A DNA stretch of 64,000 nucleotides. Source: Anaerococcus vaginalis ATCC 51170 (lineage in GTDB: Bacteria; Bacillota; Clostridia; Tissierellales; Peptoniphilaceae). Position numbers and translations under genes: made by a program. Positions 1 through 64,000 of this stretch are shown here, piece after piece. The notes beneath the pieces were generated by a model that was not told where the DNA came from, did not search any database, and was given only the letters and a program-made list of their open reading frames with translations. Where the stretch lies: the NCBI RefSeq assembly GCF_000163295.1, contig NZ_GG700527.1, positions 122,175-186,174 on the forward strand. The letters run 5' to 3'. Position 1 is the stretch's first letter. Every line of letters starts with the position of its first letter.

Positions 1-1
1 A

Positions 2-733
2 ATTTTAAATGAAAAATACGGAATTGAAGAAGAAGATTTTATTACAGCAGAACTTGAAGTAGTTCCTGCAGGAAAAGCAAGAGAAGTTGGTTTTGATAAA
101 TCAATGATAGCTTCCCACGGTCACGATGACAGAGTTTGTTCATACGCAGCTTTGAGAGCTTTGCTTGATATAAAAGAAACAAAGAAAACTTTGCTAGGAC
201 TTTTTGTTGACAAGGAAGAGATTGGTTCAGTTGGAGCAACAGGAATGACTTCACAATTTTTTGAAAATACTCTTTTAGAAATTATGAATTTAAAAGAAGA
301 GTTTGATTTGATTAAATTCAAAAGAGCTTTGAGAAATTCAAAAGTTTTATCAGCTGACGTAACCTTGGCAGAAGATCCAAACTTTAAAGATGCAACAGAA
401 AGTCAAAATGCAGCACAAATTTCTCATGGAGTTGCCTTAACAAAATACACAGGCTCAGGCGGAAAAGGCGGATCAAATGATGCTGATGCAGAATATTTAT
501 CACAAGTTAGACTTGCTTTTAATAAAGATGAAGTAATTTTCCAAACAGGAGAGCTTGGTAAAGTTGATCAAGGTGGTGGAGGAACAATTGCCTATATTCT
601 TGCAGAATATGGAATGGATGTAGTTGATTGTGGAACACCAGTAATATCTATGCACGCACCAATAGAATTAATTTCAAAAGCAGATTTCTACTCAACCTTT
701 ACAGCTTACAGAGCCTTTTATAAAAATATTTGA
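2..733 (+). CDS. M18 family aminopeptidase, 3' part (5' end outside window)
   Basis: The frame is open from base 2, so the N-terminus lies outside the window; about 243 residues remain. It matches the C-terminal part of M18 zinc aminopeptidases. A conserved HGHDDR stretch is followed by VDKEEIGSVGATGM, where the Glu-Glu pair supplies catalytic and metal-ligand residues, and near the end SMHAPIEL carries a late metal-ligand His. These enzymes remove N-terminal residues from peptides in the cytoplasm as dodecamers. The bacterial form of about 460 residues is typical in clostridia-like Firmicutes. The TGA stop lies inside the -35 box (TTGACA) of the next gene's first promoter, so no terminator fits between them. 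The family is clear; substrate preference is not. Confidence 0.9.
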   Translation: MLNEKYGIEEEDFITAELEVVPAGKAREVGFDKSMIASHGHDDRVCSYAALRALLDIKETKKTLLGLFVDKEEIGSVGATGMTSQFFENTLLEIMNLKEEFDLIKFKRALRNSKVLSADVTLAEDPNFKDATESQNAAQISHGVALTKYTGSGGKGGSNDADAEYLSQVRLAFNKDEVIFQTGELGKVDQGGGGTIAYILAEYGMDVVDCGTPVISMHAPIELISKADFYSTFTAYRAFYKNI

Positions 734-758
734 CAAGAATTTTAATCTAGCGTATAAT
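730..758 (+). promoter_or_regulatory. veg promoter P1 (sigma-A type)
   Basis: TTGACA at 730-735 and TATAAT at 753-758 are both consensus hexamers with a 17-bp spacer. The -35 overlaps the aminopeptidase stop codon. Confidence 0.8.
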
Positions 759-769
759 ATTACGCTAAT

Positions 770-798
770 TTGACTTATCCACAATTTTGTTGTATAAT
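770..798 (+). promoter_or_regulatory. veg promoter P2 (sigma-A type)
   Basis: TTGACT at 770-775 and TATAAT at 793-798 again have a 17-bp spacer, exactly 40 bp downstream of P1. Transcription would start near 805, about 20 bases before the veg start codon. Confidence 0.8.
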
Positions 799-825
799 AT
801 ATACAAATGCATGGAAGGTGGATAT

Positions 826-1065
826 ATGGAATTTAAATCAGTTAGTGAAATAAGGTCAGAAGTTAAAAAAAACGTAGGAAAAGAAGTTACTTTAAAAGCT
901 GATAAGGGTAGAAAAAGAATTGTTACCAAAAGCGGTATAATTTTAGACGCTTTCCCAAGTGTATTTACAATAAAAGTAAATAATGATTTTGATGCAGAAA
1001 GAACTGTATCATACAGCTACTCAGATGTTTTAACATCTACAGTTAGATTACAAATAAACAATTAA
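826..1065 (+). CDS. veg: Veg family protein
   Basis: This 79-residue protein belongs to the small Veg family found near-universally in Firmicutes. In Bacillus subtilis Veg is made at very high level and is linked to biofilm control; its biochemistry is unsettled. The start at 826 is chosen over an upstream in-frame ATG-like start at 787, because 787 lies within the P2 promoter and 826 has the ribosome site GGAAGGTGG at 813-821. The core contains KVTLKADKGRKR-like and KSGIILDAFPSVF segments with a C-terminal YSYSDVLT. It stands alone as a one-gene unit between the aminopeptidase and a strong terminator, and has two consensus promoters, implying high constitutive expression. Confidence 0.92.
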   Translation: MEFKSVSEIRSEVKKNVGKEVTLKADKGRKRIVTKSGIILDAFPSVFTIKVNNDFDAERTVSYSYSDVLTSTVRLQINN

Positions 1066-1081
1066 TTATAGATTAATTCAA

Positions 1082-1115
1082 AAAATCATCCTAATATTTT
1101 GAGGATGATTTTTTT
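1082..1115 (+). terminator. Rho-independent terminator after veg
   Basis: The stem AAAATCATCCT / AGGATGATTTT (11 bp, arms 1082-1092 and 1102-1112) is followed by a T run. Confidence 0.85.
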
Positions 1116-1176
1116 GATTTTGAATTTATTAAAAAAATAATTTAAATTTTTTAATTTTAATTTTTAAAAAATTTTA

Positions 1177-1215
1177 AACAAAAAAGAGCAAGAATTTCTT
1201 GCTCTTTTTTTGTTT
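1177..1215 (-). terminator. Terminator of the lipoprotein gene (bidirectional shape)
   Basis: A long near-perfect palindrome with core AAGAGCAAG / CTTGCTCTT is flanked by A and T runs on both sides. It sits just past the stop of the minus-strand lipoprotein gene and can also stop leftover veg transcripts. Confidence 0.85.
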
Positions 1216-1224
1216 AAAATTTAA

Positions 1225-1446
1225 TTATTTATTTGATCCAGCGTCTGAAGCAGGTGTACTAGCATCGTTTGATGATGGTGTGCTTGCTGCGTTTGAATCC
1301 ATTGTACTAGCGTTAGAATCAGCTTTTTCTGTAGTTGTTGTTGAAGCTGGTGTGCTTGAAGCGTTTGATGTTGTGTCAGCTTTTTTTCCACATCCTACTA
1401 AAGCAACTGTTAATGCTAATACTGGTAATACTTTTTTAATTTTCAT
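1225..1446 (-). CDS. Small Ser/Thr/Ala-rich lipoprotein
   Basis: This 73-residue protein has a lipoprotein signal: MKIKK, a hydrophobic stretch, then the lipobox LVGC with the lipidated Cys at about residue 19. The mature part is about 54 residues of low complexity, almost only Ser, Thr, Ala, Asn, Asp, Lys and Pro, with STPAS-type motifs recurring. It therefore looks like an unstructured surface tether rather than a substrate-binding protein. A very strong ribosome site (GGGGG) precedes the ATG. It is transcribed alone, from a promoter whose start overlaps a perfect 13-bp palindrome, and ends at its own terminator. Function unknown. Similar short secreted lipoproteins are often annotated only as hypothetical. 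Confidence 0.8.
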   Translation of the reverse strand: MKIKKVLPVLALTVALVGCGKKADTTSNASSTPASTTTTEKADSNASTMDSNAASTPSSNDASTPASDAGSNK

Positions 1447-1471
1447 TGTTTAATCCCCCTGTTTAAAAAAA

Positions 1472-1503
1472 TATACTTACTATCTTTACCGATAGTAAGT
1501 ATA
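1472..1503 (-). promoter_or_regulatory. Perfect 13-bp palindrome, probable operator of the lipoprotein gene
   Basis: The arms TATACTTACTATC (1472-1484) and GATAGTAAGTATA (1491-1503) are exact inverted copies around a 6-base centre. The site overlaps the predicted transcription start and the -10 edge of the lipoprotein promoter, the usual place for a repressor. Its length and symmetry suit a dimeric TetR- or MarR-type regulator; which one is unknown. Confidence 0.6.
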
Positions 1504-1530
1504 ATATACCAGATTTGAAGAAAAATTCAA
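1501..1530 (-). promoter_or_regulatory. Promoter of the lipoprotein gene
   Basis: Read on the minus strand, TTGAAT (1530-1525) and TATTAT (1506-1501) are separated by 18 bp. The predicted start falls inside the palindrome at 1472-1503. Confidence 0.5.
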
Positions 1531-1585
1531 ATATTTATGTGAAAAATATTTTTATTTTATAATATATAATTAAAATCTCATTTAA

Positions 1586-2926
1586 TTAAATTTCTATATT
1601 TACCCAATCGCCTTTTCTAAATCTTGTCCATAATCCAATAAATCTTGAAACTTGATCTGCTAGAACTCCTATCCAAATTCCTTGAAGTCCCAAATGAATA
1701 ATATTTACAAAAAATATTGTTGCAGCTGATCTTATAAAGGTAATTGAAATCAAACTTACGGCAAGTGTATATTTAACATCGCCTGCTGCTCTCAAAGCCC
1801 CTCCAAAAATTATTGCGGAAATTTGGAAAATAACTATGAATATAAGATAAAAAGTTATCACAGACCCCATAGCTATTATTTTGTCATCATCAAAAAATAA
1901 TCTAAAAATATTTTTTCTAAATAATACCAAAATAACAGATATTATTATTGAAATTGTTAAGCCAATTTCTTGGCAAGTTTTTCCATATTTTACGGCTTCT
2001 TCTTTTTTTCTTGCTCCAAGACAATTTCCTGTAAGGGCAACTGCTGCAACTTGCATACCATCCCCGAATGAAAATGAAAGAGAAAGCAAATTCATTCCTA
2101 CATTGTGAGCTGCAAATTGGTCTGTTCCAAGTTTTGCGGCTGTAATTGCTGTAACCAAAAATCCAATTCTTGCTGCAATATTTTCTATAAAAATATTTGA
2201 GCCTAGTCCAAAAATTTCTTTAAATATAAAATTTGAGAAAGTAAGTTTATATTTTTTTATAAGCCCAAAGGACATATATGATGATCTTCTAAATAATGAA
2301 GAAAAACTCATAATTGCCGCAACAAAAGCTCCCAAAACTGTTGCGATTGCTGCTCCTTTTACTCCTAATTTTGGAAAACCAAAATTTCCATTTATAAGTA
2401 AATAATTGAAAAATATATTTACAATAGAAGAAACTAGATTTGTTGTAAAGGCTATTTGTGTATTTCCACTTCCTCTTTGGCCTGCATTTATTGTCATGGA
2501 AATTACATTAAATATCATTCCTGCCATTATAATTTTAAAATATGAAACTCCCAAATCGTGAGTTTCAGGAGATGACCCTGCAAGTTTTATAATTTGTGGA
2601 GTAAATATTACAAAAATTGAAGAGATTATTATACATAAACCAACAGCTACAATCATTGCAGTAACCATAGTTTGATTTGCCATTTTTTTATCTTCTTCGC
2701 CTTTTCGTCTTGCAACTAAGGCTGAAACTGAAACGGAAATTGCAATAAAAAAGGAAAGGGCGATAAATTTTGGCTGGGTTGTAAGTCCAATTGCAGCAAC
2801 TGCTGATGAACCAATTGATGAAACCATAAAGGTATCAATCAAGCCTGCCAAAGAAATAAAAAATGACTCCAAGACAGACGGCCAAGCAATTTGCAAGGCC
2901 CTTTTCCAATATTTATTTTTAATCAA
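1586..2926 (-). CDS. MATE family efflux transporter
   Basis: This 446-residue integral membrane protein has about 12 hydrophobic segments arranged as two six-helix halves, the length and layout of MATE (multidrug and toxic compound extrusion) carriers. These are Na+ or H+ coupled exporters of cationic drugs and metabolites. Family features include an early IAWPSVLESFF helix, a VSSIGSSAVAAIG segment after helix 2, and the GQRGSGNTQIAF and LTGNCLGARK loops. The start is TTG at 2926, with ribosome site GAGGTAG about 8 bases upstream; no ATG is better placed. It lies 16 bp downstream of the PdxY-like kinase gene on the same strand, so the two are probably co-transcribed. The substrate cannot be read from sequence. 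Confidence 0.9.
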   Translation of the reverse strand: MIKNKYWKRALQIAWPSVLESFFISLAGLIDTFMVSSIGSSAVAAIGLTTQPKFIALSFFIAISVSVSALVARRKGEEDKKMANQTMVTAMIVAVGLCIIISSIFVIFTPQIIKLAGSSPETHDLGVSYFKIIMAGMIFNVISMTINAGQRGSGNTQIAFTTNLVSSIVNIFFNYLLINGNFGFPKLGVKGAAIATVLGAFVAAIMSFSSLFRRSSYMSFGLIKKYKLTFSNFIFKEIFGLGSNIFIENIAARIGFLVTAITAAKLGTDQFAAHNVGMNLLSLSFSFGDGMQVAAVALTGNCLGARKKEEAVKYGKTCQEIGLTISIIISVILVLFRKNIFRLFFDDDKIIAMGSVITFYLIFIVIFQISAIIFGGALRAAGDVKYTLAVSLISITFIRSAATIFFVNIIHLGLQGIWIGVLADQVSRFIGLWTRFRKGDWVNIEI

Positions 2927-2942
2927 AAAACTACCTCACTTT

Positions 2943-3731
2943 CTATAATTTTTTCAAAATTTCATTTATACTAATATCATTTGCTTTATCATCAATCTTA
3001 ATTTGCATATCAAGAATACAAGCTATCATATCCCTTGTATCTTTAATTGCAAGTAAAAAATCATTATTTTTCAAATAATTTGCCAAAAAAATTGAGTCAA
3101 ACAAGTCCCCGCTTCCGCCAAAAGACTTGTCTAAAAATTTATAATCTTCTTCTATAAAATATTTATCCTTAGCCAAAATAAAATGTCTGTTTCCATCTTC
3201 AACACTTGTAATAATAAATTTTTTACCGATATTTTCAAAATAATCTACAATATCATGAGCTTTTTCAAATTTATTATCAGTCAAAAGCCTTGCCTCTGTG
3301 AGATTTGGAATAATTATATGAGCATAATCTGCCATATATTTATAAATTTCTACAATATTTTTATCAAGACCACTGTAGATTTTTCCAGAATCTCCCATAA
3401 TTGGATCAAGTACCATAAATAGATTATTTTCTTTTACAAAATCACAAATTATTTTTGCCTGATTAAAATTTAAAACAAATCCCACAAAAACTGCCTTATA
3501 TTTTCTATTTTGCTTTTTATAAACTTCAAGAGTATTGGTCAAAAAATTACTAGAATCAAAAATTTCTATGGGTTTTAGAGAAAACATATTTGAAATTAAA
3601 GCTGTAGGTACAAAATCTATATCAAAAGAATAAAAATTTAAAACACTTTTGCAAAGACTTCCACCAATATTTCCACTTGAAAGAAAGTCATTAATGAGCA
3701 AAATTTTTTCATTATTTTTACAAGATTTCAT
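2943..3731 (-). CDS. PfkB-family pyridoxal/pyridoxamine kinase-like protein (PdxY/ThiD type)
   Basis: This 262-residue cytoplasmic protein belongs to the ribokinase/PfkB superfamily, B6-vitamer kinase branch. Visible landmarks are an N-terminal DFLSSGNIGGSL segment, VLDPIMGDSGKIY near residue 108, PNLTEARLL near 142 and the nucleotide/catalytic GGSGDLFDSIF motif near 205, where the Asp acts as general base. The usual family form is G(T/S)GD. Such enzymes phosphorylate pyridoxal and relatives to pyridoxal 5'-phosphate; a hydroxymethylpyrimidine kinase role is the main alternative. The ribosome site AAAGGAG precedes the ATG. The gene heads a two-gene minus-strand unit with the MATE exporter. 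Confidence 0.82.
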   Translation of the reverse strand: MKSCKNNEKILLINDFLSSGNIGGSLCKSVLNFYSFDIDFVPTALISNMFSLKPIEIFDSSNFLTNTLEVYKKQNRKYKAVFVGFVLNFNQAKIICDFVKENNLFMVLDPIMGDSGKIYSGLDKNIVEIYKYMADYAHIIIPNLTEARLLTDNKFEKAHDIVDYFENIGKKFIITSVEDGNRHFILAKDKYFIEEDYKFLDKSFGGSGDLFDSIFLANYLKNNDFLLAIKDTRDMIACILDMQIKIDDKANDISINEILKKL

Positions 3732-3876
3732 ATAACTCCTTTAAATAAAATACTAATTCATTCTTATAGAACTATTATAGTTATATTAATGAAAATAAGC
3801 AAATAAGAAGATTTTTGTTAGATTTTTTAATAAAATATTTTGAATTTTTATCCTGTTAAAATAAGGCGAAATTAGA

Positions 3877-3882
3877 TATAAT
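3877..3882 (+). promoter_or_regulatory. -10 element upstream of cls, predicted near-leaderless start
   Basis: TATAAT ends 7 bases before the first ATG (3889), so transcription would begin at or next to the start codon. No good -35 is seen 16-18 bp upstream. The same hexamer recurs inside the 21-bp repeats that follow. Confidence 0.4.
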
Positions 3883-3888
3883 AATATC

Positions 3889-3951
3889 ATGAAAAAGTAT
3901 AATAACAATATGAAAAAATATAATAACAATATGAAAAAATATAATGAAAAA
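3889..3951 (+). repeat. 21-bp tandem repeat (about 2.7 units) at the 5' end of cls
   Basis: Units begin at 3889, 3910 and 3931. Each reads ATG, an A run, TATAAT, AACA and so on, and encodes MKKYNNN, MKKYNNN, MKKYNEK. Each unit therefore carries an in-frame ATG and a perfect -10 hexamer. Confidence 0.85.
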
Positions 3952-5511
3952 ATTAAAAAAATATTAAACGATAACAAATTTGTTGAAAAAACAAAATCAT
4001 CTTTATTGAAAGTTGTTTTTGGCAGGGCGGGTTTGTATGTTTTGTTAGTACTTGCTCAAATTTTTATTTTTATGGCAATACTTAGACATCTTTCAATCGA
4101 TCCATCTGTAATTTTTGGTTCATCAGCATTGATAGCAGCAATTTCTTTGCTTGTAATTTTGTCGATGGATGTAAATCCTTATGAAAAACTTTCTTGGTTT
4201 TTTCTAATTGCAGCCTTTCCTACTTTTGGAATTATGTTTTTTATCTTATCAAGAATTGACATAGGAAAAAAACTTGAAGAAAGCTCAATTATGGATAGCG
4301 AAGAAGAAACCAATTATCTGCACACAATCGATGAAGATTTGGTAGAAGAATTAAAAAATGAAGATAAGGAATTTTATAATTTAGTAAAATATTTAAATGA
4401 TTACGGCTCATATCCTGTAAGCAAAAATAATGATGCAAAATATTACAGAGTTGGAGATGATGCAGTTAATGATATTATTGAGGCTATAAGAAGTGCAAAA
4501 GATTTTATTTTTGTAGAATTTTTTATAGTACATCAAGGATATTTTTGGGGAACAATTCTTGAAGAACTTGCACAAAAAGCAAGCGAGGGAGTTGAAGTAA
4601 GACTTATGTATGATGGAACAAATGCAATTTTAAATCTACCAAAAAATTTCCCAGAAGAGATGGAAAATCTTGGTATAAAATGCAAGGTATTTTCGCCAAT
4701 AATTCCAATAATATCAACCTATCACAACAACAGAGATCATAGAAAAATTTTGGTAGTAGATGGCAAAGTAGCTTTTACAGGCGGAGTAAATTTGGCTGAC
4801 GAATATATAAATGTAGAAGAAAGATTTGGCCATTGGAAAGATACTTTTATAAGATTAAAAGGCCCAGTAGTTCAGTCATTTACAATTATGTTTTTGCAAT
4901 TGTGGGATAGCGAAGAAAAAGAAGATTTAAAAAGATATTTACAAACATATCCACAAAAATCAAAAGGCTATATGATAGGAGTTGGAGATAATCCGATTAG
5001 AAAAGAAAGATTTTTCAAAAATATTTATATGCACATACTAGATACTGCAAAAGACTACGCATATATAATGACGCCTTATTTAATTATAGATAATGAAATG
5101 ACAAAATCTTTAACATTTGCAGCAAAAAGAGGAGTAGATGTAAGAATAATTCTTCCAGCAATTCCAGACAAAAAAATTCCATATATGCTAGCAAAATCTC
5201 ACTACAAAAAATTAATTGAATCTGGAGTTAAAATTTATGAATATTTGCCGGGATTCATCCATGCGAAAACTTGGGTTTCAGATAATGAAAAAGCAGTAGT
5301 AGGTTCGGTAAATGTAGATTATAGAGCTCTTTATTTAAATTTTGAATGCGGAGTTTATATTCACAAACATCCAGTTATAAATGAAATATTGAAAGATTTT
5401 GAAATAAGTTTTGATATAGGAAAAGAAATAAGCCTTGAAGATGTAAAATCTTATCCAATTTATAAAAAAATAATAGCTTTTATAGTAAAACCATTTGCTC
5501 CATTAATGTAA
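3889..5511 (+). CDS. cls: Cardiolipin synthase (phospholipase D family)
   Basis: This 540-residue membrane enzyme joins two phosphatidylglycerol molecules to make cardiolipin. After the repeat-encoded N-terminus come two transmembrane helices at about residues 45-65 and 72-115, then two phospholipase D domains. Both HKD motifs are intact: HRKILVVD at residue 284 and HAKTWVSD at residue 458. The length is slightly above the usual 480-510 because of the N-terminal repeats. The first ATG at 3889 has no recognisable ribosome site, so the true start could be 3889, 3910 or 3931. The gene forms its own transcription unit and ends at a strong terminator. Confidence 0.93.
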   Translation: MKKYNNNMKKYNNNMKKYNEKIKKILNDNKFVEKTKSSLLKVVFGRAGLYVLLVLAQIFIFMAILRHLSIDPSVIFGSSALIAAISLLVILSMDVNPYEKLSWFFLIAAFPTFGIMFFILSRIDIGKKLEESSIMDSEEETNYLHTIDEDLVEELKNEDKEFYNLVKYLNDYGSYPVSKNNDAKYYRVGDDAVNDIIEAIRSAKDFIFVEFFIVHQGYFWGTILEELAQKASEGVEVRLMYDGTNAILNLPKNFPEEMENLGIKCKVFSPIIPIISTYHNNRDHRKILVVDGKVAFTGGVNLADEYINVEERFGHWKDTFIRLKGPVVQSFTIMFLQLWDSEEKEDLKRYLQTYPQKSKGYMIGVGDNPIRKERFFKNIYMHILDTAKDYAYIMTPYLIIDNEMTKSLTFAAKRGVDVRIILPAIPDKKIPYMLAKSHYKKLIESGVKIYEYLPGFIHAKTWVSDNEKAVVGSVNVDYRALYLNFECGVYIHKHPVINEILKDFEISFDIGKEISLEDVKSYPIYKKIIAFIVKPFAPLM

Positions 5512-5535
5512 ACCTAGTTTTATCTAGGTTTTTTT
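5511..5535 (+). terminator. Terminator after cls
   Basis: The stem AACCTAG / CTAGGTT (5511-5517, 5524-5530) is followed by a T run; it overlaps the last base of the stop codon. Confidence 0.8.
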
Positions 5536-5571
5536 CTTTGAAAAATTTTAAAATAAATTTCAAAAAAATAT

Positions 5572-5599
5572 TTGACAAGAAAAATAATCTAGTTATAAT
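5572..5599 (+). promoter_or_regulatory. Promoter of the GntR-ABC operon
   Basis: TTGACA (5572-5577) and TATAAT (5594-5599) have a 16-bp spacer. Apart from a short AT swap and one deleted base, the spacer matches that of the veg P1 promoter (shared TTGACAAGAA and TAATCTAG). Confidence 0.75.
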
Positions 5600-5610
5600 T
5601 GAATTAAGAA

Positions 5611-5640
5611 GTGTATGGAGATATGCCATACACCATACAG
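5611..5640 (+). promoter_or_regulatory. Operator with three half-sites, probably bound by the GntR regulator
   Basis: GTGTATGG (5611-5618) and CCATACAC (5626-5633) form a perfect 8-bp inverted repeat with a 7-bp centre. A second direct copy of the right half, CCATACAG, follows at 5633-5640. The site starts about 5 bases after the predicted transcription start and before the regulator gene, which is typical of autorepression by YtrA-type GntR proteins. Confidence 0.65.
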
Positions 5641-5661
5641 AAAATAAAGGAAGGGGTTTTT

Positions 5662-6054
5662 ATGTTTGATTTAAATAGCTCATCTCAAATTCCTTTGAAT
5701 GAACAAATCGTTGAGCAAACAAAATTAATGATTGCTCAAGGAATTTTGATTGATGGCGACACTATGCCATCTGTAAGAGATTTATCAAAAGCTCTTTTGA
5801 TTAATCAATCTACCGTTCAAAAAGCCTACAACAAATTAAAAGAAGAAGGAATTTTGCTTACAAAAAAAGGTCTTGGGACTTTTGTAAGTTTAGATGATGA
5901 AATAATTGATGTAAAAAAAGAAAAACTCGAGAAAAAACTCTACGATATTTTTTTAAAATGTATTTTTTATGGAATAAGTTTTGAAAAGATTAAAAATATT
6001 TATGAAAAGAGCAAGGAGGATTCTAATGGCTGTGGAAGTAATGAGCCTTTATAA
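5662..6054 (+). CDS. GntR family transcriptional regulator, YtrA subfamily
   Basis: This 130-residue DNA-binding protein has a GntR winged helix at about residues 10-75 (QIVEQTKLMIAQG, MPSVRDLSKALLINQSTVQKAY, GTFV). Only a short C-terminal helix region of about 45 residues follows, as in the YtrA group, which lacks a large ligand domain. The start at 5662 is preferred over 5611 because AAGGAAGGGG lies just upstream and 5611 is inside the operator. The gene overlaps the ABC ATPase by 29 bp and is co-transcribed with both transporter genes. By analogy with YtrA it should repress this operon; the signal it senses is unknown, but relatives respond to cell-envelope stress. Confidence 0.88.
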   Translation: MFDLNSSSQIPLNEQIVEQTKLMIAQGILIDGDTMPSVRDLSKALLINQSTVQKAYNKLKEEGILLTKKGLGTFVSLDDEIIDVKKEKLEKKLYDIFLKCIFYGISFEKIKNIYEKSKEDSNGCGSNEPL

Positions 6055-6889
6055 ATCTTTTGGGGAAAATAAGGTTTTGGAAGATGTGAATTTTTCTTTG
6101 GAAGAAGGAAAAATATATGCTTTGGTTGGAAGAAATGGATCTGGCAAAACTACTCTTTTGAAAGTAATGGCTGATATTTTTCAAAAAGATTTAGGCAAGG
6201 TTAATGTTTTTGGAAAATCTTGTGTGGAGGATAAGCATATATTGGAAAATATTGTTTATTTGCCTGATAGGTTTGATTATTTTGATTATATATCGGTTGA
6301 AAAAATGCTTGAATATTATGAAGTTATTTATCCAAATTTCAACAAAAAATTTGCAAAAAAAGAGCTTGAAAAAAATAATATAGATTTAAAAAAATCTTTG
6401 AGATCTTTTTCAAAAGGATATAAAAATTTGATTGGGCTTTTGGCTACTATTTCTACAAATGCAAAAGTGATTCTTTTAGATGAAATTCTTGATGGAATGG
6501 ATGTTTTAAATAAGGAGATTATTCTTACTTATATTTTAGATTTGAAAGAAGAAGGAAGAACTGTTCTTGCATCAAGCCACGAGCTTGAGGAATTGGCAAA
6601 AGTTGCTGATGAAACTCTTTATCTTTCTAAGGAAGGAAAACTTACAAATCTTTATCAAAATAAGGAAAAATTTGTGAAGTTGCAAGTGGTTGTAAAGGAT
6701 GAATTAGATCCAAAAATTCTTGAAAAATCTGTTTTGAGATTTCATTTGGGAAGAGTTTATACAATTTTGATTGATAATAGGGAAAATATTCTTGATGATA
6801 TAAAAAGAAATGAATCTATTGTGCAATTTGATGTTTTGGAATCAAAAATTGAGGATAATTTTTATTGGGAGAAGGGAAGGAACAAATAA
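6026..6889 (+). CDS. ABC transporter ATP-binding protein
   Basis: This is a 287-residue ATPase subunit. Walker A is GRNGSGKTT at about residues 34-42 and Walker B is VILLDEILDGMD near 148. The signature loop reads SFSKGY instead of LSGGQ, a change common in this YtrB-like group. The start at 6026 is set by GGAGG at 6016-6020; a longer frame back to 5981 would begin inside the regulator gene without a ribosome site. It overlaps the regulator by 29 bp and shares TAATG with the permease, so translation of the three is coupled. It probably powers export or extrusion by the membrane subunit that follows. Confidence 0.9.
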   Translation: MAVEVMSLYKSFGENKVLEDVNFSLEEGKIYALVGRNGSGKTTLLKVMADIFQKDLGKVNVFGKSCVEDKHILENIVYLPDRFDYFDYISVEKMLEYYEVIYPNFNKKFAKKELEKNNIDLKKSLRSFSKGYKNLIGLLATISTNAKVILLDEILDGMDVLNKEIILTYILDLKEEGRTVLASSHELEELAKVADETLYLSKEGKLTNLYQNKEKFVKLQVVVKDELDPKILEKSVLRFHLGRVYTILIDNRENILDDIKRNESIVQFDVLESKIEDNFYWEKGRNK

Positions 6890-8142
6890 TGAAAGACTTT
6901 AAGAAAGAAATTAAAATTCTTACAATAAGAAATGGATTTTGGATAATTCTTGCTGTTTTAGTTAGCCTTCTTTTTTATGGAGTTTTCCAAACAAATACAT
7001 TGGAAGAAAAACACGATTCTTTAGTTAATGTTACAAATAAAATAAATATCATGGCAAATACAGGCAAGAAATACAAAAAAGATGTAGTAATAGATAAAGA
7101 ATTCTTTGAAAAAAATGATATTATTTTTGAAAAAATGGCAAAAAAATATGAATTTGGCAAGTATGATAATTTTGATTTTTCAAAAGCAAGCGAAGAGGAA
7201 ATGAAAAAATATGATGAATATCAATTGAAAAATGGAGAATATTTGCAAAATCTAACTAGCTATAACTATTTGTCAAAGGAGATGAAGGAAAAAACAAATA
7301 ATTTCTTTTCAATTCCTATAAGTATTACGGGTATGATTGTGGTTTTAGTTTTGGGATTTTTATTTTCATCAATGGAGCATTCAACTTCTTATTATGAATT
7401 TGCCAGAACTTATCCATGGACAAAGAAAAAAGATTTTCTAATGAAAATTATTTTTGGGCTTATGATTATTTTTGGATTTGTTTTGATAAGCTCAATTTTA
7501 AATTATATGATAGTAAAAACTTCAAATGTTGAAATTTTAAAAACTGGCGTCAAATATATTCCAGGAAATTTGAAAAATTTTGGATTTTTGTCAGCTCTTT
7601 ATCTTACAATTTTGTCAGTAGGTTTTATGGCAGGAAATATTTTAGGTCATGTTGGACTAGGCGTAATGACTTTTTTCTTTATTGATATTGTAAATGCTAT
7701 ATGGGACAGTTTAAATATGTTATTCAAAGGCGAATTTTTATATGAAAGGTCTTTAATATATTTAATTGAAGATAAAATTCCTAATGACACATCTTATTTT
7801 AACAAAATAATTAAAGTTATTTTAAGACCTGCTTCAAATTATGATAATTCTTATTTAGCCTTGGCTGGATTAATAATATTTTCCTTGCTTGTATTTATAG
7901 TTTCATATTCTTTGATAGAAAAAACAAAAACAGAAAAATCTGGAAAGATGGTTTTGTTAAAACCTATAGAAAATCTTGCGAAAGTTTTAATAATTTTGCT
8001 TTGTGCATGCGGTGGAACAATGATTTTTCAACAATCTGTTTTCAAAGGATTCTCTATAATTAATTTTGTAATATTTGCAATTTTGATTTTTGTATTTAGT
8101 AAAATATTTAATATTTTGTTTAAATTAAAATTAAAAGTTTAA
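6889..8142 (+). CDS. ABC transporter permease (ABC-2 type, YtrC/D-like)
   Basis: This 417-residue membrane subunit pairs with the preceding ATPase. One helix lies at about residues 15-33, then a large polar domain of about 110 residues that is probably extracellular, then five or six further helices from about residue 150 to the end. This matches ABC-2 exporter permeases. The start at 6889 overlaps the ATPase stop (TAATG) and has GAAGGGAAGG just upstream. The large external domain between helices 1 and 2 is typical of transporters that handle peptides or sense envelope damage. The substrate is unknown. It is the last gene of the operon and is followed by a terminator. Confidence 0.85.
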   Translation: MKDFKKEIKILTIRNGFWIILAVLVSLLFYGVFQTNTLEEKHDSLVNVTNKINIMANTGKKYKKDVVIDKEFFEKNDIIFEKMAKKYEFGKYDNFDFSKASEEEMKKYDEYQLKNGEYLQNLTSYNYLSKEMKEKTNNFFSIPISITGMIVVLVLGFLFSSMEHSTSYYEFARTYPWTKKKDFLMKIIFGLMIIFGFVLISSILNYMIVKTSNVEILKTGVKYIPGNLKNFGFLSALYLTILSVGFMAGNILGHVGLGVMTFFFIDIVNAIWDSLNMLFKGEFLYERSLIYLIEDKIPNDTSYFNKIIKVILRPASNYDNSYLALAGLIIFSLLVFIVSYSLIEKTKTEKSGKMVLLKPIENLAKVLIILLCACGGTMIFQQSVFKGFSIINFVIFAILIFVFSKIFNILFKLKLKV

Positions 8143-8150
8143 AAAAATTA

Positions 8151-8179
8151 AAAGGCTGGAGTTTATCTTCAGTCTTTTT
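8151..8179 (+). terminator. Terminator after the GntR-ABC operon
   Basis: An 11-bp stem (8151-8161 with 8167-8177, two G-T pairs) has loop TTTAT and a T run. Confidence 0.75.
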
Positions 8180-8240
8180 GTGTGATTAAAATTTTAAATT
8201 TGGTAAAATAGAATAAAGAAAAAAATTAAGGAGAAAAATT

Positions 8241-8681
8241 ATGGCAAAAGATAGGCTAACTTGGAATGAATATTTTATAAAACTTGCTCACATGGTTGCT
8301 CTTAGGGGAACTTGCGATAGGGCTTATGTTGGTTGCGTTCTTGTAAATGGCGAAAATAGAATTATTTCTACAGGCTACAACGGTTCAATAAAAGGAAATC
8401 CACATTGTGATGAAGTAGGGCATACGATGAGAGATGGCCATTGTATTGCAACAATTCATGCTGAAATGAATGCACTTTTGTATTGTGCAAAAGAAGGAAT
8501 TCCTGTAAAAAATTCTATTTGCTATGTAACTCATTTTCCTTGCTTAAATTGCACAAAAAGTTTGATTCAAGCGGGTATTAAAGAAATTTATTATTCAAAT
8601 GATTATAGAATTGATCCTTATGCAATAGAACTTTTGGAGAAAAATAAAATAAAATATGAAAAGATAGAAAATAGAAATTGA
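8241..8681 (+). CDS. dCMP deaminase family protein
   Basis: This 146-residue zinc-dependent cytidine/deoxycytidylate deaminase has the zinc site HAEMN (His73, Glu75 catalytic) plus PCLNC (Cys101, Cys104). An extra CDEVGH segment typical of dCMP deaminases lies before it. It converts dCMP to dUMP, feeding dTMP synthesis. The ribosome site AAGGAG precedes the ATG. The UbiB-like gene starts 7 bp after the stop, so the two are an operon. A ComEB-type competence annotation is often given to the same family; no competence genes are nearby. Confidence 0.9.
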   Translation: MAKDRLTWNEYFIKLAHMVALRGTCDRAYVGCVLVNGENRIISTGYNGSIKGNPHCDEVGHTMRDGHCIATIHAEMNALLYCAKEGIPVKNSICYVTHFPCLNCTKSLIQAGIKEIYYSNDYRIDPYAIELLEKNKIKYEKIENRN

Positions 8682-8688
8682 GAATAAA

Positions 8689-10323
8689 ATGGGATACAAA
8701 AAAAGAAAACTTGAGATAATAAAAAAATTTATAAGTCTAAATATTATTTTGGACGGCAGAAAACTTTTGAAAAATAAGGGAGAAAATTCAAAAGATTTAA
8801 GCGAGCTTGAAAGTCATTTTGGCAAAAATTTGAGGAGCTTGTTTGAAGAATTGGGACCTGTTTTTGTAAAATTTGGACAATTATTATCTACAAGAAGAGA
8901 TATATTTTCAGAAAATATAATTACAGAGCTTGAAAAATTACAAGATGATGTAAAAGAAGAAGATTTTGAAAATATAAAAGAAGTTTTTTATGAAGAATTT
9001 TCAAAAGATATTTATGATGTCTTTGATGAATTTGAAAAAAAACCACTTGCATCAGGCTCAATTGCCCAAACTCACTTGGCAACTATAAAGGTCGGCTCTC
9101 TTGAGAGAAAGGTTGTTGTCAAAATTCAAAGAAAAGATATGGACAAAAGAGTTGTTGAAGATTTGAAAATAATGAATGATCTTTATAAAAAACTCGAAAT
9201 AAAACTTGAAGGAATAAAATCTTTTAATTTTGGAGAAATTATCCAAGAATTTTCTCTTTCCCTAATTAGAGAAATTGACTTTGAAGTTGAAAAAAATAAC
9301 ATAAAAAAATACAGAAAATTAAATATCCAAAAAAAGGACCTCCTTTCTCCTGATGTCTATGATTCATATTCAAGCAAAAAAATCTTGACGATGGAATACA
9401 TTGACGGCAAATCTATAAGAACAGTTTATGAAAAAAGATCAGATATTAGAAAGGAATTAGCTGAAAAAATCATAGGAGCTTATGTAAATCAAATGTTTAC
9501 TTATGGATATTTTCACGCTGATCCTCATCCTGGAAATATTTTTGTAGATGATAATTTAAATATTTATTTGATAGATTTTGGAATTGTGGGAAATTTATCG
9601 GAAAATTATCGCTATCAAATAATGAAAATATTTTTGGGAGCAAGTTTTAATGAAGTAAAACTTATAACTGATGCTATAATTGGCATGGGACTTTTGGAAT
9701 TTGATTCCAAAAAAATTGGAGATTTTGAAAAAAGAATTCAAAAACTTTTGGATAAGTATATGGTAATGAGCTTAAATCAAATGAAACTTGCAGATTTGAT
9801 TAGAGATTTTTATACGCTTTTGGTGGATTATTCCATAAAAATACCATCAGAGCTTACAAATTTTGCAAAAACAGTTTTAATTTTGGAAGGCTTAATCGAA
9901 AAATTAGTTTACAAAGAATCATTCCTAGAACTTGCCCTTCCAATAGCAAAATCTATGGTTTTTAAAATTTTTAGTCCAGACTTAGTTTTGGATAGAATTA
10001 GACCAAAAATGTATGATACCTACTCATTAATAAAAGAATTTCCACAAACAACCCTAAATATTTTAAGGCAACTTGCAAGAGGAGATTTTAGGATAATCGA
10101 CCAAAAAAGTGAAGAGGAAAGAAAGTCCTATGAAAAAACTGAAAATCAAAAAACACAAGCTATAATTTTTCTAGGACTTTGCCTAATAATTGCATCATCA
10201 CTTTTGGGCTTGGCATTTGTAGAGATTGATAAAAATATTTTAAAAGCACTCTTGGTAACAAGTTTATTTTTGGGATTTTTTATGGCGTTTGCCATAATCA
10301 AAAATATATACAGAAAGGAATAA
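8689..10323 (+). CDS. ABC1/UbiB atypical kinase-like protein
   Basis: This 544-residue protein belongs to the UbiB/ADCK family. Diagnostic elements are the KxGQ motif in VKFGQLLSTRRDIF (near residue 63), the Ala-rich loop ASGSIAQTH in place of a P-loop, the lysine in VVVKIQRK, HADPHPGNIF at residue 276 and LIDFGIVG near 298. Two transmembrane helices end the protein (about 485-540). Relatives are ATPases tied to quinone or other lipid metabolism. A strict anaerobe may lack ubiquinone, so the lipid partner here is unclear. There is no strong ribosome site; start at 8689 is likely translationally coupled to the deaminase gene. Confidence 0.9.
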   Translation: MGYKKRKLEIIKKFISLNIILDGRKLLKNKGENSKDLSELESHFGKNLRSLFEELGPVFVKFGQLLSTRRDIFSENIITELEKLQDDVKEEDFENIKEVFYEEFSKDIYDVFDEFEKKPLASGSIAQTHLATIKVGSLERKVVVKIQRKDMDKRVVEDLKIMNDLYKKLEIKLEGIKSFNFGEIIQEFSLSLIREIDFEVEKNNIKKYRKLNIQKKDLLSPDVYDSYSSKKILTMEYIDGKSIRTVYEKRSDIRKELAEKIIGAYVNQMFTYGYFHADPHPGNIFVDDNLNIYLIDFGIVGNLSENYRYQIMKIFLGASFNEVKLITDAIIGMGLLEFDSKKIGDFEKRIQKLLDKYMVMSLNQMKLADLIRDFYTLLVDYSIKIPSELTNFAKTVLILEGLIEKLVYKESFLELALPIAKSMVFKIFSPDLVLDRIRPKMYDTYSLIKEFPQTTLNILRQLARGDFRIIDQKSEEERKSYEKTENQKTQAIIFLGLCLIIASSLLGLAFVEIDKNILKALLVTSLFLGFFMAFAIIKNIYRKE

Positions 10324-10324
10324 A

Positions 10325-11023
10325 ATGAGAAAAACAAAAGAATTTGAAGTAGAAAGATTTCTTGCAAATAGCGAGGGATATTTAAAAAATAAATATCTTT
10401 TGTCTTTAATGTTTGAAGTATCCTTTGATCAAGCAGAAGAAGTAGAAAATAAAAAAATTATGGAAGATAAGAGGTGGATAGTTTATTCTTGGGATATAAA
10501 AATCAAAAAGCCAATAAAATCAAAAGATAAAATAAAAATTACCACCTTTGCCATTGATATGAAAAAATTCTATGCCTACAGAAACTTTATCATAGAAAGA
10601 AATGATGAAGAAATTGTAGAAGCCTATTGTGTGTTTTTGCTTTTTGACCTTAAAAAAAAGCGACCAATAAAAATTCCAAAAGAAATAGCAAAAGCCTACC
10701 AAAAAGAAAAGGCCATATACGAAGAAAAATCACACAAATATGATGATGAATTTACAAATTTAGAAAAAATTCAAATAAGATATACAGATATAGACACAAA
10801 TTATCACGTAAATAACGCATCATACATGGATTTATTAAGAGAAATTACAAAAGTCAAAGACCAAGATATAGAATTTATAAATATAGTTTATAAAAATGAA
10901 ATAAGAGATAAAAAATATATACTTGGAGAAAAATCCAAAAACAAAAATGAAATTTCATACAGATTTATAGACGATGACAAAAAAATTTATACCTACGGAA
11001 AGATAGTAAAAAGAAATGTATAA
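10325..11023 (+). CDS. Acyl-ACP thioesterase (double hot-dog fold)
   Basis: This 232-residue protein resembles bacterial FatA-like acyl-ACP thioesterases, which hydrolyse acyl-acyl carrier protein to free fatty acid. Two hot-dog repeats are visible. The first ends in VEAYCVFLLFDLKKKRP; the second carries RYTDIDTNYHVNNASYMDL, where the Asp, Asn and His are the conserved active-site positions. It starts 1 base after the UbiB-like stop and overlaps the following gene by 8 bases, so it is part of a four-gene operon. Its neighbour suggests a link to membrane lipid metabolism, but this is inference. Confidence 0.85.
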   Translation: MRKTKEFEVERFLANSEGYLKNKYLLSLMFEVSFDQAEEVENKKIMEDKRWIVYSWDIKIKKPIKSKDKIKITTFAIDMKKFYAYRNFIIERNDEEIVEAYCVFLLFDLKKKRPIKIPKEIAKAYQKEKAIYEEKSHKYDDEFTNLEKIQIRYTDIDTNYHVNNASYMDLLREITKVKDQDIEFINIVYKNEIRDKKYILGEKSKNKNEISYRFIDDDKKIYTYGKIVKRNV

Positions 11024-11618
11024 AGAAAATTATGGAAATATTCCAAACAAAGACAAAATAAATTATTATTTAATAGAAGATAACCAAAATATAGGAGCTT
11101 GGGTAAGAAGATCAAAAATTATAGGCAAAACAGCAAAAATGATGGCAAAAGAATTAGGACTAGACGAAGACATAGCCTTTGCCTGCGGCTCACTTTTTGA
11201 AATTGGAAAAAAAGAAAATAAAAACAATTTAGAAAAAAATATAAGAGGATTTTATATTTTAAGAAAAGAATCATATTTTTTTCCAGCAAAAACAAATCTT
11301 AGCCATTCCTTTATAATAAAAGATATAGACTCCTTTATAGGAGAAGATAATCTAGAAGAAAAAGATAAAAAAATAATAAAAAATTTTCTCCTATCCCACA
11401 CTTACACAGATTACGACAAACTAATCCAAGTGCTAGACAATTCAATCACAGATAAATATATAGGAATAGAAAAATATCAAAAATATTTAAAAGAAAAATA
11501 CAAAAAAATACCATACGAAAAAGAAAGATTAAAAATATTAGAAAGCTACCAAAAATATTTTGAAAATAAATTAAAAAATCCAATAGAATATTATGTAAAT
11601 AAAAATATAAAAAAATAA
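11016..11618 (+). CDS. HD-domain-like protein with degenerate metal site
   Basis: This 200-residue cytoplasmic protein starts inside the thioesterase gene (8-base overlap). The segment WVRRSKIIGKTAKMMAKEL...ACGSLFEIGKKE has the layout of the HD phosphohydrolase start, but the usual HDIGK reads FEIGK, so the metal-binding His-Asp pair is missing. A later SHSFIIKD keeps the downstream His of the related family. This suggests a non-catalytic or altered HD fold, possibly nucleotide-binding. It closes the operon of dCMP deaminase, UbiB-like protein and thioesterase. Function unknown. Confidence 0.65.
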   Translation: MYKENYGNIPNKDKINYYLIEDNQNIGAWVRRSKIIGKTAKMMAKELGLDEDIAFACGSLFEIGKKENKNNLEKNIRGFYILRKESYFFPAKTNLSHSFIIKDIDSFIGEDNLEEKDKKIIKNFLLSHTYTDYDKLIQVLDNSITDKYIGIEKYQKYLKEKYKKIPYEKERLKILESYQKYFENKLKNPIEYYVNKNIKK

Positions 11619-11658
11619 AACGACTCAAAGCAAATACGATTTGAAAGAGTCGTTTTTT
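11617..11658 (+). terminator. Terminator after the HD-like gene
   Basis: The stem AAAACGACTC / GAGTCGTTTT (11617-11626, 11647-11656) is followed by a T run. It marks the left edge of the mobile-element scar. Confidence 0.85.
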
Positions 11659-11666
11659 GTTTGTAT

Positions 11667-11700
11667 AAGCCCACTCAGTTAGACTGAGGAGTTCAGTATA
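11667..11700 (+). other. Hairpin resembling an IS200/IS605-type element end
   Basis: AAGCCCAC is followed by the hairpin CTCAGT-TAG-ACTGAG (11674-11688) and GGAGTTCA. The arrangement recalls the right ends of IS200/IS605 elements. A related AAGCCCAC...GGAGTT sequence occurs at 15779. No transposase frame is left, so this is tentative. Confidence 0.3.
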
Positions 11701-11793
11701 GCTTTAGCAATGATATCCAAACAAAAATACTTCAGTGATATAATAAATTTGCGGTCTGCCAACTGCAGAATAAAAAAATCAAGGAGATATTAA

Positions 11794-11874
11794 ATGATAC
11801 TCATAGTGTATCACACACTAAATGGAGTTGTAAATATTACCATGATAGAGACCAATGAAATGGCTCTCTGCTAG
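11794..11874 (+). CDS. Possible 26-residue small ORF
   Basis: A short frame starts at ATG 11794 behind a good ribosome site (AAGGAGATATT) and ends in TAG. The product is hydrophobic at its start (MILIVYHTLNGVV). No family is recognised. It lies at the edge of the mobile-element scar and could be a relic or leader peptide. Confidence 0.25.
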   Translation: MILIVYHTLNGVVNITMIETNEMALC

Positions 11875-11891
11875 TGATCTAAAAGGAAAAA

Positions 11892-12098
11892 ATGATTATG
11901 GAAAAGATGATGAATACAAAAACAGAGGGGAACACATTTACAAAGAAAATCGGGCAGAAGGTCTATGTTGTCCGTTATCATTTCGGTGAATAGGCAAAGG
12001 AAACAATGTAGGAGAAGATCAACTGGATGATGGTTACAGAAGCAAGCCGAATGGCAGTGTATTAGAATTAGGTGGATGTAATTGAAGAAAAAATATGA
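11892..12098 (+). pseudogene. TnpW-like transposon protein, decayed
   Basis: One reading frame from ATG 11892 to TGA 12096 encodes a recognisable TnpW-type sequence (NTFTKKIGQKVYVVRYHF, then AKETM and EKINWMM). It is interrupted by four in-frame TAG codons at 11991, 12009, 12063 and 12069. There is no frameshift. TnpW is a small protein carried by Tn1549/CTn-like conjugative transposons beside the recombinase. All four stops could arise from CAG by a single C-to-T change. No recombinase is left. This is an inactive remnant marking a former integrated element. Confidence 0.55.
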
Positions 12099-12136
12099 TA
12101 TCATGTGAATAACAAATCGGGATTTGGAGGTGCAAC

Positions 12137-12553
12137 ATGAATTCTTATAAATTACTTTTTGATTGGCAAATTTCTATGCCAGATAACTGGCAAGGCGAAT
12201 ACGATAAAGAGAGTGGTCAGTACATTTTTTATCCTGACAATAGTGATTTGACAATTCGTATAACACCGTTCCACGCAGAAAGGGATGGTATACTTGCACC
12301 AAGAGAAGTAATGGAAGATGCTTATATCAGAACAGTGCCATTATCTGCAAGACAGCGAAATTTAGATTTCTACATTCCAAGCGGATTTGAAGCAAAGATA
12401 TACGACGATGTATTAACGGAAGATAGCAACACTATTTATGTTGTTTATGTAGGGTATTATTCTGCGGGTGAATTATTGTCTATCAGCGTATGGAGTACCA
12501 ACAGAGATGAAGGTGAACAAGTCTTAAATGTTCTTAATACGATAAGGAAGTAA
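12137..12553 (+). CDS. Uncharacterised 138-residue protein, intact, in mobile-element scar
   Basis: This full frame has a strong ribosome site (GGAGG, 12127-12131) and its own terminator. There is no signal peptide or membrane segment. The sequence alternates short beta-like segments with Trp and Tyr (LLFDWQISMPDNWQG, YIFYPDNSDLTIRITPF, NTIYVVYVGYYSAGELLSISVW) and ends in a helix, suggesting a compact alpha-beta domain. Codons include CAG, CGT and CGA, unlike the AGA/CAA-heavy neighbours, consistent with transfer from a less AT-rich host. It sits between a TnpW-like and a VirD4-like remnant, so it is probably cargo. An immunity-type role is conceivable but unproven. Confidence 0.7.
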   Translation: MNSYKLLFDWQISMPDNWQGEYDKESGQYIFYPDNSDLTIRITPFHAERDGILAPREVMEDAYIRTVPLSARQRNLDFYIPSGFEAKIYDDVLTEDSNTIYVVYVGYYSAGELLSISVWSTNRDEGEQVLNVLNTIRK

Positions 12554-12606
12554 GCAATCGCCAAATTCCAGTTTGTAGAATTCAAAAATTTAATATGAAA
12601 TGTGAG

Positions 12607-12646
12607 ATAGAGCGTATGGAAATAATTTATATGTTCTATTTTTTTT
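12607..12646 (+). terminator. Terminator after the 138-residue gene
   Basis: An 11-bp stem (12607-12617 with 12629-12639, two G-T pairs) has an 11-base loop and is followed by seven Ts. Confidence 0.7.
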
Positions 12647-12699
12647 GCCTTTTTGAAAAAAGTGATTAAAAAACTATTGACATTTTGTTACTGGAAAAA

Positions 12700-13471
12700 C
12701 TGCCAAGTCAATTCTAATATCTTGTGGAGCAAGACTTGCACCTTTTGATATAAGAGAGCTTAGAGAACTAATGAGCTAAGACGAACTAGAACTTGATAAA
12801 ATTGGAGATAGGAAAACTGCACTATTCGTAATAATATCAGATACAGATTATACATTTAACTTGTAGTTTCGATAATGTATTCTGAATTATTTAACCTACT
12901 ATGTGATAAGGCAGATGATGTGTATGGTGGAAGACTTCCAGTTCATGTTAGGTGTCTACTTGATGAGTTTGCAAATATTGGCTTAATTCCTAAATTAAAA
13001 AAATGATTGCAACAATTCGTTTAAGAAAAATATAAGCAAGTATAATACTGCAAGAACAATCTCAGTTAAAAGAAATTTATAAATATAATGCAGATACAAT
13101 AGTTGGTAACTGTGACTCAACACTCTTTCTGGGAGGAAAAGAAAAAACAACATTAAAAGATTATCAGAAACATTAGGAAAAGAAACTATAGACTTAAATA
13201 ACACATCAGAAACAAGATCAAATCAAAAATCTTTTGGTCTAAATTACCAAAAAACTGGCAAGGAACTTATGAGCAAGATGAAATGACTTTAATGAATTGT
13301 GGTAAGTGTATTTATATACTAAGAGTAGTGAGGACTTTATCAGATAAGTTTGATATTAAAAAGTATAGAAAATATAAGCTACTTGAGGATTATATTAATG
13401 AAAACTTATTTATATTGAAAAATAAGTATAAAATAAAATTTAACACTATATTGTTGTACGATAATATATAA
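12700..13471 (+). pseudogene. VirD4/TraG-type conjugative coupling protein, decayed 3' part
   Basis: Translated in pieces across three frames this is the C-terminal half of the type IV coupling protein of Tn1549-like conjugative transposons. Recognisable blocks are APFDIRELRELMS, DELELDKIGDRKTALFVII and SDTDYTFN near 12730-12860; LLDEFANIG near 12960-12980; ADTIVGNCDSTLFLGGKEK near 13090-13145; and SFGLNYQKTGKELMS near 13230-13275. A 3' tail from about 13283 to the stop at 13471 matches the GGKC/LSDK end of the family. At least three stop codons and several frameshifts break it, and the N-terminal half with Walker A is gone. The intact protein would bring DNA to the mating channel. Confidence 0.75.
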
Positions 13472-13525
13472 GTAAGTTAGCTCATATGATATAATTAATA
13501 TAATATCAAAAAAGTGAGGGTAAGC

Positions 13526-14734
13526 ATGTTCGAACGCTGTAAAATGAAACTAAAACAAAAAAAGAAAATTCATTCGGATAATTATAAGATTTATATAGGC
13601 AGTCTGAAAAAATCTAAGGATGCGATAAATAATTGTACTTTTAATGCTAGTTTAATTGAGTATAATTCTACAGAAAAGATAAAAAAATTTATTGATAATT
13701 GTAGTATATATGAAACCAGAATAATTACATATAAAGATAAAGGGACAAATGAAAGGAATGCTTCTATAGGTGCTAATATAAGAAATGGATATTCAGAAAT
13801 AAATGCAAGTTTTGGTAGTCATGATTCTAAATCAGTAGAAAAAGGAATAGAATATAGTTCTCAATCCATAATTAGTGATATTAGAAATTATTTAAATAGT
13901 AACAATAATAATATAGATAATTGTTTTGATGTTAAAGCAGGTAATTATTTTAAAATAAGGTTTCCTGTATATGGAGGTAGGATTTGTTCTTTGTCAAAAA
14001 AATATCCTTCGATATATGTTTGGACAGGGAGATATAGAAATGTTGAGATATTTTTATGTGGAAATATAAAAAATGTAGACAGAGAAAATTGTAAAAACTT
14101 TGATGAGTATACTTGGAACCCCTCAAATTTAGGTGCTTCAGAAGAATTGCTTGAAGAAATCGAAAAGTATGTTTTAAACAATAAAAAAATTGAGGGAGAT
14201 ATAAATTTTAAAAACTTAGAAAGCAATATTAAACCTAGCACAGCAAGAATGGGAACAAAAAATTTCGGTTGGAAGGATATTCTTGCTATTTGTGATAAAA
14301 AAGAGATTACAGAAGATGGAATGATAAGAATATTAGGGTCCCCTGTAATTGTAACAGCTAATACAGACTGTGGTTATGGTTGGTACAATATTAATAAAAA
14401 AAATTATTTTGATAACTTTGAATTCTTTGAGTATGACGGGAATAACTTTACGGGGAAAATACTTAAAAAAAATCAATATTCTAAAGTGATATCAGATTAT
14501 AAAGATCTAGTTATAGATATTCAAAAAGATTATCATGAAATTTATAATAAAATAAAAATAAAAAGTGAAGTTGAAAATTGTAGATTTGAAACTTCAATAA
14601 TAGATCCAGTATTTTTTTATGATATAAAAAAGGGAAGATTTAATGATAATGAACAAACTAAACTAAAATCAAGATTATATCAATGTGAAGATATAATAGG
14701 AATTTGTATCACAAATGATTTACTAAATAATTAA
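13526..14734 (+). CDS. Orphan 402-residue protein, intact, in mobile-element scar
   Basis: I recognise no family. The start at 13526 follows GAGGG at 13517-13521; a GTG four codons earlier (13514) overlaps that ribosome site. The protein is soluble and Asn/Lys/Ile-rich with about ten cysteines and no signal peptide or membrane helix. The N-terminus is very basic (KMKLKQKKK). A low-complexity NSNNNNID stretch lies near residue 125, and Trp/Tyr/Gly-rich blocks (YPSIYVWTGRY, NTDCGYGWYNI) suggest a folded beta-rich domain. Two TATAAT-like boxes lie just upstream and a terminator follows, so it looks expressed. Base composition is even more AT-rich than the neighbourhood. All flanking genes are broken while this one is intact, which implies selection or recent arrival. 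Confidence 0.75.
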   Translation: MFERCKMKLKQKKKIHSDNYKIYIGSLKKSKDAINNCTFNASLIEYNSTEKIKKFIDNCSIYETRIITYKDKGTNERNASIGANIRNGYSEINASFGSHDSKSVEKGIEYSSQSIISDIRNYLNSNNNNIDNCFDVKAGNYFKIRFPVYGGRICSLSKKYPSIYVWTGRYRNVEIFLCGNIKNVDRENCKNFDEYTWNPSNLGASEELLEEIEKYVLNNKKIEGDINFKNLESNIKPSTARMGTKNFGWKDILAICDKKEITEDGMIRILGSPVIVTANTDCGYGWYNINKKNYFDNFEFFEYDGNNFTGKILKKNQYSKVISDYKDLVIDIQKDYHEIYNKIKIKSEVENCRFETSIIDPVFFYDIKKGRFNDNEQTKLKSRLYQCEDIIGICITNDLLNN

Positions 14735-14749
14735 TATAACAAATATATT

Positions 14750-14786
14750 AAAGATGATAATAAATTATAACTCTAATCGTCTTTTT
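14750..14786 (+). terminator. Terminator after the orphan gene
   Basis: AAAGATGAT (14750-14758) pairs with ATCGTCTTT (14776-14784, one G-T pair); Ts follow. Confidence 0.6.
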
Positions 14787-14940
14787 CTATACCCAAAATT
14801 AGGAGGTTAAAATGCTAAGGATAATAAGTCTTGCTTAAAAAATATAATATATTAGTAATTTAGCGATTTATTAAAAAAATTAGTGGCTTTTTTAATTGAA
14901 ATTTATATATCAATGATAAGAAATTAATGGATAGAGAAAT

Positions 14941-15108
14941 GATAAATTTAATGCAAATTTAGTTAAAGAAGCTGGATTTTCAGAATTTTAAAAAGGAGAT
15001 CTAATCCATGTCTTTGGATATATCAAAGAAAACAAAAAAGGAGATAAGGTTTACAAAAATTTTATAGTTAAATCACTAAACAAAATAGAAAAAAGACAAG
15101 AAAACTAG
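14941..15108 (+). pseudogene. Remnant of a small protein, possibly ssDNA-binding-like
   Basis: One frame reads NANLVKEAGFSEF, then a TAA, then KGDLIHVFGYIKENKKGDK and KNFIVKSLNKIEK before TAG at 15106. The pattern KGD-hydrophobic-V-G-Y followed by a basic turn and a beta strand recalls OB-fold single-stranded DNA-binding proteins of mobile elements. The evidence is weak: the frame is broken and its start is lost. The rest of 14787-15306 holds only tiny frames and no gene I can support. Confidence 0.3.
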
Positions 15109-15306
15109 GAGAAATAATATAGAATTTCGCAGCTGGAGTTGTATTTTAAAGGAAGTTGCAACTGCAATTGTTGCAGGTTTATTTTAGCGTTTAATGACTT
15201 ATAAAATACTATATTATTGATTATTTTTTTAAAATGAGTAAAAATTTATGATTTTTTTATTTTTTTAGATTTACCTCTTATAATTAAATAATCAAAGGAG
15301 AAAGTT

Positions 15307-15770
15307 ATGTCTAAGGAAGTACTTGAAATAAAATATCTAAACAAATCTTATGTTAAAAGAAAAATTATAAATAATTTAAATATGACTGTATTTAGAGGAA
15401 ATGTTTATAGTTTTTTTGAAAAAAAAGAGAGGGGAATACAACTGCTAATAGAATGATATCATAACTTATATAACTTATAAGGGTAGATTTTGGAGAGATT
15501 TTAATAAATGATAAACCTGTAATAAAAAATGGGGATCAAGCAATTAAAAATATAGGAGCTATGGTAGGAGCTCCTAAGTTTTATGGAAATCTATCTGGAT
15601 ATGAAAATTTAAAATTGATGGCAAAACTAATTGATGGTACAAGTGATAAAGATATTGATAAATCACTTGAATTAGTAGGTTTAAAAGATAGAGGCAAAGA
15701 TAAATTTACCTCATACTCTTTGGGTATGAAACAAAGATTTGGCATGACTTATCAACTTCCTTATCTGTAA
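15307..15770 (+). pseudogene. ABC transporter ATPase of bacteriocin-immunity/bacitracin type, broken
   Basis: A well-formed start (GGAGAAAGTT then ATG 15307) begins a typical ATPase N-terminus (SKEVLEIKYLNKSYVKRKII). The Walker A region near 15415-15450 is destroyed by a frameshift and stops. The frame resumes with GEILINDKPVI and KNIGAMVGAPKFYGNLSGYE (15490-15610) and continues to the signature-like SLGMKQRFGM, where it ends early at 15770. This is the pattern of LanF/BcrA-type ATPases that export lantibiotics or confer resistance. Walker B and the C-terminal third are missing, probably replaced by other DNA at about 15770. Confidence 0.75.
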
Positions 15771-15778
15771 TATAAGCC

Positions 15779-15815
15779 AAGCCCACACAGATGAAATAAG
15801 TGACGGAGTTGCTGA
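15779..15815 (+). other. Second AAGCCCAC...GGAGTT sequence, possible insertion-element end
   Basis: AAGCCCACACAG at 15779 and GGAGTTGC about 25 bases later parallel the sequence at 11667. It lies right at the point where the ABC ATPase homology stops, so it may mark a junction left by an insertion element. Confidence 0.25.
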
Positions 15816-15892
15816 TAGCCCAAAAAAAGGATTAATATATAAGAATAATAAATAAAAAATTGAACAATAGAATCAAGTAACTAAAAAAGTAT

Positions 15893-16108
15893 TCATCATT
15901 TGGCATATATTACAAAGATATAAATTACATAAAAGCTGGGGAGTCTTTAGATAAAATTGTAGAAGATTTAAATAAATCATTTAAAACTGAAATAGAAAAT
16001 ATTTTTTATAATAATGGTATAAAAGAAAGTACGATAATAGGCTTATCTTTAGTAAAAAAAATCATAAATAATGGTGGAGGAGATATAAAATTACAAAGTG
16101 AATTTTAA
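15893..16108 (+). pseudogene. Histidine kinase C-terminal fragment
   Basis: A 71-codon frame ends with NNGIKESTIIGLSLVKKII and GGGDIKLQSEF, the G-box and following helix of a GHKL ATPase domain of sensor kinases (normally GIGLSLVKKI). No start, sensor or phospho-acceptor domain is present. Together with the broken ABC ATPase it is consistent with the remains of a lantibiotic-resistance cassette, in which a two-component system controls the transporter. 15816-15892 holds nothing recognisable. Confidence 0.5.
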
Positions 16109-16182
16109 AAATATACAGTATTTTTATAGAGGTTCCTATAGTTCAAATAAAATAAATAAACTTGCAAAAAATTTAAAAAAAT

Positions 16183-16234
16183 AAATTAATAAAAGGTATA
16201 GACGATTTTGATGTCTACACCTTTTATTAATTTT
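16183..16234 (+). terminator. Strong bidirectional terminator upstream of the S10 operon
   Basis: A 21-bp stem with a single mismatch (16183-16203 with 16213-16233) has a 9-base loop, with A and T runs at the ends. It isolates the ribosomal operon from the scar. Confidence 0.8.
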
Positions 16235-16505
16235 CAAAACAAATACAACTTATAAGTACCAACCTAAATACAAAAGAAATTAAACAGACCTTAGGAGCTT
16301 AGCTTATGTATTAATTTCACTTTGATAGTTGAAATTTGTTGTAGAAAAATTTTTTGATAAATTTTTACTCTCTGTTTTTATCTCCTATATATAAAGTAAG
16401 AAATAAAAATTTGCAAATTTTCACTTTGGCATATATAATAAAACGGATTGGTACAAAAATTATAAGAAAATGCTTGAAAATTTTTAAAAAAATTAGGAAA
16501 TTTAC
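16235..16505. other. Gene-free AT-rich spacer before the S10 promoter
   Basis: I see no coding frame, RNA gene or clear repeat here, only A- and T-tracts that could act as an UP-like element near the promoter. Confidence 0.5.
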
Positions 16506-16534
16506 TTGATTTTTCTTATGAATTGTTGTATCAT
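16506..16534 (+). promoter_or_regulatory. S10 superoperon promoter
   Basis: TTGATT (16506-16511) and TATCAT (16529-16534) have a 17-bp spacer. Long A/T tracts lie upstream. The predicted start is near 16541. Confidence 0.7.
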
Positions 16535-16540
16535 ATTTAA

Positions 16541-16679
16541 GTGCTATGAAGTGGGAGGTTGCTTTCACACTAAGCCAGATGTGGAAGGTAATTTCCACCA
16601 AGCAAGCTAGAGAAAAATCTCTAGTGCTTTCCAAATATAATTAAACGCCCGGTAGGGTGGCACATCAAAAGGAGGAAAA
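16541..16679 (+). ncRNA. S10 operon leader RNA (probable L4-responsive leader)
   Basis: About 140 transcribed bases precede rpsJ and fold into several hairpins: GTGGAA/TTCCAC (16581-16598), CTAGAGA/TCTCTAG (around 16607-16624) and a GCC...GGC element at 16648-16662. GC content and structure stand out from the surroundings. Firmicute S10 operons carry a leader through which ribosomal protein L4 (encoded here by rplD) represses the operon; position and shape fit. I have not matched it to a covariance model. Confidence 0.5.
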
Positions 16680-16988
16680 ATGGCTAATCAAAAGATAAGA
16701 ATTAGACTAAGAGCGTATGATCATGAAATAATTGACAGCTCTGCAGAGAAAATCGTTGAAGCGGTAAAAAGATCAGGAGCAAAAGTAAGTGGACCTATTC
16801 CATTACCAACTGAAAAAGAAGTAATAACAATTCTTCGTGCGGTTCACAAATACAAAGACTCAAGAGAACAGTTTGAACAAAGAACACACAAAAGATTAAT
16901 CGACATCATTGGACCAAATGCAAAAACTTTAGATTCTCTAAAGAAATTGAATTTACCAGCTGGTGTTGACATAGAAATAAAACTGTAA
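16680..16988 (+). CDS. rpsJ: 30S ribosomal protein S10 (NusE)
   Basis: This 102-residue protein is full length. The conserved [19 protein letters not shown] start and [11 protein letters not shown] loop identify S10, which lies in the 30S head. It also acts as NusE, binding NusB and NusG in transcription antitermination. GGAGG sits 4 bases before the ATG. It is the first gene of the superoperon, directly behind the structured leader. A 65-base gap, the longest in the S10 block, separates it from rplC. Confidence 0.98.
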
Positions 16989-17053
16989 TTAGAATGATTG
17001 AAGGTTTTCCAAATAATTTTGGATCAATCCGCTGTAATTAAGGAGGTACTCAA

Positions 17054-17683
17054 ATGAAGAGTATATTTACAACAAAAGTAGGCATGACTCAAGTCATTGA
17101 TGAAGATGGTGTTGTTACACCTGTAACTGTACTTAAAGCTGATGAGAATGTAATTGTTCAAGTTAAATCAGAAGAAGTTGATGGTTACAATTCAATCCAA
17201 ATCGGTTATCATGACAAAAAAGAAAAAAATGTAAAAAAACCTATCAAAGGACACTTTGACAAGGCTGGCGCTTCTTACAAAAGATTTTTAAGAGAAGTTA
17301 GACTTGATGAAAAATCTGAATTAAATCCTGGAGATACACTTAGTGTTGACCAATTTGAAGAAGGCGAATTAGTAGATATTACTGCTATTTCTAAAGGAAA
17401 AGGAACACAAGGTGCTATCAAAAGATGGAATTATGGAAGAGGACCAGCAAGCCACGGTTCTAAATCACACAGAGTAGCAGGTGCAAGAGCAGCAGGTTCT
17501 GATCCAGCTAGAGTGTTCAAAGGTAGAAAAGGCTCTGGAAAAATGGGACATGAACGTGTAACAGTTCAAAACCTAAAAGTTGTTAAAGTAAACACAGAAG
17601 ACAGCTACATCCTAGTTAAAGGCGCAGTTCCAGGACCAAAAGGTGGACTTGTTCAAGTTAAACAAGCAACAAAGAGCCTATAA
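17054..17683 (+). CDS. rplC: 50S ribosomal protein L3
   Basis: A 209-residue protein starting MKSIFTTKVGMTQVIDEDG. The central extension that reaches the peptidyl transferase centre is present (RGPASHGSKSHRVAG, then GRKGSGKMGHERVT). L3 starts 50S assembly with L24 and its loop affects pleuromutilin and linezolid sensitivity. The ribosome site AAGGAGG precedes the ATG. rplD starts 13 bases after its stop. Confidence 0.98.
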   Translation: MKSIFTTKVGMTQVIDEDGVVTPVTVLKADENVIVQVKSEEVDGYNSIQIGYHDKKEKNVKKPIKGHFDKAGASYKRFLREVRLDEKSELNPGDTLSVDQFEEGELVDITAISKGKGTQGAIKRWNYGRGPASHGSKSHRVAGARAAGSDPARVFKGRKGSGKMGHERVTVQNLKVVKVNTEDSYILVKGAVPGPKGGLVQVKQATKSL

Positions 17684-17696
17684 TAAGGAGGAATAA

Positions 17697-18320
17697 ATGC
17701 CTAAAGTAGAAGTTTTAAATATTAAAGGAGAAAATGTTGGTGAAATCGAGTTAAATGAAACTCTTTTTGCAGCAGAAATTGCTGAAACAGCTGTTTATGA
17801 TACAGTTAAAAACCAACTAGCTAATAAAAGACAAGGCACACAATCCGCTAAGACTCGTGCAGAAGTAAGAGGTGGTGGAAGAAAGCCATTTAGACAAAAA
17901 GGAACAGGTAGAGCTAGACAAGGATCTATAAGAGCTCCTCACTATACAGGTGGTGGAATTGTATTTGCACCAAAGCCAAGAGACTATAGCTACAAAATTC
18001 CTAAGAAAATGAGAAGAAAAGCTCTTTACTCAGTTTTAACTTCAAAAGTAAATGATAATGAATTAATCGTACTTGATGAATTAAAACTTGATTCATACAA
18101 AACTAAAGAAGCTAATGAAATTTTAAATAACATTAATGCAAACAAAAAAGCTTATGTAGTTATTGCTGAAAATGATGACAAAGTTTATAGATCATTTAGA
18201 AACATTGAAGGATGCAATGTAGAAAAAGCGAACTTAATCAATGTATATGATCTTTTAAGACATGACAAACTTGTTATTACAAAAGATGCAATAAACAAAC
18301 TTGAGGAGGTATTTATATAA
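17697..18320 (+). CDS. rplD: 50S ribosomal protein L4
   Basis: A 207-residue protein with the tunnel-lining extended loop (RGGGRKPFRQKGTGRARQGS and PHYTGGGIVFAPKPRDY). L4 lines the exit tunnel, contributes to macrolide response, and in many bacteria represses its own operon by binding the S10 leader. It shares TAATG with rplW, so the two are translationally coupled. Confidence 0.98.
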   Translation: MPKVEVLNIKGENVGEIELNETLFAAEIAETAVYDTVKNQLANKRQGTQSAKTRAEVRGGGRKPFRQKGTGRARQGSIRAPHYTGGGIVFAPKPRDYSYKIPKKMRRKALYSVLTSKVNDNELIVLDELKLDSYKTKEANEILNNINANKKAYVVIAENDDKVYRSFRNIEGCNVEKANLINVYDLLRHDKLVITKDAINKLEEVFI

Positions 18321-18613
18321 TGAAATCACCTTACGATATAGTAAAAAGACCAATAATTACTGAAAAAAGTATGGAATTAATTGAAGAAAATAAATACACT
18401 TTTGAAGTAGACAAAAATGCAAATAAAGCAGAAATCAAACACGCAATCGAAACTATCTTTGAAGGAGTAAAAGTTAAAAAAGTAAGAACTTTAAACTTTA
18501 CTGGTAAAAAAGTTAGAACTAGATATGGTTATGGTAAAAAAGCTGATTGGAAAAAAGCTTACGTTACATTAACTGAAGATTCTGAAGCAATTGAATACTT
18601 CGACGGAATGTAG
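18320..18613 (+). CDS. rplW: 50S ribosomal protein L23
   Basis: A 97-residue protein (start SPYDIVKRPIITEKSM). L23 sits at the tunnel exit and docks trigger factor and the signal recognition particle. It begins on the last base of the rplD stop codon, and its ribosome site GAGGAGG lies inside rplD. rplB follows after 11 bases. Confidence 0.98.
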   Translation: MKSPYDIVKRPIITEKSMELIEENKYTFEVDKNANKAEIKHAIETIFEGVKVKKVRTLNFTGKKVRTRYGYGKKADWKKAYVTLTEDSEAIEYFDGM

Positions 18614-18624
18614 GGAGGATTTAA

Positions 18625-19458
18625 ATGCCTATAAGAAAATTAAAACCAACATCAAACGGACACAGAAATATGTCTGTTATGACATACAGTGAAATTACAA
18701 AAAAAGCACCAGAAAAATCTCTAACAACTGATTTAAGAAAATCAGGTGGAAGAAACAATACTGGTAGAATAACAGTTCGCCATAGAGGTGGTGGAGCTAA
18801 AAGAAAATATAGAATCATTGATTTCAAAAGAAACAAAGATAATATACCAGCAAGAGTAAAAGCTATTGAATATGATCCAAACAGATCAGCAAATATTGCT
18901 CTTTTAGCTTATGCTGATGGAGAAAAAAGATATATACTTGCTCCAAGAAATTTAAAAGTTGGAGATGTAGTTGAAAGTGGAAAAGAAGCAGATATTAAAC
19001 CAGGTAATGCACTTGAATTAAAAGATATTCCAGTAGGTACACAAATCCACAATATCGAACTTAAAGCAGGAAGAGGAGCAATCCTTGTAAGAAGTGCAGG
19101 AGTTTCTGCTCAACTTATGGCTAAAGAAGGAAGATTTGCAACAGTAAAATTACCAAGTGGCGAAACAAGACTAATCCACAATGATTGTAAAGCAACAATC
19201 GGAATGGTTGGAAACATTGAACACGAATTAGTAAGAATTGGTAAAGCTGGAAAAACAAGATACTTGGGACAAAGACCACATGTTAGAGGATCAGCAATGA
19301 ACCCAGTAGACCATCCACACGGTGGTGGTGAAGGTAGAACACCAGTAGGAAGACCAGCACCATCAACACCATGGGGTAAACCAGCACTTGGTCTTAAAAC
19401 AAGAAAAAAGAAAAATAAATCTTCTAAATATATAGTAAGAAGAAGAAACGAAAAATAG
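18625..19458 (+). CDS. rplB: 50S ribosomal protein L2
   Basis: A 277-residue protein, full length. The conserved [18 protein letters not shown] segment includes the His needed for peptidyl transferase function. L2 bridges the subunits and binds 23S rRNA near the catalytic centre. The C-terminus is strongly basic ([12 protein letters not shown]). The ATG follows GGAGG by a few bases, and rpsS starts 9 bases after the stop. Confidence 0.98.
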
Positions 19459-19467
19459 GGGGATTTA

Positions 19468-19755
19468 ATGGCTAGATCACTAAAAAAAGGACCTTTTGTC
19501 GATGAACATTTAATGAAAAAAATTGAAGCATTAAATGAAAAAAATGACAAAAAGGTAGTTAAAACTTGGTCAAGACGTTCTACAATATTTCCTGAATTTG
19601 TAGAACATACTATAGCAGTTCACGATGGTAGAAAGCATGTTCCAATATATATAACAGAAGATATGGTTGGACATAAACTTGGAGAGTTCGTTCCAACAAG
19701 AACTTTCAAAGGCCATGCTAAAAAAGCAACAGAAATGAAATCAAAATTAAGTTAG
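19468..19755 (+). CDS. rpsS: 30S ribosomal protein S19
   Basis: A 95-residue protein beginning [19 protein letters not shown], followed by [21 protein letters not shown]19 lies in the 30S head, contacts S13 and helps form the A-site finger bridge. It has a GGGGG-type ribosome site. Ordinary length and position between rplB and rplV. Confidence 0.98.
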
Positions 19756-19765
19756 GAGAGTATAA

Positions 19766-20113
19766 ATGGAAGTTAAAGCAACAGCTAAATATGTAAGAAT
19801 ATCTCCTCTTAAAGTTAATTATATATGTAGAGAAATTAGAGGTAAACAAGTAGACGAAGCACTTAATATTTTAAGATTTACAAACAAAAAAGGTGCTAGA
19901 CTACTTTCAGATGTACTAAAAAGTGCAATAGCAAATGCAGAAAACAATAACGGATTATCTAGAGAAAATCTTATTGTTAAAAAAGCCTTCGCAAACGACG
20001 CTCCAACTATGAAAAGATGGAGACCTAAGGCAAAGGGTGCAGCTTATCCAATCCTTAAGAGATCATCTCACATAGGCGTAGTTCTTACACAAGAAGAAGT
20101 AGAGGAGGCATAA
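19766..20113 (+). CDS. rplV: 50S ribosomal protein L22
   Basis: A 115-residue protein. The long beta-hairpin that lines the exit tunnel is visible as [20 protein letters not shown]; changes there give macrolide resistance. It is separated from rpsC by only 2 bases after its TAA. Confidence 0.98.
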
Positions 20114-20115
20114 TA

Positions 20116-20841
20116 ATGGGTCAAAAAGTAAATCCTAAAGGTTTTAGAGTTGGCGTAATTAAAGAATGGGACTCTAAATGGTATGCAAATAAAAAAGACT
20201 TTTCTGAACTTTTAGTAGAAGATCATAAGATAAGAGAATTAGTTAAAAAAGAAGTTTACGATGCAGGAATTTCTGATATAGAAATTGAAAGAGCAGTAAA
20301 TAACATAAAAGTTTCAGTTTACACCGGAAAACCAGGAATGGTAATCGGCAAGGGCGGAGCAGGAGTTGAAGAATTAAAGAAAAAAGTTGAAAAAATCGCT
20401 CCTGGCAAAAGAGTAATAATAAACGTTGAAGAAATTAAAAACCAAGACGTTGATGCCCAATTAGTAGCTGAAAATATTGCAGCACAACTTGAGAATCGTA
20501 TCACATTTAGACGTGCTATGAAACAAGCAGTTCAAAGAACAATGAGAGCTGGAGCTGTAGGAATTAAAACACAAGTATCTGGTAGACTTGGTGGAGCTGA
20601 TATGGCAAGAAGTGAAGGATACAACGAAGGAAAAGTACCACTTCAAACACTAAGAGCAGATGTTGATTATGGTTTTGCAGAAGCAGATACCCAATACGGT
20701 AAAATCGGATGTAAAGTTTGGATAAACAGAGGAGAAGTTCTTCCTGGAGAAAAAGCAAAAAGAATTCCAGACATCAAACAACCAAAGCAAAACAGAAGAA
20801 ATAAGAAAAGACGTCCAAATAGAAGAAATAACGATAGATAA
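20116..20841 (+). CDS. rpsC: 30S ribosomal protein S3
   Basis: A 241-residue protein with the KH RNA-binding domain ([17 protein letters not shown], around residue 75) and the mRNA entry-tunnel helicase surface shared with S4 and S5. It has an extended basic Asn/Arg/Lys tail ([16 protein letters not shown]), longer than in many Firmicutes. Ribosome site GGAGG lies within the rplV 3' end. Confidence 0.98.
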
Positions 20842-20870
20842 GACTATTATCTCAAGGAGGAAACAAGATT

Positions 20871-21302
20871 ATGTTAATGCCTAAAAGAGTAAAATATCGT
20901 AGACAACATAGAGGAAGAATGAAAGGTAAAGCCCAAAAAGGCAATACACTTTCTTATGGTGAATACGGATTACAATCACTTGGTAGCACATGGCTTACAG
21001 CAAACCAAATAGAGGCTGCAAGACGTGCTATGACAAGATATATAAAAAGAGGCGGAAATATTTGGATAAAAGTATTTCCAGATAAACCAGTATCAAAGAA
21101 GCCAGCAGAAGTAAGAATGGGATCTGGTAAAGGTGCTCCAGAATATTGGGTAGCAGTAGTAAAACCAGGTAGAATGTTGTTTGAGATGAGTGGAGTAAGC
21201 GAAGAAGTAGCAAGAGAAGCTATGAGACTTGCAGCCCAAAAACTACCAATCAAAACAAAATTCGTAAAAAGGCTTGAGGTCAAAGAAGTGGAGGAAGCTT
21301 AA
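20871..21302 (+). CDS. rplP: 50S ribosomal protein L16
   Basis: A 143-residue protein ([19 protein letters not shown]). The first ATG at 20871 is chosen because GGAGG lies 10 bases upstream; the second ATG at 20877 would be too far. L16 positions A-site tRNA and carries the conserved [16 protein letters not shown] segment. Its stop overlaps the rpmC start (TAATG). Confidence 0.98.
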
Positions 21303-21508
21303 TGAAAGCAGTAGAAATCAGAAAATTAAGTGAAAGCGAATTAAATAAAAAACTTTTCGATTTACAATCTGAATTATTTAATCTTCGTTTCCAAATGGCT
21401 ACAGGTCAACTTGAAAACCCAGCTGCTATTGGAAATGTTAAAAAAGATATAGCTAGAGTAAAAACAATCCAAACAGAGAGAAAGCTCAATATAAATAAGG
21501 AGGCTTAA
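21302..21508 (+). CDS. rpmC: 50S ribosomal protein L29
   Basis: This 68-residue two-helix protein sits next to L23 at the tunnel exit. Typical [20 protein letters not shown] segment followed by [11 protein letters not shown]. Translation is coupled to rplP through the one-base overlap. Confidence 0.97.
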
Positions 21509-21512
21509 CTTG

Positions 21513-21773
21513 ATGGAAAGAAATAGTAGAAGATCCGTTCAAGGAGTAGTTGTATCAGATAAGATGGATAAAACAATCACAGTAAAAGTTGAAACAAAAA
21601 TCCAACACCCTGTATACAAGAAAAGATTAAAAGTAAGTAAGAAATATAAAGCTCACGATGAGAACAATGAAGCTAGAGTTGGCGATACAGTAACAATAAT
21701 GGAAACTAGACCATTAGCAAAGACAAAAAGATGGAGACTAGTTAAAATTAACGAAACTGCGGTTCGTGCTTAA
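21513..21773 (+). CDS. rpsQ: 30S ribosomal protein S17
   Basis: This 86-residue OB-fold protein binds 16S rRNA early in assembly. Landmarks are [18 protein letters not shown] and [20 protein letters not shown]. The ATG at 21513 is used rather than the preceding TTG at 21510, because it has better spacing from AAGGAGG. Confidence 0.97.
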
Positions 21774-21792
21774 TTAGGTAAAGGAGATTATT

Positions 21793-22161
21793 ATGATACA
21801 ACAAGAATCTCGTATGAGAGTAGCAGATAACTCCGGAGCAAGAGAACTTTCAGTTATCAAAGTTCTTGGAGGAGCCGGAAGAAGATACGCAAACATTGGG
21901 GATATAGTTACATGTTCAGTAAAAAGTGCAACACCCGGTGGAGCGGTAAAAAAAGGTGAAGTTGTAAAAGCTGTTATAGTAAGAACTTCAAGAGGAGTTA
22001 AAAGAAGCGATGGATCATATATAAAATTTGATGACAACGCTGCTGTAATAGTAAAAGATGACAAATCACCTGTAGGAACTCGTATATTCGGGCCAGTAAC
22101 AAGAGAACTTCGTCATGAAGGATTCATGAGAATTATCTCACTTGCACCGGAAGTATTATAG
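21793..22161 (+). CDS. rplN: 50S ribosomal protein L14
   Basis: This 122-residue protein is one of the most conserved here: [18 protein letters not shown] start and [13 protein letters not shown] near the end. L14 forms an intersubunit bridge and is the docking site of the silencing factor RsfS. First gene of the classic spc block, but with no promoter in front. Confidence 0.98.
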
Positions 22162-22170
22162 GAGGATTAA

Positions 22171-22479
22171 ATGCATATTAAAAAAGGCGATAAGGTCCAA
22201 GTAATATCAGGTGAATACAAAGGACACGTAGGAGAAGTTATTAAAGCATTTCCTAAGGAAAATAGAGTAATAGTTGAAGGTGCAAACATTCAAACTAAAC
22301 ACCAAAAAGCAAGACAAATGGGAGAAGAAAGTGGAAGATTTGAAAGAGAAGGAAAAATCTCAGCATCAAAAGTTCTACTATACTCAGAAAGCTTGAAAAA
22401 AGGTGTAAGAACATCAACTGAAATAATCGATGGAAAAAAAGTTAGAGTTTGCAAAAAAACTGACGAAAAATTCGATTAG
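22171..22479 (+). CDS. rplX: 50S ribosomal protein L24
   Basis: A 102-residue protein with a KOW motif at the N-terminus ([20 protein letters not shown]). L24 helps start 50S assembly and lies near the tunnel exit. It lies 9 bases after rplN. Confidence 0.97.
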
Positions 22480-22496
22480 ATCCAAAAGGAGTAATT

Positions 22497-23039
22497 ATGA
22501 CAAGTAGATTAAAAGAAAAATATAAATCAGAAGTTGTTAAAGGACTTGTGGATCAATTCGGTTATGAAAACTTAATGCAAGTACCAAAACTTGAAAAAAT
22601 TGTTATAAATATCGGACTTGGTGAAGCTAAAGATAACAAAAACATTTTAAACAAGGCAAAAAATGAACTTGCACTTATTACAGGTCAACAACCAATTGAA
22701 ATAAAAGCAAAAAAATCTGTATCAAACTTCAAACTAAGAGAAGGCCAACCAATAGGTACAAAGGTAACTCTTAGAGGAGAAAAAATGTATGATTTCATGG
22801 ATAAATTAATTTCAATTTCTCTACCAAGAGTTAGAGACTTCAGAGGAATTAATCCAAATTCATTTGATGGAAGAGGAAATTATTCATTAGGAATCAAGGA
22901 ACAATTAATATTCCCAGAAATTAACTATGATGATGTTGATTTCTTACATGGTATGGATATTACATTTGTAACAACAGCAGAAACTGATGAAGAAGCTAAA
23001 GCATTCTTAACATTAATGGGAATGCCTTACAGAAAATAA
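22497..23039 (+). CDS. rplE: 50S ribosomal protein L5
   Basis: A 180-residue protein of usual length. It binds 5S rRNA and contacts P-site tRNA. Conserved [26 protein letters not shown] and [10 protein letters not shown] segments are present. Confidence 0.98.
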
Positions 23040-23050
23040 AGGAGCAAAAA

Positions 23051-23236
23051 ATGGCAAAAAAGTCAATGATTGCGAAACAAAAAAGAAAGCCAAAATATAG
23101 TACAAGAGCATATTCAAGATGCAAGATTTGTGGAAGACCACATTCTGTATTAAGAAAATACGGTATTTGCCGTGTATGCTTTAGAGAGCTCGCAAACAAA
23201 GGTGAAATTCCTGGAGTAAGAAAAGCAAGCTGGTAA
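23051..23236 (+). CDS. rpsN: 30S ribosomal protein S14, zinc-binding type (type Z)
   Basis: A 61-residue protein of the short zinc form: CKIC near residue 24 and CRVC near 40 give four Cys ligands. The zinc-free paralog used during zinc starvation in some Firmicutes is longer and is not seen in this window. Confidence 0.97.
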
Positions 23237-23254
23237 GTTAGGAGGAAAATAATT

Positions 23255-23650
23255 ATGATGACAGATCCAATTGCGGATATGCTAACAAGAATAAGAAATG
23301 GTAACAAAGCTAATCATTTATCTGTAAGCTTACCATCTTCTAATGAGAAACGTGCTATTGCTCAAATTCTATTAGACGAAGGTTACATCAAAGGATTTGA
23401 TGTAGAAGAAGACAATAAGCAAGGTATTCTTACAATAGACTTAAAATACGCAGAAGAAGGCGAAAAAGTTATATCAGGACTTAGAAGAATTTCTAAACCA
23501 GGATTAAGAGTTTATGTAAAAGCAAATGAAGTACCAAAAGTTTTAGATGGACTTGGAATTGCAATAATCTCAACATCAAAAGGACTATTAACAGATAAAG
23601 CTGCAAGAGAGGCAAATGTCGGCGGCGAAGTTATGTGTTATGTATGGTAA
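23255..23650 (+). CDS. rpsH: 30S ribosomal protein S8
   Basis: A 131-residue protein starting [19 protein letters not shown]. The first ATG (23255) has ideal 9-base spacing from GGAGG; the second at 23258 is possible. S8 binds helix 21 of 16S rRNA and in enterobacteria regulates the spc operon. Confidence 0.97.
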
Positions 23651-23660
23651 GGAGGAATAA

Positions 23661-24200
23661 ATGTCAAGAATAGGTAAAAAACCAATTGAAATCCCTTCTG
23701 GAGTAACTATTGATGTTAAAGACAATTTGGTTACAGTTAAAGGACCAAAAGGTGAAGATTCTCAATTAGTATCAAAAAACTTGAAACTTGAACAAGAAGA
23801 AAACGAGTTATTAGTAATGACTTCTGAAAATCCTACAAAAATCGAAAACCAAGAACATGGTCTTTACAGATCATTAATTGCTAATATGGTTTTGGGAGTA
23901 ACAGAAGGTTATCAAAAAACTCTTCAAATAGAAGGAACAGGATATAGAGCCCAAAAACAAGGTAAAACCCTAGTAATGAATCTAGGATTTTCACACCAAG
24001 TTAAAATGGACGATCCTGAAGGAATTGAAGTAGAAGTTCCTAACGATAGAACTATCGTAGTAAAAGGAATCAATAAACAACTTGTTGGACAATATGCAGC
24101 AAACATCAGAAACTGGAGAAAACCTGAACCATATAAAGGAAAAGGAATCCGTTATGAAGGTGAGCATATTAGAAGAAAAGTTGGTAAGACAGGTAAGTAG
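23661..24200 (+). CDS. rplF: 50S ribosomal protein L6
   Basis: A 179-residue protein with the two repeated L6 domains; the C-terminal EPYKGKGIRYEGEHIRRK motif lies near the GTPase-factor site on 23S rRNA. Spacing from rpsH is 10 bases and from rplR 9 bases. Confidence 0.98.
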   Translation: MSRIGKKPIEIPSGVTIDVKDNLVTVKGPKGEDSQLVSKNLKLEQEENELLVMTSENPTKIENQEHGLYRSLIANMVLGVTEGYQKTLQIEGTGYRAQKQGKTLVMNLGFSHQVKMDDPEGIEVEVPNDRTIVVKGINKQLVGQYAANIRNWRKPEPYKGKGIRYEGEHIRRKVGKTGK

Positions 24201-24209
24201 GGGGCAATA

Positions 24210-24575
24210 ATGGCTAAAAAAACAAAAGAGCAAAGATTAAAAACTCGTAAATATAGAGTTAGAAATAAAGTCAGTGGAACTGCTCAAAAACCAAGACTTA
24301 GTGTCTACAAATCAAATACTAATATATACGCACAATTAATAGATGACGATGCACAAGTAACACTTGCAAGTGCAAATACATTACAAAAAGAAGTAAACGA
24401 AGGTTTAGAAAATTGTGCAAATATAGAAGCTGCCACAAAAGTTGGCGAAATGATAGCAAAAGTTGCACTTGATAAAGGAATCGAAGAGGTTGTTTTTGAT
24501 AGAAACGGATATCTTTATCACGGAAAAGTAAAAGCCCTAGCTGAAGCAGCAAGAGAAAATGGTCTTAAGTTTTAA
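24210..24575 (+). CDS. rplR: 50S ribosomal protein L18
   Basis: This 121-residue 5S rRNA-binding protein has a basic N-terminal arm ([19 protein letters not shown]) and the RPRLSVYKS-like region here read as [16 protein letters not shown]. Ends [10 protein letters not shown]. Confidence 0.97.
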
Positions 24576-24590
24576 CGAGGGAGGATTTAG

Positions 24591-25097
24591 ATGTATTTAT
24601 TAAAACAAGATGTAGACAAACTAAACCTCGAAGATAGAGTAGTTAGTATAAATAGAGTTGCAAAAACTGTAAAAGGTGGACGTAACATGAGATTTGCTGC
24701 CCTAGTGGTAGTAGGAGATCAAAATGGACATGTAGGAGTAGGAACAGGAAAAGCTACAGAAGTTCCTGAAGCTATAAGAAAAGCAACAGAAGATGGAAAA
24801 AAACACATGGTTACAGTTCCTATAGTAAACACTACAGTTCCACACAGAATATTGGCAAACAAAGGTGCAGGATCTGTACTATTAATGCCAGCTAAAGAAG
24901 GTACAGGAATCATAGCTGGTGGACCAGTTCGTGCTATCTGTGAACTTGCAGGATACAAGGACATCAGAGCTAAAAACTTAGGTTCATCAAATCCAAAAAA
25001 TATCATTAATGCTTGCTTAAAAGCTTTTGCTTCTATGAAAACAGTAGAAGAAGTTGCAAGATTACGTGGTAAATCAATAGAAGAATTCGATTATTAA
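24591..25097 (+). CDS. rpsE: 30S ribosomal protein S5
   Basis: A 168-residue protein. The N-terminal double-stranded RNA-binding-like domain includes [20 protein letters not shown], the loop where spectinomycin resistance changes occur. It forms part of the mRNA entry helicase and affects fidelity. Confidence 0.98.
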
Positions 25098-25107
25098 GGA
25101 GTATTCT

Positions 25108-25290
25108 ATGGCAAAAGTTGAAATTAAATTAAAAAAATCCTTCATAGGCAGAAAAGACGATCAAATAGCTACAGCAAAAGCACTAGGTCTTAGAAAGATT
25201 GGTCAAACAGTAGTTAGAGAAGACAATTCTGCATTAAGAGGAATGATAAACAAAATTCCATTTATGTTGGAAGTTAAAGAATTAAGCTAG
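25108..25290 (+). CDS. rpmD: 50S ribosomal protein L30
   Basis: A 60-residue protein; short bacterial L30 form with [20 protein letters not shown]. Co-translated between rpsE and rplO with about 10-base gaps. Confidence 0.96.
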
Positions 25291-25300
25291 GAGGTGTAAA

Positions 25301-25744
25301 ATGAAACTTCACGATTTAAAACCTAACCAAAAGCTAAAAACAAAAAATAGAAAAGGTAGAGGTCCAGGAAGTGGAAACGGAACTAGAGCAGGTCGTGGTC
25401 AAGACGGACAAAACTCAAGAAGCGGTGGAGGAGTTAGACCAGGATTTGAAGGTGGCCAAATGCCATTATTTAGACGTCTTCCAAAAAGAGGATTTAAAAA
25501 TATCAATAGAAAACAATACGAAACAATAAATGTATGTGATTTAGATATTTTTGAAGACGGTACAGAAGTTACACCTGAACTACTATTTGAAAATAAAATT
25601 TTAAATAAAAATAAAGCAAAAGCTGGAATTAAAATTCTTGGCGATGGCGAAATCACAAAGAAATTAACAGTAAAAGCTCACAAGTTTACAAAATCTGCAG
25701 AAGAAAAAATCACAGCCCAAGGGGGAAAGGCTGAGGTGATCTAA
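25301..25744 (+). CDS. rplO: 50S ribosomal protein L15
   Basis: A 147-residue protein with a glycine/arginine-rich extended N-terminus ([20 protein letters not shown]) that threads into 23S rRNA. The stop overlaps the secY start by one base (TAATG), coupling ribosome synthesis to translocon synthesis. Confidence 0.98.
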
Positions 25745-27015
25745 TGTTAGATACGCTAAAGAGAGCTTGGGGTGAAGAAGAAATAAGAAAAAAATTCTAC
25801 TTCACTCTAGTGATGTTATTAATATATAGATTAGGAAATAACATCCCAATTCCATTTATAGATGCACAAAAGTTAGCAGCAGCATATAAGGGAATGGAAG
25901 GAACACTTGTAGATTATTTAAATATGCTAACAGGTGGCGGACTTTCAACCCTATCAATATTTGCCCTTGGAGTGCAACCATACATTACAGCATCAATAGT
26001 AATGCAATTATTAACAGTTGTAATACCAAGACTTGAAGAGCTAACAAAAGAAGGCGAAGCAGGAAGAAAAACTATACAAAAATATACAAGATATATGACA
26101 ATATTTCTTGCAATATTTCAAGCTATAGCAATAACAAACGGATTATATGGAGCAGCTTTATCATCTGCAACACCATTCCAAAAAATAGTTATGAATGTTG
26201 TACTAATCGGTGGAACAATGCTTGTTACATGGATGGGAGAAACCATAACAGAAAAAGGAATAGGAAATGGTGTATCAATTATAATCTTTATGGGTATCAT
26301 TGCAAATGTACCTAAAACATTAAAAACTTGGAAGACTGGTCTTCATTACAATACAATTACATGGATTTCAATTTTAATCATGGCACTTGTAGTAATTTTT
26401 ATAGTAGTATTTACAGTAAAAATTACAGAAGGCGAAAGAAAAATACCAGTCCAATACGCAAAAAGAGTAGTTGGAAGAAAAATGTATGGCGGACAATCAA
26501 CTCATATACCAGTAAAAGTAAATATGAGCGGAGTAATGCCAATAATATTTGCTTCAGCAGTATTAGCAATTCCATCAACAATCTCATTATTTATGGGAAA
26601 TGCTAATGGAGGATTGAATCAATTCTTTAGCAAATCAACTTATGGTTTTGTAATTTATCTTGTTGTTCAAGCAGTATTAATATTAGTATTTGCTTATTTC
26701 TACAACATGATACAATTTAATACAGTTGAATATGCAAAACAACTTCAACAAAATGGTGGTTTTATTCCAGGAATAAGACCAGGAAAACCAACTAGTGACT
26801 ACCTAGCAAAAGTAGGAAATAAAATTACATTTATTGGTGCTATTTCGTTAGCGCTACTTACAATAGTACCAGCACTATCATCAAGATTTTTAGGACTAAA
26901 CTTATCCTTTGGAGGAAGTTCAGTAATAATTGTTGTTGGTGTAATACTTGAAACAGTGAAACAAATAGAAGCAATGCTTACTATGAAAAACTATAAAGGA
27001 TTTTTAAATAGGTAA
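25744..27015 (+). CDS. secY: Protein translocase subunit SecY
   Basis: A 423-residue integral membrane protein with ten predicted helices; it is the channel of the Sec translocon. The second helix region forming the plug (TGGGLSTLSIFALGVQPYITA) and the large cytoplasmic loop with RKIPVQYAKRVVGRKMYGG, which binds SecA and ribosomes, are clear. The length is standard. adk begins 4 bases later. Confidence 0.98.
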   Translation: MLDTLKRAWGEEEIRKKFYFTLVMLLIYRLGNNIPIPFIDAQKLAAAYKGMEGTLVDYLNMLTGGGLSTLSIFALGVQPYITASIVMQLLTVVIPRLEELTKEGEAGRKTIQKYTRYMTIFLAIFQAIAITNGLYGAALSSATPFQKIVMNVVLIGGTMLVTWMGETITEKGIGNGVSIIIFMGIIANVPKTLKTWKTGLHYNTITWISILIMALVVIFIVVFTVKITEGERKIPVQYAKRVVGRKMYGGQSTHIPVKVNMSGVMPIIFASAVLAIPSTISLFMGNANGGLNQFFSKSTYGFVIYLVVQAVLILVFAYFYNMIQFNTVEYAKQLQQNGGFIPGIRPGKPTSDYLAKVGNKITFIGAISLALLTIVPALSSRFLGLNLSFGGSSVIIVVGVILETVKQIEAMLTMKNYKGFLNR

Positions 27016-27019
27016 TATT

Positions 27020-27664
27020 ATGAATATCATATTGTTAGGCCCTCCAGGAGCCGGAAAAGGAACACAAGCAGAAAAATTAATAAAAGAATTAGATGCAGTT
27101 CAAATATCAACAGGTGATATATTTAGAACAAATATAAAAAATAACACACCTTTGGGAGCTAAGGCAAAAGAATATATGAACAAAGGCCAATTAGTTCCAG
27201 ATGAGTTAACAATAGATTTAGTATGGGATGCATTAGACAAAGTAGAAGATGGAAAAAGCATACTACTTGATGGATTTCCTAGAAATATTACTCAAGCCGA
27301 AGCACTTGATGAAGGAATGCAAAAAAGAGATAATAAGATTGATAAGGTAATAAATATCAATGTGCCTGAAGATGTAATTATTGAAAGAATATCTGGAAGA
27401 AGAGTAAATGTGTCAACCGGAAAAGTTTATCATATAAAATTCAACCCACCAAAAGTTGAAGGAATTGATGATGAAACAGGAGAAAAATTAATCCAAAGAG
27501 AAGATGACACAGAAGCTGCAGTTAAAGAAAGACTTGATGTTTACAACAAACACACATCAGTTTTGATTGATTACTACAACAAAAAAGGTATATTAGTTAC
27601 TATTGACGGTGCAAAAACTCCTGAAGAAGTTTTTGATCAAATTATAAAAAGTTTAGAGAAATAA
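27020..27664 (+). CDS. adk: Adenylate kinase
   Basis: This 214-residue long-form enzyme interconverts ATP + AMP and 2 ADP. The P-loop GPPGAGKGTQ is at residues 7-16, the AMP site DGFPRNITQAEAL near 84, and the LID at about 123-160. The LID reads GRRVNVSTGKVYHIKFNPPK with no cysteines, so it uses the hydrogen-bonded His/Ser/Thr/Asp arrangement of proteobacterial enzymes rather than the Cys4 zinc site usual in Gram-positives. The ribosome site is weak; translation is probably coupled to secY. No map gene follows, unlike the common secY-adk-map-infA order. Confidence 0.97.
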   Translation: MNIILLGPPGAGKGTQAEKLIKELDAVQISTGDIFRTNIKNNTPLGAKAKEYMNKGQLVPDELTIDLVWDALDKVEDGKSILLDGFPRNITQAEALDEGMQKRDNKIDKVININVPEDVIIERISGRRVNVSTGKVYHIKFNPPKVEGIDDETGEKLIQREDDTEAAVKERLDVYNKHTSVLIDYYNKKGILVTIDGAKTPEEVFDQIIKSLEK

Positions 27665-27830
27665 AATAAAAAATATTAACAAATATGCTAAATTTTTCAA
27701 TGAATTACAAAATCGAAAACGAGATAAAGATAGAGTCTTTCATTAAAGATATCTAGATTATGTCTTGTTGTTAAAAAGAATCAATCAGACATTAATAGAT
27801 CAAAATAAAAGAAAAGGAGAGATTTTATCG

Positions 27831-28049
27831 ATGTCAAAAAAAGATGCTATAGAAGTAACAGGAGTAGTTAAAGAAGCTCTACCAAATGCAATATTTAAAG
27901 TAGAACTAGAAAATGGCCATGAAATACAAGCACATATTTCAGGCAAACTTAGAATGAACTACATTAGAATATTACCAGGAGATACAGTAACAGTAGAATT
28001 ATCTCCATACGATCTTACTCAAGGCAGAATTACTTGGAGACGCAAATAA
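27831..28049 (+). CDS. infA: Translation initiation factor IF-1
   Basis: A 72-residue OB-fold protein ([19 protein letters not shown], then [17 protein letters not shown]). It blocks the A site during initiation. The start at 27831 follows AAAGGAG; an upstream in-frame start at 27765 has no family sequence. The 166 bases between adk and this start contain no map gene and no other frame I can support. Confidence 0.97.
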
Positions 28050-28120
28050 CAATAAAAAATCTACGATTTTTTCTTGTTATTTTAAATCTAAAAGTGTAGA
28101 TAAAGAAAGAGAGAACGATA

Positions 28121-28234
28121 ATGAAAGTTAGAGCATCAGTAAAAAAAATGTGTGATAAATGCAAAATTATCAAAAGAAACGGTAAAGTTATGGTAATTTG
28201 CGAAAATCCAAAACATAAACAAAGACAAGGTTAA
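28121..28234 (+). CDS. rpmJ: 50S ribosomal protein L36
   Basis: A 37-residue protein ([19 protein letters not shown]). It is the zinc-binding form with CxxC, a third Cys in VICENPKH and the following His. The ribosome site AGAGAGAACG is modest. rpsM starts 11 bases later. Confidence 0.96.
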
Positions 28235-28245
28235 GGAGGTATTAG

Positions 28246-28587
28246 ATGCCAAGAATAGCTGGTATAGACTTACCTAGAGAAAAAAGAGCAGAAATTGGAT
28301 TGACTTATATTTATGGTATAGGAAAATCTTCAGCGCAAGAAATATTAGAAAAAGCAGGAATCAATCCTGATACAAAAATGAAAGACCTTACAGAAGGAGA
28401 ACTAGGAAAAATTCGTGAGATATTAGACGACTATACAATTGAAGGTGATTTAAGACGTGAAGTATCTATGAATATTAGAAACCTTAGAGAAATTAATTGC
28501 TACAGAGGAATTAGACACAAAAGAGGTTTACCTGTAAGAGGTCAAAATACAAAAAATAACGCAAGAACTAGAAAAGGAAGACATTAG
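28246..28587 (+). CDS. rpsM: 30S ribosomal protein S13
   Basis: A 113-residue protein. The [19 protein letters not shown] start and the basic C-terminal tail [16 protein letters not shown] that contacts P-site tRNA are present. It has the GGAGG site and begins the alpha-operon block. Confidence 0.97.
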
Positions 28588-28595
28588 GAGGAGAT

Positions 28596-29000
28596 ATGGC
28601 AGCAAAGACTAAAAAATCTTCTGCTAAAAGAGGTAGAAGAAGAGTTAAAAAGAATGTCGAAAGAGGACAAGCTCATATCAATTCAACATTCAATAATACA
28701 ATGGTAACTTTGACAGATGCACAAGGTAATGCCTTATCATGGGCAAGTGCTGGACAATTAGGTTTTAGAGGATCAAGAAAATCAACTCCTTTTGCAGCAC
28801 AAGAAGCAGCTTTAGAAGCAGCAAAAAAAGCTATGGAATATGGTTTAAAAAGTGTAGAAGTATTTGTTAAAGGACCAGGCTCAGGAAGAGAATCTGCAAT
28901 CAGAAGCTTACAAGCAGCAGGACTTGAAGTAACAATGATAAAAGACGTAACACCAATTCCTCACAATGGTTGTAGACCACCTAAGAGAAGAAGAGTTTAA
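28596..29000 (+). CDS. rpsK: 30S ribosomal protein S11
   Basis: A 134-residue protein; platform protein near the Shine-Dalgarno helix. Conserved [18 protein letters not shown] and [17 protein letters not shown] segments, ending [11 protein letters not shown]. Confidence 0.98.
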
Positions 29001-29012
29001 TAAGGAGAAACT

Positions 29013-29606
29013 ATGGCAGTAAGCAGAGATCCAATATTTAAAAGATGTAGAAGCTTAGGAATCAGCCCAGCATACTTAGGTTACTCAGGAGAATCTAAAA
29101 GAACAAACTCTAATCAAAGAAGAAAACTTAGTGAATATGGTATGCAACAAAGGGAAAAACAAAAAGCTAAATTCATCTACGGAGTAAGTGAAAAACAATT
29201 TAGAAGTTATTATGAAAAAGCTTCAAAAATGCAAGGACAAACAGGTGAAAATCTAATTATCCTTTGTGAAAGAAGACTTGACAATATAGCATTTAGATCT
29301 GGACTTGCTAGAACTAGAAGAGAAGCAAGACAAATCGTAACACATGGACATTTATTAGTAAATGGAAAAAGTGTTGACATCCCATCAATTCTTGTAAACG
29401 AAGGAGATGTTATTGAAGTTAAAGAAAAATCTAGATCAAGCCAATTATTTAAAGCTATCAAAGAAACAAACCAATCATTTGGAGTAGTTTCATGGTTAGA
29501 TTCAGATTTGGAAAACTTAAAGGTAAAAGTTACAAACTTCCCAACAAGAGAAGATATTGATATACCTGTAGAAGAACGTATGATTGTTGAGTTCTATTCT
29601 AAATAG
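29013..29606 (+). CDS. rpsD: 30S ribosomal protein S4
   Basis: A 197-residue protein with an S4 RNA-binding domain at about residues 88-150 (RRLDNIAFRSGLARTRREAR, then GHLLVNGKSVDIPS). S4 starts 30S assembly and in many bacteria represses the alpha operon. The usual N-terminal zinc cysteines are absent: the N-terminus has only Cys12 and no CxxC. It is a somewhat short form compared with about 200-206 residues. Having rpsD in this operon is common in clostridia. Confidence 0.97.
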   Translation: MAVSRDPIFKRCRSLGISPAYLGYSGESKRTNSNQRRKLSEYGMQQREKQKAKFIYGVSEKQFRSYYEKASKMQGQTGENLIILCERRLDNIAFRSGLARTRREARQIVTHGHLLVNGKSVDIPSILVNEGDVIEVKEKSRSSQLFKAIKETNQSFGVVSWLDSDLENLKVKVTNFPTREDIDIPVEERMIVEFYSK

Positions 29607-29639
29607 AATTAGTTAAATTGTTAGAACTAAGGAGATACA

Positions 29640-30593
29640 ATGATAGAAAAATTAGATACAAAGATTGAAATTTTAGATATAGACGAAGAAACTAATTACG
29701 GTAAATTTGTCCTATATCCACTCGAAAGAGGCTATGGTACAACCATAGGAAACAGTATGAGAAGGATGCTTTTATCATCCTTACCTGGTTCTAGCGTCTC
29801 AAAGATTCTTATAGACGGGGTACTACACGAATTTTCCACAATTCCTGGAGTTGTAGAAGATGTACCTGAATTAATATTAAATATCAAAGGTATTGATATT
29901 AAAAAACATACTAAAGAAGATATAACACTATTTTTAGATATAGAAGGACCTAAAATTGTTACAGCTAAAGATATAAAAACAGATGCCCAAATAGATGTGG
30001 CAAATCCAGATCATTATCTTGCAACAGTTAATGATAAAGGAAGATTGTTTATTGCCCTTGATGTTACAGATGGTAAAGGATATAGGGTAGCTGAACAAAA
30101 CAAAAAGGATACCGACCCAATAGGAGCAATAGCTATAGATTCATCATTTACACCAGTAAAAAGCGTAAACTTTACAGTTGAAAATACTAGAGTAGGTGAG
30201 TCTACTGATTATGATAAATTAATTCTTGAAGTTTGGACTGATGGAACAATCACTCCACAAGAAGCCTTATCAGAAGGCGCTTCAATTTTGATGGAAGATA
30301 TAAGATTTTTCAAAGACCTACCAGGTCAACAATTCCCACCAGAAGATGAGGAAGAAGAAATTGAAGAAATTGAAGAAGACAATAATCAAATGGAATTATC
30401 AAAAACTATTGAGGAATTAGATCTTTCATTAAGATCATTCAATTGTCTAAAAAGAGCAGGATATAATACTGTTGGTGAGATAATAGAAAAAAGTGAATCT
30501 GAGCTAAAGGATATCAAAAACTTCGGTAAAAAATCACTAGAAGAAGTTATTGATAAAATCCACAGTTTAGGACTTAGTTTAAGAGAAGAATAG
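29640..30593 (+). CDS. rpoA: DNA-directed RNA polymerase subunit alpha
   Basis: A 317-residue protein. The N-terminal dimerisation domain (YGTTIGNSMRRMLLSSLPG) starts polymerase assembly. The C-terminal domain (about residues 255-317, LDLSLRSFNCLKRAGYNTV) binds UP elements and activators. The linker is unusually acidic (PPEDEEEEIEEIEEDNN). A 33-base gap with GGAG separates it from rpsD. Confidence 0.98.
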   Translation: MIEKLDTKIEILDIDEETNYGKFVLYPLERGYGTTIGNSMRRMLLSSLPGSSVSKILIDGVLHEFSTIPGVVEDVPELILNIKGIDIKKHTKEDITLFLDIEGPKIVTAKDIKTDAQIDVANPDHYLATVNDKGRLFIALDVTDGKGYRVAEQNKKDTDPIGAIAIDSSFTPVKSVNFTVENTRVGESTDYDKLILEVWTDGTITPQEALSEGASILMEDIRFFKDLPGQQFPPEDEEEEIEEIEEDNNQMELSKTIEELDLSLRSFNCLKRAGYNTVGEIIEKSESELKDIKNFGKKSLEEVIDKIHSLGLSLREE

Positions 30594-30602
30594 GAGGATA
30601 TG

Positions 30603-30944
30603 ATGGCTAATAAAAGAAAGCTTGGTAGAAGAACAGATCATAGAAATGCCCTACTTAGAAATCAAGTTACTTCTTTGTTAGACAATGGTAGAATTACTAC
30701 TACCCTAACAAGAGCAAAAGAAACTCAAAAAATGGCTGATCGTATGATTACATTAGGTAAGAAAAATACACTTCACACAAGAAGACAAGCAGCTCAATAT
30801 ATATACAAACCATCTACAGTTCAAAAATTATTTGGCGAAATTGCACCAAAATATGAAGATAGAAACGGTGGATATACTAGAGTATTAAAATTAGGACCAA
30901 GAAGAGGCGATGGTTCCGAAAGAGCAATAATAGAACTTGTATAA
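30603..30944 (+). CDS. rplQ: 50S ribosomal protein L17
   Basis: A 113-residue protein ([20 protein letters not shown]). The ATG at 30603 is preferred to 30600 because the GGAGG (30593-30597), which overlaps the rpoA stop, would be only 2 bases from the earlier ATG. It is the last gene of the superoperon. The ecfA-ecfT-truA genes that often follow are absent. Confidence 0.97.
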
Positions 30945-30958
30945 TAAACTTACTCTAT

Positions 30959-30988
30959 AGCATCTTATGAAAATAAGGTGCTTTTTTT
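30959..30988 (+). terminator. Terminator of the ribosomal superoperon
   Basis: The stem AGCATCTTAT / ATAAGGTGCT (one G-T pair, GAAA tetraloop) is followed by seven Ts. Confidence 0.85.
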
Positions 30989-31084
30989 GTGGGAAATTTT
31001 AATTTTCAAAATAAAATGAAGAATTAAAATTTGATTTTTATTTTTGGATAGTAGTCTTCTATTTTAGAATGAAAATTTTTGTCT

Positions 31085-31285
31085 ATTTTAAATTTAATAT
31101 AAATATTTTATATAGATTAGCAAATGAAATATAGATTCATTATCAACGGACTTAAATAAGTTAATTTACTTTTATTGTAAAGGATATTTTAAATTAATAT
31201 AAAAATTTTAAATATAGATTGGCTAATGACATATAGATTCATTATCAACGGAGTTAGATAGGTTTATTTAGATTTTATTATAAAT
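31085..31285. repeat. 101-bp degenerate direct repeat, two copies
   Basis: Copies start at 31085 and 31186 and share the blocks ATTTTAAATT, TATAGATT and ATATAGATTCATTATCAACGG. The tail of the second copy runs into the 36-bp array. No coding frame. Confidence 0.75.
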
Positions 31286-31580
31286 GTAGTTTTATAATTT
31301 AATTTAGATTTTATTATAAATGGGTTTTAAAATTTAATTTAGATTTTATTGTAAATGGTATTTTAAAATTTATTTTAGATTTTATGTTAAGTTACAATGC
31401 TTTGTTAATATTTTTATAATATTTGCTTTTGAATTTTGTTTTGTATCTGATTTAGAGTTTTATAATGAATTTTGTTTTGTATTTCTTTTAGAGTTTTATT
31501 ATCAAATTTGTTTTGTATCTGATTTAGATTTTTATTATGGATTTTATTTTTGGATTTAGTTTTTAATTTTGCCTTTCTTT
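31267..31580. repeat. Degenerate 36-bp tandem array (TTTAGA-TTTTATTAT type)
   Basis: TTTAG occurs at 31267, 31303, 31338, 31374, 31451, 31487, 31523 and 31555, mostly 35-36 bp apart. The first four units share TTTATTATAAATG-like sequence; the later ones carry GTTTTGTATCTGA at 31438, 31474 (variant) and 31510, exactly 36 bp apart. It looks like a minisatellite grown from the tail of the 101-bp repeat. The remainder of 30990-31718 is AT-rich with no gene seen. Confidence 0.75.
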
Positions 31581-31718
31581 TTATCGATATTTTCTTTAAA
31601 TTTTAGTCTTTGTTAATAATTTTTATATTAAAAATTTCATTAGTTTAGTTAATTAATTGAAAATATATCTTATAAATGTTACCATAAAAAGAGAATAAAT
31701 GTTTATAAAGAGGTTCTT

Positions 31719-32819
31719 ATGGGTAAGGCGAATATAGAAAAATTTAGGGATGATAATTTCTATGTCTTAAACTCAATGGATGACTGGGTTAGGATACTTG
31801 ATAAGTATGGTAGGCTTGTTTTTATTAATGAAAAAATGAAACGAGATATTCATCTTGACAGGTCGCTCATTGAGCAAAATATTGATATAGAAAAACTTAG
31901 TGAAAAGGCTGATATTTTTAAAAATACTACAATTGAAGAGGAAAAACTCATTAATGGTAAATATTATTCTATTAAATCTTCTCCCCTTTATAATGACAAT
32001 GAATTTATGGGAATTATTGAAGTTTATAGGGATATAACTAGCGAATCTAGGATGAAAGTTGACCTTTTTAATGCAAATAGAAAGATGCTTGAAGATATTA
32101 GGTTTGTTAGGAAAATTCAAGCGAGTATTTTGCCCAAAAATAAAACTTATGGGGATATAAAGCTTGAGGGAAGATATATTCCATCAAATGATCTTTCGGG
32201 GGATTTGTTTGATATTATTAAGGTTGATGAAAATAAGTATGCCTTTTATATTGCCGATGTTATGGGACATGGGGTTAAATCTTCTATTATGACCATGTTT
32301 GTAAAATTATCTATAAGCGGAATTTTTGAACGACATAGTGATTATTCTCCAGGTCAAGTTTTGAAAAAACTTAGGGAAAAGTTTGTAAAACTTGATATGA
32401 ATTCATCCCAGTATTTTACAGTTTGGGTTGGAATTTTTGATAGCCTAAATGATAGCCTTACTTTTTCTAATGCTGGACATAATTGCCCACCTCTTCATCT
32501 TATTGAAAATAAAAATCGTGTAAATAAACTTGTTGTTTCTGGTAGGATGATTTCTAATATTATTGAGCAAAATATTTACCAAGAAGTTACTATTAAACTT
32601 CATCCTAAAGACAGGATTTTATTTTATACTGATGGTGTTATTGAAAGTAAGGATATTGAAAAAAACGAGTATTCTGTTGAAAGATTGATGGAAAAATTAA
32701 AAAATAAAAATAATCTTGATTCTATTTTAGAGGATTTGGAAAAATTTACTTGGGGCGAACAAGATGATGATATTAGTCTTGCCCTAATCGATTACAAAGG
32801 AGAAAAAAATGAAAATTAA
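31719..32819 (+). CDS. PAS domain - PP2C (SpoIIE/RsbU-type) serine phosphatase
   Basis: A 366-residue cytoplasmic protein. Residues about 15-115 form a PAS sensor domain ([20 protein letters not shown], ending [10 protein letters not shown]). A short coiled coil at 115-140 leads to a PP2C SpoIIE domain with metal-ligand motifs SGDLFD, ADVMGHG, NAGHN, YTDGVIE and DDDISL. Such enzymes dephosphorylate anti-anti-sigma-type proteins in partner-switching pathways; no RsbV/RsbW genes are nearby. The ribosome site GAGG is 6 bases before ATG. Its 3' end overlaps deoC by 11 bases, so it leads a four-gene operon. Confidence 0.88.
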
Positions 32820-33450
32820 TCAATATATTGACCACACTTTATTAAAAGCTGATGCAAGAAAAGATGAAGTTACAAAGATTGTAGAAGAAACTTTAGAATA
32901 TAATTTTAAATCTATTTGTGTAAATTCTTCTTATGTTTCTATGATTAGAGATATGGATAAGGATATTAGAATTACATCTGTTATTGGTTTTCCTTTGGGG
33001 GCAATGACTACAAAGGCTAAAGTTTTTGAAACAGAAGATGCCATAAAAGATGGGGCAGATGAAATTGATATGGTAATTAATGTTGGAAGATTAAAAGATA
33101 AAGACTATGATTATGTTCTTGAAGATATAAAAGAAGTTAAAAAAGCTTGTGGCGATAAAATTTTAAAGGTTATTATTGAAACTTGCCTACTTGATGATGA
33201 AGAAAAAATTAAAGTGTGCGAACTTTCCAAAGAAGCTGGTGCAGATTTTGTAAAAACTTCTACAGGATTTTCTACGGGTGGAGCTACAAAAGAAGATGTG
33301 GCTCTTATGAGAAAAACTGTTGGAAAAGATTTGGGAGTAAAGGCAAGTGGAGGAATCCATACCTATGATGAGGCAATGGAAATGATAAATGCTGGAGCAA
33401 GTAGACTTGGTTGTTCAGCATCAATTGCCATCGTTGAAGGGGAAAAATAA
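32809..33450 (+). CDS. deoC: Deoxyribose-phosphate aldolase
   Basis: This 213-residue TIM-barrel enzyme cleaves 2-deoxyribose 5-phosphate to glyceraldehyde 3-phosphate and acetaldehyde. The Schiff-base lysine is in FVKTSTGF (Lys149); DHTLLKADA at the N-terminus and [11 protein letters not shown] near 180 are typical. It overlaps the phosphatase gene by 11 bases, with GGAG just upstream, and its TAA is directly followed by the amylase ATG. With the dCMP deaminase elsewhere it points to nucleoside salvage. Confidence 0.95.
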
Positions 33451-34896
33451 ATGAGCGATGTTATGATGCAAGCCTTCGAGTGGGACAGTCCCGCTGACGG
33501 AGGCTATTATGCTTTTTTGAAGGAAAATGCAAAAAAAATAAAGGATGCTGGAATTGATGCTCTTTGGCTTCCACCAATGTGTAAGGGCGGAGGCGATCAA
33601 GATGTTGGATATGGAATTTATGACTTGTGGGATTTGGGAGAATTCGACCAAAAAGGCACAGTCAGAACAAAATATGGAACAAAAAAGGAACTTCTTGAAG
33701 CAATTGATGAACTTCACAAAAATAATATAAAAGTTTATGCCGATGTTGTTTTAAATCACAAGGGAAACGCCGATTTTGAAGAAGAATTTATGGCGAGAAT
33801 GGTAGATCAAAATAACAGGGGAAAAGACGTATCAGAAGATATGAAAATTAAGGCTTGGACTGGATTTGATTTTCCAGGACGAGCTGGTAAATATTCAGAT
33901 TTTGTTTGGCATTATTATCATTTTACAGGAGTTGATTACGATTCAAATACCGACACAAAAGCAATATTTAGAGTCCTTGGAGAAGGAAAATATTGGGACC
34001 ATGGCGTAAGTGATGAAAAAGGAAATTTTGATTATCTAATGAACGCTGACATAGACCATTCCCATCCAGAAGTAAGAGAAGAAATATTTAAATGGGTTGA
34101 TTGGTTTATGGAAGAAACTGGAGTTGATGGTTTTAGATATGATGCATTAAAGCACATTTCTGACGAATTTATTTATGATTTATCAAATCATATAATGGAA
34201 AAAAAGAAAGATAATTTTTATCTTTTCGGGGAATATTGGCAATATGACGAAGGTCAAATTGATGGATATTTGGATGATACTGATTGGAAAATAGACTTAT
34301 TTGATGTGCCACTTCATTTTCACTTTGAACAGGCGAGCAAGTCAAATGGAAATTATGATATGAGAAATATTTTTAACAACACAATTGTCAAAAATCATCC
34401 TTTACAAGCAGTAACCTTTGTAGATAATCACGATTCCCAACCAGGTCAGTCTTTGGATTCTTGGGTTGAAGATTGGTTTAAAGAAATAGCCTATTCCTTA
34501 ATTTTATTTAGAAAAGACGGCTATCCTTGCATATTTGCAGGAGATTATTATGGTTTAAAAGGAGAAATCAAAAAAGATCCATTAAAAGAAATGATTGATA
34601 ATATGCTTGATGTAAGAAAAAAATATTCTTTTGGCGATCAAGATGATTATTTTGATAATCCACAAGTTGTAGGTTGGGTAAGAAGAACAGATGATAAAAC
34701 ATCTTCCCTTGCAGTTTTGATTTCCATAGGAGATATGGCTGAAAAACAAATGTTTGTAGGCGAAGAAGAAGCCGGAAAAACCTATGTAGATTTGTCAGGC
34801 AACAACAAAAACGAAGTTACAATCGATGAAAATGGAAACGGAATTTTTAATGTTGGACCTGGTTCAGTTTCATATTGGGCAGCAAAGGAAAATTAA
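33451..34896 (+). CDS. Cytoplasmic alpha-amylase (GH13)
   Basis: A 481-residue glycoside hydrolase without signal peptide, so it acts on internal alpha-glucans. The catalytic residues are Asp231 (DGFRYDALKH), Glu261 (FGEYW) and Asp328 (DNHDS). The ADVVLNHKGNAD calcium/substrate motif lies near residue 96, and DVGYGIYDLWDLGEF marks the intracellular AmyA-like subgroup. The length fits that subgroup (480-500). It abuts deoC without any gap and lies 5 bases before the RNase H start. Confidence 0.94.
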   Translation: MSDVMMQAFEWDSPADGGYYAFLKENAKKIKDAGIDALWLPPMCKGGGDQDVGYGIYDLWDLGEFDQKGTVRTKYGTKKELLEAIDELHKNNIKVYADVVLNHKGNADFEEEFMARMVDQNNRGKDVSEDMKIKAWTGFDFPGRAGKYSDFVWHYYHFTGVDYDSNTDTKAIFRVLGEGKYWDHGVSDEKGNFDYLMNADIDHSHPEVREEIFKWVDWFMEETGVDGFRYDALKHISDEFIYDLSNHIMEKKKDNFYLFGEYWQYDEGQIDGYLDDTDWKIDLFDVPLHFHFEQASKSNGNYDMRNIFNNTIVKNHPLQAVTFVDNHDSQPGQSLDSWVEDWFKEIAYSLILFRKDGYPCIFAGDYYGLKGEIKKDPLKEMIDNMLDVRKKYSFGDQDDYFDNPQVVGWVRRTDDKTSSLAVLISIGDMAEKQMFVGEEEAGKTYVDLSGNNKNEVTIDENGNGIFNVGPGSVSYWAAKEN

Positions 34897-34901
34897 AACA
34901 A

Positions 34902-35489
34902 ATGAAATATTACGCAGTAAAAAAAGGCAGAAATCCTGGGATATATACATCCTGGGATTTGTGTTTAAAAGAAGTAAAAGGTTACAAGGGAGCAATCTAC
35001 AAATCTTTTAAGAAAAAAGAAGACGCAGAAGATTTTCTAGAAGATAAAAATATTGAAATAAAAGCTGACAAAGATTCAGTAATAGCCTACATTGATGGTT
35101 CATATTCCAAAAAAGATAAAAAATATGGCGTGGGAATTGTCTACATAACAGACGAAAAAATCGAAGAAATCTACAAGGATTTTGATGACGAATTTCATAT
35201 CCACAGAAATGTTGCAGGAGAAGTAAAGGCAAGTGTTGGAGCAATCAACAAGGCAATATCCGAAGGCAAAAAAACAATCTATATCCATTACGACTACCAA
35301 GGAATAGAATCTTGGGCAAGAGGAGATTGGAAAAGAAATAACGAACTTACAAAAAGATACTACGAATTTTTCCAAAAAGCAAAGAAAAAAATCGACGTAC
35401 ACTTTATAAAAGTAAAGGCTCACTCAAACGACAAATACAACGATATGGCTGATGCCTTGGCGAAAAAATCCTTGGGGATAGAAGGATAA
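34902..35489 (+). CDS. RNase HI with N-terminal hybrid-binding domain
   Basis: A 195-residue protein. Residues 1-45 form a caulimovirus viroplasmin-like RNA/DNA hybrid-binding domain (YYAVKKGRNPGIYTSWDLC). The RNase H domain follows, with the carboxylates in AYIDGSY, GEVKAS, HYDYQGIESW and NDMADALAKK. It removes RNA from RNA-DNA hybrids such as Okazaki primers and R-loops. The start at 34902 is favoured over 34875, which lies inside the amylase gene. It is the last gene of the operon. Confidence 0.92.
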   Translation: MKYYAVKKGRNPGIYTSWDLCLKEVKGYKGAIYKSFKKKEDAEDFLEDKNIEIKADKDSVIAYIDGSYSKKDKKYGVGIVYITDEKIEEIYKDFDDEFHIHRNVAGEVKASVGAINKAISEGKKTIYIHYDYQGIESWARGDWKRNNELTKRYYEFFQKAKKKIDVHFIKVKAHSNDKYNDMADALAKKSLGIEG

Positions 35490-35519
35490 AATTTATAATA
35501 AATTAAGATAATAAGATAG

Positions 35520-35554
35520 ACAGAAAAGTTAAAAAGCTTTTCTGTTTTATTTTC
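35520..35554 (+). terminator. Terminator after the RNase H gene
   Basis: The stem ACAGAAAAG / CTTTTCTGT (35520-35528, 35537-35545) is followed by TTTTATTTT. Confidence 0.75.
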
Positions 35555-35614
35555 GCCTTAAAATTTCTAAATAAAATGGTACTATATATAAGGATAAAAA
35601 TTTAAGGGGGATAT

Positions 35615-36841
35615 ATGAATTGTTTAATTGGTCAGTCAGGTGGGCCCACCGCTGTTATTAATTCTTCTTTGGCTGGTGCTATCCAAGCTGGGATTGATTT
35701 TGATTTTGAAAATGTATTTGTTTCACTTAATGGAATTGAAGGGCTTTTAAGTGAAAATATCAAATTAGTTGACAAAGATTTGTTTGAAAAAGAAAATGCA
35801 AATGAAAGGCTTAGAAAAAGACCTTCTTCTATTCTTGGATCATGTCGTTTTAAATTAAGTGATGACTTGAAAGATTGGCAATACAAAAAAATCTTTGAAA
35901 ATTTAAAAAAATATGAAATTTCGACTTTTGTCTATATTGGTGGAAATGATTCAATGGATACAGTTATGAAACTCAATTCTTACATAGAAAAAAATAAGAT
36001 TGATTGGGTAAATGTAGTTGGTTGTCCAAAAACAATTGACAATGATTTGTGCGAAATGGACCATTCGCCAGGCTTTGCATCAGCATCAAAATTTGTAAAT
36101 TCTGCCCTAAGACAAATTAGGCTTGATTGCGATATTTATCCAATAAAATCAGTTACCTTTGTAGAAATTATGGGAAGAAATGCAGGCTGGCTTACAGCAA
36201 CTTCATATCTTGCAAATTATAAAAGAAAAAAAGATATAGTAAATTTAGTCTATCTTCCAGAAGATAAAAAATCATTAGATGATATAGAAAAAGAAATTAA
36301 AGAAAAATTCAAGGAAGATAATAATTTGCTAATAGCAGTTTCAGAAGGATTTATGGACAAAGATGGAAAACTTTTAAATGAAAAACAAAAATCATTTGAT
36401 AAAGGCTTCAATCATCCAATAATTGCAGGCATTGGCTTAAAAATTTCAGACTATATTCACGATAAATTAAAAGTAAAAACTCGTTCGGTCGAATTAAATA
36501 TTGTCCAAAGAACAAGTTTTCTAATTTCAAAAACCGATTCAGATGAGGCTTACCAATTGGGATATTTGACAATAAAATATGGGAAGGAAAAAACAAATCT
36601 AGTTCCTATATTAAAAAGAGAAAATTCTAAGGATTACAAAGTAAAATATTCTACAACAAAACCATCAAATATAGCAAACAAAGAGAAAAAAATACCACAA
36701 GAATGGCTAGAATCAAGAGAGATTTTAAAAGAAAAAATTACAAATTACACTCTTCCATTAATAAAAGGAGAAATATACCAAGAATTTATAGATGGAATTT
36801 TTGATTATATAAAATTGGAAGATTTTACAAAAAATAATTAA
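35615..36841 (+). CDS. Phosphofructokinase family, PPi-dependent type
   Basis: A 408-residue PFK-A family enzyme. Residues 109-113 read GGNDS rather than GGDGS, and residues 138-144 read PKTIDND, with Lys instead of the Gly of ATP-PFK. Both features are typical of pyrophosphate-fructose-6-phosphate 1-phosphotransferase. VEIMGRNAGWLTA near 187 binds fructose 6-phosphate. The reaction is reversible, which suits an anaerobe saving ATP; the class III FBPase lies elsewhere in the window. The ribosome site AAGGGGG precedes the ATG. Own transcription unit. Confidence 0.9.
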   Translation: MNCLIGQSGGPTAVINSSLAGAIQAGIDFDFENVFVSLNGIEGLLSENIKLVDKDLFEKENANERLRKRPSSILGSCRFKLSDDLKDWQYKKIFENLKKYEISTFVYIGGNDSMDTVMKLNSYIEKNKIDWVNVVGCPKTIDNDLCEMDHSPGFASASKFVNSALRQIRLDCDIYPIKSVTFVEIMGRNAGWLTATSYLANYKRKKDIVNLVYLPEDKKSLDDIEKEIKEKFKEDNNLLIAVSEGFMDKDGKLLNEKQKSFDKGFNHPIIAGIGLKISDYIHDKLKVKTRSVELNIVQRTSFLISKTDSDEAYQLGYLTIKYGKEKTNLVPILKRENSKDYKVKYSTTKPSNIANKEKKIPQEWLESREILKEKITNYTLPLIKGEIYQEFIDGIFDYIKLEDFTKNN

Positions 36842-36857
36842 ATAAATTTATAAAAAT

Positions 36858-36896
36858 AAATCAGCATAAAGAATAAATCTTGTGCTGATTTTTTTT
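36858..36896 (+). terminator. Terminator after the phosphofructokinase gene
   Basis: The stem AAATCAGCA / TGCTGATTT is followed by a run of Ts. Confidence 0.8.
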
Positions 36897-36918
36897 GCGG
36901 TAATATTTTTCGCAAATA

Positions 36919-36935
36919 TGTAAATGTTTTGTAAA
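36919..36935 (+). promoter_or_regulatory. WalR-type box upstream of the giant surface protein
   Basis: TGTAAATGTTTTGTAAA is an exact fit to the WalR (YycF) consensus TGTWAH-N5-TGTWAH. It lies 27 bp before a TATAAT at 36963-36968 that has only a weak -35, as expected for an activator-dependent promoter. A second box of the same form precedes the SH3/lysozyme-like gene. Confidence 0.6.
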
Positions 36936-36962
36936 AGGCTTTTATTTCATTGATTATTAGTA

Positions 36963-36968
36963 TATAAT
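36963..36968 (+). promoter_or_regulatory. -10 element of the giant surface protein gene
   Basis: TATAAT with no good -35 at 16-18 bp upstream; the WalR-type box lies upstream instead. Confidence 0.5.
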
Positions 36969-37006
36969 TGAAGTAATAATATAGTAAAAAAAAGGAGGTA
37001 TTTTTA

Positions 37007-40000
37007 GTGAAAAGTAAAAAGAATAAAAAAATTATTTTAACACTATTACTAGCTATTATTTTGCTCGGTACAAATATAGCTTTGGCGTCGTATACAAAAC
37101 GTGATGACGATAGCGATGATATTTATATCGACAAGATAAATGAAAATATTGTAAAAAAACCTACTGAGCTTGATGAAAGCAAGGATATTGATGAACAATT
37201 AGAAAATCCAAAATATCCAAATATTTACACCTATAGGTGGGATTACAAAATTGGTGTAAAAGAAAACGGTTTAGATAAGGATAAAATTATTTTTCAACCA
37301 TATATAGCAAGCGTAGGAGAAAATGCAAGTCCAGAAGAAAGGGCAGAAGTTTTAAAAGAAATAAACTTGCCTGAAGTAAAAGGCTACAAAAAACCAAATG
37401 GCATTGATTCCTATGATGTTACTTATGATTTTGTAAAAAATAATGCCAAAGATACAAAAAAAGCGAGCTTTTTGTTTTATGGAAATCATGATTATAAATA
37501 TGAACCAGAAGAAAAATATATTAAAGTAAAATATATTTTTCAAAACTTATATGATCATGAAAAATATGAAAATCCAAATGGTGAAAAAGAACCATTAATC
37601 AAAGAATATAAGGCAAAAACTGGAGATAAATTTAAAATTCCAGGACTAAATAAAGAAGATAGTGAAAAATATGCAAAAGGATTCGAACCAGAACAAAATA
37701 ATCTTGAGGTAACAGTTCCAGAAAATGCAAGTGAAACTCCTTTAATTTATCACTACAATAGAAAAACTTTCCAATTGGATTTTGATACGGATGGTGGATC
37801 TTATGTACCAAATATGACTCTATATTATGGTCAAACTATTCCATATTTTGATTACAAACCAACAAAAGATGGGTCAGTTTTTAAAGGATGGAAGTCTAAT
37901 AAAGATATAGAAACTTCTGATGGCACAAAAATAAAAAAAGGCGATCTTATAGATATGAAAAATTATCCAGATGGTCTAAAAGATGCAATGCCATCAGAAA
38001 ACATCATCTTTACTGCAGTTTGGGAAGAAGAACCAACAGCAGATTATAAGATTCAATTTTGGACTCAAAAAGCTGAATCTGATGGCTATGATTTTATAGG
38101 AGCAAAAGTAATAAAAGATGCAGACACAGGCTCTCGTCCAAATTTAGATTCAATGTTACCAGAAGGTTTCAAATTCCCTGAAATAGAAAAAGATCTTACA
38201 AAAAAGGGAAAAGAAAAAGAACTTAATAAATATTATGTTAGAAATACCAAAAAAATAAAAGAAGAAAATACAGAAAATGTTAAAAATGATGATGGATCAA
38301 GTAAAGTTCTTGTAAAAAAAGTTCATTCTGATGGCTCAACTACCTATAACATTTACTATGATCGTCAAACATATACAATGCTATTTGAAAAATTCTGCAT
38401 TGATAGTCCTGAAGAAGGTTTTCCAGCTAAAGAAGCAAAAATGGTACTTCCTGATGGAAGAAAATATGATTCTACAAAAGAAGTGAACAAACCATATAAA
38501 TTTACAGCGAAATTTGGCGAGAGATTGACAAAATGGCCTAATGATATGTGGCTTATAGAAAAAGGCGGAGTTGACTTTGATCCAAATCGTAGTTTTATAG
38601 GCTGGCAATTAAATACAGAAAATAATAATAATGAAGATCAAAGTCTATATCTTGATACTCCACCATACTGGCTAACATCAAAAGATTTTATAGACAGAGA
38701 TTTTACTAGTGAATGGGGTCCAGATGTAAGACCTGCAACTCACTCAACTTCAACAGGAGAAGTCCTACCTGAAAGAACTATTTCTCTTGGACCTTGTCAA
38801 AGTGCAGAGGATCAATTTGCTATCTACTATATGGAATATTTGTTTGAGGGCTTTGACGGTAAGCTCCACTATAATCCAGATATGTCATATACAAAAATTG
38901 ACACAAATGCTCAATACGAATATCCTTCTCCAGGTATTGTAGGATTTAAACCTAAATATGAGGGAATTGATCCTTATGACGATGTACTTCAACGTCCTGC
39001 AAAGAAAAAAGGCTATACAGAAAGACTTACAGAATACACTTTTGATGAACTTAAAGAAAAATTAGCTGAATATGAGAAAGATAGATCAACGGATGAAAAA
39101 TCCTTCTTTGATCCTATAGGTGAAAAAGGAATTAATGGAGTTCCTTTCAAGGACATTGAGAGATACCGCTTTGCATTTACTTATGAACGTGAAAAATATA
39201 CACTATATCTTGATAAAGATCCATCAGATGTAAATGCACATGCTGATTTTTCTGGAGAGAAATTTTCAAATGGTAAAGATGCGATTATATCTGATGTATA
39301 TTATGATCTTCCTCTTAGAAAATTAAATCTTGATGAAGATTATAAGCTTACAGAAGATGATAAGCCTAAAAATCTTCCTGATAATTATGTATTTAAGGGT
39401 TGGGCATTGGATGCTCAAGGTAGCAAGCTTATTAAGGATACTATTAAAGAATCTGAGAAACTTGAATCTCAAATTGCTGAGAAATATAAAGAGCTTGAAA
39501 AAAATTCAAATGACAAAGAAAAGAAATTTAAGTTACAAAATGAAATAAAAGAGTTAAAGTCTAAGCTAGATGATGCTGACGCTAACATGCCTAATTATGA
39601 TGTTGTCCTTTATGCAAAATGGGGCGAACCTGACAAAAATTATAAGGTAAAATTTGATCCAAATCTTGATCCAAATGATGGAGAAATTAATTCTATTGAA
39701 CAAAAAGATATTGCAACTCACAAAGATGGCGAAAGAATTAAAATATCAACTGAATTTGGAAAAGTTCCATACAAATCTCCTGAAAAACTTAAAAATGAAG
39801 GAAATACTCAAGTATTTGATGTAGCAAATAGAATGACAATAAAAGAGCCACCAAAACCACAAAGAGATGGTTATGATTTCTTGGGCTGGGAGCTTGTAAC
39901 TTATAATGAAAATGGAAGTGAAGATACTTCTTATAAAGATAAATATGGTGTTCCAAGACTTTATTCTTTTGGAAACGAAATTATATCAGATCTTCATCTT

Positions 40001-43000
40001 AGAGCAATTTGGGTAAAAAATGGTTTAGTTGATGTAAAAGTCTACCATCACTTGCTTGATAAAGATTTTAATGAAGTAAAATTAGTTGATGGCGTAATAA
40101 AAAATCAAAGAGTTAAAACAAACACTACAGCTTATGGTGTTATGCAAGGCGAAGATTACATCTTGGCTAATGATGATGAATTTGATAATAAAAATGTAAA
40201 TGAAGATACAAAAAATCAATACGAAAAATATAAAGAAGAAACGGAAAGAGAAAATTCTTATTATCAAAACCAAGTTGTTCAAGCTGAAGACGATAATACA
40301 ACATATGATGATGATGGAAATCCACAACAACCAATAAAATTAGACTTTAAAAATCAATTCCACTTCTACTACAGACCTTATCGTTATAGAAAATATACAG
40401 TAAATTATCTACTAGCAAAAGATGGACAAGATAGTTTTGAAACTGTTGGAAGTCAAAAAGACTTTGAAAATGTAATAGAACCTGAAGAAGTTTTAAATGG
40501 AAATAGACACTTTGATTCTGTAAATTATAGAAAAATAAGAGGTTTCAAATTAGTAAGTCCTCCACAAACTCAATTATTCTTTGATATTAACGAATACACT
40601 CACGAACTAAATGGTATTAATGGAATAAAAAATACAAAGGATGTTAATTTCTATTATAAAGATGTCAGAGTTCTAAAAACAAAAAATCCAAATACACCAA
40701 TACCTAAGGGCTATCACAGAATTACCTTTAAGGCACTTGATAATGGTTCATTTGGAACAGACAAAGATGGCAAGGAAATAAAAGAAATTTATTATGATGT
40801 AATCGATGGTTTGAATTTCAAAAATATTCCTGTACCAACAGATGAAGAGAAAAATGGCATAAAAATTACTCCAGATAAAAATTACAACATTGGTTCATGG
40901 AGTGGAAGAAGAGAAGGTGGAAAAGAATTAGGAGGTTTACTTGATGAAAATACTTCTATAAAACACAATTATGAATTTGAAATTGACTTTATAGAAGATA
41001 AATATCCAGAAGTAAAACCTATTAAAGTTTTTGAATCATCAAAAGATGACGGCGGAAACTTCATTAATGACTTTATGCCAACAAATGCCCAAATAGAAGA
41101 ATCTATTAGCGATTTAATTAAGCTTGAAAAATATAAAGATTATCAAGTCTTAGAAAAAGAAAAAATCTATGATAAGGTAAAAGAAGATGAAGCTTATAAT
41201 AATAAGCCAAGTGATGTTAAACCTAAAAAAGATTCAATTAAAGTAAGGGTTAATTTCAAAAATGATACTTACAAAGATTTTGAAATTCCTGTAGAAATTT
41301 ACAAAAATATATATAGGGCATTGGATAGTAAATCTAAACCAAATATAGTTCAAGACGACGAATTTTTGAAAGATTTTGTAAAAGTTGATGTAGTTCCAAC
41401 AAATAAGGCTAAAGATAAACAAACAAAAACTTATTATGTAAATCCAAAAGCTCAAGTAAGAATTCCAGAAAATGATCCAGAAGGAGAAAATGACTGGACA
41501 TTTGAAAAATGGACAGCTGATTTGGATTCATTGGAAGATAAAGATGATTTCAAAATGCCAAATCGTCATATTTTTGAAAATGAAACTGTGCTTACTGCAA
41601 GATATTCAAAAACACCAAAAGATATTGTATATCCACCAAGTGCTAAGATGATAACAACCTATGTAGGAAATTATCCAACTTTAGAAGAATATGAACAAAA
41701 AATAAAAGCTGGAAAAATCGGAAAAACTGGAGAAGTTGCAGAAATTGACTCTTATTATCTAATAGATAAAAAACCAGACGTAAGCAAAGAAATTCTACAT
41801 CCAGAAAAAGAAATAGATGATCCAACAGATCCAACAAAGAAAGTTTACACAAATTACCAAAGAGTAAAAGTAACTTACAAAACAGGAGAAGTATTCTTAG
41901 TTGACGTACCAGTAAGAGTATTAGATACAATCAAAGAAGTACCAGATGAAAATACAATTCCAGGAGAAGACTACAAAGATTATATTCTAGTAACAGTAGA
42001 TCCAACAGACAAAGCAAAAGATCCAACAAAGAAATACTACAGAGTAAGAAAAGATGTAGAAGTAACAATTCCATCAAATAATCCAGAAGGAATAGAAGTA
42101 ACAAGTAAAAACGGTGAAAGCCACAGCTACGAATTTACCAAATGGAAAGAAAAAGATACAAAACCAAGAGAATGGGAAAAAGACAAAAAAATCATAGGCA
42201 AATTCGAAAAAGACACAGAAATAATAGCAAAATATAGTCTTAAAGCGTGGCAACAAGAAAAACCAGAGAAAAATGTAATACCAAATGATCCAGATAATCC
42301 ACAAAAAAAACCAAAAGGTTATGTAAGTGTAAAATTCACAAGTGATGATGGATTAACACTAAGTGGCATCCAAGAATATTTCGTAAAGAAAAACCTTGAA
42401 ATAACATTAAAAGATATAAAATGGGCACAAATAGAAGAAAAAGTAGGATATAAATTCGATAAATGGGATAAAGAAAAAGATTTAGAAATAAAAGATCAAG
42501 ACATAGTTGTAAATGCAACATCAATCCCATTAAAAGATGTAATACCAAAAAAAGATGGCGAAGAACAACCAAAAGGTTACGTAAAAGTAGACTTCAAAAC
42601 AGACGGAAATGGAACACTAGAAGGAGAAACAAGCTACTATGTAAATCCAACCAAAGAAGTAACACTAGAAGTTCCAGAAACAAAAGCAAATATAGGCTAT
42701 AAGTTTAAAGAATGGGACAAAGATGCAAACAAGCCAACAAAATATGAAAAAGATACAACAATCACAGCAAAATTTAAAGCACTAGATGATGTAAGCGAAA
42801 CACCAATAAAAGATTACGTAAAAGTAACATTCCAAATAGAAGGAAAAGGTGGAAAAATAAAAGAAGGCGAAGTAGAAACCTACTATGTAAATCCAGAAAA
42901 GAAAGTCATAGTAACAACGCCAAAGCTAGAAACAGAAATAGGCTATAAATTCAAAGGATGGGATAAAGATACAAGTAAACTAACCCAATATACAGAAAAA

Positions 43001-45253
43001 GAAACAATAATAAAAGGAACATTTGAAAAAATAGCCGACATAATCCCAGAAATTGACGAAGATGGAAAACCAAACGACAAACCAAAAGGCTACGTAGAAG
43101 TAATCTTTGAAAAAGGAAAACACGGAGTCTTAGAAGGAATAACAAAATACTACGTCAATCCAAAAGCAGGAAAAAAATTAAAAGAAATTAAGCATCCAGA
43201 AATCAAAGCAAACAATGGATACGAAAAATACGGATGGGATACAGACGATAATACAGAAATAACCAAAAAAATAATCGTCACAGCAAGATATAGCAAAGAG
43301 TTTACACCATTAGCACAAGAACCAAGTGCGAAGATGATAACAACCTATGTAGGAAATTATCCAACTTTAGAAGAATACGAACAAAAAATAAAAGCTGGAA
43401 AAATTGGAAACAGTGGAAAAGTTGCAGAAATTGACTCTTATTATCTAATAGATAAAAAACCAGACGTAAGCAAAGAAATTCTAGATCCAGAAAAAGAAAT
43501 AGATGATCCAACAGATCCAACAAAGAAAGTTTACACAAATTACCAAAGAGTAAAAGTAACCTACAAAACAGGAGAAGTATTCTTAGTAGACGTACCAGTA
43601 AAAGTATTAGATACAATCAAAGAAGTACCAGATGAAAATACAATTCCAGGAGAAGACTACAAAGATTACATCCTAGTAACAGTAAATCCAACAGACAAAG
43701 CAGTAAACAAAGAAAAATCATACTACAGAGTAAGAAGAGATGTAGAAGTAACAATTCCAGAAAAAGATCCAACAGGAATAGAAGTAAAAAGTGAAAAAGA
43801 TAGCCACAGCTACGAATTTAGCGAATGGAGAGAAAAAGAAGACACCGAACCAAGAAAATGGGAAAAAGGTAAAAAAATCACAGGAAAATTCGAAAAAGAC
43901 ACAGAAATAATAGCAAAATATAGTCTTAAAGCGTGGCAAATAGAAGAAACCAAGAAAAATATTATTCCTGATCCAGAAGAAATACCTGAGGGCTATGTAA
44001 GCGTAACATTTACGAATGATAATGGTTTGTATTTGGATGGCACACAAAATTATGCTGTAAAGAAAAATGTAAATGTCAAATTAAGTGATTTGAAATGGCC
44101 AAATATTGGAGAACATTTGGGTTATGAATTTGTAAGTTGGGATCAAGAAAAAACTTTAGAAATAAAAGATAAAGATATAGTTGTAAGGGCAAGCTCAAAG
44201 GCGATTGATGATGTGATTCCAAATGATGGAAATCATGAAAAGCCAAAAGACTATGTAAAAGTAGATTTTACAACTGATGGTCATGGAAGTCTAAGTGGAC
44301 AATTATCATATTTTGTAAATCCTACAAAAGAAGTAACTTTGGAATTCCCACAAGCAAGTCCAAATACTGGATATGAATTTGGATCATGGGATCCTGATAA
44401 TACAAGTAAGCCAACTGTTTATAACGTTGACACTACAATTACAGCATATTTCAATGAATTGAATGATGTAAGCACTGAACCTGTAGAAGGATATGTTGAA
44501 GTTTCTTTTGTAACACAAGGCGAAGGTGGCTCAATAATGGATGGACAAATTACAAAATTCTATGTAAATCCAGAAAAAGAAGTTATTCTTCCACCTCCAA
44601 GTTTAAATGTTGAAATTGGATACGCATTTAATGGTTGGGATTTTGATACAATACAATTTGTTCAATACAAAGAAAATAAAATAGTTACTGGAACATTTGC
44701 TAAACTTCCTGATGTAATTCCAGAAGTTGATGGAAATGGTAATATTAATGATAAACCTCATGGATATGTTGAAGTGATTTTTGAAAAAGGAGATCATGGA
44801 GATCTTGAAGGAATAACAAAATATTATGTAAATCCAAAAGCTGGAAAAACTTTAGCAGAAATTGCTCATCCAAAAATTGTAGCAAAAACAGATTACAAAG
44901 TAAAAGGATGGGATACAGATGATAAGACAGTAATTAATAATAATATAATAGTAACTGCCTTGTATGAAAAAATTGAAAAAGCAGATCCTAAACCACAAGA
45001 ACCAACAAATCCACCACAACCATCCAATCCATCAAGCACAGAACCTTCTGTAGAAAAACCAAGTTCTAGCAATGAAAAGGATAAAGAAAAAGATGTTAAA
45101 TTACAAAAAGTAAGTGGAGATGATAAAAAAGGTTCAAATGTTGGAGGCACAAAAATGCCAAAAACAGGAATTGAAAGCAATTTAGGATTCTATTTATCAA
45201 CAATTGGACTAAGCACAATTGGATTATTTATCCTAAAAAAGAAAAATAAGTAA
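37007..45253 (+). CDS. Giant LPXTG-type cell-wall-anchored protein with InlB and super-repeats
   Basis: A 2748-residue surface protein. GTG start with GGAGG 8 bases upstream. Signal peptide about residues 1-28. InlB-type B-repeats (beta-grasp, GW-S/W-K ends) lie at about 250-345, 450-560, 728-870 and 878-1005. The third holds a charged coiled-coil insert at about 812-865. Rib-like and GYV...YYVNP...W modules follow from about 1230. Two 562-residue super-repeats, 1544-2105 and 2106-about 2650, each contain one Rib-like part and five such modules. A Pro/Ser/Lys-rich wall-spanning segment precedes the sortase motif MPKTG at 2717, a hydrophobic helix and a KKKNK tail. It is probably an adhesin; the ligand is unknown. 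A WalR-type box lies upstream and a terminator follows. Confidence 0.92.
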   Translation: MKSKKNKKIILTLLLAIILLGTNIALASYTKRDDDSDDIYIDKINENIVKKPTELDESKDIDEQLENPKYPNIYTYRWDYKIGVKENGLDKDKIIFQPYIASVGENASPEERAEVLKEINLPEVKGYKKPNGIDSYDVTYDFVKNNAKDTKKASFLFYGNHDYKYEPEEKYIKVKYIFQNLYDHEKYENPNGEKEPLIKEYKAKTGDKFKIPGLNKEDSEKYAKGFEPEQNNLEVTVPENASETPLIYHYNRKTFQLDFDTDGGSYVPNMTLYYGQTIPYFDYKPTKDGSVFKGWKSNKDIETSDGTKIKKGDLIDMKNYPDGLKDAMPSENIIFTAVWEEEPTADYKIQFWTQKAESDGYDFIGAKVIKDADTGSRPNLDSMLPEGFKFPEIEKDLTKKGKEKELNKYYVRNTKKIKEENTENVKNDDGSSKVLVKKVHSDGSTTYNIYYDRQTYTMLFEKFCIDSPEEGFPAKEAKMVLPDGRKYDSTKEVNKPYKFTAKFGERLTKWPNDMWLIEKGGVDFDPNRSFIGWQLNTENNNNEDQSLYLDTPPYWLTSKDFIDRDFTSEWGPDVRPATHSTSTGEVLPERTISLGPCQSAEDQFAIYYMEYLFEGFDGKLHYNPDMSYTKIDTNAQYEYPSPGIVGFKPKYEGIDPYDDVLQRPAKKKGYTERLTEYTFDELKEKLAEYEKDRSTDEKSFFDPIGEKGINGVPFKDIERYRFAFTYEREKYTLYLDKDPSDVNAHADFSGEKFSNGKDAIISDVYYDLPLRKLNLDEDYKLTEDDKPKNLPDNYVFKGWALDAQGSKLIKDTIKESEKLESQIAEKYKELEKNSNDKEKKFKLQNEIKELKSKLDDADANMPNYDVVLYAKWGEPDKNYKVKFDPNLDPNDGEINSIEQKDIATHKDGERIKISTEFGKVPYKSPEKLKNEGNTQVFDVANRMTIKEPPKPQRDGYDFLGWELVTYNENGSEDTSYKDKYGVPRLYSFGNEIISDLHLRAIWVKNGLVDVKVYHHLLDKDFNEVKLVDGVIKNQRVKTNTTAYGVMQGEDYILANDDEFDNKNVNEDTKNQYEKYKEETERENSYYQNQVVQAEDDNTTYDDDGNPQQPIKLDFKNQFHFYYRPYRYRKYTVNYLLAKDGQDSFETVGSQKDFENVIEPEEVLNGNRHFDSVNYRKIRGFKLVSPPQTQLFFDINEYTHELNGINGIKNTKDVNFYYKDVRVLKTKNPNTPIPKGYHRITFKALDNGSFGTDKDGKEIKEIYYDVIDGLNFKNIPVPTDEEKNGIKITPDKNYNIGSWSGRREGGKELGGLLDENTSIKHNYEFEIDFIEDKYPEVKPIKVFESSKDDGGNFINDFMPTNAQIEESISDLIKLEKYKDYQVLEKEKIYDKVKEDEAYNNKPSDVKPKKDSIKVRVNFKNDTYKDFEIPVEIYKNIYRALDSKSKPNIVQDDEFLKDFVKVDVVPTNKAKDKQTKTYYVNPKAQVRIPENDPEGENDWTFEKWTADLDSLEDKDDFKMPNRHIFENETVLTARYSKTPKDIVYPPSAKMITTYVGNYPTLEEYEQKIKAGKIGKTGEVAEIDSYYLIDKKPDVSKEILHPEKEIDDPTDPTKKVYTNYQRVKVTYKTGEVFLVDVPVRVLDTIKEVPDENTIPGEDYKDYILVTVDPTDKAKDPTKKYYRVRKDVEVTIPSNNPEGIEVTSKNGESHSYEFTKWKEKDTKPREWEKDKKIIGKFEKDTEIIAKYSLKAWQQEKPEKNVIPNDPDNPQKKPKGYVSVKFTSDDGLTLSGIQEYFVKKNLEITLKDIKWAQIEEKVGYKFDKWDKEKDLEIKDQDIVVNATSIPLKDVIPKKDGEEQPKGYVKVDFKTDGNGTLEGETSYYVNPTKEVTLEVPETKANIGYKFKEWDKDANKPTKYEKDTTITAKFKALDDVSETPIKDYVKVTFQIEGKGGKIKEGEVETYYVNPEKKVIVTTPKLETEIGYKFKGWDKDTSKLTQYTEKETIIKGTFEKIADIIPEIDEDGKPNDKPKGYVEVIFEKGKHGVLEGITKYYVNPKAGKKLKEIKHPEIKANNGYEKYGWDTDDNTEITKKIIVTARYSKEFTPLAQEPSAKMITTYVGNYPTLEEYEQKIKAGKIGNSGKVAEIDSYYLIDKKPDVSKEILDPEKEIDDPTDPTKKVYTNYQRVKVTYKTGEVFLVDVPVKVLDTIKEVPDENTIPGEDYKDYILVTVNPTDKAVNKEKSYYRVRRDVEVTIPEKDPTGIEVKSEKDSHSYEFSEWREKEDTEPRKWEKGKKITGKFEKDTEIIAKYSLKAWQIEETKKNIIPDPEEIPEGYVSVTFTNDNGLYLDGTQNYAVKKNVNVKLSDLKWPNIGEHLGYEFVSWDQEKTLEIKDKDIVVRASSKAIDDVIPNDGNHEKPKDYVKVDFTTDGHGSLSGQLSYFVNPTKEVTLEFPQASPNTGYEFGSWDPDNTSKPTVYNVDTTITAYFNELNDVSTEPVEGYVEVSFVTQGEGGSIMDGQITKFYVNPEKEVILPPPSLNVEIGYAFNGWDFDTIQFVQYKENKIVTGTFAKLPDVIPEVDGNGNINDKPHGYVEVIFEKGDHGDLEGITKYYVNPKAGKTLAEIAHPKIVAKTDYKVKGWDTDDKTVINNNIIVTALYEKIEKADPKPQEPTNPPQPSNPSSTEPSVEKPSSSNEKDKEKDVKLQKVSGDDKKGSNVGGTKMPKTGIESNLGFYLSTIGLSTIGLFILKKKNK
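41636..45000 (+). repeat. Two 1686-bp in-frame super-repeats inside the surface protein gene
   Basis: Copy 1 begins at 41636 and copy 2 at 43322, an offset of exactly 562 codons. The first about 618 bp of each (41636-42253 and 43322-43939) are nearly identical in DNA. Beyond that the copies align in protein but differ in many codons. Confidence 0.9.
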
Positions 45254-45263
45254 AATTTTTCCT

Positions 45264-45292
45264 AACCCTAGCTAAAGCTAGGGTTATTTTTT
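45264..45292 (+). terminator. Terminator of the surface protein gene
   Basis: The stem AACCCTAGC / GCTAGGGTT with loop TAAA is followed by ATTTTTT. Confidence 0.88.
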
Positions 45293-45297
45293 GCAAA

Positions 45298-45358
45298 AAA
45301 AATCCAATCTATAAATTTCAATAGGCAATAAGCTTTTGAAAATATAGATTGGATTTTT
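45298..45358 (-). terminator. Terminator of the DHFR operon (also readable from the plus strand)
   Basis: The 16-bp perfect arms (45298-45313 and 45343-45358) have TTTCAA/TTGAAA pairing further in, so a long hairpin forms with T runs on both strands. Confidence 0.75.
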
Positions 45359-45398
45359 GTTTTTAAATTATTAATTGTTAATTAGTTAAAAATTAATT

Positions 45399-45638
45399 TT
45401 ATAGAAATTCAACTTCTTTTTTGTCAGTGATTTTTACAGGGATTCCTACTTGATTTGTTTTGATTTTTTCTTCAAAAGCATTAAAATTATCCCTATATGC
45501 CAAAAATCTTTTGAGATTTATCATAGAATCGGTTATATCTATGATTTCACATCCTTGGAAATTTTTTGAATCATTATTGTAATTTTCAATTATTTCAGTG
45601 CAATCTGGACAAAGTTTGCTAACAAATATTTCTATCAT
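45399..45638 (-). CDS. Glutaredoxin-like thioredoxin-fold protein
   Basis: A 79-residue protein beginning MIEIFVSKLCPDC. The CPDC motif follows a first beta strand as in glutaredoxins, and the cis-Pro segment VGIPVKIT lies near residue 66. Probably a thiol-disulfide carrier, though the partner is not evident. Its ATG overlaps the DHFR stop by four bases (ATGA), so translation is coupled to folA. Confidence 0.82.
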   Translation of the reverse strand: MIEIFVSKLCPDCTEIIENYNNDSKNFQGCEIIDITDSMINLKRFLAYRDNFNAFEEKIKTNQVGIPVKITDKKEVEFL

Positions 45639-46123
45639 TTTTTCCTCCTATAAGTTATATAATTAAATTTAAGGTCATTTTCGTAATAAGCTTCTGATTT
45701 ATTTACAATTTCAAAATTTTTGTCTTTATCAAAATTGTGAAGGAAGGTATCAGCATCTTTTTCTGCATCGATTTTTGTAATAATTGCCTCATCACAAAAA
45801 TCTAAGAGCAAGTCTACAATTTCTTTTCCACCGATTACAAAAACTTCTCTATCATTTTTATTTTCTCTTACATATTTTAAAATATTTTGTGGGCTATTAA
45901 AGACTAAAGCATCATCAAGTTTTAAATCTTTATTTCTTGTCAAAACTATATTTTCTCTTTTGGGAAGAGCCCCATTCATGGACTTATAAGTTTTTCTTCC
46001 CATTATAACTATATTATTTAGGGTAAGGTCTTTAAAATGTGCCAAGTCTTTTTTTAAATGAAAAAGAAGTTTATTATCTTTTCCAATTCCAAAATATCTA
46101 TCTACAGCCAAAATTATTTTCAT
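45635..46123 (-). CDS. folA: Dihydrofolate reductase
   Basis: A 162-residue enzyme that reduces dihydrofolate with NADPH and is the target of trimethoprim. Key parts: MKIILAVDRYFGIGKDNKLLFHLKKDL (substrate site, Met20-type loop; usual PW reads FH here), IVIMGRKTYKSM near residue 40, EVFVIGGKEIVD near 95 with the conserved GG. The active-site acid is expected near residue 26 (KKDLAHF gives Asp). No thymidylate synthase gene is adjacent. The ribosome site AAGGAGC lies before the ATG. Confidence 0.92.
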   Translation of the reverse strand: MKIILAVDRYFGIGKDNKLLFHLKKDLAHFKDLTLNNIVIMGRKTYKSMNGALPKRENIVLTRNKDLKLDDALVFNSPQNILKYVRENKNDREVFVIGGKEIVDLLLDFCDEAIITKIDAEKDADTFLHNFDKDKNFEIVNKSEAYYENDLKFNYITYRRKK

Positions 46124-46240
46124 AATTGCTCCTTGTAAATTTGTAATCTTCTTTTATTCTATCATTTTTGATAAATAAATTAAATTTTTTAAATTGATAT
46201 ATCAAAAGTGATGGGAAATGGAAGTAAAATTTTCACAAAA

Positions 46241-46267
46241 AAACTTCAAGCAATTAGCTTGAAGTTC
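46241..46267 (-). terminator. Terminator of the SH3/lysozyme-like gene
   Basis: The palindrome AACTTCAAGC / GCTTGAAGTT has a T run on the minus strand. Confidence 0.8.
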
Positions 46268-46288
46268 TAATTTTTTTATTATTTAATT

Positions 46289-47113
46289 TTAATACCAACC
46301 GTTGTTGTTCCAAAATGCTAGGGCGTTATCCCATGAACCATATCTTTGAGCTACGTATTGGTCTGCAACTCTTTCTTGGTTAGCTGGAGAATAATCTCCG
46401 TTTAAGTAAGATGCTGACAATTGATATTTTCCAATATATTGTCCGTTTCTAGCATTGTAAGATCCACCAGATTCTCTTTGTGCTATAATTTGTTTTGCTG
46501 ATGAATTATTAGCTGTATAATTTTGTGCTGGTGCTTGTGTTTGAGCAGGTGCTTGATAAGATTGAGCTGGAGCTTGGTATGAAGCTGTAGCTTGATAGTT
46601 ATTATTTGTGCTTGTTTGACTTTGAACTGGTGCATAATTTTTGTTGATAAAATCATTAGAAAGTCCTAATAAACTATTGTGGATATATCCTTCTTTACCT
46701 TCAAAAACTACTTTTACAAATCCGTTGTTTGCTGCAGATTTTACTTCTACACTACTATCTTTTTTAAGAACTTGATAAACTTCTGAATTTAAGTTATCAG
46801 ATTTTCTAAAGTTTGCTGGGCTTAAAATTTTAGCTGTTTCTGTAATATTAAACCATTGACCACCAACGTAAGCTTCTTTACCGTTAAATTTGATTTTTAA
46901 CCAACCATCTGTTGATCCTAGAACTTCATAAGATTTATCATCAGTTATAAGTCCGATTATATTATTTGATTCGCTAGCATCACTTCTTACATTAACTGCG
47001 TCAGCTTTGTTTGCATCTTTAACTGCAGATGAAGCCTCAGCCTTGTTTGATGCTGTAAATAATGTTGGTAGTACGATTGCCGCTGCTAAGGCATATTTTT
47101 TTAAATTTGTCAT
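46289..47113 (-). CDS. Secreted SH3-domain protein with Apf/lysozyme-like C-terminus
   Basis: A 274-residue exported protein. Signal peptide about residues 1-27 (AEA-S cleavage). Two bacterial SH3 domains at about 38-90 and 92-152 probably bind peptidoglycan. A linker rich in Gln, Pro and Ala (YQAPAQ repeats) leads to a C-terminal lysozyme-like domain of about 70 residues: AQRESGGSYNARNGQYIGKY with the catalytic Glu in RESGG, ending FWNNNGWY. The same domain is found in aggregation-promoting factors and in staphylococcal SceD/IsaA-type transglycosylases. Probably a cell-wall remodelling enzyme. GGAG precedes the ATG; a WalR-type box lies about 90 bp upstream. Confidence 0.88.
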   Translation of the reverse strand: MTNLKKYALAAAIVLPTLFTASNKAEASSAVKDANKADAVNVRSDASESNNIIGLITDDKSYEVLGSTDGWLKIKFNGKEAYVGGQWFNITETAKILSPANFRKSDNLNSEVYQVLKKDSSVEVKSAANNGFVKVVFEGKEGYIHNSLLGLSNDFINKNYAPVQSQTSTNNNYQATASYQAPAQSYQAPAQTQAPAQNYTANNSSAKQIIAQRESGGSYNARNGQYIGKYQLSASYLNGDYSPANQERVADQYVAQRYGSWDNALAFWNNNGWY

Positions 47114-47201
47114 AATGATTACTCCTTATTTGTGTTTTTTTTAATTTATTGTAACTAATTAATAGTTTTTTTATGTTTTTCATTTCTTTTTCGTAACAAT
47201 A

Positions 47202-47218
47202 GTTACAAAATAATTACA
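47202..47218 (-). promoter_or_regulatory. WalR-type box upstream of the SH3/lysozyme-like gene
   Basis: On the minus strand TGTAATTATTTTGTAAC fits TGTWAH-N5-TGTWAH exactly. WalR controls related transglycosylase genes (isaA, sceD) in staphylococci. A GTAAC-TATT-GTTAC inverted repeat overlaps it on the downstream side. Confidence 0.65.
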
Positions 47219-47352
47219 ACTCGTTTTTACAAGCATTATAATATATCAAGATTATGTAGAAAATATGTAGAAAAAATAAATTTTGTTTTTAAAGTTTTAT
47301 AAAAAACTATTTTTTGTTATAATATAAAAATACGAAAAGGAGTGAATTAATA

Positions 47353-48387
47353 ATGGGCTTTGTAAAAGCAGAAAATTTTACTGACCAAGAACTTTTAAAT
47401 TTTATAAAAGATGACTCATACAACGAATATTTGGCAAAAAAAGCCGACAAGGTTAGACAAGAAATTTATGGCAAAGACGTATATGTCAGGGGTCTAATTG
47501 AATTTACAAATTTTTGCAAAAATGATTGCTACTATTGTGGAATTAGAAAATCAAATTCTAATATAGAAAGATACAGACTTTCTTTTGATGAAATTCTAAT
47601 GTGTGCAAAAATTGGTTACAAATTGGGTTATAGAACTTTTGTTCTTCAAGGTGGGGAAGATTTATCTTATAAAGATGAAGATATTTGTAAAATTGTTGAA
47701 GAAATTAAAAAAATTCATCCTGATTGTGCTATAACTTTATCAATTGGGGAAAGGTCAAAAAAATCTTACAAGAAATTTTTTGAAGCCGGAGCTGATAGGT
47801 TTTTATTAAGAGAAGAAAGTTCAAGCAAAGATCATTATTATAAAATCCATCCAAAAGAAATGTCTTTTGAAAACAGGAGAAAGGCTCTTTTTGATTTAAA
47901 AGAAATTGGTTTTCAAGTTGGGGGAGGCTTTATGGTGGATTCTCCTTATCAAACGGATGAAGATTTGATTTCTGATTTGAGATTTTTACAAAAATTAAAA
48001 CCGGATATGATAGGAATAGGTCCTTATTTATCCCAACACGATACTCCATTTAAAAATATGAAAAATGGTTCGTACAAAAAAACTTTAAGACTTATTTCTA
48101 TTTTAAGATTGATGTTTCCTTATTGTTTGATACCAGCTACGACGGCGCTTGGAACAATAAATCCATTTGGAAGAGAAGAAGGTTTGAAGGCAGGTGCAAA
48201 TGTCCTAATGCCAAATTTATCCCCAACATCTTACAGAGAACTTTATTCCTTATATGATAATAAAATTTGCACAGGAGATGAGGCGGCAGAGTGTAGAAAT
48301 TGTTTGGAACTTAGAATAAAAAAAGCAGGCTACAATATAGTAACCCACAGAGGAGATGTGTCTTTTTATAAAAAAATGTATGAATAA
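47353..48387 (+). CDS. hydE: [FeFe]-hydrogenase H-cluster maturase HydE
   Basis: A 344-residue radical SAM enzyme. The [4Fe-4S]/SAM motif is C55-x3-C59-x2-C62 (CKNDCYYC). RYRLSFDEIL, FVLQGGEDL and GPYLSQHDTPF match HydE, which with HydF and HydG builds the di-iron centre of [FeFe] hydrogenase. PylB and BioB are more distant relatives. The gene stands alone; hydF, hydG and the hydrogenase itself are not in the window, but nuoE/nuoF-type subunits at the right end could belong to the same enzyme. Ribosome site AAAGGAG about 11 bases before ATG. Confidence 0.9.
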   Translation: MGFVKAENFTDQELLNFIKDDSYNEYLAKKADKVRQEIYGKDVYVRGLIEFTNFCKNDCYYCGIRKSNSNIERYRLSFDEILMCAKIGYKLGYRTFVLQGGEDLSYKDEDICKIVEEIKKIHPDCAITLSIGERSKKSYKKFFEAGADRFLLREESSSKDHYYKIHPKEMSFENRRKALFDLKEIGFQVGGGFMVDSPYQTDEDLISDLRFLQKLKPDMIGIGPYLSQHDTPFKNMKNGSYKKTLRLISILRLMFPYCLIPATTALGTINPFGREEGLKAGANVLMPNLSPTSYRELYSLYDNKICTGDEAAECRNCLELRIKKAGYNIVTHRGDVSFYKKMYE

Positions 48388-48407
48388 AGGCTCTTTGTGA
48401 GCCTTTT
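48386..48407 (+). terminator. Terminator between hydE and the convergent PHP gene
   Basis: The stem AAAGGCTC / GAGCCTTT with loop TTTGT is followed by a short T run; it overlaps the hydE stop and lies at the PHP gene's end. Confidence 0.65.
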
Positions 48408-49200
48408 AAATTTCTATAATTTTTTCTTTTTTATTTTCAAAATAGGAAATGTGGTCAAAGCCCAAATCTTTTAAATGTTTTATTCCATCATTTATTTTAT
48501 AGGAAATTGTATCTGGGAAATGGGAATCTGAGCCTAGGGTTAAGATTTTTCCTCCTAGATTTTTATATTTTTCTAAGATTTCATCTTTTGGATTTGCGTA
48601 GGACAAATTATTTCTAAAACCTGCTGTATTATATTCAAAAGCTCTATTTGTTTTTATTAATTCTTTTAAAATTTCTTCAATCAAATCTTCATATAGTGAA
48701 AAATCTGGTATTACTGATTTATCTTCAAGATACCTATCAATATAGTCAATATGACCTAAAACTGAGAAGTTTTTGCAGGATTTTACAGAATCTAGCATAT
48801 ACCTATAATATTTTCTGTAATAATGTTTTGGATTTTTTTCTATATTTTTTCTATTTAACCAAACATCTTTAAATTCTACGGCATGGATAGAGCCGATTAC
48901 AAAATCAAATGGATTTTCGTCAATAAATTTATCAATTTTATCTGCGTTTTCATAAGCCAATCCTATTTCAATTCCTGCCAAAATTTTTATTTGATTTTTA
49001 TATTTTTCCCTTAGCTTATATATAGTAGAAAAATACTCATCAAGATCAAAGGAAATATCCCTGTCATTTTGGCAAAAATTATCCAAGTGGTCTGTAAATG
49101 CCATTATTTTTATTTTATTTTTTATAGCTGATTTTACATTTTCTTCTGGATTTGTATTTGAATCAAAAGAAAAATGTGAATGTAAATGTAAGTCTATCAT
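48406..49200 (-). CDS. PHP-domain phosphatase, histidinol-phosphatase (HisJ/HisK) type
   Basis: A 264-residue metal-dependent phosphoesterase. Motifs: DLHLHSHFSFD at the N-terminus, FTDHLD near residue 35, AGIEIG near 76, GSIHAV near 103, GHIDYIDRY near 150, and LGSDSH near 225, which supply the trinuclear metal site. In histidine-making bacteria this enzyme dephosphorylates histidinol phosphate. No other his genes are nearby, so another phosphate substrate is possible. It is transcribed towards hydE. Confidence 0.85.
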   Translation of the reverse strand: MIDLHLHSHFSFDSNTNPEENVKSAIKNKIKIMAFTDHLDNFCQNDRDISFDLDEYFSTIYKLREKYKNQIKILAGIEIGLAYENADKIDKFIDENPFDFVIGSIHAVEFKDVWLNRKNIEKNPKHYYRKYYRYMLDSVKSCKNFSVLGHIDYIDRYLEDKSVIPDFSLYEDLIEEILKELIKTNRAFEYNTAGFRNNLSYANPKDEILEKYKNLGGKILTLGSDSHFPDTISYKINDGIKHLKDLGFDHISYFENKKEKIIEI

Positions 49201-49348
49201 ATTGTTCCTTTCTTTTATTCTTCTTTTTTATATAATAACACAATAATACAAAACTTTTTTATTTTTGTGATAAATTTCCTATTCTACTATAAATTTTTTT
49301 GAAAATTTGATATAATCATAAATAGAAGTTAAACAGGAGAGGGGAACA

Positions 49349-50575
49349 ATGAAAAAAAGTAAAAAAATATTATTTTTGGCTCTAAGTATGTCTTTGGCAT
49401 TTTCGCCAATTAATAGCATGATTTCAAATAAGGCAAATGTTGCTTATGCTGAAGAGATTATGAGTGAGGATAAAGAATTAACTCCAGAGGAATTTATACA
49501 AAAAGCTAAAGACTTTGTAAATTCAGAAGAATTTAAGCAATATACAAAAGAAGGTCAAGACGCATATATAAAATTAATTGAAGATTTAAAAGTTGAAAAT
49601 GTAGAAGAGAAAAAAGAAGAAATTTTAAAATCTATTGATAGTATAAAATTATCTTATATAAAAAAACAATACGAAGATTTGAAAGAAGAAGTTTTTAAAT
49701 TAAAAGCTGAATCCTTGTCTGATGACTTGAAAAATGAACTTGATTCCTATAAAGATTCTTATGATAGTTATAAAGATTACGAAGAACAAATAAAAAATCT
49801 AAAAACTACTAAATCAAATATAGAAAATTACAACAAGGATTTAAAAAAATTCAAGGACATTTTAAAAGATGGCTTAGAAAAAAATAGAAACTTTGGCATT
49901 GATTTAAGAGAAGAAAAATTAGTTTTGGATGATGCAAATTCAAATCTAGAAAAAGTAGAAAAAGCCATTGAAACCTTAAATAATAAGGTTAAGGCATATA
50001 ATGCTAAAACTTTGAAAGAAGAAATTATAGATAAGGAAGAAAATACAAAAAGTCAGTATTATTATAAAAAATCAGATGAAAGTTTGAAAAATAATTTCAA
50101 TCAAAGTCTTGATGCTATAAAGAAAGCTTACAGCAAACTTCAAAACAAAGAAGAAGTTAATAATATTGATAATTTGGTAAATTCTTATAATACAGCCTAC
50201 AAAAATCTTAATGGAGATAAGTTTATGGCTGAACATAAAAAACTTGTTGATTATTTTGAAAAAAATAAGGGCAAATTATCTTCATCAAATCAAAAAAAAT
50301 ATGCTGATTTAATTAAGGGATTACCAGATAAGGCTGATTCTAATTTGGATAGCATAAAAAAATTAAAAGCCGAAATAGAAAAAGCTATAGAAGAAAATCA
50401 ACAAAAAGGGAAATTAAGTAAAGTATCAAGGAAAGTTGCAGTTAAAAAACAACCTGCCACGAAGAAAAGTCGTTCCTTTGTAAGAACAGGAGTAAAATCT
50501 GTAGGAATTGTTCTTGTAGTTTTAATACTTGCAGGAATTGCATATTTCTTTCTATCAAAGAAAAGTAAAAAATAA
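49349..50575 (+). CDS. Coiled-coil surface protein with C-terminal membrane anchor
   Basis: A 408-residue exported protein. Signal peptide about residues 1-34 (AYA-E). Residues 45-345 are almost entirely charged helix with Lys/Glu heptads, consistent with long coiled coils, in the style of extracellular spacer or albumin/FIVAR-like domains; I recognise no specific family. The tail reads SFVRTG, a hydrophobic helix of about 20 residues, then KKSKK. That has the shape of a sortase signal, but the LPXTG box is altered (FVRTG), so it may simply stay in the membrane. Strong GGAGAGGGG site before ATG. Own unit with terminator. Confidence 0.8.
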   Translation: MKKSKKILFLALSMSLAFSPINSMISNKANVAYAEEIMSEDKELTPEEFIQKAKDFVNSEEFKQYTKEGQDAYIKLIEDLKVENVEEKKEEILKSIDSIKLSYIKKQYEDLKEEVFKLKAESLSDDLKNELDSYKDSYDSYKDYEEQIKNLKTTKSNIENYNKDLKKFKDILKDGLEKNRNFGIDLREEKLVLDDANSNLEKVEKAIETLNNKVKAYNAKTLKEEIIDKEENTKSQYYYKKSDESLKNNFNQSLDAIKKAYSKLQNKEEVNNIDNLVNSYNTAYKNLNGDKFMAEHKKLVDYFEKNKGKLSSSNQKKYADLIKGLPDKADSNLDSIKKLKAEIEKAIEENQQKGKLSKVSRKVAVKKQPATKKSRSFVRTGVKSVGIVLVVLILAGIAYFFLSKKSKK

Positions 50576-50587
50576 TAAATAATAAAG

Positions 50588-50619
50588 AAAAATCTTCAAG
50601 TAAAACTTGAAGATTTTTT
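50588..50619 (+). terminator. Bidirectional terminator between the coiled-coil gene and fbp
   Basis: The perfect 14-bp stem AAAAATCTTCAAGT / ACTTGAAGATTTTT with loop AAA serves both converging genes. Confidence 0.88.
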
Positions 50620-50621
50620 CT

Positions 50622-52559
50622 TTAAGAATTTATTTTATTTGAAATATTTTTGCCCTTATCTATAACTTCCAATAATTCTTTCAAAACTTCTATTCTTGCT
50701 CTTATTTTTTCGCCTTCATCTGTATCTTTTATAAGCATTCTTGGAATAAGTTTTTCAGTTTCGTAAATTTTTGGAGTATAGGCTCCCATGTTATCTCTAA
50801 TGTGTGAATATGAAACGTGTTCTGCAAGGGCTACGTGGTGGGAATTATACATCAAAGTGTAGCCTGCAATGCCTGTCTTTTTTTGGTAAGGTTTTGAAAT
50901 TCCACCGTCAATTACATATAATTTTCCATTTGCTCTTACTGGTTTTTTACCTTCTTTGACTCTAACTGGGACGTGACCGTTTATAATTCTTCTTCTTTCG
51001 CATTTTAAATCAAATTCATCCAAAATTTTATCGCAAATTTCTTCTTTTTTATTTAAATCATAATAAGCATTCATTTTTTCGTATTTTAAATTTTTATCAT
51101 CTACCAATAAATTTTCAAAATACGAATATTGACTTTTGCCAAAAATTGGAGATTTTTTTCCACAAACCAAGTACCAGCAAATATCTTGAGCAAATTCTTT
51201 TTTCTTTGAATCATTTGAAAAATAAGCATCTCTTGCAAGCTTATCAAAAATATCAAGCATGGCTTTTCCTTTATAGGATTTGCCATTTATTTTTACTTCT
51301 TGGAAATTTCCATCAGAGTCCATTGGAATACAACCGTGAAATAAAAGCGAACCGTTGGATTTTTTGTACATTGAACCATTTGTGTACATAAATTTAATGT
51401 GCCTATTTAAAAGAAGGTTTTTTGAAAATTCTTTTTGGAGAATATCAATTATAAATTCTTCTTCATAAGTTAATTTTGATGGATTTTTTGGGTCAATAGT
51501 TGGGAAATTTGTATCAAGAAGTTTTGCTCCCTTATAGGTCATGTCATCAAAATTAATATGTTTCAAAGAATTTCTATCATCCATATTAAAATCTGGATTT
51601 CTTTCAAGAAGCAAGCTATCAAGTTTAAACCTAATTACGCTCATAGCTTTATACATTTTTGCAGCCACATCTTTATTTACCTTATCGTAAATATTTTCTT
51701 CAAAAATTTTCGGCATAAATCTCTCACATGGGTCATCCCTATAAGTTTTCATCGAAAATTCATAAAGTGGTCTTAAATTTATTCCATAACCTTCTTCAAT
51801 AAAGTCAAAATTATTGTAGGAAAATGCATTGCAAAGGCAAGCTGCAATCAAAGCTTTATTTCCACTTACAGCTCCCATCCAAGCAAGATCGTGATTTCCC
51901 CACTGAATATCAACATTTGGAAAAGAAATTAATTCATCCATAATAATATGAGGTTCAGGGCCTCTGTCGTAAATATCTCCAACTATGTGGAGGCTATCAA
52001 CAGAAATTCTTTGGATTAGGCTTGATAAAACAATAATAAAATCATCAGCAGCCTTATATTTTATAATATTTTCAATTATCTTTTCATAATATAATTTTTT
52101 ATTAAATTCAGAATCATTTGTGTACAAAAGTTCATCGATAATTTCTTTGTAATTTGTAGGAAATTTTTCTTTTACTGTATCTTTTGGATATTTTGTAGAA
52201 ACAAACCTAAACAAATTTACAAGTCTGTGAATATTAATTGTGTACCAATCATCATCAACAATATTTTCTTCCTTTAATCTTACAAGTTCTCTTTCTGGAT
52301 TATAAATCAAACTTGCCAAATCGTCTTGGTCTTTTTTTATCAAAGTATCGCCAAAATATTGCTTAGTCTTATCTCTAATATTTCCAGCAGCCGACCTTAA
52401 AAGATGAATAAAAGCCTTAGCCTCTCCATGAAGATCAGAAAAAAAGTATTCAGTTCCCTTTGGAAGGTATAATTTTGCGTTTAAACCAATCAATTCATCA
52501 ACTAAATGAGTCCTACTTGGATAATTTTCTCTAAGAAGATTTAAATATTTTTCGTTCAT
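50622..52559 (-). CDS. fbp: Fructose-1,6-bisphosphatase, class III
   Basis: A 645-residue enzyme of the large Firmicute class III type, which dephosphorylates fructose 1,6-bisphosphate in gluconeogenesis. It has a metallophosphatase core: FFSDLHGEA near residue 40, HIVGDIYDRGPEPH near 175, IQWGNHDLAWMG near 208, INGHVPVRVKEG near 530. The start is set at 52559 because AAAGGG lies just before this ATG; the frame continues 12 codons further upstream without family sequence. The length fits the family (about 640-670). Confidence 0.95.
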   Translation of the reverse strand: MNEKYLNLLRENYPSRTHLVDELIGLNAKLYLPKGTEYFFSDLHGEAKAFIHLLRSAAGNIRDKTKQYFGDTLIKKDQDDLASLIYNPERELVRLKEENIVDDDWYTINIHRLVNLFRFVSTKYPKDTVKEKFPTNYKEIIDELLYTNDSEFNKKLYYEKIIENIIKYKAADDFIIVLSSLIQRISVDSLHIVGDIYDRGPEPHIIMDELISFPNVDIQWGNHDLAWMGAVSGNKALIAACLCNAFSYNNFDFIEEGYGINLRPLYEFSMKTYRDDPCERFMPKIFEENIYDKVNKDVAAKMYKAMSVIRFKLDSLLLERNPDFNMDDRNSLKHINFDDMTYKGAKLLDTNFPTIDPKNPSKLTYEEEFIIDILQKEFSKNLLLNRHIKFMYTNGSMYKKSNGSLLFHGCIPMDSDGNFQEVKINGKSYKGKAMLDIFDKLARDAYFSNDSKKKEFAQDICWYLVCGKKSPIFGKSQYSYFENLLVDDKNLKYEKMNAYYDLNKKEEICDKILDEFDLKCERRRIINGHVPVRVKEGKKPVRANGKLYVIDGGISKPYQKKTGIAGYTLMYNSHHVALAEHVSYSHIRDNMGAYTPKIYETEKLIPRMLIKDTDEGEKIRARIEVLKELLEVIDKGKNISNKINS

Positions 52560-52646
52560 AACAAACCCTTTCATAATAATTTCAAAAAAAAGCAAGGCTA
52601 ACCTTACTTTTTCTCTTTTCTATACCTATATTAAATTCAAAACAAC

Positions 52647-53273
52647 TTACTTATTTTCTATATTTTCTTTTCTATTACTTACAATATCTTTTTGATTTGT
52701 ATTTCCCTCATCTTTTTTAACAAAAACTTGAGGATTTTCTTCTATCTTATTTTCTTTGGAATTTTTATCAGAAATTTCAATTTCTTTTTCATCTTCATTT
52801 ATTTTTTCAAAAGTTTTATTATCATCAACATTTATTTCATTAGAATTTTCTTCATCATAATAAACTTTGCTTTTTTCCCTAAGACCAATCATAGAACCAA
52901 TAATAAGGAAAATATTAAAAATATAGCTTACAATAAAAATTTTATCTCTAAAAAACACATGGCCGATAATAGAAATAAAAATAAAGAAAAATCCTGTAAA
53001 AATATTAAATAAAAAATATTCCCCAAACTTTATAGATTTAAAAATCTTCCTATCTACAGATGCGATTAATATAAATAACAAAAAAAGCATCACAAACAAA
53101 ATAGGTTTAATTATTTCAAGCGAAATATTTGAAAAGCCTAACAAATCAAAAATGGCAAAAACATAATTCCTATTTACCAATAAAGAAAACAAACTTGCCA
53201 AAAAAAGTGCCAAGCTAATAAACAAATAATAAATTGATGCTAGTCCTAAAAAAAACTTACTAATTTTTTTCAT
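52647..53273 (-). CDS. Four-helix membrane protein with acidic cytoplasmic tail
   Basis: A 208-residue protein of unknown function. Four hydrophobic helices lie at about residues 8-30, 55-72, 85-107 and 112-130, followed by about 75 residues of charged low-complexity sequence (Glu, Asp, Lys, Asn) that is probably disordered and, with an even number of helices, on the same side as the N-terminus. GGAGG lies just before the ATG. It sits between fbp and a divergent nitroreductase gene. I recognise no family. Confidence 0.65.
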   Translation of the reverse strand: MKKISKFFLGLASIYYLFISLALFLASLFSLLVNRNYVFAIFDLLGFSNISLEIIKPILFVMLFLLFILIASVDRKIFKSIKFGEYFLFNIFTGFFFIFISIIGHVFFRDKIFIVSYIFNIFLIIGSMIGLREKSKVYYDEENSNEINVDDNKTFEKINEDEKEIEISDKNSKENKIEENPQVFVKKDEGNTNQKDIVSNRKENIENK

Positions 53274-53389
53274 TAAATCCTCCTATTTAAATTAATTATA
53301 CCACAAATATACAAAATCTACTTATCTATAAAAAACGATTTTTGATAAAAAATTTTATAGTATAATAAAAGAAAAGAAGGGAGATATTT

Positions 53390-53902
53390 ATGGATTTTGA
53401 CAAGGTAATAGATACAAGAGTTTCAACAAGAAAATATATAGATAAAAAAATTGAAAAAAATAATCTAGAAAAAATTGTAGATGCAGGAGTAAAAGCCCCA
53501 GTTGGAAATAGCTTATACGAAAATATGGCAATAACTGTAATAAGCAATAAGGATTTAATTCAAGAAATTTTAGAAGAAGCTAGAGAAATTGTAAATGATC
53601 CAAAAGCAAATCCGATTTATTCAGCTCCATATTTAATAATAATTTCAGCAAAAGAAGGTCACATAACAAGACTTGAAGATACAGCTTGCATTATAGAAAA
53701 TATGGCACTAAAAGCAACAGATCTTGAAATAGGCTCTTGTTATATAAGGGGAATGTTTGAAAGATTCGATAAAGATGCAAGATTTATCAAAAAATTAAAT
53801 TTAGAAGAAAATTTCTATCCAGTTCATGGTCTTATACTTGGTTATCCTAAAGAAAAATTACAAGGCAAAAATCATAAGATAAAAACAAATTATATAGACT
53901 GA
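53390..53902 (+). CDS. Nitroreductase family protein (FMN-dependent)
   Basis: A 170-residue short nitroreductase. The N-terminal RVSTRKYIDKKI holds the conserved FMN-binding Arg-Ser/Thr-x-Arg pattern. APVGNSLYENMAIT lies near residue 45, and DTACIIENMALKATDLEIGSCYIRG near 105 is the dimer/flavin segment. Such enzymes reduce quinones, nitro groups or flavins with NAD(P)H. AAGGGAG precedes the ATG. It lies upstream of rpoB but is followed by separate promoters. Confidence 0.85.
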   Translation: MDFDKVIDTRVSTRKYIDKKIEKNNLEKIVDAGVKAPVGNSLYENMAITVISNKDLIQEILEEAREIVNDPKANPIYSAPYLIIISAKEGHITRLEDTACIIENMALKATDLEIGSCYIRGMFERFDKDARFIKKLNLEENFYPVHGLILGYPKEKLQGKNHKIKTNYID

Positions 53903-53907
53903 TTTAT

Positions 53908-53935
53908 TTGACAAATTTACAAAAAAATATATAGT
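53908..53935 (+). promoter_or_regulatory. rpoBC upstream promoter
   Basis: TTGACA (53908-53913) and TATAGT (53930-53935) with 16-bp spacer, just after the nitroreductase stop. Confidence 0.5.
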
Positions 53936-53986
53936 AAGTGAAAATCAAATAGAGATTAAAATAATTTGAAAAATCTCCTAAATTAT

Positions 53987-54016
53987 TTGACATTTACTAG
54001 CGTGTAGTGATATAAT
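53987..54016 (+). promoter_or_regulatory. rpoBC main promoter
   Basis: TTGACA (53987-53992) and TATAAT (54011-54016) with 18-bp spacer; both hexamers are consensus. Confidence 0.75.
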
Positions 54017-54021
54017 AAACA

Positions 54022-54156
54022 ATTGCTAGAATTCTAATTTAGCGAGATTTTTTATTTATGTAAAAAAGGCTTAGTTTTCTATTTTAAGCCTAGAAATTAC
54101 ATAAAAGGTCATAAGCAAAGTTTTAGGCTAAAAGCAAGATAAAGGAGTAATTTATA
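54022..54156 (+). other. rpoB leader with hairpins
   Basis: About 135 transcribed bases precede the GTG. They include a GCTA...TAGC hairpin ending in GAGATTTTTT (about 54025-54055), which resembles a weak attenuator, and a second hairpin GGCTTA / TAAGCC near 54068-54090. No leader peptide is evident. Confidence 0.4.
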
Positions 54157-57100
54157 GTGCAATATCATAAAGAGTTATTTGGTAAAACTGAACGTGTTAG
54201 CTTTTCTAAATTTCCTCAAGTTCTTGATTTGCCAAACCTATTAAAAGTTCAAAAAGACTCTTATAGGTGGTTTGTCGAAGAAGGATTGGGAGAAATCTTG
54301 GAAGATATTTCCCCAATCGAAGATTATAATGGCAATTTAATACTTGAATTTGTTGGATATGATTTTGATGATGAAACAAAATATACAATAGAAGAAGCAA
54401 AATACAAAGACACAACATATTCTAGAGACCTTAAAGTTAAGGCTAGGCTTATTAATAAGGAAACTGAAGAAGTAAAAGAGCAAGAAGTATTTATGGGAGA
54501 TTTCCCAATGATGACAGACTCAGCAACTTTCGTAATAAATGGTGCTGAAAGAGTTATTGTAAGTCAGCTTGTAAGAAGTCCTGGAGTTTATTATGCATCA
54601 GAGCTTGATAAATCAGGAAATAAAATGTATTCTTCAACAGTTATACCTAACAGAGGAGCATGGATTGAATTTGATACTGACGCATCTCATACAGTAAATG
54701 TAAGACTTGATCGTACAAGAAAACTTCCAGCTACAACTCTTGTAAGAGCTTTACTTTTTGAAAATGATGAAGAAATAATTGAAGCTTTAGGAGATACTGA
54801 ACATTTAAGAAACACTCTTGAAAAAGAAAATTCAGAAACAAGCGAAGAAGCTTTAATAGAAATTTACAAAAAATTAAAACCAGGAGACCCTGCCAGTCTA
54901 GAATCTGCACAAAATTTAATAAATAATCTTTTATTCGATGATAGAAGATATGACCTTGCTAAAGTAGGAAGATACAAATACAACAAGAAACTAGCTTTAC
55001 ATGATAGGCTTATAGATCAAATTTCTGCAAAAGATGTAGTAAGTGATGAAACAGGCGAGCTTTTTGTAAAAGCTGGAGAAATGATAGATAGACAAACTGC
55101 TCTTAATATAGAAAATAGCGGAATTAATGTTGTAGACATAATTGTAAAACAAGAAAACGGTGAGGACAAAGAATTAAGAATTTGTGGAAACCACTTTGTT
55201 TATCTTGATTCTTTTGAAGAATTAGAGGGATTTGATCTTGAAGATCTTGAATTATCAGAAAAAGTATATTATCCAGTAATGAGAGAAATACTTGACGAAA
55301 ATGAAGATAAAGAATCAATTATAAATGAAATTGAAAGAAGAAAAAAAGAACTTTGTCCAAAAAATATAGTAAAATCTGATATTCTTGCTGCAGTAAATTA
55401 TCAATTTAACCTTTTTGAAGGAATAGGCGATGTTGATGATATTGACCACTTAGGAAATAGAAGAGTTAGAGGCGTTGGAGAATTATTACAAAACCAATTT
55501 AGAATTGGTCTTGCAAGAATGGAAAGAGTTGTAAGAGAAAGAATGACAACTCAAGATCCTGACCTTGCAACTCCTCAAGGACTTATAAATATAAAACCAG
55601 TAACAGCTGTAATAAAAGAATTTTTCGGCTCAAGTCAGCTTTCACAATTTATGGATCAAACAAATCCAATGAGTGAGCTAACTCACAAAAGAAGATTATC
55701 AGCTTTAGGACCAGGTGGACTTTCAAGAGATAGGGCAGGAGTAGAAGTAAGGGACGTTCACGATTCCCACTACGGAAGAATTTGTCCAATAGAAACTCCA
55801 GAAGGACCAAACATCGGTCTAATTACATCTCTTACAACTTATGCAAGAATTAATAAATACGGATTTATTGAAACACCTTACAGAAAAGTTGGCAAAGATG
55901 GACACGTAACAGATGAAATAGATTATTTAACAGCAGATGTTGAAGATAATTTCATAATTGCCCAAGCTAACGAGCCACTTGATGAAAATAATAGATTTAT
56001 AAATGACCGTGTTTCAGGACGTGGTATAAATGGAGAAAATGATATTTATCCAAGAGAAAAAGTTGAATACATGGACGTTTCTCCTCAACAAATCGTATCA
56101 GTTGGAGCAAGTTTGATTCCTTTCTTAGAAAATGACGACTCAACACGTGCTCTAATGGGTGCCAACATGCAAAGACAAGCAGTTCCTCTTTTAAAATCCC
56201 AAGCTCCAATAGTTGCTACAGGAATTGAACATAGGGCTGCAAAAGATTCTGGTGTTTGTGTAGTAAGCAAAAATGCTGGAGAAGTTGTATATGTTGGAGA
56301 TGAAAAAATCAGAATCAAAAGAGATTCAGATGGAGAAATTGATTATTATAGACTTCTTAAATTTAGACGTGCAAACCAAGGAACAACAATTAACCAAAGA
56401 CCAATTGTAAAACTTGGAGAACATGTTGATGCAAATGAAATAATTGCAGATGGTCCTTCAACAGAACAAGGAGAGCTTGCCCTTGGTAAAAATATTCTCA
56501 TTGCCTTTACAACATGGGAAGGATATAACTACGAAGATGCTATGCTTTTAAATGAACAATTAGTAATGGATGATGTCCTTACATCAGTTCACATAGAAGA
56601 GCATGAATGTGAAGCTCGTGAAACAAAACTTGGTGCTGAAGAAATAACAAAAGATATTCCAAATGTTGGCGATGACATGAAGAAAAATCTTGATGAAAAT
56701 GGTGTTATTAGAATCGGTGCTGAAGTTAAAAGTGGCGATATTTTGGTAGGAAAAGTTTCGCCAAAAGGAGAAACTGAACTATCTCCAGAAGAAAGACTAT
56801 TAAGAGCAATCTTTGGAGAAAAAGCTCGTGAAGTTCGTGACACATCACTTACAGTTCCACATGGAGAAAGTGGTATTGTTGTTGATGTCAAAGAATATAA
56901 CAAAAAAGATGGAGATGAATTATCTCCAGGTGTAAATAAAGTTATTAGAGTTTTTGTTGCAACCAAAAGAAAAATTATGGTTGGAGATAAAATGTGTGGT
57001 AGACACGGTAACAAGGGTGTCGTTTCAAGAATTATGCCAAGAGAAGATATGCCTTTCTTACCAGACGGAACTCCAATTCAAATTTGCTTGAACCCATTAG

Positions 57101-57867
57101 GTATTCCTTCACGTATGAATATCGGACAAGTTTTGGAAGTTCACATGGGTCTTGCTGCAAGAACTATGGGATGGAAGATTGCTACACCAGTATTTGATGG
57201 TGCTTTGGATACAGAAATAGAAGAAGCTCTTGAACAAGCTCAAAAAACAGCTCCATATGTAAATAAAACAGGAAAAATCAGACTTCGTGATGGTAGGACC
57301 GGAGAAGAATTTGATAACCCAGTTACAGTTGGAGTAATGTATATGCTAAAACTTCACCACATGGTTGAAGAAAAAATTCACGCTAGAAGTATTGGACCTT
57401 ACTCACTTGTAACCCAACAACCTTTAGGTGGAAAGGCGCAATTTGGTGGACAAAGATTTGGAGAAATGGAAGTTTGGGCCCTAGAAGCATACGGTGCAAG
57501 TCATACTCTTCAAGAAATGCTAACTGTAAAATCTGATGATGTTACAGGAAGAGTTAAAACTTACGAATCTATTGTTAAGGGAGAAAATGTTCCAGAACCA
57601 GGTACACCAGAATCTTTCAAAGTATTGGTAAAAGAATTACAATCTCTAGCCCTAGATGTTGAGCTTTTAGATGAAGATGGAAATGTAATTGAAATTAAAG
57701 AAAATATAGACGAACAAGATAAGTTCTCAGAAGTTGAAAAGATTGATGCATCAAAAATTAGAAGCCAATCAAAAAAACTTAGTGGAGCAAATCTTTCAGC
57801 AAAAGAAGAGGAAAAAGTAGAAGTAACAGATTCTACTAATGAAGATATAGAAGAGCTAGAAGATTAA
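54157..57867 (+). CDS. rpoB: DNA-directed RNA polymerase subunit beta
   Basis: A 1236-residue protein. GTG start with AAAGGAG 9 bases upstream. The rifampicin region is intact ([33 protein letters not shown], near residue 490-525), as are [15 protein letters not shown] near 945 and the C-terminal clamp [20 protein letters not shown] short acidic tail (about 60 residues, ending EDIEELED) extends past the usual end. rpoC starts 10 bases later. The usual rplK-rplA-rplJ-rplL genes are not upstream. Confidence 0.98.
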
Positions 57868-57877
57868 GGGGGATTTT

Positions 57878-60800
57878 TTGTCAGAATTACAAGAATTTGG
57901 TGCTATGAGAATGAAAATAGCATCTCCTGAAAAAATCAGATCATGGTCCCATGGCGAAGTAAAAAAACCAGAAACTATCAATTACAGAACACTTAAACCT
58001 GAAAAAGATGGTTTATTCTGTGAGAAAATTTTTGGACCAACCAAGGATTATGAATGCTCTTGTGGTAAATACAAGAGAATTAGATATAAGGGTGTTGTTT
58101 GCGAAAAATGTGGTGTTGAAGTAACAAAATCTAAAGTAAGACGTGAAAGAATGGGACATATTGAACTTGCAGCTCCTGTAAGTCATATATGGTATTTCAA
58201 AGGAATCCCTTCAAAAATGGGTCTTCTATTAGATATGAGTCCAAGAGTTTTGGAAAAAATATTATATTTCGCATCCTATGTAGTAATAAATCCTGGAGAA
58301 ACTGAATATTACGAAAAACAAGAATTATCTGAAAGCGAATATTCAGAGGCTCTAGATAATTATCCAGATGATACAGAATTTCAAGCTGAAATGGGAGCAG
58401 AAGCTGTTAAAAAACTTCTTGCTAACATGGATCTTAAAAAAGAATATGAATCTTTAATGAAAGAACTTGAAGATGCAAAAGGACAAAAGAAAGTAAGAAT
58501 TTCTAGAAGACTTGAAGTAGTCGATGCATTTTTAACAAGTGGCAATAAACCAGAATGGATGATACTTGATGTTCTTCCAGTTATGCCACCAGAACTTAGA
58601 CCAATGGTTCAACTTGAAGGTGGAAGATTTGCAACAAGTGATTTAAATGATTTATATAGAAGAGTTATAAATAGAAACAACAGATTAAAAAGACTTCTTG
58701 ATATTGGAGCTCCAGAAATCATTGTAAGAAATGAAAAGAGAATGCTCCAAGAAGCTGTCGACGCTTTAATAGATAATGGTAGACGTGGACGTGCTGTAAC
58801 AGGTGCATCAAATAGAAATATGAAATCTCTATCAGATTTATTAAAAGGTAAAAGTGGTAGATTTAGACAAAACTTACTTGGAAAAAGAGTAGATTATTCA
58901 GGACGTTCTGTAATAGTTGTAGGTCCAAATCTTAAATTTAACCAATGTGGTTTGCCACAAGAGATGGCTCTAGAATTATTCAAACCTTTTATAATGAATA
59001 AGGTTGTGGAAAAAGACCTTGCTCATAATTTAAAATCTGCAAAAAAAATGGTTGAGAAAAAAGATCCAAGAGTATATGAAATACTTGAAGAAGTAATAAA
59101 AGACCATCCAGTTTTATTAAACCGTGCCCCTACACTTCACAGACTTGGTATCCAAGCTTTTGAACCAGTTTTGGTTGAAGGAAAGGCAATGAAACTTCAC
59201 CCACTTGCTTGTCCTGCTTTTAATGCGGACTTTGATGGGGACCAAATGGCAATCCATTTGCCTTTATCAAATGAAGCCCAAATTGAAGCAAGACTTTTGA
59301 TGATGTCAACAAACAATATTCTTGGTCTAAAAGATGGTAAGGCAATAACAACTCCATCTCAAGATATGGTACTTGGTGCATATTATCTAACAACTATCAA
59401 AGAAGGTGCAAAGGGCGAAGGAATGATTTTTGAAAATATTTCAGAAATGAAAAAAGCTCTTTTAAATCATGATGTTACCCTTCAAACAAAAGTTGGAGTA
59501 AGAATTAAAAAAGATGAAAAAGATCCTGGAAAAATTGTAAATTCTTCAGTTGGTAGATTTATCTACAATGAAGGAATTCCACAAGATTTAGGATATGTAA
59601 ATAGAAAAGAAGATCCATATTCTCTAGAAGTTGATCAAGTTACATCATCTGGTGTATTAAAAGAAATTGTTGATCGCTGCTTTAGAAAACATGGAAATAT
59701 TAAAACAGCTTCAGTTCTAGATTATATTAAATCAACAGGATATAAGTTCTCAACTCTTTCAGGACTAACAGTTTCTATGTCAGATGTTACAATTCCACAT
59801 CAAAAATGGGATATAGTTTCAAAAGCTGATGAAGAAGTTGATAAGTATGAAAAACTTTATAGACGTGGATTTATAACTGATAACGAAAGATATGAAAAAG
59901 TTATTGATATTTGGAGAGAAGCAACTGATGAAGTAACAGCAGCTCTTCTTGATGAATTAAAATCTGACAATAATATTAAAATATTTGCAGATTCTGGAGC
60001 CCGTGGTTCTACAAACCAAATTAGGCAATTAGGCGGAATGCGTGGACTTATGTCAAGAGCCGATGGAAAAATCATAGAAATTCCTATAAAGGCTAACTTC
60101 CGTGAAGGACTTTCAGTACAAGAATACTTTATTTCAACACACGGTTCTCGTAAGGGACTTACAGATACAGCTTTAAGAACTGCCGATTCAGGATATTTGA
60201 CAAGAAGAATGGTAGATATTTCTCAAGATGTTATCGTAACAGAAGATGATTGTGGTACAGATGGATATGTAGTTGCTCGTGAATTTAAAGATGGCAACGA
60301 ATTAATCGAAAATTTATTTACAAGAATTGTAGGACGTACATCATTTGAAGATATTTATGATAATGATGGGGAACTTATAGTTAGTAAAAATCAAATTATT
60401 GACGAAGATAAGGCCGACAACATTGTAGCTAATGGAATTAAAGAAGTTAAACTTCGTTCAGTTCTAGAATGTAAATCTAAACATGGCGTTTGTGAAAAAT
60501 GTTATGGTAGAAACCTTGCTACAGGCAAGAAAGTAAATATTGGAGAGGCTGTAGGAATTATAGCTGCTCAATCAATCGGAGAGCCAGGTACTCAGCTTAC
60601 AATGAGAACTTTCCACTCAGGAGGAATCGCAGGAGTAGGAATTACTCAAGGTCTTCCAAGGGTTGAGGAGTTATTTGAAGCAAGAAAACCAAAAGGACTT
60701 GCTTTTATTGCAGAAAACTCTGGAACAGTTTCATTAATTCAAAATGAAAAGAAAACTGATGTTGAAATTTTATCAGAAGATGGATATTCTAAAAAATATA

Positions 60801-61438
60801 ATATTCCATTTGGAGCAAGACTTTTAGTATCAGAAGGAGATGTGGTTGAAAAAGGACAACAACTTACAGAAGGTTCCCTTGATCCACACGATGTATTAAA
60901 AGTTTTAGGAAAAGTTGGAGTTCAAGATTATATAACCAAAGAAGTTCAAAAAGTTTACAGACTTCAAGGTGTAGAAATTGACGATAGACATATAGAAGTT
61001 ATTACAAAGCAAATGCTTAAAAAAGTAAAAATAGAAGATGCTGGAGATACAGAATTTTTACCAGGTTCATTGCAAGAAATTAGAGAAGTAAGAATTGCAA
61101 ATGAACAAATGGAAGAAGAAGGCAAAAAGCCATGTAAATATTCTCAACAACTTCTAGGAATTACAAAAGCATCACTTGCTACAGAATCTTGGTTATCAGC
61201 AGCATCTTTCCAAGAAACAACAAGAGTTCTTACAGATGCATCAATAAAAGGAAAAGTTGATGATTTAAAAGGACTAAAAGAAAATATAATCATAGGAAAA
61301 CTAATACCAGCAGGTACAGGAATGAAAGTCTACAATGACTTTGATATTAACTATGAAAATAAAGACCTTGAAGATGCACAAATCCAAATGAATATAGAAG
61401 AAGTAGAAAATAGAGAAAAAGAAGCATTAAATGAATAA
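57878..61438 (+). CDS. rpoC: DNA-directed RNA polymerase subunit beta'
   Basis: A 1186-residue protein. TTG start behind a GGGGGA site. The N-terminal zinc site has Cys pairs in CSCGKYKR and CEKCG (near residues 59-80). The catalytic magnesium triad is in NADFDGDQM (residues 449-457). The second zinc site is formed with [14 protein letters not shown] near 865-878. [13 protein letters not shown] marks the trigger-loop region. The protein ends soon after the clamp with an acidic helix. Co-transcribed with rpoB; terminator follows. Confidence 0.98.
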
Positions 61439-61443
61439 AAAAC

Positions 61444-61470
61444 AAGAGCCAGCATAAGCTGGCTCTTTTA
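61444..61470 (+). terminator. Terminator after rpoC
   Basis: The stem AAGAGCCAGC / GCTGGCTCTT with loop ATAA is followed by Ts. It ends at the stop of the convergent small membrane protein. Confidence 0.88.
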
Positions 61471-61749
61471 TATTGTATTTATAATATTTAAAACTATAAA
61501 TACCAATAATAAAATTATAGTTAGTTTTTTGTATTTTATATCTTTAAAATTAAAATCAACTTTTTGAACTTTTGCTAGAAATATGGAAAAAATCAAAAAT
61601 CCTAGGGAATAAATTAATGATCTTGTCAAAGATTCTTGTTGACTGTTTTTATAAATGTAAAAAAAAGCCAAATATTGAATAAGCAAAACTAAACTTGCAG
61701 CACAAGGAAGAGCATGAATATATTGTCTGTAATTTTCTTTAGAATTCAT
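61468..61749 (-). CDS. Small membrane protein, three helices
   Basis: A 93-residue protein of unknown function with three hydrophobic segments at about residues 14-33, 42-60 and 74-92 and a short basic loop KVDFNFKDIKYKK between the last two. GGAAAGGAG lies before the ATG. Convergent with rpoC. No family is recognised. Confidence 0.6.
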   Translation of the reverse strand: MNSKENYRQYIHALPCAASLVLLIQYLAFFYIYKNSQQESLTRSLIYSLGFLIFSIFLAKVQKVDFNFKDIKYKKLTIILLLVFIVLNIINTI

Positions 61750-61980
61750 AAAATTCTCCTTTCCAATAAATTCATTATAGGGGATTTATTTGAAATATAC
61801 AAATTAATTTTTAAGTGACTCTTGCAAATTTATAATAAATAATTTAGAAAGAGTCACTTATTATTTTCAAAAAAATTAAGATAGGATAAATAAAAACGCG
61901 TTTTAGGAAAAAGATTTCTTTGCTATAAATACAAATTAATTGTTAAAATTAAAACATATATGAAGATTTAATGAAATCGA
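61750..61980. other. Gene-free spacer with inverted repeats upstream of the FNT channel gene
   Basis: It holds the 11-bp perfect inverted repeat AAGTGACTCTT (61813-61823) / AAGAGTCACTT (61849-61859), with AT-rich pairing inside, and the perfect palindrome AAAACGCGTTTT at 61893-61904. No coding frame is seen. The hairpin may stop transcription in either direction; the palindrome may be an operator. Confidence 0.5.
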
Positions 61981-62009
61981 TTGACTTAATCATTGAAAAG
62001 ATTTAAAAT
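61981..62009 (+). promoter_or_regulatory. Promoter of the FNT-nuoE-nuoF operon
   Basis: TTGACT (61981-61986) and TAAAAT (62004-62009) with a 17-bp spacer. Confidence 0.6.
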
Positions 62010-62074
62010 TTAATTAAGTATAGTTTTAATATATAAAAATATGTCTATATGATTTTAAATAAAAAGGAGGAAGT

Positions 62075-62908
62075 ATGGCGAATATTTTAGGACCAGATGA
62101 GATTTTGGACAAGGTCAGTAATGCTTATGTGAATAAGGCTAGGGCAAAGGAAAAAAGACTTTTTATCCTTTCATTTTTGGCAGGAGCTTTTATAGCTTTT
62201 GCAGCAGCAGGATCAAGTTTTGCATCTTTTAATTTGTTGGCAAATAAAGATACTTTGGGTCTTGGCAAATTAGTTCAAGGTTTGTGTTTTACTCCGGGCT
62301 TGATTTTTGTATTAATTGCAGGAGCTGAGCTTTTTACTGGAAATAATTTAATGCTTATTTCTGTATATGATAAAAAAATCAATATAAAAGAGCTTTTGAG
62401 AGCTTGGGGCATTGTTTATTTGGGTAATTTTATTGGATCAGTTTTTGTAGCATTTTTAATGATGAAATCAGGTCAATGGAATGCATGCGATTCTATGCTT
62501 GGGGCAAGAACAATTTTGATTGCAAATTCTAAGGTAAATCTTGGATTTTCTGAGGCTTTTATCCTTGGTATTTTTTGTAACTGGCTAGTTTGTTTGGCTG
62601 TTTGGATGTCTTTTGGATCTGATAGTCAAGTTGGCAAGATGCTTTGTGCATTTTTCCCAGTAATGTTGTTTGTTCTTTCTGGTTTTGAGCATAGTATTGC
62701 AAATATGTACTATATTCCAGCAGGGATTTTTGCAAAATCTATTCCAGCTTATGTTACTGCAAGTGGACTAGGAGATGGACTTAACACACTTACTTGGTCA
62801 GGATTTTTCATCCATAATTTACTCCCAGTAACACTTGGAAATATTGTTGGTGGAGGAATTTTTGTAGGTTTAGCTTATTGGTTATCATTGAGAAAAAAAG
62901 AGGATTAA
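62075..62908 (+). CDS. Formate/nitrite transporter family channel (FocA/NirC)
   Basis: A 277-residue pentameric channel protein. Six helices with family segments: LAGAFIAFAAAGS (near 35), GLIFVLIAGAELFTGNN (near 88-100, with broken helix), GNFIGSVFVAFL, NWLVCLAVWMSF (near 170) and GFEHSIANMYYIPAGIF (near 208, with the central His). It moves formate, nitrite or hydrosulfide across the membrane. AAGGAGG before ATG. Next to NuoE/NuoF-type genes it most likely serves formate metabolism. Confidence 0.92.
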   Translation: MANILGPDEILDKVSNAYVNKARAKEKRLFILSFLAGAFIAFAAAGSSFASFNLLANKDTLGLGKLVQGLCFTPGLIFVLIAGAELFTGNNLMLISVYDKKINIKELLRAWGIVYLGNFIGSVFVAFLMMKSGQWNACDSMLGARTILIANSKVNLGFSEAFILGIFCNWLVCLAVWMSFGSDSQVGKMLCAFFPVMLFVLSGFEHSIANMYYIPAGIFAKSIPAYVTASGLGDGLNTLTWSGFFIHNLLPVTLGNIVGGGIFVGLAYWLSLRKKED

Positions 62909-62910
62909 AT

Positions 62911-63411
62911 ATGAAAACTATAAAAGGAAATTTTGTTTTTGACAAAGAAGAAAATAGAGAAAAAATCAATGAATTTAAAAAATTTATTGAAAAAAACAAG
63001 GATAGAAAAGGACCTTTGATGCCAATTTTACAAGAGGCTCAAAGTATATTTGGATATTTGCCAGATGAGATGATGGAACTTATTTCAAATAAATTAAATA
63101 TTCCATTAGCAGAAGTTTATGGGGTTGCAACTTTTTATTCACAATTTACCTTTGTACCAAAGGGAAAAACTGATATACATATTTGCCTTGGAACAGCTTG
63201 TTATGTAAAAGGGGCTGCTGATATTTTAAATGAATTTGAACAAAGACTTGGTATAAAAAAAGGCGAGACCACTCCTGATGGAAAATTTTCTATTTCAGAG
63301 ACAAGGTGTCTTGGAAATTGTGGGGCAGCACCAGTTGTTGAAATAAATGGCGAGCAAGTGGAACATTTTACAAAAGATGATGTTTCTAAAGTTTTGGAAG
63401 AAAATAAGTAG
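62911..63411 (+). CDS. NuoE-like [2Fe-2S] subunit (24 kDa type, HndA/HydC-like)
   Basis: A 166-residue thioredoxin-fold iron-sulfur protein. The four cluster ligands are in CLGTAC (C-x4-C) and CLGNC (C-x3-C). An N-terminal helical part includes PILQEAQSIFGYLPDEMM and AEVYGVATFYSQF. It passes electrons with NuoF in NADH-linked hydrogenases or formate dehydrogenases. The start at 62911 lies 2 bases after the FNT stop, with AGAGGA upstream. nuoF begins 7 bases after its stop. Confidence 0.92.
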   Translation: MKTIKGNFVFDKEENREKINEFKKFIEKNKDRKGPLMPILQEAQSIFGYLPDEMMELISNKLNIPLAEVYGVATFYSQFTFVPKGKTDIHICLGTACYVKGAADILNEFEQRLGIKKGETTPDGKFSISETRCLGNCGAAPVVEINGEQVEHFTKDDVSKVLEENK

Positions 63412-63418
63412 GTGAATT

Positions 63419-64000
63419 ATGATAAATTTGGAATATCTTGAAAATATAAAAGAAAATACGAAAGTTTCCCATCCAGAAAAACTTGAAAAAACTGATGATA
63501 TTCAGGTTAAAATTGCCCTTAGAAATTGTGGGGTTATTGATCCAAGAAGTATTGATGAGTACATAGCAAGGGGCGGATATTTTGCCCTACATAAGGCCCT
63601 ATCAGAAATGGATAGGAAAGAAATCATTGAAATTATTTCAAATTCAATGCTTCGTGGAAGAGGTGGAGCTGGTTTTCCTACTGGGAAAAAATGGCAAACT
63701 GCTTATGATTATGATGTAGATAAAAAATATATAATTTGTAACGCCGACGAGGGAGATCCTGGTGCTTATATGGATAGGTCAATTCTTGAAAATGATCCCC
63801 ATTCAGTTCTTGAAGCCATGGCTATTGCTGGATATGCAATTGGAAGTGATGAAGGATTTATTTATGTAAGGGCTGAATATCCAAAGGCTGTTGAAAGTTT
63901 AAAATATGCTATAAAAGATGCTGAAGAAAAAGGTTTTCTAGGAAAAAATATTATGGATTCTGGTTTTAATTTTACAATTGAATTAAGACTAGGTTCAGGT
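63419..64000 (+). CDS. NuoF-like NADH-binding subunit, 5' part (runs off window)
   Basis: The first 194 residues of a 51 kDa-type flavoprotein. The N-terminus is short, about 40 residues, without the ferredoxin-like Cys-rich domain seen in many HydB/HndC proteins. The FMN/NADH site LRGRGGAGFPTGKKW lies near residue 78, followed by CNADEGDPGAYMDRSILENDPH near 105 and EGFIYVRAEYPKA near 145. The open frame continues to the window end. It would oxidise or reduce NAD(H) in a complex with NuoE and a catalytic subunit that lies beyond the window. Confidence 0.93.
   Translation, partial: MINLEYLENIKENTKVSHPEKLEKTDDIQVKIALRNCGVIDPRSIDEYIARGGYFALHKALSEMDRKEIIEIISNSMLRGRGGAGFPTGKKWQTAYDYDVDKKYIICNADEGDPGAYMDRSILENDPHSVLEAMAIAGYAIGSDEGFIYVRAEYPKAVESLKYAIKDAEEKGFLGKNIMDSGFNFTIELRLGSG

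Follow-up and report, generated by a model that had tools for sequence, protein, structure and literature searches.

Matching boxes before two unrelated genes

Why a gene for a giant adhesin and an unrelated gene for a lysozyme-like protein should carry the same direct repeat upstream, and which regulator would read it, is the question raised by this locus. The window (the whole stretch of DNA analysed; 64,000 nucleotides) comes from an Anaerococcus genome, that of A. vaginalis. The first gene (37007–45253, + strand) encodes a giant secreted protein of 2748 aa with List_Bact_rpt and InlB B-type repeats, whose translation finishes with an MPKTG sortase-type tail, and is preceded by a WalR-type direct repeat of two half-sites with an 11-bp period, TGTAAATGTTTTGTAAA (36919–36935, + strand), 71 nt from the GTG start. 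The second (46289–47113, − strand) encodes a 274-aa secreted, lysozyme-like SH3_3 protein with an aggregation-promoting-factor (Apf) C-terminal domain, and has the WalR-type repeat TGTAATTATTTTGTAAC (47218–47202, − strand) 88 nt from its ATG. A pattern scan of the window placed both boxes where the sequence-only reading had reported them, each an exact fit to TGTWAH-N5-TGTWAH, the consensus given for the WalRK (YycFG) regulon of Bacillus subtilis and Staphylococcus aureus (PMC4168254). The SH3 protein passes the C-terminal domain model (NF052397, 85.9 bits; cut-off 40) and falls under the cut-off of the aggregation-promoting factor equivalog (NF052398, 165.9 of 170 bits); ‘Apf-like’ here refers to the C-terminal domain only.

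Both promoters had been described as lacking a good −35, which is supported by a sigma-70 consensus scan of both strands: no sigma-70-type pair was found on the + strand before the giant gene, and the only pair on the SH3-gene strand lies >100 bp upstream of the box. Putative −10 hexamers (TATAAT), chosen by eye at both promoters, lie 27 nt after the giant-gene box (36963–36968, + strand), with a weak −35 (TTTTAT, 17 bp), and 16 nt upstream of the SH3-gene box (47235–47240, − strand), so that the latter box would sit just downstream of the transcription start. A second conserved direct repeat (TACATA...YACAYA, 11-bp period; 47253–47269, − strand) overlaps the −35 region of the SH3 gene and is present in 29/30 orthologous SH3-gene promoters, 50–53 bp upstream of the box start.

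Four exact consensus matches fall in the window, against 0.83 expected (four were reached in 0/100 shuffles), the remaining two (26345–26361 and 43665–43681) within genes. Over the whole genome the consensus is not enriched (23 matches, 14 within ORFs of at least 60 aa and nine intergenic, versus 29 for the reversed pattern), and one-mismatch boxes (11 sites versus nine reversed-pattern controls) yielded no further convincing target. Nor is the raw count of a tighter pattern enriched over the genus (66 versus 51 reversed). Because global counts showed no enrichment, position and conservation were used as evidence instead. The genome scan that had been expected to give hits upstream of wall hydrolases thus gave a mixed answer, random in raw frequency but non-random in position and conservation before these genes.

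Conservation of the boxes before wall genes

The SH3/Apf-like gene has an exact on-strand box in 30/30 readable orthologous loci of the genus (G023, a match without a locus, left out), which bears out genus-wide the earlier placing of this lysozyme-like gene in a wall regulon. A twin box precedes an NlpC/P60-SH3 endopeptidase gene in 28/28 readable orthologous loci (L069 and L078, which have no readable upstream DNA, and G026, a match without a locus, were dropped), and at both sets of promoters the boxes stand out against variable flanks. Among the 66 tighter-pattern matches in 31 genomes, 38 are at SH3/Apf-like and NlpC/P60 genes and 14 more precede genes for secreted wall or wall-like proteins; only 2/30 examined reversed-pattern matches were intergenic. 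Glucosaminidase, amidase and lysozyme genes are also boxed in subsets of Anaerococcus species. A repeat found where a glucosaminidase gene (616 aa; L012/L215) begins was not counted, being in coding sequence and on the other strand.

The sister genera gave 58 box matches versus 28 reversed, with 55/58 intergenic by the rule applied here (L142 was scored intergenic despite a flagged 61-aa ORF) and many before wall genes; boxed genes include amidase, NlpC/P60, M23, 3D/G5 and S-layer-type genes. Since the boxes are conserved before wall genes in Anaerococcus and also precede wall genes in its sister genera, they constitute a genuine WalR-type cell-wall-hydrolase regulon, with DNA binding predicted from sequence, and would be direct-repeat sites of an OmpR-family response regulator. 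Promoter geometry suggests two modes of action. The NlpC/P60 box sits upstream of a TTGAC −35 (spacer 17 bp), with 6 bp between the two, presumably an activator-type position; in the Apf-like and glucosaminidase promoters the putative −10 comes first and the box immediately after it, where it would be placed for repression.

The box of the giant adhesin gene

Scored with a matrix from whose training it was excluded, the giant-gene box reaches 16.45 bits, rank 4 among the 320,286 positions scanned in DNA of its own genome. It is nevertheless weaker than the hydrolase boxes, with good score and geometry but matched in only one other genome, of the same species. Outside its own genome, a box is at the same place in 1/10 homologous loci (8 genomes), the same-species one; in one other locus there is an exact match too, but a different one, located 194 bp upstream. 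As the same-species promoters are nearly identical throughout, identity of the box there says little. These observations favour a less probable alternative, that the SH3-gene box is real and the adhesin box has arisen by chance in an AT-rich spacer. Its final base is A, where hydrolase boxes have C or T, and an exact consensus match occurs in ~0.001 of shuffled upstream segments, equivalent to ~2 by chance over ~1,800 genes (an assumed number per genome, with no count behind it). Several features argue against chance: 16.45 bits is reached on the gene strand in only ~1.1e-4 of shuffled upstream segments, the distance from box to putative −10 is 27 nt versus 29 nt at the NlpC promoter, the −35 behind the box is weak, and surface-protein genes (SLH, CWB2, choline-binding) are also boxed in the sister genera. 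The giant adhesin is a probable member of the regulon, less firmly so than the hydrolase genes, and would have been recruited in A. vaginalis via what looks like an activator-type box ahead of a weak −35. The suggestion that the adhesin is tied to wall growth accordingly fits in box score and geometry, and is limited in conservation to one species.

Search for canonical WalRK

WalRK is described as essential and present in all Firmicutes (PMC9210968). However, 0/31 Anaerococcus genomes carry a regulator that reaches the 340-bit cut-off of the NCBIfam YycF model, the best scores being 248.6 bits in the A. vaginalis genome and 249.6 bits among the 31. This cut-off is strict, and because 9/13 members of the canonical WalR clade also fall under it, the tree weighs more. 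YycF scores are bimodal: the 13 genomes that have a member of the clade score at least 283 bits, against the Anaerococcus best of 249.6. In the regulator tree, 0/10 A. vaginalis regulators fall in the canonical clade (13 rows, support 100/98); an eleventh, an orphan at C6:1534 kb, was left out, and G101 was unscored for WalR. No Anaerococcus protein included in the regulator and kinase trees lies within the canonical WalRK clades, while canonical WalR is present in 7/9 other sampled genomes of the same family.

WalRK itself, proposed by the sequence-only reading as the controlling system, was thus not found as a canonical pair in the 31 genomes or the trees; what stands of that proposal is the WalR-type wall-hydrolase sites, not their regulator. 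With no canonical regulator found, the absence of walRK, which had been named as evidence against the proposal, applies for the canonical pair. A random frequency of hits had been named likewise, and raw counts are indeed random, yet the regulon is conserved.

A paralogous system at 761 kb

As standard WalR was not found, reading of the boxes has probably passed to a sister regulator. The candidate is a paralogous system at 761 kb (G000:C6:761 kb), with genes for a regulator, a PAS-less kinase and a lipoprotein in that order, treated as an operon on the basis of gene order. The kinase has an extracellular Cache_WalK domain (29.2 bits; cut-off 27), the only one among 10 kinases of the genome, with no PAS match in Pfam and a score under the WalK cut-off (233.9 of 725 bits). 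All three genes were matched in 19/19 fetched loci of this type, chosen where the genus-wide WalR (YycF) search had listed a match. Cache_WalK was found in 18/19 aligned kinases at E 0.01; the kinase alignment omits L195 for its short open frame (298 aa), and the lipoprotein alignment omits L211 (299-aa frame). Among 14 control genomes Cache_WalK matched in B. subtilis only, and most of the other genera sampled from the family gave no match to it at E 0.001.

The recognition helix of the 761-kb regulator shares its RR pair with WalR and carries N in place of the T of canonical WalR. No Pfam family fits the lipoprotein, and at E 1 none is common to more than 4/19 members. Structure searches with its AlphaFold model (mean pLDDT 81, pTM 0.61) produced no match at the thresholds used (Foldseek E 0.001; Z of 8); weak hits to RsiV-like, beta-propeller and lipocalin-like folds rank equally, and YycH/YycI are not among the matches listed.

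The explanation as a whole, that these boxes belong to an OmpR-family WalR-type regulon read in Anaerococcus by the 761-kb system, is given a probability of about 0.55 on comparative sequence evidence. The system would tune hydrolase production to the wall turnover that it senses.

Other candidate regulators

PhoP-type half-sites resemble those of WalR, and the genome has a phoU-phoPR-like cluster, which raises PhoP as a possible, though unlikely, reader of the wall boxes. Fit of the DNA-binding domains to solved WalR structures does not separate the candidates (60.6 bits for the 761-kb regulator, 58.8 for one at 1081 kb and 61.2 for PhoP); whole-protein comparisons were uninformative, with RegX3 on top. 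However, two exact consensus matches adjoining pstS-like genes, on the opposite strand to them, score just 7.0–7.6 bits against the wall matrix, their pst-strand sequence being TTTACA/TTAACA, and the RR pair common to WalR and the 761-kb regulator is missing from the recognition helix of PhoP.

Similarly improbable is reading by another of the genome's own regulators, e.g. that at 1081 kb or the 1534-kb orphan, which has a degenerate receiver. The DNA-binding domain of the 1081-kb regulator is about as close to WalR as those of the other candidates, and many genomes of the genus list a match of that size, but the kinase following it has no Cache_WalK and its recognition helix (IDTHIKNIR) is less WalR-like. 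The 524-kb regulator, with the best YycF score of the genome, was set aside as a genus-wide reader because a match of at least 243 bits is listed in 7/31 genomes and its neighbours are ABC-transporter-like. That canonical walRK is present in Anaerococcus and was missed through gaps or masked stretches is very improbable, since, although the A. vaginalis genome is 97.95% complete and a few stretches read N, canonical WalR was found in none of the 31 genomes, of which 27 have a completeness of 90% or more, and the best score stays well apart from those of genomes with a clade member.

Comparison with known systems

Reading by the 761-kb system would fit a tentative history, at somewhat less than even odds, in which WalRK was lost but its boxes kept before Anaerococcus and two sister genera diverged, a paralogous system now reads them, and one species recruited the giant adhesin. 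If true, this would illustrate the handover of an essential control circuit, here among human commensals and opportunists, and would offer a natural test of the separate contributions of boxes, sensor and accessory lipoprotein; WalK-directed drugs might then miss these anaerobes. A literature search pairing Anaerococcus with such regulators listed no work on this kind of regulon in the genus.

CwlO and LytE are NlpC/P60 proteins. B. subtilis WalRK is described as activating an NlpC/P60-type D,L-endopeptidase gene (PMC7299342), so that consensus, NlpC/P60-type target and Cache_WalK in the 761-kb kinase are all shared with the B. subtilis and S. aureus systems. Unlike these, the A. vaginalis genome has no WalR or WalK equivalog (248.6/340 and 233.9/725 bits), and the 761-kb kinase lacks PAS, with regulator and kinase in other clades.

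The lipoprotein of Mycobacterium MtrAB is LpqB. MtrAB is described as a regulator, a PAS-less WalK-like kinase and a lipoprotein (PMC9210968), the same combination as in the 761-kb system, but the 761-kb regulator reaches only 196.7 of 300 bits for MtrA and the kinase 167.1 of 450 for MtrB. In Clostridioides difficile, WalK is likewise PAS-less (Cache-HAMP-HisKA-HATPase) and in an operon with lipoprotein WalA, and the regulon takes in adhesion-linked S-layer genes (PMC9210968). The likeness lies in the PAS-less Cache kinase and lipoprotein gene, the C. difficile side being known by description only; the lipoprotein gene is first there, whereas in Anaerococcus it follows the kinase. VicR of Streptococcus mutans gives footprints on exact WalR-type sites before wapA and gbpB (PMC4168254), a precedent for the adhesin link in having surface genes behind WalR-type sites, although the genes are different and S. 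mutans has VicR itself.

WalR-type boxes upstream of the giant and SH3 genes

Sequence inspection and a pattern match in the window confirmed both boxes proposed in the sequence-only reading, each an exact fit to TGTWAH-N5-TGTWAH. One (36,919–36,935, + strand) lies 71 nt 5′ of the GTG start of the giant gene (37,007–45,253, +), which encodes a secreted repeat protein of 2748 aa; the translated sequence has an MPKTG sortase-type tail at its end. The other (47,202–47,218, − strand) lies 88 nt 5′ of the lysozyme-like SH3 gene (46,289–47,113, −), encoding a 274-aa secreted protein with SH3_3 and aggregation-promoting-factor C-terminal domains, the best named relative of which is from Anaerococcus obesiensis (96% identity). 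The C-terminal 68–70 residues of the SH3 protein (46,289–46,500, −) are 77–82% identical to LysM proteins from Enterococcus and Limosilactobacillus plasmid records, and residues 183–274 share 82% identity with an Aerococcus protein. Identity to these lactic-acid-bacterial proteins is far higher here than in the rest of the protein, which suggests that a domain was exchanged with this group.

In the 1.89-Mb genome (G000, contig C6 carrying the window) the exact consensus has 23 matches vs 29 for the reversed pattern; box counts alone are not above chance. Fourteen matches fall within ORFs and nine between genes. Four of the nine are on-strand, one each before the giant, SH3, NlpC/P60-SH3 endopeptidase and small secreted glucosaminidase genes; one is on the strand of a putative decarboxylase-like gene whose divergent neighbour is a sulfatase-family gene, and one on the strand of a gene transcribed divergently from a pstS-like gene; the other three are off-strand, before a second pstS-like, an ABC-transporter and an htrA-like gene (decarboxylase, pstS and htrA names read from sequence). 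Shuffled upstream segments of this genome (79 segments, 300 shuffles) carry an exact on-strand match at a frequency of ~0.001. The matches beside the two pstS-like genes (L006, L007; G000:C6:269–271 kb) read TTTACA/TTAACA-N5-TTTACA on the pst strand, which is Pho-box-like, and a phoU-phoPR-like cluster lies nearby (~275 kb).

Conservation of the boxes

Conservation, rather than counts, decides whether the boxes exceed chance. Among 31 Anaerococcus genomes the SH3 protein was matched in all, with an exact gene-strand box near the start in 30/30 loci obtained and none on the other strand. The NlpC/P60-SH3 protein was also matched in 31/31, with a box in all 28 readable loci (30 obtained, two without readable upstream DNA) and identical 17 bases in 25 of these; by coordinates, the same 17-mer lies just upstream of the match in the two unreadable loci and in the genome without a locus. 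The suggested WalR-type wall regulon holds for the lysozyme-like gene and is plausible for the adhesin.

A tighter pattern, TGTWAYNNNTTTGTWAY, gave 66 matches vs 51 reversed in the 31 genomes, orthologous sites being non-independent and match ratios not probabilities. The SH3 and NlpC/P60-SH3 genes account for 38; the other 28 comprise nine inside genes and 19 between genes. With one protein per group domain-scanned and others judged from sequence starts, the intergenic matches precede the small glucosaminidase (6), an Amidase_5/choline-binding protein (3), a GH25 lysozyme (2), an SH3-NlpC paralogue (1), a secreted protein without Pfam family (2, overlapping, forming three half-sites) and a chromate-transporter-like gene (3), and two have no close gene on that strand. 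Among the 30 (of 51) reversed controls that had a locus, two were intergenic. Extended half-site arrays of 11-bp period were also seen (loci L301, L187): a small secreted protein in genome G073 is preceded by four half-sites, and a secreted protein in G009 by three.

In ten sister-genus genomes a slightly looser pattern gave 58 matches vs 28 reversed, 55 of the 58 intergenic by a rule set in this analysis. Twenty neighbouring proteins were domain-scanned: NlpC/P60, Amidase_3, M23-G5, 3D/G5 and polysaccharide deacetylase proteins, others of SLH, CWB2, choline-binding and SH3 type, and a single subtilase and a single rhodanese protein. Non-envelope neighbours also occur (thioredoxin-reductase-like and glycosyltransferase-like genes after matches in genome G093, read from sequence). 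In four loci (L319, L323, L340, L343) a box lies 33–47 bp before a putative ftsE-like gene, read from its sequence start; FtsEX activates wall hydrolases in other bacteria.

Promoter geometry and the giant-gene box

Stacked NlpC promoters show a conserved box against variable flanks, arranged as box, 6 bp, TTGAC, 17 bp, TAnnAT, and a TGTTAA-like half-site often begins 33 bp after the box start. In the SH3-gene promoter of this genome the box lies ~16 nt 3′ of the putative −10. A second 11-bp-period direct repeat, TACATA...YACAYA (47,253–47,269, −), overlaps the −35 region and is found 50–53 bp upstream of the SH3-gene box in 29/30 orthologous promoters; it may be a site of another regulator, or of the same regulator in the other orientation.

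A homolog of the giant protein N-terminus is present in 9/31 genomes, with ten loci outside this genome. The box is at the same place in one of the ten, from the same species, where it is identical, yet so is nearly the entire promoter; at L116, another of the ten loci, the exact match 194 bp upstream is a different one. With a matrix trained on hydrolase boxes the giant-gene box scores 16.45 bits, fourth of 320,286 own-genome positions (in DNA partly box-selected) behind three hydrolase boxes, and ~1.1e-4 of shuffled upstream segments score as high on the gene strand. It lies 27 nt from the putative −10, vs 29 at NlpC, with a weak −35, a geometry that fits the NlpC-type arrangement. A link between the adhesin and the box regulon is given a probability of about two in three.

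Canonical WalRK and the candidate reader

The proposal that WalRK controls the boxed genes fails as stated, because a canonical (YycFG-type) pair was not found. The boxes are likely read by a Wal-like paralogue, every regulatory step being inferred from sequence. Eleven OmpR-type regulators were found in the genome, one of them an orphan at G000:C6:1534 kb (L034) whose receiver domain looks degenerate; the other ten were scored and treed. The WalR cut-off (340 bits) was reached by 0/10 (best 248.6) and in 0/31 Anaerococcus genomes (best 249.6), although this cut-off alone is misleading, being missed by 9/13 genomes of the order assigned canonical WalR. Scores are bimodal: 13/15 other genomes have a regulator of 283–347 bits, and the remaining two, both from the Anaerococcus family, reach no more than 207 (G089) and 218 (G093). 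A ~600-aa Cache_WalK kinase adjoins canonical WalR, by coordinates, in 8/13 genomes.

In the regulator tree the 13 canonical WalR, seven from this family, form one clade (100/98) containing no Anaerococcus regulators. The Anaerococcus regulator at G000:C6:761 kb belongs to another clade (100/99, 12 rows), and five family genomes have a member of this clade as well as canonical WalR; the kinase tree gives the same two clades (100/99 each). Anaerococcus, G089 and G093 group together (82/68, regulators; 99/95, kinases), and loss of WalRK on the line leading to them would be the simplest history. WalR-type boxes remain where canonical WalR was not found: G089 has three matches vs none reversed, beside G5, choline-binding and SH3 proteins.

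The best candidate reader is the 761-kb system (regulator, PAS-less kinase and lipoprotein gene). Counting against it, DNA-binding-domain scores show no preference for its regulator over PhoP or the 1081-kb regulator, its recognition helix has the RR pair of WalR but N for T, and Cache_WalK went undetected in the majority of the family's other sampled genera. In its favor, its kinase alone among ten in this genome matches Cache_WalK (29.2 bits; cut-off 27), as do 18/19 aligned members at E 0.01; B. subtilis was the sole match among 14 control genomes. Wall fragments are reported as bound by this domain in B. subtilis (PMC9210968). All three genes were matched in 19/19 loci from other Anaerococcus, picked where a regulator match was already listed (one kinase and one lipoprotein frame short). 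The lipoprotein (L191:8,396–9,871) has no Pfam family; RsiV-like, beta-propeller and lipocalin-like folds all match its model weakly, with none ahead of the others. C. difficile WalRK is described as lacking PAS too; its operon likewise holds a lipoprotein gene, and adhesion-linked S-layer genes are among those it regulates (PMC9210968).
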